From positions 1-39,071 of the IMG/VR virus record IMGVR_UViG_3300034283_002486: a DNA stretch of 39,071 nt, one strand, 5' to 3'. The translations under genes were made by a program, and so were the position numbers. Under the pieces are notes generated by a model. That model was given only the letters and a program-made list of their open reading frames with translations. It was not told the origin of the DNA and made no database searches. Shown piece by piece: positions 1 through 39,071 of this stretch. Every line of letters starts with the position of its first letter. Positions within the stretch are counted from its first letter, which is position 1. The DNA comes from a virus.

Positions 1-222
1 CAATTGTACCGGAACTGCTGTATCTCCTTCAGTAAATTCTTTGATAGATTTTGCCATACTTCGTCTTCTCTTGTTGAGATACGTGTGAACCAAATCATCA
101 ATCAATAGACTATACTCCTGGTATCCATATTGCTTACTGATGTCTTTTATCGCCTGTCGTTGATTAGCACTGACACGAACAAACAACTGCACGATGTTGT
201 CTCGTTTCTTTTTGGCTCGCAT
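1..222 (-). CDS. Ribbon-helix-helix-like small protein (3' end outside window)
   Basis: Reading leftward from the ATG at 220-222, the frame stays open for 74 codons to the window edge, so the C-terminus is missing. The N-terminus is very basic (MRAKKKRDN). A beta-strand-like stretch (IVQLFVRVS) follows, then two predicted helices around residues 20-52, which is the layout of CopG/Arc/MetJ-type ribbon-helix-helix DNA-binding proteins. A second basic patch (NKRRRS) sits near residue 50. The RHH assignment is inference from this pattern; such proteins usually act as dimeric repressors or antitoxins. It lies 9 bases downstream of a tiny membrane-protein gene in the same leftward cluster. Confidence 0.6.
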   Translation of the reverse strand, partial: MRAKKKRDNIVQLFVRVSANQRQAIKDISKQYGYQEYSLLIDDLVHTYLNKRRRSMAKSIKEFTEGDTAVPVQL

Positions 223-231
223 GATTGAAGA

Positions 232-387
232 TTACAATACTACCCGGTAGATGATGTAGATGATAGCCCAGAGAATGAAATAAACAATGCCCACCAAGAC
301 ATAGTCTAGGTATTGTTCGTCAACAGGACCATCGATGCATTCGAGAATGTTTTTGATTTTTTGTCTGAGTTTTTTAATTGTATTCAT
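232..387 (-). CDS. Small single-pass membrane protein, 51 aa
   Basis: A 51-codon frame beginning MNTIKKLRQKIKN and ending TAA. A basic N-terminal helix is followed by one long hydrophobic segment, residues ~29-50 (YVLVGIVYFILWAIIYIIYR), that can span a membrane once. The positive charges at the N-terminus favour N-in topology. The start overlaps the end of the upstream 32-codon frame by 14 bases, as is common in this compact block. No family is recognised. Small phage membrane proteins often act in superinfection exclusion, lysis timing or anti-defence, but nothing in the sequence chooses between these. Confidence 0.6.
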   Translation of the reverse strand: MNTIKKLRQKIKNILECIDGPVDEQYLDYVLVGIVYFILWAIIYIIYRVVL

Positions 388-472
388 GAGTATAAACGTA
401 TCTTATGATGGCGAAATGGGTGGCAGTTCCGTAATAGGTAATCGGACCGCAGTCAATTAGAAATGTTGTCAT
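374..472 (-). CDS. Possible 32-aa micro-protein
   Basis: A short frame (MTTFLIDCGPITYYG...) fills the gap between two better supported small genes. It starts three bases after the stop of the 55-codon gene and overlaps the next start by 14 bases. Coverage of an otherwise empty gap and tight spacing are the only support. There is no recognisable domain, and it could be untranslated spacer. Confidence 0.35.
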   Translation of the reverse strand: MTTFLIDCGPITYYGTATHFAIIRYVYTHEYN

Positions 473-475
473 AGT

Positions 476-643
476 TTAATTTAATAAAATTTTTTCGGCT
501 TGGTCCATATGCTTCTTTACACACTCATCAGCTTCTGCAAGAGTATCAAAATACCCGAGAATGTTGTCCGACAGGACAACCATGAACACGGTTCCCATGT
601 CGGACTCCATCTCGAATATGTCATAAACATTTAGCATACACAT
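476..643 (-). CDS. Hypothetical protein, 55 aa
   Basis: The frame starts MCMLNVYDIFEMESDMG and ends TAA. It is acidic and amphipathic, with two beta-like stretches (VFMVVLSDNILGYF) and a C-terminal helix (TLAEADECVKKHMDQAEKILLN). This beta-beta-alpha outline is common in tiny phage proteins of unknown function. An in-frame second ATG two codons downstream is an alternative start. It is the first of four closely packed micro-genes running to the left edge. Confidence 0.6.
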   Translation of the reverse strand: MCMLNVYDIFEMESDMGTVFMVVLSDNILGYFDTLAEADECVKKHMDQAEKILLN

Positions 644-685
644 TTCGTTGTGCAATATAGTTTAAGGACAAGATTAATGCAAGCA

Positions 686-1039
686 TTATGAGGTGACTTC
701 GGACTCCTTCCTTGAATCTTTGTCCACGTAGTTATCGAACGCACTTCTTCTCTTCCGAAAGAAGTTCTTGTGCTGAGGGAATTCGTTCTCAAACAACCGG
801 GTGAATAATGGTGCGAAGTTGTTATTGATTTTGAATTCACCATCGCCTCTCTCTGCTCTCTCCCATCGTATGATTTCAAAGATACCCTTTGCACCATAGT
901 TGGTGAAGCCGAGACGAATGGCTCTAAGCGCAATGTTCTTGAATGCTGCGTAGAGATGTGGATTTGTTTTGTGATACTCTAAGAAGTCCTTGTTTGAGAT
1001 TCCTTCGAATAGGTCCAGTTGATTAGTTTGCTGTGTCAT
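686..1039 (-). CDS. Conserved phage protein of unknown function, 117 aa
   Basis: A complete frame starting MTQQTNQLDLFEG. The central part (FLEYHKTNPHLYAAF, then IIRWERAERGDGEFKINNN and LFTRLFENEFPQHKNFFRKR) carries the motif set of a small protein found widely in phages and bacterial accessory regions: a helix with NPH, an RWE segment, an FKINNN turn and a final FF.RR segment. No biochemical role is known to me. The helical content and basic end would suit nucleic-acid binding, but that is inference. About 70 bases of spacer separate it from the gene upstream. Confidence 0.75.
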   Translation of the reverse strand: MTQQTNQLDLFEGISNKDFLEYHKTNPHLYAAFKNIALRAIRLGFTNYGAKGIFEIIRWERAERGDGEFKINNNFAPLFTRLFENEFPQHKNFFRKRRSAFDNYVDKDSRKESEVTS

Positions 1040-1107
1040 ATTAATTTATTAAGTGGTAAAATATTTGTGCACAAATTGTAGCTACTCCCAGTGACAGAAG
1101 ATAATCT

Positions 1108-1311
1108 TCAAGCGTCAAGTTGATCTCCATATGCACCGATATTAACTATTGATACACCTTCTTTTAGGACATCTATCATACGCCAGTCATCTAACAGATT
1201 AGTCATCTGTTTGAACTTTGTGTCATCGTAAAGGATGTGTTGAATAATGTGCGTGATGTAAACCCTGCGGTCATGCTCTGACATTTCTCTGAATGTTTTT
1301 TCTGATTCCAT
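1108..1311 (-). CDS. Hypothetical protein, 67 aa
   Basis: A small, mostly helical acidic protein (MESEKTFREMSEHDRRVYITHIIQ...). The C-terminal part (SIVNIGAYGDQLDA) is less charged. No motif is recognised. It follows the terminator at 1346-1379, so its transcription probably depends on read-through or on a weak promoter in the 35-base gap before its start. Confidence 0.6.
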   Translation of the reverse strand: MESEKTFREMSEHDRRVYITHIIQHILYDDTKFKQMTNLLDDWRMIDVLKEGVSIVNIGAYGDQLDA

Positions 1312-1345
1312 TTTTTATTTATTAATTGTGAATTGTGATGATGTA

Positions 1346-1379
1346 AAATTAAAAGCACCCCGGTCAAAGACCGAGGTGC
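1346..1379 (-). terminator. Intrinsic terminator after the DUF932 gene
   Basis: Arms 1355-1365 and 1369-1379 pair over 11 positions with an AAA loop on the plus strand (UUU in the transcript). On the minus-strand RNA the single plus-strand mismatch becomes a G-U pair, so the stem is complete only in that direction. The RNA then runs into UUUUAAUUUU. It lies 12 bases after the DUF932 stop codon and should end that transcript. Confidence 0.8.
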
Positions 1380-1391
1380 AAACCATGAAAC

Positions 1392-2366
1392 TTAACCAAC
1401 AAAAACCATTGACTTAGGTTGTGTGTTCTCTTCAATCCATGCCATGATAGTATCATATGCATTATTGTTTATCGTGTAACCAGTACCACCCATGATGTAG
1501 TCCGTCTTGCGGTCTGCTGTAGCAGGGGCTGTGATGTGGTTAGTGTAACGAGTTACTGCGTTGAATAGTCCCCATACAGTATCGCCTTCCAAGTCTCTCT
1601 CAATGCTGTACGCTGAAGCGAATTGCTTCATCTGATTAGCTTTACGAGTAGATATGTCATCGGCTTTTGTCTTGAGTACATCTACCTCGAAGATAGAATT
1701 CAATACAGCCTGTACAAGATTTTCGTTCGGAGCCATCTCGCTCATCCGTTTGAATGTATCGAACAGATTCTTGTCAGCGTTAATCGTTTCTTGGAATTGC
1801 TGAATAGCAATCTCGATACGTGACTTGGCTGACTCAGTATGTCTGAACCTACTGCTTTCTTTGTAAGCACGATAGAAAGTATTCTGACATACGATAACGG
1901 TGTTGGTAGAACCAAAAGCAATTGAACTGCTACCATCGTGGCTGTTGATACAAGTCACCCAGCGTTTAACACCGGACTTGCCGATGTACTCTTCCGGTAA
2001 CTGAGCTTGTAGATAAACTTTGCGACCGCCATTCAAAGTACCACCTCTGTCAGTAGAGATACCGATACCCTCAGTGGCACGGACAACGGTGTCGGCAAGT
2101 TCCCAGTTTTGGAATGGTGTGTACCTACCTTTAACAGAGCCGAGACAATCGATTGGTGCATCGTCTCCGTGGTTGTATCGGAAGATACCATAGTGGTCAG
2201 TAATCAATCCCGAGGGATGAGTGAATTGTTCTTTCTTAACTTCCCAGTTAAGTCCGGTTCTTTCGAGCAGGTTCATTGTGCGCTCGAAGTTGTCGAGGTT
2301 CAGTGCAGGTGCGTCCATGTTTGAAATGTTTGTTGAGTTGTTGTTGATAAAATTTTGATTGTTCAT
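1392..2366 (-). CDS. DUF932 / phage-plasmid-like protein (TIGR03299 type), 324 aa
   Basis: The protein has the layout of the DUF932 family. An N-terminal segment contains the GRYTPFQNWELADTV-type motif (residues ~78-95) and the GGRKVYLQAQLPEEY segment. A central SHDGSSSIAFGSTNTVIVCQNT block (~141-163) follows, then a helical region. Near the C-terminus is TVWGLFNAVTRYTNH, the usual 'TxWglfNAVTey.dH' signature. Length matches the family's 300-350 residues. DUF932 proteins are widespread in phages and plasmids, and their biochemical role is unsettled. The gene has its own promoter region (2420-2456) and terminator, so it forms a single-gene transcript within the block. Confidence 0.88.
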   Translation of the reverse strand: MNNQNFINNNSTNISNMDAPALNLDNFERTMNLLERTGLNWEVKKEQFTHPSGLITDHYGIFRYNHGDDAPIDCLGSVKGRYTPFQNWELADTVVRATEGIGISTDRGGTLNGGRKVYLQAQLPEEYIGKSGVKRWVTCINSHDGSSSIAFGSTNTVIVCQNTFYRAYKESSRFRHTESAKSRIEIAIQQFQETINADKNLFDTFKRMSEMAPNENLVQAVLNSIFEVDVLKTKADDISTRKANQMKQFASAYSIERDLEGDTVWGLFNAVTRYTNHITAPATADRKTDYIMGGTGYTINNNAYDTIMAWIEENTQPKSMVFVG

Positions 2367-2419
2367 GATAGTTTGATTTTTAGTTGTTAATTTTTTGTGA
2401 GTTAGTTTTTTGATTGTTG

Positions 2420-2456
2420 CAAATGTAATGTGATTGTTTTGATTTTTCCAAATTTA
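2420..2456 (-). promoter_or_regulatory. Bacteroidetes-type promoter(s) for the DUF932 gene
   Basis: On the minus strand TACATTTG (2420-2427) matches TAnnTTTG. A TTTG lies about 21 bases upstream, inside a second TAnnTTTG match (TAAATTTG, 2449-2456) that could itself be an alternative -7 box. Transcription from the first would start near 2412 and leave a ~45-nt leader before the start at 2366. The ~100-base gap here is long for this block, which supports a promoter. Confidence 0.6.
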
Positions 2457-2469
2457 TTTTGAAGTTATT

Positions 2470-2871
2470 TTAAATTACGATGTCAATTGCGGTGGTCTCA
2501 TTAATGAGGTAAGCCTTGCAGTTCTTGAGCATCACCGATGTATGAGACATGACAGGTTGACCGCTTGTCTTGTTGATAAATTGTTCCGTGGTGTACGGAT
2601 TGTAGTACAATTCATCCGGATAAGCGTGGGGTATCAGACGTAACGTACCGGAGGGAAGCGGAGAGAAAGACTTGGCTAGGATAAATGCATGCACATTCTT
2701 TGACTTCTCTTTGAGTACACGCCTGCGCCCGGCCTCAGATACCTTGGTCTTAACTTGAGAGATGATGGCTTCGTCTACATGTGCATATAGACGATAGCCT
2801 TTCTTTTCTTTGTCATACTTCAGTACACTGAAGCAGTTCTTGTGTAGGTTGCGATAAATTTTGTAAGTCAT
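2470..2871 (-). CDS. Conserved phage hypothetical protein, 133 aa
   Basis: It starts MTYKIYRNLHKNCFSV. It carries a segment (KVSEAGRRRVLKEKSKNVHAF, about residues 43-63) typical of a small, widely distributed phage and prophage protein: an 'aGR.RVL.e..KNVHAF' core flanked by a short beta-sheet. The C-terminal half (LRLIPHAYPDELYYNPYTTEQF) resembles the same family. Function is not known. Its start codon lies one base after the stop of the 173-residue gene upstream, so the two are translationally coupled. Confidence 0.7.
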   Translation of the reverse strand: MTYKIYRNLHKNCFSVLKYDKEKKGYRLYAHVDEAIISQVKTKVSEAGRRRVLKEKSKNVHAFILAKSFSPLPSGTLRLIPHAYPDELYYNPYTTEQFINKTSGQPVMSHTSVMLKNCKAYLINETTAIDIVI

Positions 2872-2872
2872 T

Positions 2873-3394
2873 TTATTGTTCTACTAAGTTAAACATAAAT
2901 TCAGAATATCCCTCTGGAACTACATTCGATACAGAGATTATATCTCTTGCCCAGGAGCCGACATAATCTTCGTCACCACGATAGTCACCACCGCCTCTGC
3001 CGTTACCTTCACAGGTCATGAGAGGTAGAGGATGAATACGCCATCCATCACGACTAGGTACTTTTGTTTTGTCTATGTACTGCTTGGTGCTGTGATTGAT
3101 AACATACAAGGAGTCGAGCAAAGATAATTCACGCTCGGGCTTTACTTTGTTTTTGTCGGTGCATCTTGTATAGACATTCGTTTTGTTACCGGGGCATTCA
3201 TCTGCATAATCCCCTGCCCACACTACTCGCTGAGGATTGTTGTGGATAAGGGTTTCAAATGATTTGATGAATGGGTTCTCCATCCATGAATGTTCCATTA
3301 GTTTCAAACCGCTGTTGAAATCCCAGCTGTAAACGTGATGTTTAACTGTCTTTTTGTTGTCGCCTAAAATGGCTGCTGAATAATACTGTCCCAT
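2873..3394 (-). CDS. Conserved hypothetical protein (MGQYY / WAGDYAD family), 173 aa
   Basis: The N-terminus MGQYYSAAILGDNKK, the LMEHSW motif (~residues 32-37) and RVVWAGDYADE (~56-66) are the hallmarks of a protein often found in phage accessory blocks. The fold and role are unknown to me. The glycine-rich TCEGNGRGGGDYRG segment (~127-140) is a flexible or nucleotide-binding-like loop, but no known motif fits. It is cotranscribed with the 133-residue gene downstream. Confidence 0.72.
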   Translation of the reverse strand: MGQYYSAAILGDNKKTVKHHVYSWDFNSGLKLMEHSWMENPFIKSFETLIHNNPQRVVWAGDYADECPGNKTNVYTRCTDKNKVKPERELSLLDSLYVINHSTKQYIDKTKVPSRDGWRIHPLPLMTCEGNGRGGGDYRGDEDYVGSWARDIISVSNVVPEGYSEFMFNLVEQ

Positions 3395-3421
3395 GATTTT
3401 TAATTTTTAATTGTTTAGATT

Positions 3422-3580
3422 TTAGTTGTTTTGATTTGTGATTAGTTCGTAAAATTTCTTTGCCCATTCTTCCGTAGGAAAGCGACCAATGATTTGTCCC
3501 TCGTGGTACACTCTCCACTCGATGATGCCAGAGACGTAAGCCTTGACAATACTAGATGGGATAACTTTAATTGTTTGCAT
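3422..3580 (-). CDS. Hypothetical protein, 52 aa
   Basis: A 52-codon frame (MQTIKVIPSSIVKAYVSG...) ending NQNN. The pattern is beta-beta-beta-alpha: IIEWRVYHEGQIIGRF strands, then the helix TEEWAKKFYELI. This is close in style to the 77- and 74-residue neighbours, which also end in 'F.t.eeA..fl' helices, so they may be distant paralogs with one small fold. The start overlaps the end of the upstream gene by 14 bases. Confidence 0.62.
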   Translation of the reverse strand: MQTIKVIPSSIVKAYVSGIIEWRVYHEGQIIGRFPTEEWAKKFYELITNQNN

Positions 3581-3800
3581 GTTGATTTAAATAGTTTAAA
3601 AATATTTGTGCTTCGGCCTCAGAACGGAAAGCGTATTCCTTCATCTGTTTGCCACGATACGACTTGCACGTATTCTTATTGATAGGTTGTCCACTTTTGT
3701 TGGCTACATAATAATATGTAGTAGCCAGTGGCATACCACTCGGACCTCTCTCGGCCCGAAATGGTATGTACTGATTGGATTGGATTGTGTAGTTATCCAT
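3567..3800 (-). CDS. Hypothetical protein, 77 aa
   Basis: A basic protein starting MDNYTIQSNQYIPF. Residues 25-45 look beta-rich, and the C-terminal helix is FRSEAEAQIFLNYLNQ. The 'AFRSEAEAQIFL' ending resembles the neighbouring small genes' 'F.T.EEA..FY' helix. No function is recognised. Both ends overlap neighbours (14 bases left, 8 bases right), which indicates tight translational linkage. Confidence 0.65.
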   Translation of the reverse strand: MDNYTIQSNQYIPFRAERGPSGMPLATTYYYVANKSGQPINKNTCKSYRGKQMKEYAFRSEAEAQIFLNYLNQHANN

Positions 3801-4389
3801 TGCTTGTTAATTGTTTATACTTCAGCGTGATGGTTCGTTGGAAGTTTTCAGTGCCTTGAATAAAGTTGTCCAAGGTTTTGTAGAAGTAACCACCAGCATC
3901 GTGTCTATGTAACCAGCCACGAGTAGACCATAGCAATCCTTTGATCTTGAAACCACGAATTAAATCGCAAGATGTTTTGATTTCTACTGCTTCATAATCG
4001 TACAATACATGAAGTCTATGTAGGTTGACATCTTCTTCTCCTTCAAAGTAAAGAGCCAAGTCTACGCTGTGAGGATTTTTCATAGCGTGCTCGTCTTCAA
4101 ACATCTTCGAAACACCGGATGAACTTCTTCTCCAATGCAAAGCAAGACTGACCGGACTGAACTCACGATTGAATTCATTCAATTGAGAGTTGTACTCTAT
4201 CCGCAATTGCTGTGCAATAGCTTTGTTGTGTTCGAGTATGGATTTTCTAAATGCTTCCGTTTCCTCGATGTCTTTTTTGACAGAGTCAATTGTGAATTTA
4301 CCCTTGGCAGGTGTAGTGGAATTTAACTTTTTGAATTCTTTTTCTAAGTCAGAAAGTAATTGGTCTTGAAATGTTGTTAGATAACTCAT
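3793..4389 (-). CDS. Hypothetical protein, 198 aa
   Basis: The N-terminal ~75 residues (MSYLTTFQDQLLSDLEKEFKKL...) are strongly helical and probably coiled coil. The rest is a mixed domain with HWRRSSSGVSKMF, YFEGEEDVNLHRLHVLYDYEAVEIKTSCDL and GLLWSTRGWLHRHDAGGYF. No family is recognised. One of the longer proteins in the block, it overlaps the 77-residue gene downstream by 8 bases. Confidence 0.65.
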   Translation of the reverse strand: MSYLTTFQDQLLSDLEKEFKKLNSTTPAKGKFTIDSVKKDIEETEAFRKSILEHNKAIAQQLRIEYNSQLNEFNREFSPVSLALHWRRSSSGVSKMFEDEHAMKNPHSVDLALYFEGEEDVNLHRLHVLYDYEAVEIKTSCDLIRGFKIKGLLWSTRGWLHRHDAGGYFYKTLDNFIQGTENFQRTITLKYKQLTSNG

Positions 4390-4410
4390 GGTTTTTTTGA
4401 TTGGTGATTG

Positions 4411-4632
4411 TTAGTTGTTGATTGTTTCTATTTCGATGGTGATACTGCAGTATCTGTCCAAGTCTTGGATTGGAATTCTGCCGTACTTAACGCTACTATA
4501 GTAGCCTTGGGATTTGTATCGCTTTGCCCATTGTTGCATAGCTTCGTAGGCTTGTTCGATAGTGTCGTAAGTCTCGGTGTGATGAATGCTGAACCCATCG
4601 GGGCTCAGCACATTGAATTGTTTGTTGCTCAT
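4411..4632 (-). CDS. Hypothetical protein (NVLSPDGFSI type), 73 aa
   Basis: The ATG at 4630-4632 (MSNKQFNVLSPDGFSI) is chosen over an in-frame ATG at 4668, because the shorter form begins with the motif seen in similar small Bacteroidales phage proteins and the extension overlaps the upstream 55-residue gene. The fold outline is two strands, a helix (DTIEQAYEAMQQWAKRY) and a final strand. 'Read a value, then clamp with a helix' proteins of this type are common and unassigned. Confidence 0.68.
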   Translation of the reverse strand: MSNKQFNVLSPDGFSIHHTETYDTIEQAYEAMQQWAKRYKSQGYYSSVKYGRIPIQDLDRYCSITIEIETINN

Positions 4633-4634
4633 GG

Positions 4635-4802
4635 TTATTTTTTGTTTAGTGTGAATACAATGTACCAATGTAGCTTGAGAAAGTTGATGTGCAAAACATA
4701 ATCTTCAGCAGCGTAGTGTGTTTTTGGATTGTGAACGAGTAAGATACTTGGTAACAAGTAAGTTGTGTAGTTGTGTCGGTTGAATTTAGTTTTGATGTTC
4801 AT
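4635..4802 (-). CDS. Hypothetical protein, 55 aa
   Basis: A frame of 55 codons (MNIKTKFNRHNYTTYLLPS...) whose ATG overlaps the TGA of the Api92-like gene (ATGA). Its stop lies two bases before the next start. It is rich in histidine, tyrosine and hydrophobic residues, with a weakly hydrophobic C-terminal third (INFLKLHWYIVFTLNKK) that may associate with membranes. No domain is recognised. Exact junctions on both sides argue that it is real. Confidence 0.6.
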   Translation of the reverse strand: MNIKTKFNRHNYTTYLLPSILLVHNPKTHYAAEDYVLHINFLKLHWYIVFTLNKK

Positions 4803-5371
4803 GGTTTTACTTCGTTAAAATGTTCTTTGATTTGATTTATTTCTTGGGGTGTCAGAACTTCAGCTACGTCTTTATTGTGCTTGGCAAAGTCTTCATAGTC
4901 ATCGTATGTACCATAGGTTATGTCATCGCATATTTTTTCCATAAAGTATTGCCTGTTCTCTAGTAGATGAAACATATTGTACGAATAGGTATCGTCTCGA
5001 AGTACATCTCCATTACTACAATTGTAGTATCCGGCAAAGTCACATCCTGGTTCTTCGTATTCTGACTCGATAGTCAACTGATATACATCAGACAACTTGC
5101 GAAAGAACTCGGATGGTGGAGACCATGCACTATCGCCACTCAGCGTAGCTTCGGTATCGGACTCTCTATTCCATTCCGCATCGAACCATCGTGTGCCGAA
5201 GTCTTGATATGAATTGCCATCCTCTACGATAGGGATGTTGAGGACTTCGTGAAACGAACCATACCACAAGTGCCGTGTTTCTTTTTTGCTTTCGATTAGT
5301 CTTGCTTCGAGCAAGTCTAAACTTTCTTTAGAACCAATTAAGGTTGCGAAGTTATAACAATTGTTTGCCAT
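4799..5371 (-). CDS. Api92-like protein with ferredoxin-like domain (DUF1281 type), 190 aa
   Basis: It starts MANNCYNFATLIGSKE, the usual 'MaNwc.N.l.i.G' opening. The signature segments follow: DFGTRWFDAEW (~57-67), SGDSAWSPPSEFF (~78-90) and ESEYEEPGCDFAGYY (~102-116). These place it with Api92-like proteins, known from phages, plasmids and integrative elements. The role of the family is unknown; the AWSPP and YeEpG.dFaG loops sit on a ferredoxin-like fold. Its TGA overlaps the ATG of the next gene. Confidence 0.82.
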   Translation of the reverse strand: MANNCYNFATLIGSKESLDLLEARLIESKKETRHLWYGSFHEVLNIPIVEDGNSYQDFGTRWFDAEWNRESDTEATLSGDSAWSPPSEFFRKLSDVYQLTIESEYEEPGCDFAGYYNCSNGDVLRDDTYSYNMFHLLENRQYFMEKICDDITYGTYDDYEDFAKHNKDVAEVLTPQEINQIKEHFNEVKP

Positions 5372-5387
5372 GTTTTTGTTTATTGAT

Positions 5388-5660
5388 TTATAAATGTCCT
5401 CCGTATGTAATCTTTCCGTTTTCTTCTACATCGTATCGTGACTCCGACTCTTGGTCTATCCAATCCATATCATCGCTGAGACCGAAGCCGAATTCGTAGG
5501 GTGCTTCGCTTAACTTCTTGTCTAACACAGCTGTGAATAGATGGTCGTTCTCCAAAATCCAATCATGTACTTTGTCAGCAGGGATGTGTTCGGGAACATT
5601 GACAATTACCGATGCAGTTTTGTGATAAACTGCTCTTGTGGTGATGGTTACTTTTTTCAT
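5388..5660 (-). CDS. Hypothetical acidic protein, 90 aa
   Basis: A beta-strand-rich N-terminus (MKKVTITTRAVYHKTASVIVNVPE) is followed by a short helix (DKVHDWILEN) and an acidic tail (LSDDMDWIDQESESRYDVEENG). It resembles a small DUF-type sheet with an acidic extension, as seen in DNA-mimic or sensor proteins, but no motif proves that. It sits between the Api92-like gene and a 90-residue gene, with gaps under 20 bases. Confidence 0.62.
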   Translation of the reverse strand: MKKVTITTRAVYHKTASVIVNVPEHIPADKVHDWILENDHLFTAVLDKKLSEAPYEFGFGLSDDMDWIDQESESRYDVEENGKITYGGHL

Positions 5661-5664
5661 GTGA

Positions 5665-5937
5665 TTAGTTGTTTAAGTTTTGTTTGTAGTTGTTGAATAT
5701 CTCTTCGAATTGTCCTAAGCAATCAGCAGCGGACTTACCTTTAAGTCCGTAGTACTTCTTGATGTCAGTAAACTTGATACCTCGGCATGCCATACCCTTA
5801 GCCATTAGCTTAAGATTGAAATGGTGTACGGCTAATTGATAGCCGAAGTAGTCGATTTGTTTACCCTCAGTCATCACCTTTGGTGCTTGCAATTGCTTTT
5901 CTTTAACTTGTTGTTGTGCGATTTCGAATTGTGTCAT
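5665..5937 (-). CDS. Hypothetical protein, 90 aa
   Basis: The ATG at 5935-5937 (MTQFEIAQQQVKEKQ) is preferred to a longer form that would run through the neighbouring gene. The second half (IKFTDIKKYYGLKGKSAADCLGQFEEIF) looks like a small helix-turn-helix: a 'tDIKKYYGLKGKSA' segment, then a helix. DNA binding is possible but unproven. The coding DNA contains an 8-bp perfect inverted repeat at 5730-5749 with a CCTT loop. Confidence 0.65.
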   Translation of the reverse strand: MTQFEIAQQQVKEKQLQAPKVMTEGKQIDYFGYQLAVHHFNLKLMAKGMACRGIKFTDIKKYYGLKGKSAADCLGQFEEIFNNYKQNLNN

Positions 5938-5945
5938 GGTTTTAA

Positions 5946-6200
5946 TTAAATTATTCTGATGTAACATGCGTTGATTTCGTTTACGGATGCTTTTAATTTC
6001 TGAATTAACTCTCTGTCCTCGGGACTCAGCCAATCATCATACTCGGGTATGTCTTCGACATCTTGTATGCGACAGATACACTCGGCAAGGTTAGTTGCAT
6101 CGTGCCATTCTACGGCACAGGTTCTAAAGAACCAGTCTACAGAGCTGTTCAGTTCATCTCTCGATACGTCAGCTACAATAATTGATTGTCTTGTTTTCAT
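5946..6200 (-). CDS. Hypothetical protein, 84 aa
   Basis: The start at 6198-6200 (MKTRQSIIVADVSRDEL) is chosen because it overlaps the upstream stop as ATGA; a longer reading would extend through that gene. It has no recognised domain. The sequence is acidic, with two cysteines in ECICRI and a hydrophobic C-terminal end (NEINACYIRII). Confidence 0.6.
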   Translation of the reverse strand: MKTRQSIIVADVSRDELNSSVDWFFRTCAVEWHDATNLAECICRIQDVEDIPEYDDWLSPEDRELIQKLKASVNEINACYIRII

Positions 6201-6496
6201 TTTGTTTCTTGAATAAAAAAGTTTCCTACTGATTGTTTGTTGAACTCGACAATTGTAATACAATTGATCATGCGATATTCTCTGAGCCCCAAGTCAAAGA
6301 CTACACGATAGCCCAGTTCTTTTGGCTTGAACTTCATGCCCACGCCTTTCACTTCGTGAACATTGCCGTCCTTGTCAGTGTACTTACGTACACCGGTTCG
6401 TCCCTTGAGGTATCTAGCCTCACCATTTTGTTTTACAAAACGGCAAGAGAATATCTTGCCGCTGTCGATTGTCTTGATTACTTCTGTCTTTGTCAT
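6197..6496 (-). CDS. SH3 beta-barrel-like phage protein, 99 aa
   Basis: The sequence matches a small protein common in Bacteroidales phages with a predicted SH3-type barrel. Segments are SGKIFSCRFVKQNGEARYLKGRTGVRKY (residues ~12-39), VKGVGMKFKPKELGYRVVFDL (~49-69) and EYRMINCITIVEF (~73-85). Strand-turn-strand spacing with the 'GRtGV.ky' loop and 'YR.in...I' finish supports this. The role is unknown; SH3-like barrels often bind RNA, DNA or partner proteins. The coding DNA holds an 8-bp hairpin at 6441-6461. Confidence 0.72.
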   Translation of the reverse strand: MTKTEVIKTIDSGKIFSCRFVKQNGEARYLKGRTGVRKYTDKDGNVHEVKGVGMKFKPKELGYRVVFDLGLREYRMINCITIVEFNKQSVGNFFIQETK

Positions 6497-6507
6497 GATT
6501 TTAATTA

Positions 6508-6771
6508 TTAATAGTTAGTGTCCATTGTGATTTTGATTACTTGCCAAGCGTCATCGAACATATTTTCGGGAAGCATTTCCCGAACTTCTGACTCAAGGTC
6601 ACTTAAGTGAATAAGTTTCCATGATAGCTGACGATTACCGACAGCATCCCAAAGGGATAACTCGGCTGTGCCGAGAAAATATCCTTCGGGAGTTCTTTCG
6701 CTGACTACAATCTTAACAATAAACTTGTTAAGAATTCTGACTCTGAGCTGTGTTACGTTTACGTTTTTCAT
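6508..6771 (-). CDS. Hypothetical protein, 87 aa
   Basis: The ATG at 6769-6771 (MKNVNVTQLRVRILNKF) is preferred to one 14 codons upstream that overlaps the next gene. The first 50 residues alternate as beta strands (VTQLRVRILNKFIVKIVVSE), and a C-terminal helix covers LESEVREMLPENMFDDAWQVI. No family is recognised. Four perfect inverted repeats lie within its 264 bases (6565-6584, the TCACTTAAGTGA near 6599, 6661-6675, 6712-6732). Confidence 0.62.
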   Translation of the reverse strand: MKNVNVTQLRVRILNKFIVKIVVSERTPEGYFLGTAELSLWDAVGNRQLSWKLIHLSDLESEVREMLPENMFDDAWQVIKITMDTNY

Positions 6772-6781
6772 ATGATATTGA

Positions 6782-7141
6782 TTAAAGTTCTGCTGTGAAT
6801 TCGCACTGACCATTGTCGATTATGCATTGTTCTATCTTCTTACCTAAGCCATAGTCAGCGTATTCGCTGAGTTCTGAACGTGTGATACCTGCCTTCTCAA
6901 GTTTCTCATCGGTGTACCCATTGTTCTCTTCAAAGAATTTAGTGATGATTAGCATCTTGTCACCGAGTTTATCTTCGATACGTTTGAGTTCGGCTTGAAC
7001 ACCTTCGAGGTGCTCTTCATAGAAATTGTATTCGATGTAGTTAGGTTCATAACCTGTGCTGCCAAATCTATCAGCAGCGTTACTTGATTGTACGGCAAAC
7101 CAAAATTTGCCTTCGATGTCTCCAGAATAATAACGTCCCAT
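6782..7141 (-). CDS. Conserved hypothetical protein (MGRYYSGDIEGKFWF type), 119 aa
   Basis: The opening MGRYYSGDIEGKFWFAVQSS and the following 'AADRFGSTGYEPNYIEYNF' are the conserved core of a small protein found in phages and Gram-negative genomes. A helical middle (LEGVQAELKRIEDKL) and a C-terminal helix pair follow. Its biochemical role is not known. It shares the 'MG.YYSg' opening with the 173-residue protein at 2873-3394, so the two may be distantly related. Confidence 0.72.
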   Translation of the reverse strand: MGRYYSGDIEGKFWFAVQSSNAADRFGSTGYEPNYIEYNFYEEHLEGVQAELKRIEDKLGDKMLIITKFFEENNGYTDEKLEKAGITRSELSEYADYGLGKKIEQCIIDNGQCEFTAEL

Positions 7142-7176
7142 GATTTTAAATTTAATTTAGTTTGTTGATTGATTGA

Positions 7177-7893
7177 TTAATGTTCTAGTATTACGATTGA
7201 TTTTTTACCTTTGCCCTCAGTCCCCGAACAGAGTCCGCACTTCGAGCAATTTGATTTGAAGCCCATCTCTTTAGAGGCAGGGCAGGAAACAAGTCCATCG
7301 ATTGATTTGTTGGTAACAACAAAGCTACGATATCCGAGCTGTCTTGCAAGCATTTCTTGTCCAACACTATGTGTTGATGCCATGAAATATGGTGCATATT
7401 CTGGACGACTCATCCATTGATGAGTATAGCCTGTCCATGATTTCGCTACAGCTACAATAGATTTGACTACGTCAATCGGCATAAGCGTTGGCTCACCATA
7501 GCTACCAAAGCGGACATAAAGTCCGTAGCATTTGCTGACAATATCAGCTACGATATCAGCTGAAAGCTGAGGTATCAGACCATACTCGGGATATCGTTTT
7601 GCTATAGCTCTGAGAGAGGAACGAAACCCCATGTATTGCATTGGCTTATGAGTATAACAAGCCGTAAGTTTTGCACCATTGCTTACAGCAAAGGGACAAT
7701 CGAAACATACCTTAGCATCATGAGAGAAAAATTCTTTCATGGTTGTTTTGCCAAGGGCAATGTCGTATTGTTCCCGGCTGAAGTGAAATGTCTGAGCAAC
7801 AATCTCATTGTTGTCAGCGATTTTTTCATTACTAGTTTTACCAAAGGTAACTAGGGTGATTGTATCACCTTGTCTAAAAACTACGTTTTTCAT
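7177..7893 (-). CDS. Cysteine-rich phage protein, Gp88/DUF7227-like, 238 aa
   Basis: Two cysteine clusters stand out: C63, C66 and C79 (CFDCPFAVSNGAKLTAC) and C204, C216, C219 and C222 (the last three as CSKCGLC). Between them is a VRFGSYGEPTLMP segment (~127-139) typical of Gp88-like phage proteins. The cysteine spacing would suit zinc or an iron-sulphur cluster, as may be the case in this family; the reaction is not known. The end (GKKSIVILEH) is also family-like. It overlaps the upstream 80-residue gene by 4 bases. Confidence 0.7.
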   Translation of the reverse strand: MKNVVFRQGDTITLVTFGKTSNEKIADNNEIVAQTFHFSREQYDIALGKTTMKEFFSHDAKVCFDCPFAVSNGAKLTACYTHKPMQYMGFRSSLRAIAKRYPEYGLIPQLSADIVADIVSKCYGLYVRFGSYGEPTLMPIDVVKSIVAVAKSWTGYTHQWMSRPEYAPYFMASTHSVGQEMLARQLGYRSFVVTNKSIDGLVSCPASKEMGFKSNCSKCGLCSGTEGKGKKSIVILEH

Positions 7894-8132
7894 CTCGATT
7901 GATTTGGTTGTTTTAATTTGTTGAATGGTTTCCAGGATAGTGACTCGTCACTAGATAAACAGCAGGCGATTTCAATGTTCACTAAGTGAGTCCAACATTC
8001 ATCGCATTCATCTGTCGGCTTTGCAAAGGTTTTCGCTAAGCCATTCTCGAAGATAAATCTTCGGATACATTGCAAGTCATCACTGACCATTGCAAGGCGA
8101 TGCTCTAGTTGTTTTTCTTTTTCTGATTTCAT
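7890..8132 (-). CDS. Hypothetical protein, 80 aa
   Basis: A helical small protein starting MKSEKEKQLEHRLAMVSDDLQCIRRFI. C37 and C40 form a DECDEC motif, and two more cysteines lie at IACCLS. The last 12 residues are basic. The cysteines could bind metal, but no known knuckle fits. It is coupled at both ends by 4-base overlaps. The coding DNA contains the inverted repeats at 7938-7953 and 8048-8063. Confidence 0.62.
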   Translation of the reverse strand: MKSEKEKQLEHRLAMVSDDLQCIRRFIFENGLAKTFAKPTDECDECWTHLVNIEIACCLSSDESLSWKPFNKLKQPNQSR

Positions 8133-8350
8133 GATTTGATATACTCTTTATAGCCTTCGTACATTGTTTCAGCATGACGATGGGCAAAGTCCATATCCTC
8201 GGAAAGGACTTTTTCGCTGAAAGTTTCTTCGCCATTGACGTATAACGTCACTAGATACTCTGTGTAAGCAGCGATTTCATCGGTTTGTTCGATTGTGTAG
8301 CTGACTAGCAAGTCTTTAGACTCGTCAAAATGTAGGATGTGTTTTTGCAT
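8129..8350 (-). CDS. Hypothetical protein, 73 aa
   Basis: The start at 8348-8350 (MQKHILHFDESKDLL) is chosen because the longer reading would cover the 39-codon gene upstream. The protein alternates strands (VSYTIEQTDEIAAYTEYLVTLYVNGEE) and ends in a helix (DFAHRHAETMYEGYKEYIKS), the same beta-sheet plus C-terminal helix outline as the small genes near 3.5-4.6 kb. Function unknown. Confidence 0.62.
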   Translation of the reverse strand: MQKHILHFDESKDLLVSYTIEQTDEIAAYTEYLVTLYVNGEETFSEKVLSEDMDFAHRHAETMYEGYKEYIKS

Positions 8351-8354
8351 GATT

Positions 8355-8474
8355 TTAGATGATGTTAAACATGGGTAAAAGATAAGTGCTGTCGATTGCA
8401 AGACAAGTAAGCAAAGCTTTGAATGTCTCGATTGTAGTCCCTCTGAAAGAGGGCATGATGCATAGTGTAATCAT
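8355..8474 (-). CDS. Possible 39-aa protein
   Basis: A 39-codon frame (MITLCIMPSFRGTTIE...) begins 4 bases after the stop of the 27-residue membrane protein and stops 4 bases before the next start. It has a moderately hydrophobic middle (FKALLTCLAIDSTYLLPMFNII). The exact fit to the gap is the main support. No domain is recognised. Confidence 0.45.
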   Translation of the reverse strand: MITLCIMPSFRGTTIETFKALLTCLAIDSTYLLPMFNII

Positions 8475-8478
8475 AGAT

Positions 8479-8562
8479 TTATTTCTCGATAAAGTAAGTT
8501 GCTAACGATAAAATCGTTATGGTGATGAATGAGATGGTTCCGAAAAAGATACAAAATTCCAT
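8479..8562 (-). CDS. 27-aa membrane micro-protein
   Basis: The frame MEFCIFFGTISFITITILSL ends in ATYFIEK. Almost the whole sequence is one hydrophobic helix with a short charged end, so it should insert in the inner membrane. The ATG lies about 40 bases after the stop of the coiled-coil gene, and an AT-rich ATG-proximal stretch resembles other starts here. It is one of five tiny membrane-type genes in the left block. Confidence 0.5.
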   Translation of the reverse strand: MEFCIFFGTISFITITILSLATYFIEK

Positions 8563-8601
8563 TTTGTTGTGTTGATTAGTGGTGATTTTAATTGTTTACA
8601 A

Positions 8602-9324
8602 TTAACGAACTTCCATGTAAGCCATTTTCTTTGCTTTGTAGCTGTTGCCGTAAGGATTATATTCCTTACGGCTTGGCTTGGTTGATTTTGGCTTGTCGGC
8701 TTTCACGGTTCTGAAAGAACCGAACAATTCCTCAAGCAAAGACTTGCTTGTTTTCTTGATTGCCGGCTTATCTTCGATAATTTCGGCTTTCTTTGAGGCA
8801 ACAGCCTTTGGCTGAGACTTTCGTACAGGTGTAGTTACTTTAGTAACTTTGGGCTGATTGATTGTTTCAATTTGCTTCTGAATAGAAGCAATGTCGACTG
8901 AATTCTTTACAACTACCTTGGTCAACTCTGTGAGTTGAGAGGTGAGGTTTGTCATTGACTTCGTCAATTCGGCAAGTGCCGTTTCTGAAGCCGTAGGCTT
9001 TGGGGTTTCAGATACCACAGCTTTCGACTTCACAGCTTTAGCTGACTTCTTAGCGGATACCTTTTGCCAGTCCTCTCCGTTAAGGAGAGCCTTAGCACCT
9101 ACCAACTCTTCGAGTTGAGCAATTTCGTTAAGGATAACCTCTTCATTAAGAGGTTCACCATAGTAGTGCTTCCACTTTCGGTTGTAAAACTTATCTTCGA
9201 TAGTTTTAATGTAATCAGCTTGCTGATTAATGTTTTTGGTGATGTAAGCCTTTTGGCTTGAAACTTTCATGTCTGAGATTGAAGCTATAATAGCTTCAGC
9301 GGTGGTGATGTTTTTGGTTGTCAT
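8602..9324 (-). CDS. Lysine-rich coiled-coil protein, 240 aa
   Basis: The N-terminal ~85 residues (MTTKNITTAEAIIASISDMK...) are helical. A K/S/A-rich linker follows (AKKSAKAVKSKAVVSE), then a clear heptad coiled coil at ~110-155 (ALAELTKSMTNLTSQLTELTK through IQKQIETI). A basic proline/lysine-rich tail carries a conserved-looking SLLEELFGSF patch (~195-204) and ends NPYGNSYKAKKMAYMEVR. The pattern suggests an oligomeric, nucleic-acid-associated protein; no family is recognised. The coding DNA has the highest density of perfect inverted repeats in the window. Confidence 0.7.
   Translation of the reverse strand: MTTKNITTAEAIIASISDMKVSSQKAYITKNINQQADYIKTIEDKFYNRKWKHYYGEPLNEEVILNEIAQLEELVGAKALLNGEDWQKVSAKKSAKAVKSKAVVSETPKPTASETALAELTKSMTNLTSQLTELTKVVVKNSVDIASIQKQIETINQPKVTKVTTPVRKSQPKAVASKKAEIIEDKPAIKKTSKSLLEELFGSFRTVKADKPKSTKPSRKEYNPYGNSYKAKKMAYMEVR
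8647..8672. repeat. 10-bp perfect inverted repeat inside a coding region
   Basis: Arms 8647-8656 (GCCGTAAGGA) and 8663-8672 pair perfectly around a 6-base loop, within codons for the C-terminal part of the 240-residue protein. It is not at a gene end and has no T-tract, so it is not a terminator. It is the longest of many short perfect hairpins between about 5.7 and 9.5 kb. Confidence 0.85.
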
Positions 9325-9364
9325 GATTTTTAAGTATTAAAAATTGGTTTGTTGGTTGAATGGA

Positions 9365-9535
9365 TTAGTCTTCGACTACGTTTGAGGAAATAGTGCCGAT
9401 TGTAACAATTGTCACAAAGTGACAAAGAATCACGAGTAGCACAGATTGGTCGGTTGATTTATCAAAATGATTAATCAACGACATTGACGATGCGGTGACA
9501 CAAAGTGTCATGATGAAGAATGAGAATAGTTTCAT
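9365..9535 (-). CDS. Small membrane or secreted protein, 56 aa
   Basis: It starts MKLFSFFIMTLCVTASSMS, a signal-peptide-like N-terminus. A second hydrophobic stretch lies at ~32-48 (SVLLVILCHFVTIVTIG). It is either a two-pass membrane protein or a short exported one. The start is 23 bases downstream of the tRNA 3' end, so it is probably on the same transcript. Its DNA includes two perfect hairpins with AAA/TTT loops (GTCAC-aaa-GTGAC near 9414 and TGACAC-aaa-GTGTCA near 9497). Confidence 0.6.
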   Translation of the reverse strand: MKLFSFFIMTLCVTASSMSLINHFDKSTDQSVLLVILCHFVTIVTIGTISSNVVED

Positions 9536-9557
9536 GGTTTAACTTTAGTTAATGGTT

Positions 9558-9653
9558 TGGTGGTCGGTGAGGGAATCGAACCCTCTCCCTTTGGGAGCCG
9601 TCCCAAATTTAATGCAGCGGACTCAAGCACTGCAAGGCTACCATAGACCGACC
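9558..9653 (-). tRNA. Atypical long-variable-arm tRNA (Ser- or Leu-like) with encoded CCA
   Basis: The minus strand shows a perfect 7-bp acceptor stem (GGTCGGT with ACCGACC), discriminator A, encoded CCA at 9558-9560, and a perfect 5-bp T-arm around TTCGATT. A long variable arm (TTTGGGA with TCCCAAA) gives the class II shape of Ser, Leu or Tyr tRNAs. Two parts are abnormal. Only 13 bases lie between acceptor and anticodon stems, which leaves no normal D-arm. The anticodon stem closes on an 8-base loop, CTTGAGTC. Reading TGA gives Ser(UGA) and reading GAG gives Leu. It could be an active odd tRNA or a tRNA-like processing or stability element. Confidence 0.72.
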
Positions 9654-9655
9654 AT

Positions 9656-10000
9656 GGCTAAATAAATTTAGCCTGTGGTGTCAGACCAAACTTCGTTTGC
9701 TTTCTTATGGTTCACTTCGCTGATGATAACTTATCCCAAGGGATAAGAACAGATACCAAAGGTATCACAGATTGCACTGTTGGCATTGATTACATCAATC
9801 CTCGAAGGAGTGCCCCAAATTTCCCTTGTTCCCGAAGGGAAATGTATGTCAAAGAACCCGACTAAACTCTGTTTAGTGATGGCAATCACTTCGGATAGAA
9901 CGCTTCACAGCGGCTTTGCCGTATCCTGCAGTGGTGTAGTCTCGGTGTGGGAAAGAACGTTTGTCGTCTGCCGAAATCGTGAGTCGTTTTTGGCAAATCG
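9656..10000 (-). ncRNA. Structured leader RNA upstream of the tRNA
   Basis: About 345 non-coding bases lie between the promoter near 10007 and the tRNA 5' end. They contain at least seven short perfect helices: 9656-9673, 9730-9747, 9752-9766, 9819-9843 (9 bp), 9862-9876, 9875-9890 and 9911-9921. The last is enclosed by GGATA/TATCC at 9893-9897 and 9922-9926. No frame on either strand gives a convincing protein. Large structured RNAs next to phage tRNAs (GOLLD-type) are known, but no conserved motif of that class was identified. Boundaries are inferred from the promoter and tRNA. Confidence 0.55.
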
Positions 10001-10006
10001 ACAGCA

Positions 10007-10034
10007 CAAAGTTATAGGGCAGTTTGGTCTACAA
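10007..10034 (-). promoter_or_regulatory. Promoter for the structured RNA and tRNA
   Basis: On the minus strand TAACTTTG (10007-10014) matches TAnnTTTG exactly. A TTG lies 17 bases upstream (10032-10034), a usable -33 spacing. Transcription would start near 10000 and run through the structured region, the tRNA and probably the 56-residue gene. Confidence 0.6.
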
Positions 10035-10040
10035 GTTTTT

Positions 10041-10760
10041 AATAGGCCACCTTAAAAATATTTTACTACGTAAAATTTTTTTAAAAAAAAGATTAAATGT
10101 GCGGTAGGAAATGCGTGCACGTACGTAGGGGTAGCGTGGCCACATCCCTCCGTCTCCGCAAAAGTTTTTCTTTCCAGAAAAACTGGCGGACGGGCGTGCG
10201 AGGTTCGGTCAGCAAATCGCCCTCTCAAATACTTATGTATTTGAGTATGAGCTTTTTGGCGTTTGTTCTAAAGAACAATGCTTTTTTTGTCAACTAAAAT
10301 CGACAATATTTTGAGGTTGTTTGGAGGTGTTTGATTGCATCAAACACATGAACATTTTTCTACCTTGAAACCTTTGGTTTCGTTGGCTTTCAGCCCTTTG
10401 AAATAAATTTCAAGCCCTTTTCTCTGCCCAAAGGGCACAAAGTACACCAACAAATGTTTGTGAAGTGGCTATAAAGGCCGTTATTCCCCAGAGGGGAAGT
10501 TCGAATTTTATTTTGCGACACGCTTACGAGCCTCCGACAAGTTCTCCGAACTTGCCGGGAGGCCAGACGCATGCCCGGGGGTGTTTTTTTGCGGGCGGGC
10601 GGAAAGATTTTCGCTACGTAAAGCTCCAGCCCTCGCACGAACATTATTTTCCAGGGATCGTGTTACAGAAAGATAACTTACAAAAAAGTAAGCCGGGGGG
10701 TTCAATGAATAGGGGGGCCATTTGTTGCAGGGGGTGCAGCAATTATATAGGCTAGATATA
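10041..10760. other. Hairpin-packed non-coding region
   Basis: No credible gene is seen in ~720 bases. The stretch is GC-richer than its surroundings. It holds nine short perfect hairpins in a row: 10163-10184, 10224-10245 (9 bp), 10263-10278, 10327-10347 (9 bp), 10367-10381, 10398-10413, 10425-10437, 10484-10498 and a 13-bp composite stem at 10530-10563. G-runs follow near 10690-10735. Longer open frames here simply read through the hairpins. It may be a further structured RNA, a replication origin or a regulatory hub; the sequence alone does not decide. Confidence 0.6.
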
Positions 10761-10762
10761 TG

Positions 10763-10852
10763 TTACCTGTCCTTCACATAGGCCCATATAAAGAATAGGA
10801 CGGCTACGTAGGTAAAGAACAGCCCGAATCCGAGTACGATATCATTCTCCAT
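10763..10852 (-). CDS. 29-aa single-pass membrane micro-protein
   Basis: The frame MENDIVLGFGLFFTYVAVLF continues FIWAYVKDR and stops with TAA. One hydrophobic helix of ~20 residues is flanked by acidic N-terminal and basic C-terminal residues, a classic small transmembrane design with the basic end in the cytoplasm. It is too short for homology. It stands alone between two non-coding stretches; the ~150 bases upstream contain small hairpins but no clear TAnnTTTG box. Confidence 0.5.
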   Translation of the reverse strand: MENDIVLGFGLFFTYVAVLFFIWAYVKDR

Positions 10853-11001
10853 TATCAGTATTATTAGAAGCAACCCACTTAACTCTCGGTATTAACAAGT
10901 TTAGGATTGCTGGCCGATGGATACTATCCACCGGGAGGATACCGATCTTTCTGCTATATCTTTACAATGTGTAAATATAATTATCATTAGGTAAATGTAA
11001 T

Positions 11002-11175
11002 TTACAACATTATGCTAATGTAGCGTTTTTCCCGGGTTGACATCAATTCGATCTCTTTGAACAGCTGTCTTATGCGAGGAGAGTTTATTTTGAGAAAGGC
11101 AACCAGAAGCTTGCGTTCTCTTTTGATTGCTTCCCTGGTATTACGTTCGTATAAATATGACTTGCGTTTGTTCAT
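11002..11175 (-). CDS. Basic protein, 57 aa
   Basis: The frame MNKRKSYLYERNTREAIKRE and onward is highly basic and helical (KLLVAFLKINSPRIRQLFKEIELMSTREKRY), ending SIML. The charge suggests RNA or DNA binding. It is the last of a three-gene micro-cluster that starts at 11397 and begins 4 bases after the 26-codon frame. A perfect inverted repeat (10991-11005) overlaps its stop codon. Confidence 0.55.
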   Translation of the reverse strand: MNKRKSYLYERNTREAIKRERKLLVAFLKINSPRIRQLFKEIELMSTREKRYISIML

Positions 11176-11179
11176 TGTT

Positions 11180-11260
11180 TTATCTTATTGTTTTATACCA
11201 CAAATGCATGGCTGCTGTTTTGATTATCTCGTATATAACTATGGTCAAGAGTATTTTCAT
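11180..11260 (-). CDS. Possible 26-aa membrane micro-protein
   Basis: A 26-codon frame (MKILLTIVIYEIIKTAAMHL...) has its ATG overlapping the TGA of the zinc-ribbon gene (ATGA) and its stop 4 bases before the next ATG. The N-terminal half is hydrophobic and the C-terminus basic. Translational coupling on both sides is the main evidence. Confidence 0.45.
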   Translation of the reverse strand: MKILLTIVIYEIIKTAAMHLWYKTIR

Positions 11261-11397
11261 TTTACTTCATTTACTGCTCTACATACTTCGCACAACCTTT
11301 TATTATTAACTGCAAGTCCTAACTTGGGTGTGTGCATTGTTTCTTTTTTACAAGTGGGACAATACTGTTTGCTTCTTGTAGTTGCTTCTAATGTCAT
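11257..11397 (-). CDS. Zinc-ribbon micro-protein, 46 aa
   Basis: The frame begins MTLEATTRSKQYCPTCKKET. Two CxxC knuckles, CPTC and CEVC, are separated by 22 residues containing a beta-hairpin-like LGLAVNNKRL turn, the normal spacing of a rubredoxin-like zinc ribbon. Such micro-proteins bind nucleic acid or act as small protein adaptors. The ATG overlaps the stop of the 87-residue gene upstream (ATGA), so it is translationally coupled. Confidence 0.7.
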   Translation of the reverse strand: MTLEATTRSKQYCPTCKKETMHTPKLGLAVNNKRLCEVCRAVNEVK

Positions 11398-11657
11398 AGA
11401 CCGTGCATTTCGATCAGTTCCTGGATATCGGATTTACCTCCCAGGTGAGCAAAGATAGGTGTTCCTTCTCCAACATATGCACACCATGTGTTGTATTCTA
11501 GATACTCGATAGCGTCTTCTAGAGACATGCCATCGTTTTCAACCAGGATTTCAACCATTTTGTTTTTGTCGTAAATGATACGTGCTGGATAAGAGATGTA
11601 GTCTATACCTACGATAGCCTCATCGAATCCGTCTGCGAATAAAGTTTCGTCTGCCAT
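11394..11657 (-). CDS. Conserved hypothetical protein (DEAIVGID type), 87 aa
   Basis: The core segments FADGFDEAIVGIDY (~7-20), ARIIYDKNKMVEILVENDGMSLEDAIEYLEYN (~25-56) and GEGTPIF are typical of a small phage and bacterial protein in which 'GMs.edAiEy.e.N' precedes an 'aYvGe.TPif' loop. The family has no settled function. It is encoded near the end of the SSB/exonuclease operon and is coupled to the zinc-ribbon gene downstream. Confidence 0.75.
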   Translation of the reverse strand: MADETLFADGFDEAIVGIDYISYPARIIYDKNKMVEILVENDGMSLEDAIEYLEYNTWCAYVGEGTPIFAHLGGKSDIQELIEMHGL

Positions 11658-11674
11658 TTTGAATTGTTTTTAAA

Positions 11675-12220
11675 TTAAATAAGGTGATTGATGTTTGCAA
11701 TGAATAATGTAAACTCGGTGCGATGCTCTTCCCACATTCTTTCTATAATAAAGTATCCATCTTTGGAAACTTTTATGGATCCGGGAGAGTGATTGCTTAT
11801 GGGTGACGTGGGTTTCAACAACCGGTGAATCGGATTGAACAACAGGCTAAAACCGGACAGCTTTTGTTTTCCAAAGTCGCTATTGGTAATATCTGTTTCT
11901 GAGTCATATATGAAAGCCAAGGACATCTGCTGACCATAGATGGCTCCGTACTTCATCCCCAGCCTATAATCATACTTGCCTGGAATCAACAAATGACGCT
12001 CGCTCGGATACGAGTTACAGATAACCGGATAGTAATACGTGTCCTGTTCGTTTCTAGACAAGTCCGGAATGTACAACACATCAGTCATCTCACTTGATGC
12101 GTGGCTTTTGTTTCTGATCAGAATCATGTCTGTGTATGACGGTATTTGTACCAACTCGTCATAGAAGTGATTTGTTGCCTTTTCGATAATAGGTAGCGAT
12201 CTAGAGTTTATGCTTTTCAT
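11675..12220 (-). CDS. Hypothetical protein, 181 aa
   Basis: A mixed alpha/beta protein without recognised domains. It begins MKSINSRSLPIIEKATNHFY. The middle is rich in Y, S and P (YYYPVICNSYPSERHLLIPG), and the end is hydrophobic (FTLFIANINHLI). It lies 11 bases from the gene upstream and 17 from the one downstream, within the leftward operon. Confidence 0.62.
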   Translation of the reverse strand: MKSINSRSLPIIEKATNHFYDELVQIPSYTDMILIRNKSHASSEMTDVLYIPDLSRNEQDTYYYPVICNSYPSERHLLIPGKYDYRLGMKYGAIYGQQMSLAFIYDSETDITNSDFGKQKLSGFSLLFNPIHRLLKPTSPISNHSPGSIKVSKDGYFIIERMWEEHRTEFTLFIANINHLI

Positions 12221-12231
12221 TAGAATGTGTT

Positions 12232-12603
12232 TTAAATTTTATAAAGTAGAAAGTTCTTTTTGAGCCAGTTCTTCAGTTCCCAGAATCCATCAAAGAAACC
12301 CCTGTCTTCTTCCCACTTACTCCAGACTTCTTTCCAGTCAAGTGGTGAGAGCTTTACCTTTTGTGTAATGGTGGTGAGATCAATGAATGCGTATCTCTGT
12401 GTTGACAGTTCAGTCTTTACTGTAACTTCAGTAAATTCAACATCTTTGTTTCCATTGGGATCAAAGGTACTATCAAGTACGTGGCTAAACTCAGGCATAA
12501 CAGCAGTTGTCTTCCAGTTCATTACGGTTCCTTCCGGAGTGTCTTCTTCGTGGAAGTATTCCATAACCCAAGAAGTGTTTACTTTGTATAGATATCCTTT
12601 CAT
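12232..12603 (-). CDS. Hypothetical protein, 123 aa
   Basis: It starts MKGYLYKVNTSWVMEYFHEE. The first ~95 residues look beta-rich. A tryptophan-rich helical end follows (LDWKEVWSKWEEDRGFFDGFWELKNWL). No family is recognised. The start overlaps the upstream stop by 4 bases (ATGA). Confidence 0.62.
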   Translation of the reverse strand: MKGYLYKVNTSWVMEYFHEEDTPEGTVMNWKTTAVMPEFSHVLDSTFDPNGNKDVEFTEVTVKTELSTQRYAFIDLTTITQKVKLSPLDWKEVWSKWEEDRGFFDGFWELKNWLKKNFLLYKI

Positions 12604-12821
12604 TGTTCTGTATCTGAAACCTCAGCCTCCGTGTTTTCTAGTTCTTCGTAATAGGTCAAAATGTAATTACGTTGTGATAACGTAAGATTGGATTTCTTTT
12701 CCAATATCAACGCATGTTCTTCAGCCAGCGTGCGGTCATGCTTAACCAAGTACAAGGCAATGTCGTTTCGATAGTTTAAAATCCTGCGGACTTCTCTTCC
12801 AACTTTATTATTCTGGCTCAT
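12600..12821 (-). CDS. Hypothetical protein, 73 aa
   Basis: A helical protein (MSQNNKVGREVRRILNYRND...) with a basic first half and an acidic tail (EELENTEAEVSDTEQ). It overlaps the upstream gene by 14 bases and the downstream gene by 4. The arrangement of short helices could be a small DNA-binding domain, but no motif is convincing. Confidence 0.6.
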   Translation of the reverse strand: MSQNNKVGREVRRILNYRNDIALYLVKHDRTLAEEHALILEKKSNLTLSQRNYILTYYEELENTEAEVSDTEQ

Positions 12822-13050
12822 CTTGTTTGAAATCTTTGAGTGTTTTGATCAGTTTTTTGATTGTCTGAAGTTCGCAGTGGGTAAGAGAGAACGTTTGTGT
12901 TCCGATTTCAGTATGAATGCAAATATCGAAACCTTCTTCTTTCGCCCACTCTGTCACTTCAACAAAGTCCGATGTGCTGGCGAATGGATCGGTTTCAGAC
13001 AAATTCATTCTTGCCGATAATTTTGCGATTACTTTAGTCTTGTTGCTCAT
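12808..13050 (-). CDS. Hypothetical protein, 80 aa
   Basis: It starts MSNKTKVIAKLSARMNLSET. A central strand pair (FDICIHTEIGTQTFSLTHCEL) is followed by a long C-terminal helix (QTIKKLIKTLKDFKQDEPE). This sheet-plus-helix outline recurs in the left block. No function is recognised. The ends overlap neighbours by 14 and 17 bases. Confidence 0.6.
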   Translation of the reverse strand: MSNKTKVIAKLSARMNLSETDPFASTSDFVEVTEWAKEEGFDICIHTEIGTQTFSLTHCELQTIKKLIKTLKDFKQDEPE

Positions 13051-13219
13051 TTACGATTGGTTTAAATTGTGCTTTTTCTTCTTCGATTCGGTCGTTATAT
13101 CCGGCTTCGTACATTTCATACAGTGCATTGTAAATGTAATGAAACAAGCTAGGATCCAACCAGAGTTGCTGTTCAAGATTCTCGATAGAGGTTTTAACAG
13201 CGATGTCTTTTTTTGCCAT
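13034..13219 (-). CDS. Hypothetical protein, 61 aa
   Basis: A helical acidic protein (MAKKDIAVKTSIENLEQQLW...) with an aromatic-rich middle (LFHYIYNALYEMYEAGY). It begins 2 bases after the exonuclease gene, so it is surely cotranscribed with it. It may be an accessory partner, but that is inferred only from position. Confidence 0.6.
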   Translation of the reverse strand: MAKKDIAVKTSIENLEQQLWLDPSLFHYIYNALYEMYEAGYNDRIEEEKAQFKPIVNEQQD

Positions 13220-13221
13220 GA

Positions 13222-14220
13222 TTATTTTTTTAGTGTGATGTTATTTTTCAGAGCCCTTATTCCACGAGAGTCTGTTCTCCACACTACCTTACCGGTATCT
13301 CCAAAATCAATTGCTTCAAACTCTTTCATGTAATTCTTGAGCATGTTCGTGTACTCACGAAGTTGCGATTCGCTTTCCTTTATCGTTTCGGACAACATCT
13401 TGTGTCGGATAGCCAACTCAAGAAGTTCTTTGTTTCCCTGTATTGTCTTGTCTTCGGACAGTGCATACTTCTTGTTCAAGAACTGTTCGAATGCCTGTGT
13501 TCCATCTGGTTCCGGTTCGTACAGGTGTACGTTTGCCATATCATTCTTGGCTGCTTGAACCCTATCAGTAAAGTCTCTTACCTCTCGCAGTATCTTATCA
13601 ACCAGCGAGGGATTTCTTTCTACCGGCAGAACGCTGAACTTTCTTCCGTCTTCAAACAATGCTATCTCAGCGTAGTTCTGTTCAAGACCGATCATATATG
13701 CGGTTACCTGTATGATGTAGCTAGGAGGTATACCACCGTCCCACTGCTTGGAAGCAAATCCGGAAATAGTCTTGATCTCTAAAATACCTTTGATGTTTTT
13801 TGCGACAAGCTTTTCTTTATACAAAACTTTATCTGTATCTTTGGATACAATGAGTCTATCCGGGGAAAAGAACATTTCCGGATAATCACTATTTAGTATA
13901 TATCCACTAACCGACTTGGCATGTCTTTGCTTGGAGCCGGAATTAAAATTCGAAACAATTGACTCCGGGGTTCCAGAATAGTACTCCCACATCGAAGCAA
14001 CGAAATCTTCGAGACGGTTTCCGTAAAACATAACCACGTTCTCCTCTTGCATCTGAGGAATAACACCAAGCTTCTGATAGAAAAGTTCTATCTTGGACTT
14101 GTAAGGATTCAAGCCGAGTAATGTACCAATCTCAGATGCTCCTATTCCATTCTGTCTGAAGTCAAGCCAACCCTGGTAATCGGTGTTCTTGTCTATCGAT
14201 ACTATTTTGAAGTCACCCAT
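13222..14220 (-). CDS. YqaJ/lambda-exonuclease-type recombination nuclease, 332 aa
   Basis: The PD-(D/E)XK fold of YqaJ viral exonucleases is visible. GIGASEIG lies at residues 25-32, an acidic residue in NRLED at 71, FFSPD with D121, and the catalytic pair LEIKT with E148 and K150. The QVTAY motif (Q171-Y175) completes it. The C-terminal third is helical. These enzymes digest the 5' strand of double-stranded DNA ends to produce single-stranded DNA for annealing. The gene follows SSB and a 91-residue gene, overlapping the latter by 19 bases. No RecT/Beta-type annealase is seen in the window. Confidence 0.9.
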   Translation of the reverse strand: MGDFKIVSIDKNTDYQGWLDFRQNGIGASEIGTLLGLNPYKSKIELFYQKLGVIPQMQEENVVMFYGNRLEDFVASMWEYYSGTPESIVSNFNSGSKQRHAKSVSGYILNSDYPEMFFSPDRLIVSKDTDKVLYKEKLVAKNIKGILEIKTISGFASKQWDGGIPPSYIIQVTAYMIGLEQNYAEIALFEDGRKFSVLPVERNPSLVDKILREVRDFTDRVQAAKNDMANVHLYEPEPDGTQAFEQFLNKKYALSEDKTIQGNKELLELAIRHKMLSETIKESESQLREYTNMLKNYMKEFEAIDFGDTGKVVWRTDSRGIRALKNNITLKK

Positions 14221-14477
14221 GAGAAAAGGATTTCAGATATTTCGATAATTTTAGAAGCAATTTCCTTTGGCTGTTCTCCGAACGGAGGATTGTAGCAAGA
14301 CGCAGCAGCTTTCATACAACTCTGACGGATGATTTTTTCCTCTTTGTCGTAGTGATGTTGCATATGTTCATATACAACGTCTGTTTCTTTCTTAGAAAGG
14401 GCTGACATCTCAGCTTTTGTTTTTACAATCCCATCAGCAATCACGCTTGCTAACTTGGGATTAGCGATTTTTGACAT
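14202..14477 (-). CDS. Hypothetical protein between SSB and exonuclease, 91 aa
   Basis: A helical protein starting MSKIANPKLASVIADGIVKT. The middle contains ETDVVYEHMQHHYDKEEKII and a CYNPPFGEQ loop. It ends in a hydrophobic helix. Length and position between SSB and the recombination exonuclease suggest a recombination accessory factor, but no family is recognised. Its stop lies inside the exonuclease start region (19-base overlap). Confidence 0.68.
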   Translation of the reverse strand: MSKIANPKLASVIADGIVKTKAEMSALSKKETDVVYEHMQHHYDKEEKIIRQSCMKAAASCYNPPFGEQPKEIASKIIEISEILFSWVTSK

Positions 14478-14505
14478 TACTCAGCTTGAATTAAAAAATG
14501 TGAGA

Positions 14506-15180
14506 CTAGAACGGCAGATCATCAGAACCCAATGGCTCTTCGTCAAGTACCGTAATTGATTTTTTAGGAGATTTTACTTTTTCTTCAACTGATGTGTCCA
14601 CTGTAGTAGACAGTGATACAGCCGGATGAACAAGTTTTTGTCTGGTCTGGTTGATCAGGTTCATGAAAAACTGTGTTTCTTCTTCACGATCGATGTCAAC
14701 GATCTCACCTTTCTTGTTTTTGGTAATTTGAATTTGAGGTTTTCCGTTGGGATTGTCAGCAGTAAACGCAAACTTCATAGGAAGATCCTTATTTACTACG
14801 ATCATGCTCGACTTTTTAACTCCGTTCTCTTCTTTCAAACGAGGAATGAGCCTCACAGTGTAATTAAAGTCGATGTTCGGAACTACCGAGCAAAACATAC
14901 GGAAGTAAGCTGTCTCAACTCCCATCTTAACAATGTAATTGTCATTACCGTCTGTCATGTGAATCTGAAACACAAGTTTCTTGTTACCTTGCATGTCTTC
15001 TTCACGAGTAGAGAAACCGGTTACGTTACCTTCAATGAAGTCGTAGATGAAATAGTGTTTCTTTTCTCCTTTTGAATTTAGAACCGCTGTAGTGCCGTCC
15101 TGTTCTGTTTTCGAATAACGGAAAACCTTTCCGTTACGAATGTCCACGTAGATCGCAGACGAATTGTTACCAAGTGCCAT
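14506..15180 (-). CDS. ssb: Single-stranded DNA-binding protein, 224 aa
   Basis: The C-terminus ends in LGSDDLPF, the acidic tip plus final DLPF that SSB proteins use to recruit partners. Upstream of it is a ~150-residue beta-rich domain (strands around VFRYSKT, KKHYFIYDFIEGNVTGF, KLVFQIHMTDGNDNYIVKMG and FNYTVRLIPRL) consistent with an OB-type fold, then a K/T/S-rich linker. Phage SSBs protect replication intermediates. This is the first gene after the minus-strand promoter at 15226-15256 and leads the recombination operon. The family was judged from the tail and strand pattern, not from a search. Confidence 0.8.
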   Translation of the reverse strand: MALGNNSSAIYVDIRNGKVFRYSKTEQDGTTAVLNSKGEKKHYFIYDFIEGNVTGFSTREEDMQGNKKLVFQIHMTDGNDNYIVKMGVETAYFRMFCSVVPNIDFNYTVRLIPRLKEENGVKKSSMIVVNKDLPMKFAFTADNPNGKPQIQITKNKKGEIVDIDREEETQFFMNLINQTRQKLVHPAVSLSTTVDTSVEEKVKSPKKSITVLDEEPLGSDDLPF

Positions 15181-15217
15181 TAATATATAGTTTTAGTGTT
15201 TTTTCTTTTAGTATCCT

Positions 15218-15225
15218 TACCTTTG
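15218..15225 (+). promoter_or_regulatory. Plus-strand promoter for the Cro-like gene
   Basis: TACCTTTG at 15218-15225 matches TAnnTTTG and ends 15 bases before the ATG at 15241, so the leader would be under ~12 nt. The -33 side is only T-rich (TTTTAGTGTTTTTT), without a clear TTTG. The box abuts the minus-strand -7 box at 15226. Confidence 0.6.
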
Positions 15226-15256
15226 CAAATATACAACTTTATGTCGAAAAACAAAA
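15226..15256 (-). promoter_or_regulatory. Minus-strand promoter of the SSB/exonuclease operon
   Basis: On the minus strand TTTTG (15252-15256) is followed by an 18-base spacer and TATATTTG (15226-15233), the same arrangement as the ncRNA promoter. Transcription would start near 15219, ~40 nt before the ssb start. The -33 element lies inside the first codons of the divergent gene, so the two promoters cannot be occupied at once. Confidence 0.72.
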
Positions 15257-15660
15257 TTTCTTTAGAAGAAATCGATAAAAAAATTTCTGAGATCAAGTCA
15301 CAAGAGTTTTTTCTAGCCGTAGAAAACAAGAAAATTAGCGAGTTGAAGAAAGGGTACTACTACGAAATGGTAGATAAAAGATTTTCACTCATGGCTAAGA
15401 ACCTTGCTTTCAATCTAGACTACTTAGTCAAGAAGCATAACATCGTAAAGGGCATGCTTCACGCCAGGGTTTATGATAAAACCGGAATATTTGATTATGC
15501 GTTCAGCGACTATCAGCTGTACAATCCAGAACACTACAATACGCACAACATTCTAAAGTTTGCCATGGCGTTCGGATTCACTTTCAACATAAGCTTTCTG
15601 GACCTTATCTTATATCGTTTGGACTACCTTGAGAAAAAAAATTTCGTAGGAACGTTTTGA
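15241..15660 (+). CDS. Putative Cro/CI-type regulator, 139 aa
   Basis: The ATG at 15241 (MSKNKISLEEIDKK) is chosen over an upstream in-frame ATG at 15196, which would lie before the promoter box. The N-terminal 45 residues are a charged helix or coiled coil. Residues ~51-72 (MAKNLAFNLDYLVKKHNI) resemble helix 1 of Cro/CI domains. Residues ~103-121 (NILKFAMAFGFTFNISFLD) resemble the usual 'tLlkla.alg.sldelL' final helices. The recognition-helix region between them is atypical. A regulator placed on a divergent, overlapping promoter pair would fit an early/late switch. The function is inference. Confidence 0.6.
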   Translation: MSKNKISLEEIDKKISEIKSQEFFLAVENKKISELKKGYYYEMVDKRFSLMAKNLAFNLDYLVKKHNIVKGMLHARVYDKTGIFDYAFSDYQLYNPEHYNTHNILKFAMAFGFTFNISFLDLILYRLDYLEKKNFVGTF

Positions 15661-15685
15661 TTTTTGAAAACTGACTTTATATTTG
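15655..15685 (+). promoter_or_regulatory. Strong promoter of the intergenic ncRNA
   Basis: TTTTG at 15655-15659, an 18-base spacer, then TATATTTG at 15678-15685. This is an exact Bacteroidetes-type match with the same spacing as the SSB-operon promoter. The -33 element overlaps the TGA of the regulator gene. Transcription would begin near 15690. Confidence 0.75.
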
Positions 15686-15689
15686 CGGT

Positions 15690-16019
15690 GTCGGAATGGG
15701 CGGAAAAATAACGATGGCGTTCCGGTGTAAAGCGTTACCATGGGATTTCAGCAAAGCGCAGCGGTGGCACAAAGAGATGAGCCGTAGGACTGAAAGGGAG
15801 GTGCAAAACTCTCGAAAGTGGATCTCAAGCCAATAAGCAAGCACGACTTATTGGTGTATGTTGGGGGGCGTGTACGAAGATGTACCCACAGCAACGGTGA
15901 CTAACTCGATAGACTTTTATCGGGATAGCTCACTGTATGCCGGAGAACACCCCAAAGATGCATATTGGATAATACAAATACACTCTTATGTGTATTAAAA
16001 GAATACTTCGTATTCTTTT
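15690..16019 (+). ncRNA. ~330-nt structured RNA of unknown class
   Basis: The ~390 bases between the regulator and the next gene have no credible frame. They are bounded by a strong promoter and an intrinsic terminator. Helices visible by pairing: 15690-15696 with 15720-15726; GAGAT with ATCTC (15775/15822 region) enclosing GGGAG with CTCTC; CCAATAAG 15830-15837 with 15847-15854; a CGGTGA/TCACTG stem enclosing CGATA/TATCG (15895-15935); GGGG near 15863 with CCCC near 15950; and AATACAC/GTGTATT at 15977-15996. It lacks the conserved cores of RNase P, tmRNA, 6S and group I/II introns as far as can be judged by eye. Confidence 0.72.
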
Positions 16020-16023
16020 TTTT
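15977..16023 (+). terminator. Double-hairpin intrinsic terminator of the ncRNA
   Basis: Two hairpins abut: 15977-15983 with 15990-15996 (7 bp), then AAAAGAATAC 15997-16006 with 16010-16019 (10 bp, UUC loop). The second runs directly into an 8-T tract. It separates the ncRNA from the virion genes. Confidence 0.85.
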
Positions 16024-16037
16024 GTATTCTTTTTTTT
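16010..16037 (+). repeat. 14-base tandem duplication of the terminator tail
   Basis: GTATTCTTTTTTTT occurs twice in succession (16010-16023, 16024-16037). The second copy supplies the T-rich spacer just before the -7 box at 16040. It probably arose by slippage and may have created or moved the downstream promoter. Confidence 0.85.
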
Positions 16038-16039
16038 AT

Positions 16040-16047
16040 TAAATTTG
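16040..16047 (+). promoter_or_regulatory. Promoter box for the 89-residue gene
   Basis: TAAATTTG matches TAnnTTTG. A TTTG ends 15 bases upstream, shorter than ideal. Only 4 bases separate the box from the ATG at 16052, so any transcript from it would be leaderless. Confidence 0.55.
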
Positions 16048-16051
16048 TTTT

Positions 16052-16321
16052 ATGCTGAAAAAACCACTTATTCTAGAAGTGCTGGCTCTCGATCCAGATG
16101 AAGACGAGGACAACAAAGAATATCTAGAAGATAATGGCTTCTCAGATATTTATGATTCGCCAACTTTTCCTATTCACTTTTGGAGAATCGACTATTACTT
16201 TTCAGATGAGAGGAGTACCTTCAACAAACCACTTACAGTAATCTGCATTGGTTTAGAACATTATCTTGTAAAGTGTTCCAAAATGGAACTATCTCAAAAA
16301 ATCAAAGACTGCATGAGCTGA
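16052..16321 (+). CDS. Small acidic protein, 89 aa
   Basis: It starts MLKKPLILEVLALDPDEDED, with a strongly acidic stretch (residues ~14-25). Aromatic strands follow (FPIHFWRIDYYFSDE), then LTVICIGLEHYLVKCSKM. It is the first gene of the rightward block and precedes the portal. No family is recognised. Small acidic proteins near the portal can be head-assembly factors, but this is only a positional guess. Confidence 0.62.
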   Translation: MLKKPLILEVLALDPDEDEDNKEYLEDNGFSDIYDSPTFPIHFWRIDYYFSDERSTFNKPLTVICIGLEHYLVKCSKMELSQKIKDCMS

Positions 16322-16332
16322 GAAAATGTGAA

Positions 16333-16365
16333 TTTGTTTTTTATAAACTTATTTCACTATATTTG
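16333..16365 (+). promoter_or_regulatory. Promoter upstream of the portal gene
   Basis: TATATTTG at 16358-16365, with a TTTG ending at 16336 about 21 bases upstream. The box ends 23 bases before the portal ATG, the longest such gap on the plus strand, giving a short leader of perhaps 15 nt. Confidence 0.65.
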
Positions 16366-16388
16366 TACAACTTTACTAACAGGCTGAA

Positions 16389-18641
16389 ATGTTATCAATA
16401 AAAGACCAACCAAAACAATTTGTACCCGAGAAAGACAAGAACGCTATTTGGTTCAAAGAGAACATACAATACATAGCCGAAAAGTATAATACACAACAAA
16501 ATCAGCTGGGGTATCGGACACCTCAATCTTGGGACAAACCAATAGATGAAATGATCCGCATGTTTACCTACTACCTAGGTAAACAAGAAAACCGTGATTA
16601 CTACTATTCAACACAAGACGCTGATAACTGCAAGTTACCTCACGTCTGGATAAACGGTCAAAAATTAACTTCAATGATAGACTTCATGTTAGGAAGTGCT
16701 ATCAAAATGATTGAAAATATCGAGCCTACAGTTCGTGGTACATCCAAAGCTTTGATTTCAAAGAAAAATGAAATCTATCAAATGGCTTTGAGTAAAATCA
16801 TTCTTAAAGAAATTGCAGATGCAATGTCAGAAAAAGGCGTTGAATTCAATCCTACCGGAATGGTTAATTTTGAAAACGAACAGGATCTTCAGAAGTACAT
16901 GACGTATGATTACAAAGAGTACTCAGAAGAAATTGCTCAAAGGTTGGCTGAAGACATTCTTTACAGAAACAAGTTTATCGAGAAATACAAACAGGCTTTC
17001 CTGTATTTAACTCTTGGTGGTGTAATTGGTATTGAGAACTACATTAAAAAAGGAAGACAGATCAAAGAAGTTATCCTTCCTTACAACTTGATTTGGGATA
17101 ACACAGTCGATGATGATTATAATTCAAGAGCTCAGTTTGTAGGAAAAGTTGACTGGTACACACCAGGTGAAATTCTTTCTAATCCTGACTTCATGGCTTA
17201 TCTTTCTCCGGCAGATATAGAAGAGATTAAAACTGTAAATACTCAGACAATCGACAAAATGCTCGGAGAAGAATACATCAGTTCAAACCAACTTCGCTGG
17301 TGGTATAACTGGAGCGGTGTACCTAAGATGGCATGTGTTACCGGTTACTGGGTTGGCTACAAAGAACTACGTTACGAAAAAACCAAAGATCAGTATGGCA
17401 ATGAACACTTCTCTAAAACTAGAAAGAGAAGTAACTCTCAATACTGGGTTAAGACTGTTTATAAAGGAACCCTCATAGCCAACAAGTATATGGTCAATTG
17501 GGGTGAAACAAATAACATCGTTAGAAACTTTGATGATAAGAATGAAGTTGAACTTCCAATTAGTGTGTTTCTTCCTAACATGGTTATGGGCGAAACACGT
17601 TCTATTGCATCGAGGCTTCATAAACACCAGGATAGAATTGACTATCTGAACTACGAAATCACAAAAGCTACTGACCGGGCCAAGGGAAAAGTGTTTATTC
17701 TAAACAAACACAAACTTGGCTCTGCTACCCCCCAAGAAGTTCTCAACGACTTTGAGAGAATGGGTATTCATATTACAGACGGAAACGCCACAGGTGAAGA
17801 TTACAATAACAATGACAATAACCGTATTGTAGAAGTAGTTGACATGACACTTGATCCAAACGTTCGTGAACTTATCAACTTGAAGAGAGAAGAAGAACGT
17901 ATCATGGAAGAGATTGTTAACGTTCCAAAAATAGCTATGGGACAGCAGCAAGGCTATCTTGGTGCTAAAACACAGGCAGGTTCCATTGCCCAGTCAAACC
18001 TAGGTACAGCTTACCTTTACCAAGGTTTTATTCGTTTCATTGAAAAGGATCTTCAGTACGCATTGAATCAATATAAAGTTTCTCTTCTTTCTCTCAAAGA
18101 AGAGGGAGTTGGATTACTTGACGACAGAGGATATGACTTCTTAGAAATTACCGATGAAGTTAAGTTCGAAGATTTTGGTGTATACATAAAGGTAAAAGAC
18201 TTTTTGGACGAACAGGCAAAAGAAAGATTACTCGCTATCGCACAAGCTGCAATGCAGAACGGTCTTATTGACATGCGTGATTATATTAAGATCGAAACAT
18301 CTAAGTCTTACACAGAACTTCTCAAAGAACTTGAATACTCTATGGCTAAGAAAGATATGGAGAAAAAAGAAGAGATGCGTAGACAACAGATCATGCAGGC
18401 TGCTCAACAAGAAGCCATGATGCAAGCTCAAATGCAACAAGCACAAGTTGCACAAGAAGGTTCGAACTATCGTCAAGAACTCAAGGCCGCTTCTGAGGCA
18501 GTTAAAAATGCTAGTCCAATTGAACAAGGTGTTCCGGAAACCCCAGGAGCTATGGAAGAAGCTGCCAATCAGGCCGTGGCAGAAGAACCTCAGCCTGGTG
18601 ACGAAGTAGTTGCCGGACCAGAAGCAGCTGGTGCTCTTTAA
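16389..18641 (+). CDS. Portal protein, crAss-like, 750 aa
   Basis: Portals form the dodecameric DNA channel at one capsid vertex. Size (750 aa) and position before the scaffold- and capsid-type genes fit crAss-like portals. The N-terminal domain starts with helices (ENIQYIAEKYNTQQNQL). A wing-type region contains YLTLGGVIGIENYIKKGR and VILPYNLIWDNTVDDDYNSRAQFVGKVDW, a typical portal strand cluster. A long helical stem-like region follows (HKHQDRIDYLNYEITKATDRAK). Then come a MGQQQGYLGAKTQ loop and helix, and a Met/Gln-rich helical tail from ~residue 650, which ends in an acidic, Ala/Pro-rich extension. No frameshift is seen. Confidence 0.85.
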   Translation: MLSIKDQPKQFVPEKDKNAIWFKENIQYIAEKYNTQQNQLGYRTPQSWDKPIDEMIRMFTYYLGKQENRDYYYSTQDADNCKLPHVWINGQKLTSMIDFMLGSAIKMIENIEPTVRGTSKALISKKNEIYQMALSKIILKEIADAMSEKGVEFNPTGMVNFENEQDLQKYMTYDYKEYSEEIAQRLAEDILYRNKFIEKYKQAFLYLTLGGVIGIENYIKKGRQIKEVILPYNLIWDNTVDDDYNSRAQFVGKVDWYTPGEILSNPDFMAYLSPADIEEIKTVNTQTIDKMLGEEYISSNQLRWWYNWSGVPKMACVTGYWVGYKELRYEKTKDQYGNEHFSKTRKRSNSQYWVKTVYKGTLIANKYMVNWGETNNIVRNFDDKNEVELPISVFLPNMVMGETRSIASRLHKHQDRIDYLNYEITKATDRAKGKVFILNKHKLGSATPQEVLNDFERMGIHITDGNATGEDYNNNDNNRIVEVVDMTLDPNVRELINLKREEERIMEEIVNVPKIAMGQQQGYLGAKTQAGSIAQSNLGTAYLYQGFIRFIEKDLQYALNQYKVSLLSLKEEGVGLLDDRGYDFLEITDEVKFEDFGVYIKVKDFLDEQAKERLLAIAQAAMQNGLIDMRDYIKIETSKSYTELLKELEYSMAKKDMEKKEEMRRQQIMQAAQQEAMMQAQMQQAQVAQEGSNYRQELKAASEAVKNASPIEQGVPETPGAMEEAANQAVAEEPQPGDEVVAGPEAAGAL

Positions 18642-18659
18642 AATTAGAATAAAAATCAC

Positions 18660-18667
18660 TAAATTTG
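18660..18667 (+). promoter_or_regulatory. Promoter box for the scaffold-like gene
   Basis: TAAATTTG matches TAnnTTTG. It ends 6 bases before the ATG at 18674, so the transcript would start at or next to the start codon. The upstream -33 side is AT-rich without a clear TTTG. Confidence 0.5.
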
Positions 18668-18673
18668 CAAAAT

Positions 18674-19657
18674 ATGTACGATCAAATCGAACAACAGTTA
18701 AAAGAGCAGGACGACAAACTTGCTAAAACTAACGTTAAACCGGCCGAAGAAGCCAAACCAGAAACTCCTGTAGAGAAGCAAGAAGCCAAACCTGTGGTTT
18801 CAGAAACCCCTGCAGAAGAAAACAAAGAACAAAATGTTCAAACTACAAAAGAGGAAAATCAAAACAACGAAGAACAGAAACTAGAAAAAGAATGGTACGA
18901 ACTTGATGAAGAAGCTAAGCCCGGTGAAAAAGCTGCTGAGACAAAGCCTACTTTAGAAGAAGTTAAGGAAGATGATGACGAAGACGTTAAACTGCTGAAA
19001 GAATTCAAGAAGTCCGGAAAGACTTTGAAAGAGTTCGTTAAGGAGTTTGATCTTCCAGATTATGCCAACCTTGACGAAGTTAGTATCATTGAAATGGGAC
19101 TCAAAGAATTAGAAGGATTCACTGGTGACGACTATAACGCAGCCGTTGAAGAGTTCAATCAAATGAGTCTTTTCCAAAGGAAAAAACTTGTATCGGAGTA
19201 TCGAAATGCTTTTATTTCAAGGAACGAGGATAAACTGAAACGGTTAACCTCAGCACCAGCGAAACAGAAAGAAGAAACGACACAGACTCTGATGCGTTTT
19301 CAGGCTGAAGTAGATTCTATTGCGAAAGAACTTTCGGGTAAAGAAGTTTACGGTCTTAAGGTTACAGACGAAATGTCTTCCAAGATTAAGAACTTTTTGA
19401 CAAGCGAAATTAATCTTAATCGCAACGATGGATCCATCGATGCCGACTTACTTGCTGACTTTGCATTATGGAGACTGTACGGTAAAGATATCGTGCGTAC
19501 CAATGTGACCAAGGCAAAAAATAGCGGACGGAGAGAAATGTTGGAGGCGACAACAAATCCGTCCGATGGAAGAGGACCATCAAACACCAATAATGGTTTC
19601 CAAGGCTTAACTGCTGACGATGCGTTCTCATCCTACCTCAACGCCAAAAAAAGATAA
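18674..19657 (+). CDS. Acidic scaffold-like head protein, 327 aa
   Basis: The ATG at 18674 (MYDQIEQQLKEQDDKL) is used; an upstream TTG overlaps the promoter box. The first ~110 residues are extremely rich in Glu and Lys with little hydrophobic content (coiled coil or disorder). A helical middle follows (EFKKSGKTLKEFVKEFDLPD ... LFQRKKLVSEYRNAFISR). The C-terminal part contains SGKEVYGLKVTDEMSSKI and ends QGLTADDAFSSYLNAKKR. A charged, helical protein directly before the major capsid gene is the usual place and look of a scaffolding protein. The role is inferred. Confidence 0.68.
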   Translation: MYDQIEQQLKEQDDKLAKTNVKPAEEAKPETPVEKQEAKPVVSETPAEENKEQNVQTTKEENQNNEEQKLEKEWYELDEEAKPGEKAAETKPTLEEVKEDDDEDVKLLKEFKKSGKTLKEFVKEFDLPDYANLDEVSIIEMGLKELEGFTGDDYNAAVEEFNQMSLFQRKKLVSEYRNAFISRNEDKLKRLTSAPAKQKEETTQTLMRFQAEVDSIAKELSGKEVYGLKVTDEMSSKIKNFLTSEINLNRNDGSIDADLLADFALWRLYGKDIVRTNVTKAKNSGRREMLEATTNPSDGRGPSNTNNGFQGLTADDAFSSYLNAKKR

Positions 19658-19669
19658 ACAAATTAAACA

Positions 19670-21031
19670 ATGGCAAGTCCAATTACTAACCTCGATTTAA
19701 ACCAGTCGCTCCTCCTCCGGGGGTTGAGCCTGCCTAACAAAATGGCGATGGTTTATGCCCAAGATTATGGGTACAATGTATTGACGCAGTTGACTTCCAA
19801 GCTGGCATCTTCAATTTCTACCAACCAACCCAAAGTAGAAATCAGTGCCCTTGGTAACTTCAGCGTATATTCTCGTATTGCTGCAGCTCCTACCGTTCCT
19901 ACCGGCTATGCAACTGGCGAAGCCCTGTTGCTGACTCTGGACGATGCCTCTAACTTCCGTATCGGTGATATCATCGCTGATGCTAACCTGGTTCAAGGTA
20001 TCATCGTAGACAAACCTTCTGGTGGTGGAAATTTGGTAGTTATCAAGCGTGTAAGCGTTTCTCTTAGCACTGCTACTCACTTCTTGAGTGGAAGCATCGC
20101 TAAGGTTCTGTTTGACTCTTCTGCTAACCGCTATAGCAATGGTAAAAGTCCTCTGAGCATCGTTCCTCAGACCGACTATACCTACACTGCTATCACTCGT
20201 GAAAGCTCTAGCCAAGCTAGGCGTGACCGCACTGCTTCTTTCGTAAAGTGGCAGGGTGATTTCTGGTATCGTAGCTATGATGATTTGGCTCTGCGTAAGT
20301 TCTCTAAGAGCTTGGAGTTCAAATATGCTTTCTCTGAGCGTGCTGTTGTAGCTGGTCCTCAAGGCGAAGCTTACACTACCGGTGGTCTGCGTTGGTCTAT
20401 CATCAACAATGGTGGTACTTACCTGCCTATGACTACTGAGTTCACTCAGTCTCAGTTCAACGACTTCCTGGAAAATCTGGTTCGCAAGAGTGCTGAAAAC
20501 GGACGTAACCTGGTTGCTCTTATGGGTACTGCTGCTATGGCTCGTCTTCAGACTCTGCTGTCTCCTTACATCCAGTACGGTGGTAGTAATAACACCTTGG
20601 GTGGTGTTAGCGTTGAAGGTTTGAACGTTATGACTTACAGCTACGCTGGTATGAAGATCGATTTCGTTCGTTGGGCTCTGCTCGATGACGATGCTTTCAA
20701 AGGTGATCTTTCTAGCGTTACTGGTAAGCCTCGTATGTCTCACTCTATCTACGTAGTTGACTTGACTGCTATTCCTGCTGCTGACGGTAGCGGAAACCTG
20801 TCTCCTCTGCAGAAGTATCACTTTAACAGTGACGAGCTGCTTGCTGCTTACGTACCTGGTCTGATTGGTCTGCAGGACAGCAATCCTTCTAGCGTTAAGC
20901 AAGCTCTTGCTAATGGCCTCAGCGGTTCACTTGCTTCAAGTGACGTTGATGGTGTGGATTTCCACATTTTGTCTGACTGCGGTCTTTATTGCGCTTCTGA
21001 GCGTATGGGACTGATCGAACTTATCGCTTAA
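19670..21031 (+). CDS. Major capsid protein, HK97-fold type, 453 aa
   Basis: Gene order, length (453 aa, somewhat short for crAss-like capsid proteins) and very strong codon bias indicate the most abundant virion protein. The N-terminal helix (ITNLDLNQSLLLRGLSLPNK) is followed by a beta-rich E-loop-like region with GGGNLVVIKRV. The region RRDRTASFVKWQGDFWYRSYDDLALRKFSK (~185-214) is typical of a spine helix. The C-terminal A-domain includes TYSYAGMKIDFVRWALLDDD and DGVDFHILSDCGLYCASERMGLIELIA. No protease gene or prohead processing site is evident here. Confidence 0.85.
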   Translation: MASPITNLDLNQSLLLRGLSLPNKMAMVYAQDYGYNVLTQLTSKLASSISTNQPKVEISALGNFSVYSRIAAAPTVPTGYATGEALLLTLDDASNFRIGDIIADANLVQGIIVDKPSGGGNLVVIKRVSVSLSTATHFLSGSIAKVLFDSSANRYSNGKSPLSIVPQTDYTYTAITRESSSQARRDRTASFVKWQGDFWYRSYDDLALRKFSKSLEFKYAFSERAVVAGPQGEAYTTGGLRWSIINNGGTYLPMTTEFTQSQFNDFLENLVRKSAENGRNLVALMGTAAMARLQTLLSPYIQYGGSNNTLGGVSVEGLNVMTYSYAGMKIDFVRWALLDDDAFKGDLSSVTGKPRMSHSIYVVDLTAIPAADGSGNLSPLQKYHFNSDELLAAYVPGLIGLQDSNPSSVKQALANGLSGSLASSDVDGVDFHILSDCGLYCASERMGLIELIA

Positions 21032-21035
21032 TTTT

Positions 21036-21044
21036 AAAAGGAGA
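21036..21044 (+). promoter_or_regulatory. Shine-Dalgarno-like site before the 246-residue gene
   Basis: AAAAGGAGA contains AGGAG ending 9 bases before the ATG at 21053. Bacteroidales genes normally lack such sites, and the other starts in this window do too. It suggests a very high translation rate for this gene. Confidence 0.6.
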
Positions 21045-21052
21045 TTACAACA

Positions 21053-21793
21053 ATGCAAACTACATGTGTTTTTAATGGTGCTTCTACTTTGGCCGTTGAC
21101 CAAGGTAAATTATTCTTCACCAAAGTTGGTGTGGATATTACCAACATCGATGCTCTTAAGTATGTACCTATGGAGATCCCCGGTATCTTTACCGTGACCA
21201 AACAGGCTGGACAAGCTGGTGCGAGCCGTTCTATGACTATCACTCCTACTGCTGCTAACAACACTGATTACAGTGTAACTGTTAGTGTGTACAAAGAGTC
21301 TGATTGGGGCTACTTCGGTCCTCAGCTGGTTACCTTCACTGCTTCTTACACTTCTGATGCTACTGCTACTGTTGCTGAGATTACTGCCGGCTTGACCGCT
21401 TCAATCAATGCAATTGGTGCTGCTTTCGGTGTAACTGCTACCGATGGTACTACTCTGGTTACTGTTACTTCTAACACCACAATTCCTCAGAACATCAACA
21501 TCGTTAGTAGCGGTGCTGGTACTCTGGCTATTGCTCAGACTGTAGCTTTCACAAAGCCTTACGGTCTTGCTTCTTACTTGACTGCTCTGGGTTACACTTC
21601 AGCTATCGCTGGAAACCTGTACACTCAGTATGTTTTCAAAGTAAAAGCTAGCACTAACTCTGGTTTTGCTGGTGCTGGTGACAACTTAATGGAACAGACC
21701 GTTTGGGTTAACACAACTCAATCGACTTTGATTACTGCTATTGACGCATTCATCGCTGCTCCGTTCACTTCACCTGCTGCTTACAACCTGTAA
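21053..21793 (+). CDS. Abundant virion structural protein, 246 aa
   Basis: The protein is rich in Thr, Ala, Ser and Val with few charges and almost no lysine, typical of beta-structured capsid decoration, head-fibre or tail-tube proteins. It begins MQTTCVFNGASTLAVDQGKLFF. An Ala/Thr-rich domain follows (ITAGLTASINAIGAAFGVTA), and the end reads WVNTTQSTLITAIDAFIAAPF. Codon use is the same strongly biased GCT/GGT/ACT set as the major capsid gene, and an AGGAG site precedes it. It follows the capsid gene by 21 bases and is closed by the terminator at 21807-21838. Which virion part it forms is not clear. Confidence 0.72.
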   Translation: MQTTCVFNGASTLAVDQGKLFFTKVGVDITNIDALKYVPMEIPGIFTVTKQAGQAGASRSMTITPTAANNTDYSVTVSVYKESDWGYFGPQLVTFTASYTSDATATVAEITAGLTASINAIGAAFGVTATDGTTLVTVTSNTTIPQNINIVSSGAGTLAIAQTVAFTKPYGLASYLTALGYTSAIAGNLYTQYVFKVKASTNSGFAGAGDNLMEQTVWVNTTQSTLITAIDAFIAAPFTSPAAYNL

Positions 21794-21806
21794 TTCGTTA
21801 CTTTTT

Positions 21807-21838
21807 AGGGGAGGATTCGTCCTCCCCTTTCTTTTTTC
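21807..21838 (+). terminator. Intrinsic terminator with TTCG tetraloop
   Basis: A perfect 9-bp stem, AGGGGAGGA (21807-21815) with 21820-21828, around TTCG, followed by TTTCTTTTTT. It ends the major capsid/246-residue transcription unit. Confidence 0.93.
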
Positions 21839-21873
21839 CCTAAATTAGAACTATATTCGCCAAAGAAAAATAT

Positions 21874-22737
21874 ATGATTCGTAAAATTCTATTATCAGCA
21901 AAATCCCCTAAAGGTACTTACACGCTCCAGGGGAGTTACTATGACAAGGTTAGCAGAAAGCACTTGTACGTTGTAGAAAACGGTAAGCGTGTTATTTCAG
22001 ATTTTGAGAATGATGGCTCCTACAAACAGTTCGATGTTCTTCTTTCCGATGGTGCAATGTACACGTTGGAATACGATGACAACAGTAAAGACGAATTGGC
22101 TGTAGTTGATTTCTACATCAATCACCCATTGGTTTATTGTGTTGGTCACACCAATCCTAATTCTATCAGCCCTTTGTTTACACTGGTGCTTCAGCATAAA
22201 GTGATTGACAATGAAATCGAAGCAATGAACGAAAACCTTGATATTGCACTCAAGTGTTTATCGTTGTCGTTTGAGGAAAAGCATGACCTAGCATTTGCTT
22301 TAGGTATTGATGCTAGAGGCATGACTCACCGGGAACTGATCAGTCGTTTGATTGGTGCAAACTTGGCAGGAGATGCGATTACTCGTAAAAATGTTTTTGA
22401 ACATTATTATGATTCTATCGACACCGATCGCAAAGTCAAAGTTTATGTAAATAAAGCAATTTCTCTGGGTATCATCAAGCAGGAAAATGGATACTTCCGT
22501 GTTGGTGGTCGTACACTTGGATCCCAGGAAAGAGATGTTGTTGACATGTGCAACAGCGATAAAGACTTCTTCTATGGCTTCATCGTTCCGGAGTGTGACA
22601 AACACATCGTTGATCCATCAGAAGACTTAAATGATTTTGACTCGAAAGATGTGACAAACATCATTAACGATAAGTTGAAATCAGTTAGAGAGAAAAGAGC
22701 AAGAAAGAAAGAGCTCGTTGATAAATTAGTTCCGTAA
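21874..22737 (+). CDS. Hypothetical protein of the virion block, 287 aa
   Basis: The first ~85 residues are beta-rich (MIRKILLSAKSPKGTYTLQGSYYDK, then YKQFDVLLSDGAMYTLEYDD). The middle is helical, and the C-terminal tail (DKLKSVREKRARKKELVDKLVP) is strongly basic and may bind DNA or a partner. Residues ~140-200 contain LGIDARGMTHRELISRLIG and AISLGIIKQENGYFRVGGR; the latter looks like a winged-helix wing. No family is recognised. A TATATTCG box (21852-21859) after the terminator may be its promoter. The gene is flanked by terminators on both sides and is thus its own transcription unit. Confidence 0.68.
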   Translation: MIRKILLSAKSPKGTYTLQGSYYDKVSRKHLYVVENGKRVISDFENDGSYKQFDVLLSDGAMYTLEYDDNSKDELAVVDFYINHPLVYCVGHTNPNSISPLFTLVLQHKVIDNEIEAMNENLDIALKCLSLSFEEKHDLAFALGIDARGMTHRELISRLIGANLAGDAITRKNVFEHYYDSIDTDRKVKVYVNKAISLGIIKQENGYFRVGGRTLGSQERDVVDMCNSDKDFFYGFIVPECDKHIVDPSEDLNDFDSKDVTNIINDKLKSVREKRARKKELVDKLVP

Positions 22738-22751
22738 TATTCATTTTGTTT

Positions 22752-22786
22752 CCCCCTTCGAGAAATCGGAGGGGGTTTTTGTTTTT
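22752..22786 (+). terminator. Intrinsic terminator with GAAA tetraloop
   Basis: A 10-bp stem, CCCCCTTCGA (22752-22761) with TCGGAGGGGG (22766-22775), including one G-T pair around a GNRA-type GAAA loop. It is followed by TTTTTGTTTTT. It ends the 287-residue transcript only 5 bases before the next ATG. Confidence 0.92.
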
Positions 22787-22790
22787 ATCT

Positions 22791-23381
22791 ATGTTACCCA
22801 GAAAAAAATTTACAGCATCGAAAAAAGAACCGGTTGAAAAAGTAACCACTTGTTCTTCTTGTGGTAGAAATAGACCGTTTGCCAACAAGACAAAAAAACT
22901 GTGCATAACTTGTTTAAAAAAATATAATCTTCAAAAAAAGAAGGAACGAGCCGAAATCCTAAAAACAAAAAAGAAACTAAGTATATCGTCTTTGACCAAA
23001 AAACTGGACACCGTGTTTTCAGTTTACATTCGTTTGTTGCATGCAGATAACAATGGCATGGTAAAATGTTTTACTTGCGACAGACTGGAATACTGGAGAA
23101 AGATACAAAATGGTCATTTTCAGTCAAGAAGATTCATGTCAACCCGGTTTCACGTTGGAAATTGTGCTCCTCAGTGTTATGCTTGTAATGTTGGTATGAG
23201 TGGAATGCAGTATGAATACGGCAAAAGATTAGATGCACGATATGGAAAAGGCATGGCTGATGAGATTGTTTCGTTATCAAAAGTCATAACAAAATTTACT
23301 GCTGACGAACTACTGGAAAAAATACATGAAACTGAAGATCACGTTCAATTTTTGAGGAAGAGTAAAAATATATGGGATTGA
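22791..23381 (+). CDS. ninG: NinG/Rap-like recombination endonuclease, 196 aa
   Basis: The start at 22791 (MLPRKKFTASKK) is used because an upstream non-ATG start would read through the terminator. Four zinc-finger cysteines come first (C21, C24, C38, C41), then a Lys-rich linker. The NinG core follows: CFTCDRLEYWRKIQNGHFQSRRF (C93, C96, H109) and NCAPQCYACN (C125, C129, C132). NinG/Rap proteins cut branched DNA such as Holliday junctions and D-loops during phage recombination. It lies among virion genes, with the terminator just before it and a promoter box before the next gene, like an inserted unit. It may act in resolving replication products before packaging. Confidence 0.85.
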   Translation: MLPRKKFTASKKEPVEKVTTCSSCGRNRPFANKTKKLCITCLKKYNLQKKKERAEILKTKKKLSISSLTKKLDTVFSVYIRLLHADNNGMVKCFTCDRLEYWRKIQNGHFQSRRFMSTRFHVGNCAPQCYACNVGMSGMQYEYGKRLDARYGKGMADEIVSLSKVITKFTADELLEKIHETEDHVQFLRKSKNIWD

Positions 23382-23392
23382 TTTAATTTTCG

Positions 23393-23400
23393 TATATTTG
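23393..23400 (+). promoter_or_regulatory. Promoter box for the connector gene group
   Basis: TATATTTG matches TAnnTTTG and ends 5 bases before the ATG at 23406, predicting a leaderless transcript. No ideal -33 element is seen (a TTG lies only 12 bases upstream). Confidence 0.55.
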
Positions 23401-23405
23401 TATTA

Positions 23406-24233
23406 ATGACTGGCGCACAATTTTATACACTTCTTCAGCAAAAGATAGATAAGGCTTACAGTGCGTATATCGATACCGGAAAAGCCGACCGAATTATTGA
23501 GGAAACTATTTACAGACTCTGTGAAAAAATTTACAGAGATTTGGACTTGCAGAAAGAATACGATGAGCTTTGGAGTCTTTTGATAAAAGACGAAGTAAAG
23601 CCGGTGAGTAATCCATACTATGACTTAGTTGGATTAGATAGGACTTACATGCACTTGTTTAGAGTTGCGTTTACGTTCCACAAACTACAATCTTTTGACA
23701 GTGTTACATTTACCGGTGTTGGGCCGTATGTTTACGTATTCGTAGCTCCTGGTCATGTGGTTAGAAAAGGTGATTCAATTTCCGATTTTGCAGGACAGGT
23801 TGGAACATGCACAAAAGTAACACGTACTACTTTTACAGTATCTAGCAATCTCACGATGAACACCGGAGAGCCTGTTAGAATAGTTATTGAAAGAGAAGCT
23901 AAGCCGTATTTTTCAGATAGAAAAATTGATGTTTATCATACTCCTACAATTTTCAGCCCGAAGTATCAGCTACAGAATCGTATTCTTGGAACAGGCAACA
24001 CCAAATCATTGTATTTGTTTCCGACACCCAAGTCTATAAAAGTAGATTACATGGCACAGCCGACTTCTACAAACGGACAGATATTTACGTCAACTGGTTC
24101 GACACAAATCACAGCTTACACGGAAAAGTTTCTTTACCGTTTAGTTGACGAATGTGTATTTACATATGCCGGACAGGTTCGTGATAATGAATTACGAAAC
24201 AGTTCTGCACAGGATATTGCAATTAACCCCTAA
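23406..24233 (+). CDS. Head-tail connector / ring-type protein, 275 aa
   Basis: A helical N-terminus (MTGAQFYTLLQQKIDKAYSA...) leads into a beta-rich domain (FDSVTFTGVGPYVYVFVAPGH, then SDFAGQVGTCTKVTRTTF and YKVDYMAQPTS-like strands) and a C-terminal helix (TEKFLYRLVDECVFTY). The helix-bundle plus small beta-barrel outline is that of phage head-completion and tail-tube connector proteins. It is the first of three similar-sized genes with 3-base gaps before the large tail gene, which supports a connector or ring role. The exact ring cannot be named. Confidence 0.65.
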   Translation: MTGAQFYTLLQQKIDKAYSAYIDTGKADRIIEETIYRLCEKIYRDLDLQKEYDELWSLLIKDEVKPVSNPYYDLVGLDRTYMHLFRVAFTFHKLQSFDSVTFTGVGPYVYVFVAPGHVVRKGDSISDFAGQVGTCTKVTRTTFTVSSNLTMNTGEPVRIVIEREAKPYFSDRKIDVYHTPTIFSPKYQLQNRILGTGNTKSLYLFPTPKSIKVDYMAQPTSTNGQIFTSTGSTQITAYTEKFLYRLVDECVFTYAGQVRDNELRNSSAQDIAINP

Positions 24234-24236
24234 TAG

Positions 24237-24893
24237 ATGAGCACGCTCAGAGAAATTACACAGCGAATCATATCTAACGTGAGTGGTGGAATAACCACAG
24301 ATGAAGTTAGATATGACGATGCATTTATAGAATCAAAGATTCATACGGCCAGAGCATCCATATTGTCAGCAGGTTACAAACAACCTTACAGCGACAGAAT
24401 AAACGAAGCATGTGTACAGGCAATTAGTGTTGAAATACTCGATGATGACATACAGACTGATTGTGACGTGGTTCGTTTTCCATGTCCTTCTGTTATTAGA
24501 CTTGACGATAGACAAGACGGTTTTATTTATGTTGGGCACGTTAACCAACAGAAACCATTTATTCGTCTTAGATCAAACTTTACGGCTTTGTCTATGCATT
24601 CTATTTTTCAAAAAGAAAAAGAGGTTGTGTGGGATTACATTGTAGATTACGATGGCTACAGCTACATCAATGTTTACAAAAACACCAAGCTAAGAAAACT
24701 TTTGGTGCGTGCGATATTTAACGATCCAACGGATGTACCAAACTATCGTATTGATGTGGATCAATATCCAATTGACGCAGCAATGGAAAACGAAATCGTT
24801 GAAGCTATTAGCACTGATCTTTTGAGAAAAGCGGTTAGAGTAGCAGATGCTATTTCTGATTCCCAGGATACCATTCCAAATAAACCACAATAA
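24237..24893 (+). CDS. Connector / ring-type tail protein, 218 aa
   Basis: It begins MSTLREITQRIISNVSGGIT. The helical N-terminus (VRYDDAFIESKIHTARASILS) resembles gp6/gp15-type connector proteins that set up a helical bundle on the portal. The middle is beta-rich (VIRLDDRQDGFIYVGHV ... YSYINVYKNTK), and the C-terminus is helical (PIDAAMENEIVEAISTDLLRKAVRVAD). The start lies 3 bases after the previous stop. Assignment rests on fold outline and position. Confidence 0.65.
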   Translation: MSTLREITQRIISNVSGGITTDEVRYDDAFIESKIHTARASILSAGYKQPYSDRINEACVQAISVEILDDDIQTDCDVVRFPCPSVIRLDDRQDGFIYVGHVNQQKPFIRLRSNFTALSMHSIFQKEKEVVWDYIVDYDGYSYINVYKNTKLRKLLVRAIFNDPTDVPNYRIDVDQYPIDAAMENEIVEAISTDLLRKAVRVADAISDSQDTIPNKPQ

Positions 24894-24896
24894 TAA

Positions 24897-25388
24897 ATGA
24901 AAATTGAAGACGTTATATCTGCAGCATGCGAAGAATTACAAGCTAGTTATTCTGAGAATGCTCTGTGGTTTAAAGTCTTGGTAAACCAAGCACTGAAAAC
25001 CTTTCGTGCTGCTAGTGTGCAGAGATTTTACGATGTTGTTTTAGAGGCTGAGGACTCACGTCTAAAACTGCCGGAAGGTGTAATGTCTGTGAAAATTGTA
25101 AAGCTTTGTGACGGTGATAGATATTGCGAGGGAATTGATTTTGAAATCCAGAACGATTACATAATCTTCAAGAGTGCTTTGAATATTACAGATAACACCA
25201 GATTCCAAGTTCAGTACAAAGGCTTTCCTATCACAGAAGATGGTCACGTTTACTTAAAGCAAGAATGGGAAAGAATGCTTGTTGCTTATGTTGGCTGGAA
25301 GTATTGTCGCAGACACTTCGATCGCTACGGTGCAATAATGGAAAGTTACAGAAAAGAATTTCAATTTCAAAGAGCAGCTAATTTTTAA
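24897..25388 (+). CDS. Connector / tail-tube-type protein, 163 aa
   Basis: It begins MKIEDVISAACEELQASYSE, again helical, followed by short strands (FYDVVLEAEDSRLKLPEGVMSVKIVKL, then FEIQNDYIIFKSAL and FQVQYKGFPITEDG) and a helical end (EWERMLVAYVGWKYCRRHFD). The pattern 'helix, beta-barrel with LPEG.msv..v, helix' is that of podovirus tail-tube/adaptor proteins (gp4 of P22, T7 gp11 type). It has a 3-base gap to the previous gene and 2 bases to the large tail gene. Confidence 0.68.
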   Translation: MKIEDVISAACEELQASYSENALWFKVLVNQALKTFRAASVQRFYDVVLEAEDSRLKLPEGVMSVKIVKLCDGDRYCEGIDFEIQNDYIIFKSALNITDNTRFQVQYKGFPITEDGHVYLKQEWERMLVAYVGWKYCRRHFDRYGAIMESYRKEFQFQRAANF

Positions 25389-25390
25389 AT

Positions 25391-28300
25391 ATGTCTCAAT
25401 TCGTAAGATTACTTCAAAATGGAATAATGGACTCTGACTCTGACCTACAAGCGGTTGGTCAGGGTAACTATATTGACGCTCTTAACATAAGACACAGAGA
25501 TTCTGCTGGAAATAACATGGTAGCAATTTCTCCGGTGAATGGAAACGATTTGAAAGTAACCATTCCGAATCCGGATCTATCTGTAGCAAAGTTTCGTGTG
25601 AATCTGGAATGTCCAGCTAAACCTACTGCAAATTACAACGGAACTCTTTATCTGCAGAACTTCAGTACTATTACACAACAAACAGTAACTCTTGGTACAG
25701 CAGGAACTTCAGCAATAGTAGCATCAGTAGATACCTTGAATGATCGTATTACTACGACTGCTCCTCATGGTTTTACAGATGGGGAATATGTAAACTATGT
25801 TGTTACATTTGGTGGTACTGCCATTGGAGGACTAGTAAATACCAACTTTTATTATATAAGAGTCATTTCTCCTACAATCATAGAGTTATATTCACAAGTA
25901 ACTTACGTTACTAGTCCTTCTCCTAGTGTTACATTCGATCCTTTATATAAGATAAATCTTACATCTGCAGGTGCTGGAATAAATGGATTTGCAGCTGTTA
26001 CCTTAATCAATTTGTACAATACGGTTGTTTCTACTTTGACAACATTGTCTGCAAATTTGACATCAAGTGTTCTTTATCGTACATCAGCTACCACTGGATA
26101 TTTAGAAGTAGTTAAAACTCCGGCTACTGCTCTTGATAATGATTTTTCTATTTTCAGCAGTGGAAACACAACAACTACACCGGGCACGTTAGATTTAGTT
26201 GAAAGTATTGTAAAGGTTTCAGAATTCATCGATGACGTTCAGCCTTTTCAGATTATCGGAATGGAAAGTGTTGGTACGGATACTGTTGTTTTTTCTACTA
26301 CTGCAAAAATTGTTTCGGGGACTCCGACTAGAACTATAAGTGAAATTGGTGTTGTTCAATACAATGACAGTACGAATGCATACACTTATACTAGAATACT
26401 TCGTTCTAAGCTTCTTGGCTTCGATAAATCGCATCAAGTGCAGTGTGTAGTTGAAAAAAGAGGGCAAGATGTAAATATATACTGGACCGATGATTTCAAT
26501 AAACCAAGAACTCTTACAATACCGTATCCATATTCACAAGATAACGTTTTAACTATTAACGGAGGATCTATTGATTTGTCTGATGTAGATAGGCAAACAT
26601 CGTTATTTGTTGAGAATCCGGCAGCAAAAATTGAATTTGTTAGCATTGCTGAGGGCGGTGGAACTTTGACTTGTGGAAACAAAAGATATACTGGTAGATT
26701 TTTGACAGATGATTTCATAGGAACGGATTATTTATATCCCACTAGCCCAATAAATATATTTAGCAAAAAAATATCAACTCCTAGCGAAGTTCGAGGAGAT
26801 GCTCCTGGAACAATTACAGGTAAAGGTGTGAATTTAAAATTAACTTCGATACCTAGTGGAGAATTTGCTTATTTTGAATTGGTTGCAATTGAATATGAGG
26901 GAGAAACATTTACTGCGAAATTGGTTCAAAGATTTAAAATAGGAGATGAAACTGAATTAAATATTTCTCACACTGGAGTAGGAGAGGACAACATAACACT
27001 TGCTCCTGCTGACATACTGGCTTTGACCGCAAAAGTAACCAAGGCAAAAAATTTAAAAATAGTATCGAATAGACTCTTCGTGTCTAATTTTGACGAAAAG
27101 ATAGATGAAGATTTATCAGAATGGGCTTCGCAAATTACACATAGTTTAGAAATAAGACAAATACCAAGTATCTGGAGAGGAAACAGATTTGGTTGGAATG
27201 ACATAGCTAAGCAATATCCTTCGTATCGTTATGGAGAATATCAAGATCCAAAAAATGTTAATAATTATGTTGGATACATGATGAACGATACCTATCGTTT
27301 CGGTATTCAAGTTCAGTGGAAAACCACAGGAAAATGGAGTAATGCATATTGGCTTGATGATATTAGATTTGATACTGCTGTTGACAATGTTACGTTGCCC
27401 AATAGGAGAACCGCAAATAATATAACGACAACAAACTTTACTGATTTTGATTCAGAATATGTAAATATTGTTTATCCAAAATTTTCAAACATCAATTTAC
27501 AATATGTCGTAAACGGACAGTCTTTATTTGATTTAGTAAAATCATATAGAATCGTTAGAGCAGAAAGAATACCCGAGGTTTTAGCTACTGGTATTTTTTT
27601 AGCTGGTGTCAAAGAAGATACAGTGCCGTCTACTGATAACAATGTAATACCATACAACAAGGACATTACATTTAATCCGTATGTATTTAGTGTTTATCCC
27701 AACAATCAATGTAGAAGAGACGGTAATACCGGCCAACCGCAGATTAGTGTACAATTGGGATCAGCAGATAGATCGGAATTTGTTTATTTTTATTCTCCGG
27801 ATATTTATTTCAACACTACTCAGTATAATTATTCTAATACAGATATTATCAAAGTTCTTAGTGTTCCTCTTCCGTATGACGAGTATACTATACAAGGTCA
27901 TGTTGTCGGAGAATATGAATCCGTACATCAAGAATATACAGGTTGGTTTGGATCTTCCCTTATTAATTACACTAATTTTAATATAACCGATTCTAGACCA
28001 TTTGTCACTGGAGAATTGCTGTCTGGTTGGGGTGGTACTACTGTTATAAAAAATGGAATTTCTGTTCCGCCATCGGGAAGAACTGTTGGAACAGTGAATC
28101 AGTTTTATAGCAATAATCTCAATTGTCATATATTTAAACTTTCCACTAAACTTTACCCAACTATTCAAGGAGCTGTTGGCACATTTCCGGCAACAGGTTC
28201 TGGTACGTTTTTGAGAGAGGGTTGTGTTTATGGTCAGATATTTAGAAACCTCGGTGCTAATTTAAAATACGCTAAAAACAAAAACGAAACTTTGTATGAA

Positions 28301-30100
28301 TCAACTGGTCACATTAGAATACTTGGTTCCGGTGATAGACAAACATTAACCGATGATGTTTTTGGTGGAGATGTGTTTACACAAAAAACACACATGAAAA
28401 TTAGATCGACCAATAATCAACAAGCAGATGGATTTGGTAGAACGAATGGTTTTGGTTTAGGGTTTTCTTTTTATTCTCAGAACGTTTCTAATACTCAAAT
28501 GTTTTACACTGTTGATTACGATGGATCTGAAACAGGTTCTGGCTACATTTATCCTCAGTACGTAGACAAAAATGCAAAAAAAGGTACTTTCGATGTTTAT
28601 ATTCGAGATTGGAGTATTGCTAACTCACCCAGATTACTTGCCGCAGGAAGCCTTGCGACAGGATTGATTTCTTGGCTTGAGCAGTGGCCCGAAATTGAAA
28701 ATCAAAATAATTACGATTCTCAGTATAGTATTATTGACAATACGATTTTAGAAAATGGTTACGATGAAGCAAACGAATGGGATGGAAAAAGACCAGCATC
28801 TATACGCTGGTCTCAAGTAAAGACCACCGGATCACAAAAAGACAATTATCGAATATTCAAGCCTATTGATGTTGTTGATCTTGATACCAATCAAGGAGAA
28901 ATAACAGAAATGGAAGTTATTAATGGTAGTTTGTATACACTGCAACCATATTCAGTTAGAAGACAGTTTATCAACGAAGGTCAGTTGTTTACTACTAGCG
29001 CAGGAACTGATATTGTTCTTGGTAGTGGGGATGTTCTAAAAATTCCAGGTCCACAGTTAAGTGGCTACGGTGCTACAGATAAATTCGCTGTTGTTAAAGG
29101 AAAGACTTTTACCGGAGACGAAAATCTTTATTGGTATAACTCTGAAATACGCAAGGTAGTGCGACTCAGTGGAAACGGAGTTAGTGTTATTTCCGACAAA
29201 GGCATGCTGTCGTTTCTTCTAAACAATGCTAAATGGGTTAACCTGGGGATTCAGCCAATCACAGGATACGGTGTATGCGCTGGATTTAACAATCAGTTTT
29301 ACGAAGTAATCTTTGCGTTCAAGGGAATCGATCCTACTTTACAGCAACATACACTTGGAACTTCTTATACTGTTGGTAACTTGGTGATAAATAATTTTCT
29401 TGGTGATGTGAATACTACTCTTTATCCAGGAAACAATCTCGTTGCCCCTAGGCACGTTAGTGGTATGAGCTACGTTTATCGTTGTAAAGTAAATCACACT
29501 TCTTCTGGAACCGACATTCCGGGTATGGGATTCTTCTGGCCTACTTACTGGGAGCAACTTACCCCAGAGACTCATCCTCAATACTATACGATGTTTTCTC
29601 TTGTTTATGACGAGGTTAAAAACGGATTCATAAGTAAGTTGAGTATGTGGCCAAACATCATGACCACTCGCACAAATACTTTCTACTCGAGTAAGCCAAA
29701 CGAACAGAACAAAATTTATGTTCAGAATACTGGCTCATACAATACGTTTTATGGAACAGGGTACGATGGATATATCGAAGGTGTTGTAAACATCGATCCA
29801 AACCTTTCCAAGACTTATGAGGCAGTACAAGCTGTAACTCACACTACTCCAAAACGAATTGATTTTGGAACGAGAGACCACATTTCGTATCTGGATGATG
29901 TTGAGTTTGAAGAACTTGAAGATTATTACTACGCCCCGGTTAAAAACGATTCTACTGTCAGTGGAGTGAATAGTTCCGACACAAGTAGATTGTGGGGTAA
30001 GTACATGAAGATAAAGCTGAAATTCCAAGCTGGTATATTTCAGAAGTTGTTTAACTACATAATCAAGTATAGACCAAATCACCGATTGTATAATAAGTGA
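25391..30100 (+). CDS. Large tail (nozzle/muzzle-type) protein, 1,569 aa
   Basis: A beta-rich giant without transmembrane segments. It opens MSQFVRLLQNGIMDSDSDLQ, the start typical of podovirus nozzle/stabilisation proteins that read 'm..ds....v..gny.da.N'. Residues ~90-210 look like an inserted Thr/Ser/Gly-rich carbohydrate- or Ig-like domain (TSAGAGINGFAAVTLINLYN). The central region contains YRFGIQVQWKTTGKWSNAYW (~638-657). The C-terminal third has repeated aromatic strand motifs, and the end is basic (FNYIIKYRPNHRLYNK). In crAss-like virions the large tail protein closes the tail tube and holds fibres. The exact role is inferred from size, order and strand content. Confidence 0.72.
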   Translation: MSQFVRLLQNGIMDSDSDLQAVGQGNYIDALNIRHRDSAGNNMVAISPVNGNDLKVTIPNPDLSVAKFRVNLECPAKPTANYNGTLYLQNFSTITQQTVTLGTAGTSAIVASVDTLNDRITTTAPHGFTDGEYVNYVVTFGGTAIGGLVNTNFYYIRVISPTIIELYSQVTYVTSPSPSVTFDPLYKINLTSAGAGINGFAAVTLINLYNTVVSTLTTLSANLTSSVLYRTSATTGYLEVVKTPATALDNDFSIFSSGNTTTTPGTLDLVESIVKVSEFIDDVQPFQIIGMESVGTDTVVFSTTAKIVSGTPTRTISEIGVVQYNDSTNAYTYTRILRSKLLGFDKSHQVQCVVEKRGQDVNIYWTDDFNKPRTLTIPYPYSQDNVLTINGGSIDLSDVDRQTSLFVENPAAKIEFVSIAEGGGTLTCGNKRYTGRFLTDDFIGTDYLYPTSPINIFSKKISTPSEVRGDAPGTITGKGVNLKLTSIPSGEFAYFELVAIEYEGETFTAKLVQRFKIGDETELNISHTGVGEDNITLAPADILALTAKVTKAKNLKIVSNRLFVSNFDEKIDEDLSEWASQITHSLEIRQIPSIWRGNRFGWNDIAKQYPSYRYGEYQDPKNVNNYVGYMMNDTYRFGIQVQWKTTGKWSNAYWLDDIRFDTAVDNVTLPNRRTANNITTTNFTDFDSEYVNIVYPKFSNINLQYVVNGQSLFDLVKSYRIVRAERIPEVLATGIFLAGVKEDTVPSTDNNVIPYNKDITFNPYVFSVYPNNQCRRDGNTGQPQISVQLGSADRSEFVYFYSPDIYFNTTQYNYSNTDIIKVLSVPLPYDEYTIQGHVVGEYESVHQEYTGWFGSSLINYTNFNITDSRPFVTGELLSGWGGTTVIKNGISVPPSGRTVGTVNQFYSNNLNCHIFKLSTKLYPTIQGAVGTFPATGSGTFLREGCVYGQIFRNLGANLKYAKNKNETLYESTGHIRILGSGDRQTLTDDVFGGDVFTQKTHMKIRSTNNQQADGFGRTNGFGLGFSFYSQNVSNTQMFYTVDYDGSETGSGYIYPQYVDKNAKKGTFDVYIRDWSIANSPRLLAAGSLATGLISWLEQWPEIENQNNYDSQYSIIDNTILENGYDEANEWDGKRPASIRWSQVKTTGSQKDNYRIFKPIDVVDLDTNQGEITEMEVINGSLYTLQPYSVRRQFINEGQLFTTSAGTDIVLGSGDVLKIPGPQLSGYGATDKFAVVKGKTFTGDENLYWYNSEIRKVVRLSGNGVSVISDKGMLSFLLNNAKWVNLGIQPITGYGVCAGFNNQFYEVIFAFKGIDPTLQQHTLGTSYTVGNLVINNFLGDVNTTLYPGNNLVAPRHVSGMSYVYRCKVNHTSSGTDIPGMGFFWPTYWEQLTPETHPQYYTMFSLVYDEVKNGFISKLSMWPNIMTTRTNTFYSSKPNEQNKIYVQNTGSYNTFYGTGYDGYIEGVVNIDPNLSKTYEAVQAVTHTTPKRIDFGTRDHISYLDDVEFEELEDYYYAPVKNDSTVSGVNSSDTSRLWGKYMKIKLKFQAGIFQKLFNYIIKYRPNHRLYNK

Positions 30101-30116
30101 TAATGCGTTAACTTTG
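30086..30116 (+). promoter_or_regulatory. Promoter before the paralogous pair
   Basis: TAACTTTG at 30109-30116 matches TAnnTTTG, with TTG 20 bases upstream (30086-30088), inside the end of the tail gene. An ATG at 30119 closes after 4 codons; the real start is 30130, 13 bases after the box. Confidence 0.65.
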
Positions 30117-30129
30117 TAATGTTTACGAT

Positions 30130-30711
30130 ATGATAATAAGTACCATTTTAGTTATTCCGGCTGCTATTCTCGGATTACTCGCATCCGGCAAAGTCATTGG
30201 TGGAGCCACTGCCGCACTCGGTGGTGTTCTTCAGTTGGCTACTGGTCTTAGTCAATTACGCAAAGCAAACAAGCTTCCGTTTCCTAACTACAGTGAAGGA
30301 CTGAAGTACGCACAAGACACAAATCGTCTCTACAAAGAGAATTTTGAAAAGGGACTTGGTCAAGAAAAAATGGACATGATGAGGCGTAACGTGGGGGCTC
30401 AGAGCATACAGAATTACAGAAACGTATTTGAAAATGCACCCCAGTTAGCAAGCTCATATGGAAGAGTTACTGCACTGGATAGAATAAACACAGAAAAAGC
30501 ATTAGCTCAGATGGATTACTCTTACAGACAATCTCAGTTGGGAGGATTGACTAGAACAGGTGCAGAGATATCTGATATTTTAAAAACAGACATTGCAGCC
30601 AAGAGACAATATAAAACACAGGCTGAGATGGCAGCAGGAGAAGCAATCAAAACCGGAAGTGAAAACGTCATGAGAGCCGGTCAAATTTTAGGAGGTTATA
30701 CAACAGGTTAA
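30130..30711 (+). CDS. Glycine-rich virion cargo-like protein (paralog A), 193 aa
   Basis: The N-terminus (MIISTILVIPAAILGLLASGK) is a hydrophobic helix, followed by a Gly/Ala-rich stretch (GGATAALGGVLQLATGLSQL). The rest is helical. It shares a clear pattern with the next gene: LRKANKLPFPNY here and LKKAKRLPFPSY there, plus the C-terminal AAGEAIKTGSENVMRAGQILGG. Amphipathic, membrane-inserting helical proteins near the tail gene are typical ejected internal virion proteins. It is cotranscribed with the next two genes. Confidence 0.65.
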   Translation: MIISTILVIPAAILGLLASGKVIGGATAALGGVLQLATGLSQLRKANKLPFPNYSEGLKYAQDTNRLYKENFEKGLGQEKMDMMRRNVGAQSIQNYRNVFENAPQLASSYGRVTALDRINTEKALAQMDYSYRQSQLGGLTRTGAEISDILKTDIAAKRQYKTQAEMAAGEAIKTGSENVMRAGQILGGYTTG

Positions 30712-30713
30712 TT

Positions 30714-31361
30714 ATGGCAGGACCAATACAAGATAAAACTACACCGTTTAGCGCATATGGACAATCTGGCGATATTGCGGATTTGATTAGTGCAGCTACT
30801 GGAAATCAATCTACTTCGCAGGGAATTGACAAACTCACAGGAGTTGGTGCAGCAGCTGCAGGCGGACTTGGTTTAGTCCAAATGGCAGTAGGATTGAACC
30901 AGTTGAAAAAAGCCAAAAGACTTCCTTTTCCTAGTTATCGAGAAGCAGCGAAACCTCTCGAAACATTGGAAGACATATACGCTAGACAATATCAAATGGG
31001 AATTGGTAGTGAAATGGAAGGAATCATGAGATCGAACGCAGCTACGCAGTTTTCACAAGCAATGCGTAACGTATCAGAAAGATCACCACAAGCGTCTCAG
31101 TTTGTTTCTCGTACTGCTGGACTCAGTGGATTACAGGCTGAACAAGGAATCGTTCAAGCAGACATCCAAGCAAAGCAACAGGCATTAACCGGACTCGAGA
31201 GAATCAGAGCTGGATTGACTTCGTTGGGACTCAAAGACATATCAGAACAGCGTGAATATAAACTCCTAGCTCAAAAAGCAGCAGGGGCAGCGATTAAATC
31301 TGGAACAGAAAATCTAGCTAAGTCAGCAATGATATTAGGTGGAGCAAAAGAAGTAGCATAA
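30714..31361 (+). CDS. Virion cargo-like protein (paralog B), 215 aa
   Basis: It starts MAGPIQDKTTPFSAYGQSGD and gains a ~40-residue soluble N-terminus compared with its neighbour. The shared core then follows: a Gly/Ala-rich hydrophobic helix (VGAAAAGGLGLVQMAVGLNQ), the LKKAKRLPFPSY motif and long helices ending AAGAAIKSGTENLAKSAMILGG. The pair clearly arose by tandem duplication. The gap to paralog A is 2 bases. Probably a DNA-ejection or cargo protein; the exact role is unknown. Confidence 0.65.
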   Translation: MAGPIQDKTTPFSAYGQSGDIADLISAATGNQSTSQGIDKLTGVGAAAAGGLGLVQMAVGLNQLKKAKRLPFPSYREAAKPLETLEDIYARQYQMGIGSEMEGIMRSNAATQFSQAMRNVSERSPQASQFVSRTAGLSGLQAEQGIVQADIQAKQQALTGLERIRAGLTSLGLKDISEQREYKLLAQKAAGAAIKSGTENLAKSAMILGGAKEVA

Positions 31362-31363
31362 AC

Positions 31364-32929
31364 ATGGCAGAATTTTCATTAGGCGCAGCAATAGGGGCAA
31401 CAGGTAAATTTCCAAAATATACCGCACCCGAACAAAAAGAAGCTTTTGACGAAAAAGACAGAGGCGAATTAGATCGTTTAAAAGGTATGGTAGCAGCAGA
31501 TAAAAAGCTCTATCATAGTGCTTATTTGAACGATGTAAAAAATACTACTGCTGCGTTTTACAAAAGTTATTTTGATAGAGCCAGACAAAGAGATCCCAAT
31601 ATCGTTGAATCTACATACATGGATAAAAACAATTGGGATGAAAATACAGATTTACTTGTCTCAAAAAGTAAGAATTTATTTGCACTCGAAGAACTAGCAA
31701 GCGAAGGAAGAAGCAAAGGGTTTTTTGTACCGCAGTCAGTAATCTTTGCTTCGAATTTAACTAAAAATGCAAAAAGCGAAGCTGACCTAAAAGATAAACT
31801 TAGTAAAAATCCACAACTTCTTATTGATGGATATGTTACTGTAGATCAAAATACTGGAATGATAGTTCCTAGGTTAGAAAAAGCTCTTGATTTTGAAAGT
31901 TACATGAGAAAAGAAATTCTCACAAAAGACAAGGCAAAAGTATCAGCTGAATCGATTGGGGAGCCAGATCCTGTTACAAAAATTCAAAGAACTGTTACAA
32001 TTACTACAATACCTGCTAATAGAATAGAAGCTGAGTCATTAAAGGAACTTCATAGAAAAAGAACCGGAGAGAATCTTCAAAATGTTGACAATGCATATGA
32101 TTTAGGATATAACTGGTTTGTAAATAACCCTACTGCTGTTTCACAATACGCTGCAATCAAGCTTGATCAAGGTGACGCAACTGCAATTGATAAAACTCCA
32201 GCGGAGTTATATGAAAGTTTTTATAAGGACTATGTTCTTCCAAATATACCTAGTTACGACAAAACCGGAACCCAGTACGTAGGAGGAAGAAGCATAAATG
32301 TATTTAATGTTCCGGCTGCATCTACTCCATCTAGCTTCCAGGTTGCAGACAAATACACAATCAATTATTCCGGTGGAGATAATGTAGTAGCTAAAAGAGC
32401 AACGGTCCTTTCAAAAGATCCATCTGGAACAAAAGTTCTGATACCCAAGAACAAGTACATAATTAACATGGAAACTGGTAAAAGTGCATTCAAGGCAACT
32501 GATGCTACTCAAGCTAATTTCTATATCTCTACTGTAGCAGTTATGCCCAGCGCACAGACCGCAGATGGAACATTTAAACCTATTGGGGAAAAGGAAGTGG
32601 CAGCGTTCAAAAATGCAAGAGCGAAAATTGTTTATTTACCTTGGGCTTTAGCTGACGAACAGCAATTAAATATCAGCACTCTTCCTACAATTGGAAAGGC
32701 TACGTATGCGATTCCATTGTTTGAACCCACTGTTGAAGATGGAAAAACTAAAATAATTATTCCAAAAGAATATCGCACAGGAGATAAAATTGAAGGTGCT
32801 TCTTTGATTTTAGGTGCATTGTTCCAGAATCAAAAACTCGATAAAACAGAAATAATCAGATGGAGAGAAGCGTATCAGAAATTGATGGCTCCTGTTCGAG
32901 ATTCCAATGAAGCAATTGTTCCTCAGTAA
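31364..32929 (+). CDS. Hypothetical virion protein, 521 aa
   Basis: A charged, mainly helical first half (MAEFSLGAAIGATGKFPKYT ... KDRGELDRLKGMVAADKKLY) is followed by a beta-rich second half (VADKYTINYSGGDNVVAKRA, then SILIPKNKYIINM-like strands and AKIVYLPWALADEQQL). The end is helical (WREAYQKLMAPVRDSNE). No enzyme motif is found. It starts 2 bases after paralog B and precedes the giant gene, where crAss-like phages keep internal cargo proteins. Confidence 0.62.
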   Translation: MAEFSLGAAIGATGKFPKYTAPEQKEAFDEKDRGELDRLKGMVAADKKLYHSAYLNDVKNTTAAFYKSYFDRARQRDPNIVESTYMDKNNWDENTDLLVSKSKNLFALEELASEGRSKGFFVPQSVIFASNLTKNAKSEADLKDKLSKNPQLLIDGYVTVDQNTGMIVPRLEKALDFESYMRKEILTKDKAKVSAESIGEPDPVTKIQRTVTITTIPANRIEAESLKELHRKRTGENLQNVDNAYDLGYNWFVNNPTAVSQYAAIKLDQGDATAIDKTPAELYESFYKDYVLPNIPSYDKTGTQYVGGRSINVFNVPAASTPSSFQVADKYTINYSGGDNVVAKRATVLSKDPSGTKVLIPKNKYIINMETGKSAFKATDATQANFYISTVAVMPSAQTADGTFKPIGEKEVAAFKNARAKIVYLPWALADEQQLNISTLPTIGKATYAIPLFEPTVEDGKTKIIIPKEYRTGDKIEGASLILGALFQNQKLDKTEIIRWREAYQKLMAPVRDSNEAIVPQ

Positions 32930-32942
32930 TTATAGTTGAGCA

Positions 32943-32974
32943 TTGTGAATTTTTATTTTTAGGTAGTATATTTG
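32943..32974 (+). promoter_or_regulatory. Promoter of the giant gene
   Basis: TATATTTG at 32967-32974 with a TTG about 21 bases upstream (near 32949). The box ends only 4 bases before the ATG at 32979, so the giant mRNA should be leaderless. Confidence 0.65.
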
Positions 32975-32978
32975 TAAT

Positions 32979-35900
32979 ATGCCAGAAGATAAAAAACCTC
33001 AACCGAAACCTATCGTTTCTGCAAATAAAAAAACTACTCCAGAACAAGAAGCCATTTTAAAGAGATTTACCGGTGGTGCTGTTGGCACTAGTACCACTGA
33101 AGATGAACTTAAGCCTAAACCCAGGATAACGACTGGAGGTGGATTCAAGGAAGAGGCTAAAGTAAAACCTCTCACATCAGAGCAAAAATCTTTATTGACA
33201 AAAACCAGTACCAAAACAACTGAATTGTTTGGTACACCTCAAGAATTCAAAAAAGGTATAAAGGAAGCAGAAGCTCGTCAACTGGAACGAGAAACAGAAC
33301 TTTCCAAAATAAGCGAGTTGGGTTACATGAACGTGGAAAATCTTTACACGGTTCTGAAAAACGATGAAACAGGTCAGATTGATTTAGGTGGTGGTTCACG
33401 TATAAGAAGTTCTGAAGAATTGGATTCTTATCTTCAGAACCCCGGGAATATAAGACCGCTGTTTTTTCAGTACAAAGACAAAATTGGCCAGTACTTTAAA
33501 ATAGCAAACGATTCTGATTTTCAGAATGTTTTGTCCGGTGGTGTCAGCATGTACGACAAAGGTGCATTTAGAACTGCTGCAGAAGGTGGTGTAGGTAGAA
33601 CTATATTTGATCCAGAATTTACTAGAAAATATGAGACATACTACGGCAAAGAAGTAGGTGTTGGAATGCCCGGCTATAGACCAGAGTTTGACAAGATGAA
33701 TGTCGATCCAGTGTCTCAGAAATACAAAATAGCTCAAAGAGACTATCAAGCTAGACAGATGTTCGACATGGTTGTTCAGAAGGGATTGAACAAAACTGCT
33801 TATGGCGAAAATATAAGTGATTACAAAAAGTATTACGATTACATTTTGGATCCTATTAATCGTGATGCTTATGGTAGAAAGTACAATAAAGAGATAAAAG
33901 CTGCCGGATTAGAAAGCGCACAAAAGATTTTAAAGGACAGTAACATATTCATCGATGCTGCTCTTGGTGCTGGTTTGGCTCGTGCTGAAGATCAGACAAA
34001 CATGCGTATTGCCAAGGCAGATGATCTGATAGCCCAGGACTTAATTGGTAATGCAGCTACTGTTTTTAACGATGGTGAAAACAAATCGATCGCTAGCATA
34101 GAAGAAGAAAACCTTGGTAAATTGGTTTGGGAACAAGAAGTTGGTAACTACGTTAGCTACGATGTTGACCTTGCTGGATCGACCACTCCAAACCTAGAAT
34201 ATTCTACGGTTAGATACGGTAGTTTTGACTATGATCAACTCGTTAAAAAACTAGAACAATCTGGTTTAGAAGGAGATGAGATTCCAGAAAGATTAGAATA
34301 CTATAAGACCAAGTATCTAACTAAAGTAACACAGGGAAAATACAATGAAAAGAGACTTAAACAGGGTTTCTTTGTTGATCCTACAACTGGAATAGAATAT
34401 TCCAAGTATGATCAAGCCATGGATCAAAGAGCTATATCAAGTCTGTCACCAAAAGAACAGAAGATAGCTACTTTGTACAAACAGATTGGTGATATCATGG
34501 CTACTGCCCAAACCAAAGACAAAAAGAAGACAGCGATATCTCCACAGAGTTTGGCTCAAATTAATAGTCTGAAATCCCAGATTGAACAATTGAAAAAAGA
34601 GCTTGGGGTATCAGGTATAGAATTTTACGATGCTTCCGGCAAAAGATACGAAGGAGAACAAAAAGATTTCGCACAAAAAGTATATAACTCTACGTTAGCT
34701 GCTGAAAAGAAAACAGATTTAGCCATAATCAAAGAAAAGCGAAACGTCCTTTTTGAAAAGAGAGATTGGATTGAAAATCAAATATCGAAACTAGGATCGA
34801 CTTCTGGATTACAATCTTTAGATCAACCTGCTATTCTTCCGGCAGGTATGACAGAAGACGATATAGATGCAGCACTGGAACAAAATCGTGGCTTCTGGTT
34901 TAATTTATATGCTAATACGCTCGGTCAGCTAGGTCAACCTGATATGCGTTCGCTTGGTCAAAAGATATATGCGTATAAGTTGATGAAACTTAATCAACAA
35001 ATGACCGAAGTAGATGCTCAGTTAAAAGCTGCAAATACGCTTATTCATTTGAATGTTGATTTGACCAAGGGCGAATCTGAAGGTGTATTTTCCGGTGCGT
35101 TTTCAAAGACAATCAATGAAACAAAAAACATTTTTTCAGATGATGTATATCTTACACCCAATGAAGAAATTGTTCGTGCAGCAAAGTTCTTAGGAGAAAA
35201 CGGATTGTATGTAAATCCGGAAGTTCTAAATGCACAACAAAAAATCATAGAGAACCAAAGTATTTCAGACGGAATACTGGAATCTATGAAAATAGGATTT
35301 TTGATTAGCATGAGAGGTAGTGGTGCGACAAAGAACTTACAACAACTTTTCACAGGAAAGTCCGCAGTAGCGGTTAGGTCCTACATGGCTGATAGATATG
35401 GAAAAACAGGTATTGGAGTATTTAATGTAATTGAAAAAGCTGTTGTTGATTATGGTGTTCCTTTCTTTGCTTATGAAGTATCTGGCCAACCTGGAGGAAT
35501 GGGTGTTGCAGAAAAAATTGGATCGAAGGTATTTGATAAAACTACAGGAGTACTAAAGCTCGGAAAATTGATTCCATCGAATAAAATTGGTGCTCTTTTA
35601 TATGTGATGGGTAAAAAGCTGTCCATGGGTACAGCTAGTTTGACAGAAGAGACTTTTTCTAATGTTTGGGAATATGCAAAACAAAATGGATATGATTTTG
35701 TAGATGCAACTAAGAATTCATATGGAACTACAACAGATGAACGATTATTGAATTTGAGAGCTACTGCTTTGATGTGTTTTACTTTTTCTACTTTAAATTT
35801 TGAAAATCTAAATCTTTTGTATGCAACACGACAAAAGTTTCAAGCGCATCTTGACAAAGTATATGGAGAAAATACATCTAGTACAGACGAAGAAATTATT

Positions 35901-38900
35901 CGCCTTTTGGATAATACTATTAAAAATACCAATGCAAATAACTCAACACCGTCTGGCATGACCGTGGCTGCTGCTCCTGTCAACATAAATCAGAATACAG
36001 CTAGAGCTACTGTTCCTGTTGAATACGCAGTTAATATGACAGAAGCAGATGCTCCAAACAACATGAAGACTACCACCGGAAGTTCGGTAGATGGCTCAGT
36101 TGGAAACGATCAAGTAAAAGTAGAAAAAAGAACAGGTAATTTAGGAGAAGAGTTTTATGTAGCAGACAAGAATGGTGTTGTAGATAATAAAGTTGTTTAT
36201 CGATACGATTCTGAGACTGGTGTTCTTCAAGCCCGGGGACTCACATCAACTACTGATGAATTTGTTCCATTAAACGATAGAACCAGAGATTACGTAGAAA
36301 CTAAAGCAAAGAACAATGGTATTGTATCAAGACAAAAAGCTGAGACCATTGCTCGTAAAAATCTTGGTATCACCGAGACCGAAGAAAAGATAAACGAACG
36401 TGACGGAAAGGTAGTATATCAAACTACGCAGAACGAATCTTCTAGAAGAAAGAAAGAACGTGTTGACAAAGCAACGGCTTCTAGCCAAGCTAAGTTCAAA
36501 AGAACTCTAAATGAAAACGCCACACAAAGCATCGCATTGTTTACTGGAATTGCCGAGAACGTAGATGAAACTACAGACGAAGTAAAAAACGCAGCATTTG
36601 ATCTATCTAGGAATATTGGCTCTAGGATTAAAATAAATTTATCATCGTTTTTCTTAAACGGAAAAGCTTTGATTACAAATAACGTTAGGAATAAAGCAGC
36701 AAAAATTGCTGATTATATCGCACCTCTTCTTAAAGATTACGACTCAAGTTTGTTCACAAAAACAGACACCGATCCAAATACTGGACAGTCTATTAGTGAA
36801 AGAAAAACAAACAATCTAGATAAATTCCGTGCAGCGGTTGCTCGTTCTAATTTCTATAACGAGACAATGAAGAAACTTGTTGACGAAGGCAAGGTGACAC
36901 AGGAAGATGCCATTGATAACTTGGTGTCCAGTTTTTTGCTAAATAAACTTGACAAAATCAAAGAAGTCTTTGGTAACGATACTGAGGCTATACAATCGTT
37001 CCGTGACCTGCGAAACGACTTCAACAACTTTGTTGCAGTTAAATATACTGGCTCTCAGTCATTTGGAAAAACTGAAAAGTTTCTTACAGGCACGATGATG
37101 TCAAAAACTACGGCAAAAAACCGTAAAGCTGACATGGCCAAAACAGCAGAAGCTGTAACTAAAGAACAGATGAGAAGAAACGAAGTAGCTACGATATTGG
37201 ATGCTACTGGCCAAAAAATTGATGCTGAACAAGTTGATGCAGTTCGACTTATTCTAGGTGAGATTACTCCGGTGGAATATCTTGAAAATACTGGAGTAGA
37301 TTTGACCAATATGACACAGCAACAGATTGCAAGTGAAGCAAAAACTAAATCTGAAAATGCTGTTGATATGCAGAAGTATAGCGAAGCTCTTGAAAGAAAA
37401 GCAGCTAATGATTTGGTTCGTACAAAGTGGAAGAGAAAATTGAATCGTGACGCAGGTAATATCTGGGGCTTCAAGTCCATGAATCCCTTTAAATCTATCA
37501 AAGCAAGAAAAGAAAGAAAAGCAAATGCTGAGATTGCTATACGTGCATTTGAAGCTAACGCACAGAGAGCAGGAATGACTCTGGATGATTACATGAACAA
37601 CATGATTGAAACCAAGAAGATGACCGAAGAGCAATTCAACGTGTGGTTGTCTGAGAATCCAGGCTTGGTTCCATTCTTTCAAAATTCACTTACTCCTGCA
37701 CAGCTTGCTGCTGATCTAAACAAAGCACTCGAACTTCAGAAAAAAGGCATCGATACTTATCGAATTGAGCTACTCACTGGTATTAGCTTCGATGCGTTTG
37801 GTAACCCTATTCCCACTTCGCCCATGCTTGAAGTTAGTGGTGAATTTGGAAACATGCAAAAAAACTTTTTTTCGTCACGATATACTGTAAAAGGTAGTGC
37901 AGGAAAATCAATATTCATTGACAATAAAGTAGTCAAAGTTTTTGGTACATTCTTGGGAAGAGCATATAAAGCAGAAGGATTTGATCAAAAGAACTTTATA
38001 TATAAATTATCGGAACTTGTTGGAGACGACAGAATTATAAAGAGATATCCGGATTTACAGTTAGCTAACGTAAGGATTGTATATGAACCCGGAACACCTG
38101 CGTTTCAGTTTGTTCCTAATTTTGCTTACTCTCGTGGCGCAAAAGAAACCGAAGTATCTCGCCCGGGAGATATCGTAATTAACATGGCTACGATAAAAGA
38201 CCAAAACGATTTACTTCCTGGTCTTACAAGAGCTGTTCGCAAGGGTGCACAGTTTATTGAAAACGAATATATTCCAGCTACTGCGGATACTTTTGTTTCT
38301 CCATCCACGCTTCTTTCTGCATCTTTGGAATTACAAGCTAATGGTAAATTAACTGAGGCACAAGTAAATGCTATCGGCGATATGATAGATTTTTACAAAG
38401 ACAAAAACATATTCCAGTATGCTCAGTATAAGAGTGTATTTTCTGACTTGGCTAGAATTCTATTTTATTCGAATTCAAAAGATTTGAATAGCACTACCGT
38501 TGTTGATGACATTGGATATACATATGGTTTGTCAGATCAAGAAATTCAAGAATTCAAAAATAAAATATTCAAGCATATTGATGATATGAAAAGCAATGGA
38601 GAAAATGTTAATATATTTTTCTCTACTGCTTTGAGACTAGCAAATCTAGACGAATCACAAATGCTAGATGAAAATTTTGCATATAATTTTGATCCTAAGT
38701 TAGTTACTAAATCTGTAGTTGTTCCGGATAAAGCTACTGTTGTTAACGCTGTAATTGATTATGTTGAAAACAACAAAACTGACATATCGGAAGCTATTGA
38801 CATATCTATTACTAGGCTTGAAAATCTAAGTAACGATCCTAATTTTAGCAAAGAGGAAAAAGCAAAAGCACTAAAAGTTGTAAATATGCTCCAAGATTTA

Positions 38901-39071
38901 AAACAGTCAATTGCTGATGAAAAATATTTCAATGGCGGCTTTGATTACAATAGTGCTTTAGAAGTTTTACAAAGTGCAAACGAGTTGCAGGATGCTATTT
39001 CGGATGTAATTGGATATGGTTCTGTAGATGTAGAAGATGAGTATGGTAACGTAATAAATACTCTTTATAGA
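32979..39071 (+). CDS. Giant multidomain virion protein (5' part, over 2,031 aa)
   Basis: The frame opens at MPEDKKPQPKPIVSANKKTT and stays open for 2,031 codons to the window edge. The first ~70 residues are K/P/T-rich and disordered. Long helical and coiled stretches follow (LAQINSLKSQIEQLKKEL, ~529-546) with a few hydrophobic helices (~780-900). A region around residues 1,680-1,765 resembles a zincin-like module of large polyvalent proteins (see findings). crAss-like phages place giant ejected proteins here, some with an RNA polymerase. No DxDxD-type polymerase motif occurs in this part. The 3' end, and any catalytic domain, lies outside. Confidence 0.75.
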   Translation, partial: MPEDKKPQPKPIVSANKKTTPEQEAILKRFTGGAVGTSTTEDELKPKPRITTGGGFKEEAKVKPLTSEQKSLLTKTSTKTTELFGTPQEFKKGIKEAEARQLERETELSKISELGYMNVENLYTVLKNDETGQIDLGGGSRIRSSEELDSYLQNPGNIRPLFFQYKDKIGQYFKIANDSDFQNVLSGGVSMYDKGAFRTAAEGGVGRTIFDPEFTRKYETYYGKEVGVGMPGYRPEFDKMNVDPVSQKYKIAQRDYQARQMFDMVVQKGLNKTAYGENISDYKKYYDYILDPINRDAYGRKYNKEIKAAGLESAQKILKDSNIFIDAALGAGLARAEDQTNMRIAKADDLIAQDLIGNAATVFNDGENKSIASIEEENLGKLVWEQEVGNYVSYDVDLAGSTTPNLEYSTVRYGSFDYDQLVKKLEQSGLEGDEIPERLEYYKTKYLTKVTQGKYNEKRLKQGFFVDPTTGIEYSKYDQAMDQRAISSLSPKEQKIATLYKQIGDIMATAQTKDKKKTAISPQSLAQINSLKSQIEQLKKELGVSGIEFYDASGKRYEGEQKDFAQKVYNSTLAAEKKTDLAIIKEKRNVLFEKRDWIENQISKLGSTSGLQSLDQPAILPAGMTEDDIDAALEQNRGFWFNLYANTLGQLGQPDMRSLGQKIYAYKLMKLNQQMTEVDAQLKAANTLIHLNVDLTKGESEGVFSGAFSKTINETKNIFSDDVYLTPNEEIVRAAKFLGENGLYVNPEVLNAQQKIIENQSISDGILESMKIGFLISMRGSGATKNLQQLFTGKSAVAVRSYMADRYGKTGIGVFNVIEKAVVDYGVPFFAYEVSGQPGGMGVAEKIGSKVFDKTTGVLKLGKLIPSNKIGALLYVMGKKLSMGTASLTEETFSNVWEYAKQNGYDFVDATKNSYGTTTDERLLNLRATALMCFTFSTLNFENLNLLYATRQKFQAHLDKVYGENTSSTDEEIIRLLDNTIKNTNANNSTPSGMTVAAAPVNINQNTARATVPVEYAVNMTEADAPNNMKTTTGSSVDGSVGNDQVKVEKRTGNLGEEFYVADKNGVVDNKVVYRYDSETGVLQARGLTSTTDEFVPLNDRTRDYVETKAKNNGIVSRQKAETIARKNLGITETEEKINERDGKVVYQTTQNESSRRKKERVDKATASSQAKFKRTLNENATQSIALFTGIAENVDETTDEVKNAAFDLSRNIGSRIKINLSSFFLNGKALITNNVRNKAAKIADYIAPLLKDYDSSLFTKTDTDPNTGQSISERKTNNLDKFRAAVARSNFYNETMKKLVDEGKVTQEDAIDNLVSSFLLNKLDKIKEVFGNDTEAIQSFRDLRNDFNNFVAVKYTGSQSFGKTEKFLTGTMMSKTTAKNRKADMAKTAEAVTKEQMRRNEVATILDATGQKIDAEQVDAVRLILGEITPVEYLENTGVDLTNMTQQQIASEAKTKSENAVDMQKYSEALERKAANDLVRTKWKRKLNRDAGNIWGFKSMNPFKSIKARKERKANAEIAIRAFEANAQRAGMTLDDYMNNMIETKKMTEEQFNVWLSENPGLVPFFQNSLTPAQLAADLNKALELQKKGIDTYRIELLTGISFDAFGNPIPTSPMLEVSGEFGNMQKNFFSSRYTVKGSAGKSIFIDNKVVKVFGTFLGRAYKAEGFDQKNFIYKLSELVGDDRIIKRYPDLQLANVRIVYEPGTPAFQFVPNFAYSRGAKETEVSRPGDIVINMATIKDQNDLLPGLTRAVRKGAQFIENEYIPATADTFVSPSTLLSASLELQANGKLTEAQVNAIGDMIDFYKDKNIFQYAQYKSVFSDLARILFYSNSKDLNSTTVVDDIGYTYGLSDQEIQEFKNKIFKHIDDMKSNGENVNIFFSTALRLANLDESQMLDENFAYNFDPKLVTKSVVVPDKATVVNAVIDYVENNKTDISEAIDISITRLENLSNDPNFSKEEKAKALKVVNMLQDLKQSIADEKYFNGGFDYNSALEVLQSANELQDAISDVIGYGSVDVEDEYGNVINTLYR

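Follow-up and report, generated by a model that had tools for sequence, protein, structure and literature searches.

A structured RNA gene beside a phage portal gene, with paired direct repeats and a possible role at a replication start

Between a proposed regulator gene and the portal gene of a phage lies a stretch of about 330 bases, read in an earlier note as a self-contained structured RNA gene. The locus raises three questions: whether an RNA gene is present, to which RNAs it is related, and what it does. The window is the whole stretch of DNA analysed, 39,071 nucleotides of IMG/VR record IMGVR_UViG_3300034283_002486. Coordinates are those of the window; all features described with them lie on its plus strand.

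The phage has a genome of ~64 kb, presumably circular. The same phage is represented by record G001 (64,054 bases), both ends of which match the window at 99.99% identity. Portal, TerL-like, primase-helicase, DNA polymerase and DnaA-like genes are encoded. The gene of the TerL-like protein (612 aa, recognised by eye from Walker-like motifs) lies far from the RNA, and those for primase-helicase and polymerase are ~18–22 kb from it on the circle. The RNA's own neighbours are the regulator and the portal. The proposed position at a genome boundary is borne out: two gene arms diverge at the RNA, and the window family as a whole has it at such a switch. The upstream neighbour is an ORF of 139 aa (15241–15660), the proposed regulator by ORF reading, without PHROG or Pfam match; a far clade has a RusA-like ORF (by eye) in its place. 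The downstream neighbour is the portal gene (16389–18641; PHROG 6547, E 1.5e-50), with its own TATATTTG at 16358–16365. The portal is 21–26% identical to Crassvirales portals, and the earlier label crAss-like is only loosely right. G+C content is 0.50–0.52 inside the RNA versus 0.28–0.42 in the surroundings. The phage also carries a serine recombinase/resolvase gene (L016:11837–12553), which suggests a possible temperate life style.

The RNA is preceded by a Bacteroidota-type promoter at 15655–15685, with TTTTG at 15655–15659, an 18-base spacer and TATATTTG at 15678–15685, exactly as first read. Sixteen related RNAs of the same type (type A, below) were examined for TAnnTTTG. Nine carry it at a fixed −11/−12 from the RNA start (window, L025, L026, L027, L029, L036, L081, L030, L031), three carry it elsewhere within 60 bases, and in four it was not found (L039, L067, L107, L111); the background is 166 of 7,992 sequence windows, or 2.1%. 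The absence of a credible frame is confirmed, the longest stop-free stretch in the six frames of 15691–16022 being 53 codons. An A+T-rich double hairpin with T run at 15977–16023 was proposed, by sequence reading, as an intrinsic terminator. This holds in part: the hairpin at 15999–16017 and the T run to 16023 are present, but the hairpin is not in the output of a G+C-based consensus terminator scan, and by eye a clear terminator is missing in 6 of 14 RNAs, the window among them.

Folding of the single sequence gives z = −3.34 with the terminator and −1.96 without it, in which case 7 of 200 shuffles fold equally well; folding by itself is therefore weak support. Covariation is decisive for a real fold. 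In the alignment of relatives that the earlier note had called for, 15 type-A cores were compared over 23 pairs (345 cells) of P2, P3, P5 and two pseudoknots; the counts do not include P1 or two columns of P2, where MAFFT had misplaced gaps in alignment A5. Of the cells, 98.8% are paired, and 17 of the 23 pairs are changed on both sides. None of 500 shuffles reaches the observed paired percentage, both-side changes or covariation score (0.696, versus 0.313 in shuffles and at most 0.158 with partners slid). The number of further pair types is no higher than in shuffles (476/500). With its own promoter and a covarying fold, 15691–16023 is, with near certainty, a stand-alone structured RNA gene belonging to a family.

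The fold begins with hairpin P1 at 15691–15725 (15691–15698 with 15718–15725), with the conserved loop GGNCGG..AAAAAUAACG. Hairpin P2 at 15732–15759 (15732–15736 with 15755–15759) has the conserved loop UGGGA; its loop bases 15746–15751 pair with 15790–15795 as pseudoknot PK4 (15746–15795), in which 4 of 4 pairs are changed on both sides. Hairpin P3 at 15761–15785 (15761–15765 with 15781–15785), supported by covariation, has the loop GGCACNAAG, of which 15774–15778 pair with 15822–15826 as pseudoknot PK6 (15774–15826; 100% paired, with both-side changes in 4 of 5 pairs). Hairpin P5 at 15796–15813 (15796–15800 with 15809–15813) is likewise supported by covariation. Its loop GUGC (15801–15804) probably kisses the loop GCAC (15841–15844) of hairpin P7 at 15830–15854 (15830–15837 with 15847–15854); the two loop strings, picked by eye and checked by script for pairing only, are complementary in 15 of 15 RNAs, in several different sequences.

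The same place in related phages was followed through an alignment of portals, which yields 79 phage loci, the window's own phage included. In a close relative (L003/L025; portal 84% identical) the RNA is in the same place. There the first 140 bases of the RNA are 86% identical to the window and the 3' part 73%; the flanking ORFs reach 69% and 66% and the portal start 76%. In most closer loci several hundred bases, holding short ORFs at most, separate an ORF of ~140 aa from the portal; in L086–L093 a large ORF fills the slot instead. Type-A RNA is present in 16 of the 79 loci, 13 of them profile seeds chosen by blastn or eye, to which the profile added near-duplicates only. Type B is a different structured RNA with two G6 tracts, found in the same slot of 38 of the 79 loci, a count without two weak profile matches. 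It lies 5' of the portal in L037, L044, L056, L063, L064, L072, L073, L074, L077 and others, and a search of viral contigs finds its signature AAAGGGGGGAAAGGGGGGTATG in 60 stretches. The slots of L032, L034 and L061 are without long ORFs and without profile match to type A or type B.

No known RNA class accounts for the gene. The window is without a match at Rfam gathering thresholds, and ARAGORN finds none. RNase P, tmRNA, 6S, group I and II introns, phage pRNA, ROOL, GOLLD and OLE, which are presumably all included in Rfam, are rejected on this basis, in agreement with the earlier reading that no RNase P, tmRNA, 6S, group I or group II core is visible. An Rfam search of 10 related loci gave two tRNA matches only, and no ROOL or GOLLD. 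The covariance-model search that had been proposed gives, in a permissive scan, a sub-threshold match to RF02932 (Betaproteobacteria-1 RNA), at 15689–15777 with 31.8 bits (E 2.6e-4), under the gathering cut-off of 49.4 bits. This match begins by P1, at the predicted transcription start of the RNA. Model positions 1–85 align in the window, L003 and L026, with two 5' hairpins, conserved loops and GGUGGC; positions 86–116 (31 positions) are skipped in these alignments. Among 50 related-phage records, RF02932 matches seven at E ≤0.1 and none over the cut-off. The motif reportedly originates from a 2017 paper on 224 RNAs.

The likeness to RF02932 extends beyond one weak match. Its consensus pattern is found in 12 stretches of viral contigs; when these and L107 and L111 were scored (14 records), 10 exceeded the cut-off, with up to 112 bits. 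L120 is intermediate, with 41 bits and type-A features, L107 is without a match, and L124, a pattern match, is chance-like on scoring. Rejected as chance are L006, the sole motif-pattern match in genome contigs (a bacterial contig without RF02932 match), and the blastn matches L012–L015 of the RF02932 consensus. In each of the six RF02932 members examined, the bases of both PK4 and PK6 pair (PK4 of L117 by eye). A looser core pattern matches at least 120 stretches; among the matches listed 96 are distinct and 84 have the P2 stem. From these listed matches 74 with P1 and P2 were used further, three re-fetched type-A loci being left out; a few of the 74, for example L321, look like chance. A model built from the 15 type-A RNAs only (R1) was run on 82 loci and matches 27, with E from 1.9e-21 to 0.09. 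Each match coincides with a place found by the pattern, and the unrelated or chance loci in the set have none; R1 misses about half of the other family loci and scores the window at 127 bits, by construction. When 20 broad-family records were searched with RF02932, 16 matched at E ≤0.003, three of all matches over the cut-off; one further match (E 0.9) is chance-like and three records have none.

Because of the shared pseudoknots, the pattern and the R1 and RF02932 matches, RF02932 is best described as a single branch within a larger family of phage RNAs, and the window RNA as a Bacteroidota-phage member of that family. Common to both are P1 with the GGNCGG..AC loop, P2 with the GGGA loop, GGUGGC at P3, PK4 and PK6 (in six members), and the repeats described below, which are present in the RF02932 branch. 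The Rfam model differs in having 120 positions and stopping before X1, P9 and X2. The literature searched, which dealt with Betaproteobacteria-1, structured and portal-linked phage RNAs, and R-loops or pseudoknots at phage origins, gave no description of the family. ROOL and GOLLD, described in PMC12286853 as large, ornate phage-borne RNAs of unknown role, are similar in being ornate and phage-borne; the window RNA is smaller.

The new feature of the family is a pair of direct repeats, X1 and X2. X1 lies at 15876–15885 (GAAGATGTAC) and X2 at 15954–15963 (AAAGATGCAT); in the window they have six exact bases in common, the core AAGATG. X1 is in a loop and X2 at the 3' end of the RNA, on either side of the last hairpin, P9 (15895–15935; GGUGACUA..CUC / GGG.AUAG..CAC). 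In many members X1 follows CUCC(G) and X2 follows CACC(A). The repeat differs between RNAs (AAAAGCUAUUAG, GAGUCUAAU, UCAGCGAU, GGGUGUU, others) and matches within most of them.

In 28 RNAs with hand-picked segments, X1 scores 7.07 against its own X2 versus 4.51 against swapped partners (0 of 20,000 permutations); for the RF02932 subset alone, 132 of 20,000 permutations score as high. Type B has the X1/X2 match despite its different upstream fold, and with fixed zones gives 6.54 versus 5.13 in 37 distinct RNAs (0 of 10,000). In the broad family an identical repeat of at least 7 bases lies in the expected zone in 10 of 17 and 18 of 26 RNAs, versus 8–11% of shuffled or swapped controls, the zone limits having been set after the unconstrained repeat search was seen; it is missing in 7 of 17 and 8 of 26. 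That unconstrained search covered 43 of 77 RNAs, those left distinct after length and 80% identity filters. It gives 8.28 versus 7.08 in shuffles, with a repeat of at least 7 bases in 41 of 43 RNAs versus 70% of shuffles. Examples reached through L118 are Acidovorax phage AP1 (GAGCAGA, copies 58 bases apart) and phage record MW202545 (GGGTATC, 53 apart).

X1 and X2 have changed together in some close relatives, for example L125/L257 and L242/L277; the groups of L246, L265 and L237 gave no result in this comparison, the CUCC/CACC anchors being absent. The copies have drifted apart in L116, L251, L255, L273 and L325, where only 3–5 bases match, and in five of six RNAs of a second cluster (L241–L340), with the same short match. 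Internal mismatches were counted in RNAs with readable context (13 of type A, 23 of the 37 of type B and 27 of the broad family). Of 52, 42 have G in X1 and A in X2 and none has A in X1 and G in X2; one conserved position, CCG before X1 and CCA before X2, dominates this bias, and the 42 are therefore not independent. U/C, which wobble would also allow, is not seen among the 52. Taken together, the sequence comparisons make X1/X2 very likely a real feature. Since type A and type B, with unrelated-looking folds in the same slot, both have the pair, it may be the working part of these RNAs.

Direct repeats within one RNA cannot pair with each other. X1 can, however, pair with the template strand at X2, because the template is complementary to both copies. 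It is proposed that the folded RNA presents X1 in a loop and that, as RNA polymerase passes X2, the X1 of the nascent RNA would pair with the template strand there. A persistent R-loop would be left at the end of the RNA gene, beside A+T-rich DNA. It could serve as a replication start, either through a primer trimmed by RNase H or through a displaced strand on which helicase and primase are loaded. rG.dT is tolerated and rA.dC is not, and one-way G/A mismatches therefore fit pairing with the template. An R-loop at X2 is plausible. The whole chain, from the folded RNA through the X1/X2 R-loop to a replication start, is the best single guess, with a probability of about 0.37. A phage RNA class with an address of its own, a drifting loop sequence of 6–12 bases repeated just downstream and used for recognition of self DNA, is conceivable and on the whole doubtful.

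In plasmid ColE1, according to passages of PMC4412123, an rG stretch of the RNA must pair with a dC stretch of the template. The proposed likeness to ColE1 RNA II, as far as those passages describe it, is that a loop of the transcript pairs with a downstream template repeat to give an R-loop. As in RNA II, an upstream segment of the present RNA matches a downstream segment and can pair with the template; the difference is that X is not a G run in type A.

The replication role is suggested by this analogy, by the A+T-rich DNA after X2 and by the neighbours. For the 70 nearest upstream ORFs, the best 25 PHROG families include 10 matches to repressors, 9 and 5 to HNH endonucleases, three primase families with 7 matches each, and 3 and 3 matches to replication initiation proteins. 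For 65 downstream ORFs, they include ParB-like proteins (6, 4 and 4) and primase-helicase (2). In these counts families overlap and near-duplicate phages are left in. The RNA of AP1 comes after genes with the annotations replication/partition protein, helicase and primase; that of MW202545 is 3' of ParB-like and primase-like genes and overlaps two annotated hypothetical ORFs. In 38 of 43 RNAs the DNA following X2 is richer in A+T than the contig on average, as is usual for intergenic gaps. X2 is within 1.2 kb of an AT-skew extremum in 8 of 9 window-family genomes; the extrema coincide with the gene-strand switch, which could cause them by itself, and the GC-skew minimum is within 1 kb of X2 in only 3 of 9. 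Counted against the chain as a whole are the window's own neighbours, regulator and portal, with the replication genes distant, the short X1/X2 match and the terminator-like hairpin after X2 in the window, the drift of the X copies in some clusters and the broad-family RNAs without a repeat of 7 bases.

Other functions have to be weighed against the replication start. A trans-acting RNA, with X1 and X2 as two seed copies for one host RNA or DNA target or for a phage protein, would explain the identity of the copies and fits a stand-alone promoter and the tolerance of either RNA strand: in L035 (5616–5895) a type-A RNA lies on the opposite strand and points from the portal towards an ORF of 170 aa. 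It is nevertheless rather unlikely, as X differs greatly from phage to phage, unexpectedly for a conserved host target, and such an RNA does not by itself predict one-way G/A mismatches. Moreover, the rest of the phage record contains no complement of the long X (11-, 10- and 9-mers; G067, G071, G079) and thus gives no sign of a trans target within the phage. The possibility that X recurs as a repeat across the phage genome was also considered and rejected: the 11-, 10- and 9-base X have no further copy, and the frequency of shorter X is close to expectation. Control in cis of a following early operon, in which the RNA or its hybrid at X2 would alter the elongating polymerase, has its precedent in the HK022 put and EAR RNAs, structured RNAs of an early regulatory region or operon; the window RNA is larger, with two pseudoknots, X1/X2, and its own promoter and terminator. 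The RNA often follows a repressor/Cro-like gene and precedes an ORF on the same strand (48 of the 65 nearest downstream ORFs, for the family among the matches listed), which makes a leader role possible, and by eye an ATG follows soon after X2 in several phages. Such control is nonetheless unlikely, given the A+T-rich terminator and separate portal promoter after the RNA in the window, and the RNA of AP1 and L118 that stands after, not before, the ParB-helicase-primase genes. The RNA of L035, on the strand opposite to the portal and pointing away from it, counts against such control as well, and makes the late-gene switch envisaged earlier, read as acting in cis, unlikely.

A guide or scaffold RNA of a nuclease or recombinase, similar to omega-RNA or bridge RNA, would have X1 as guide and X2 after CACCA as adjacent target. 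The constant CUCC before X1 and CACC before X2 of many members resemble guide and target flanks, and HNH endonucleases match 9 and 5 of the 70 upstream neighbours. Highly unlikely all the same: no protein was found that accompanies the RNA throughout, the comparison of four RF02932 or bridging phages with the window family giving a few links and none common to all; the two ORFs flanking the RNA in the window are without family match; and the long X has no further copy. Barely credible is an RNA for packaging, associated with the portal or acting as decoy, as the earlier note had suggested. Its place next to the portal in the window family speaks for such a role, and none of the results points to a decoy. 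Homologues in other phages often adjoin repressor and replication genes, which makes a portal or packaging role unlikely; the TerL-like gene is far from the RNA, and X1/X2 would be left unexplained.

Model phages in which the start of replication is known are, to our knowledge, few. The present RNAs form a large family, traceable only to an unexplained Rfam motif of 120 positions and lying, in many phages, within the early region or the replication region. It shows a simple, testable rule, X1 = X2, and its fold, backed by covariation, lends itself to structural study. Should the R-loop reading hold, an RNA mechanism of small plasmids would be widespread in phages and origins would be readable from sequence alone; double-stranded DNA phages would have an RNA-addressed replication start, whose address and target evolve together. 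Otherwise another explanation would be needed for the rule.

Some further features were observed at these loci. One open frame of 4,237 codons occupies G001 29901–42614 and starts at 32979 in the window. An extra 5' unit is present, by eye, in L039 (~5500–5610), L067 (~4190–4300) and L061, consisting of a long hairpin, the loop GGGUUUCUCGG of which is complementary to the next CCGGGGAGCCC, and then a T run. In L084 and L107 an HNH endonuclease-like ORF (by eye) lies in the same gap, 3' of the RNA and on the opposite strand.
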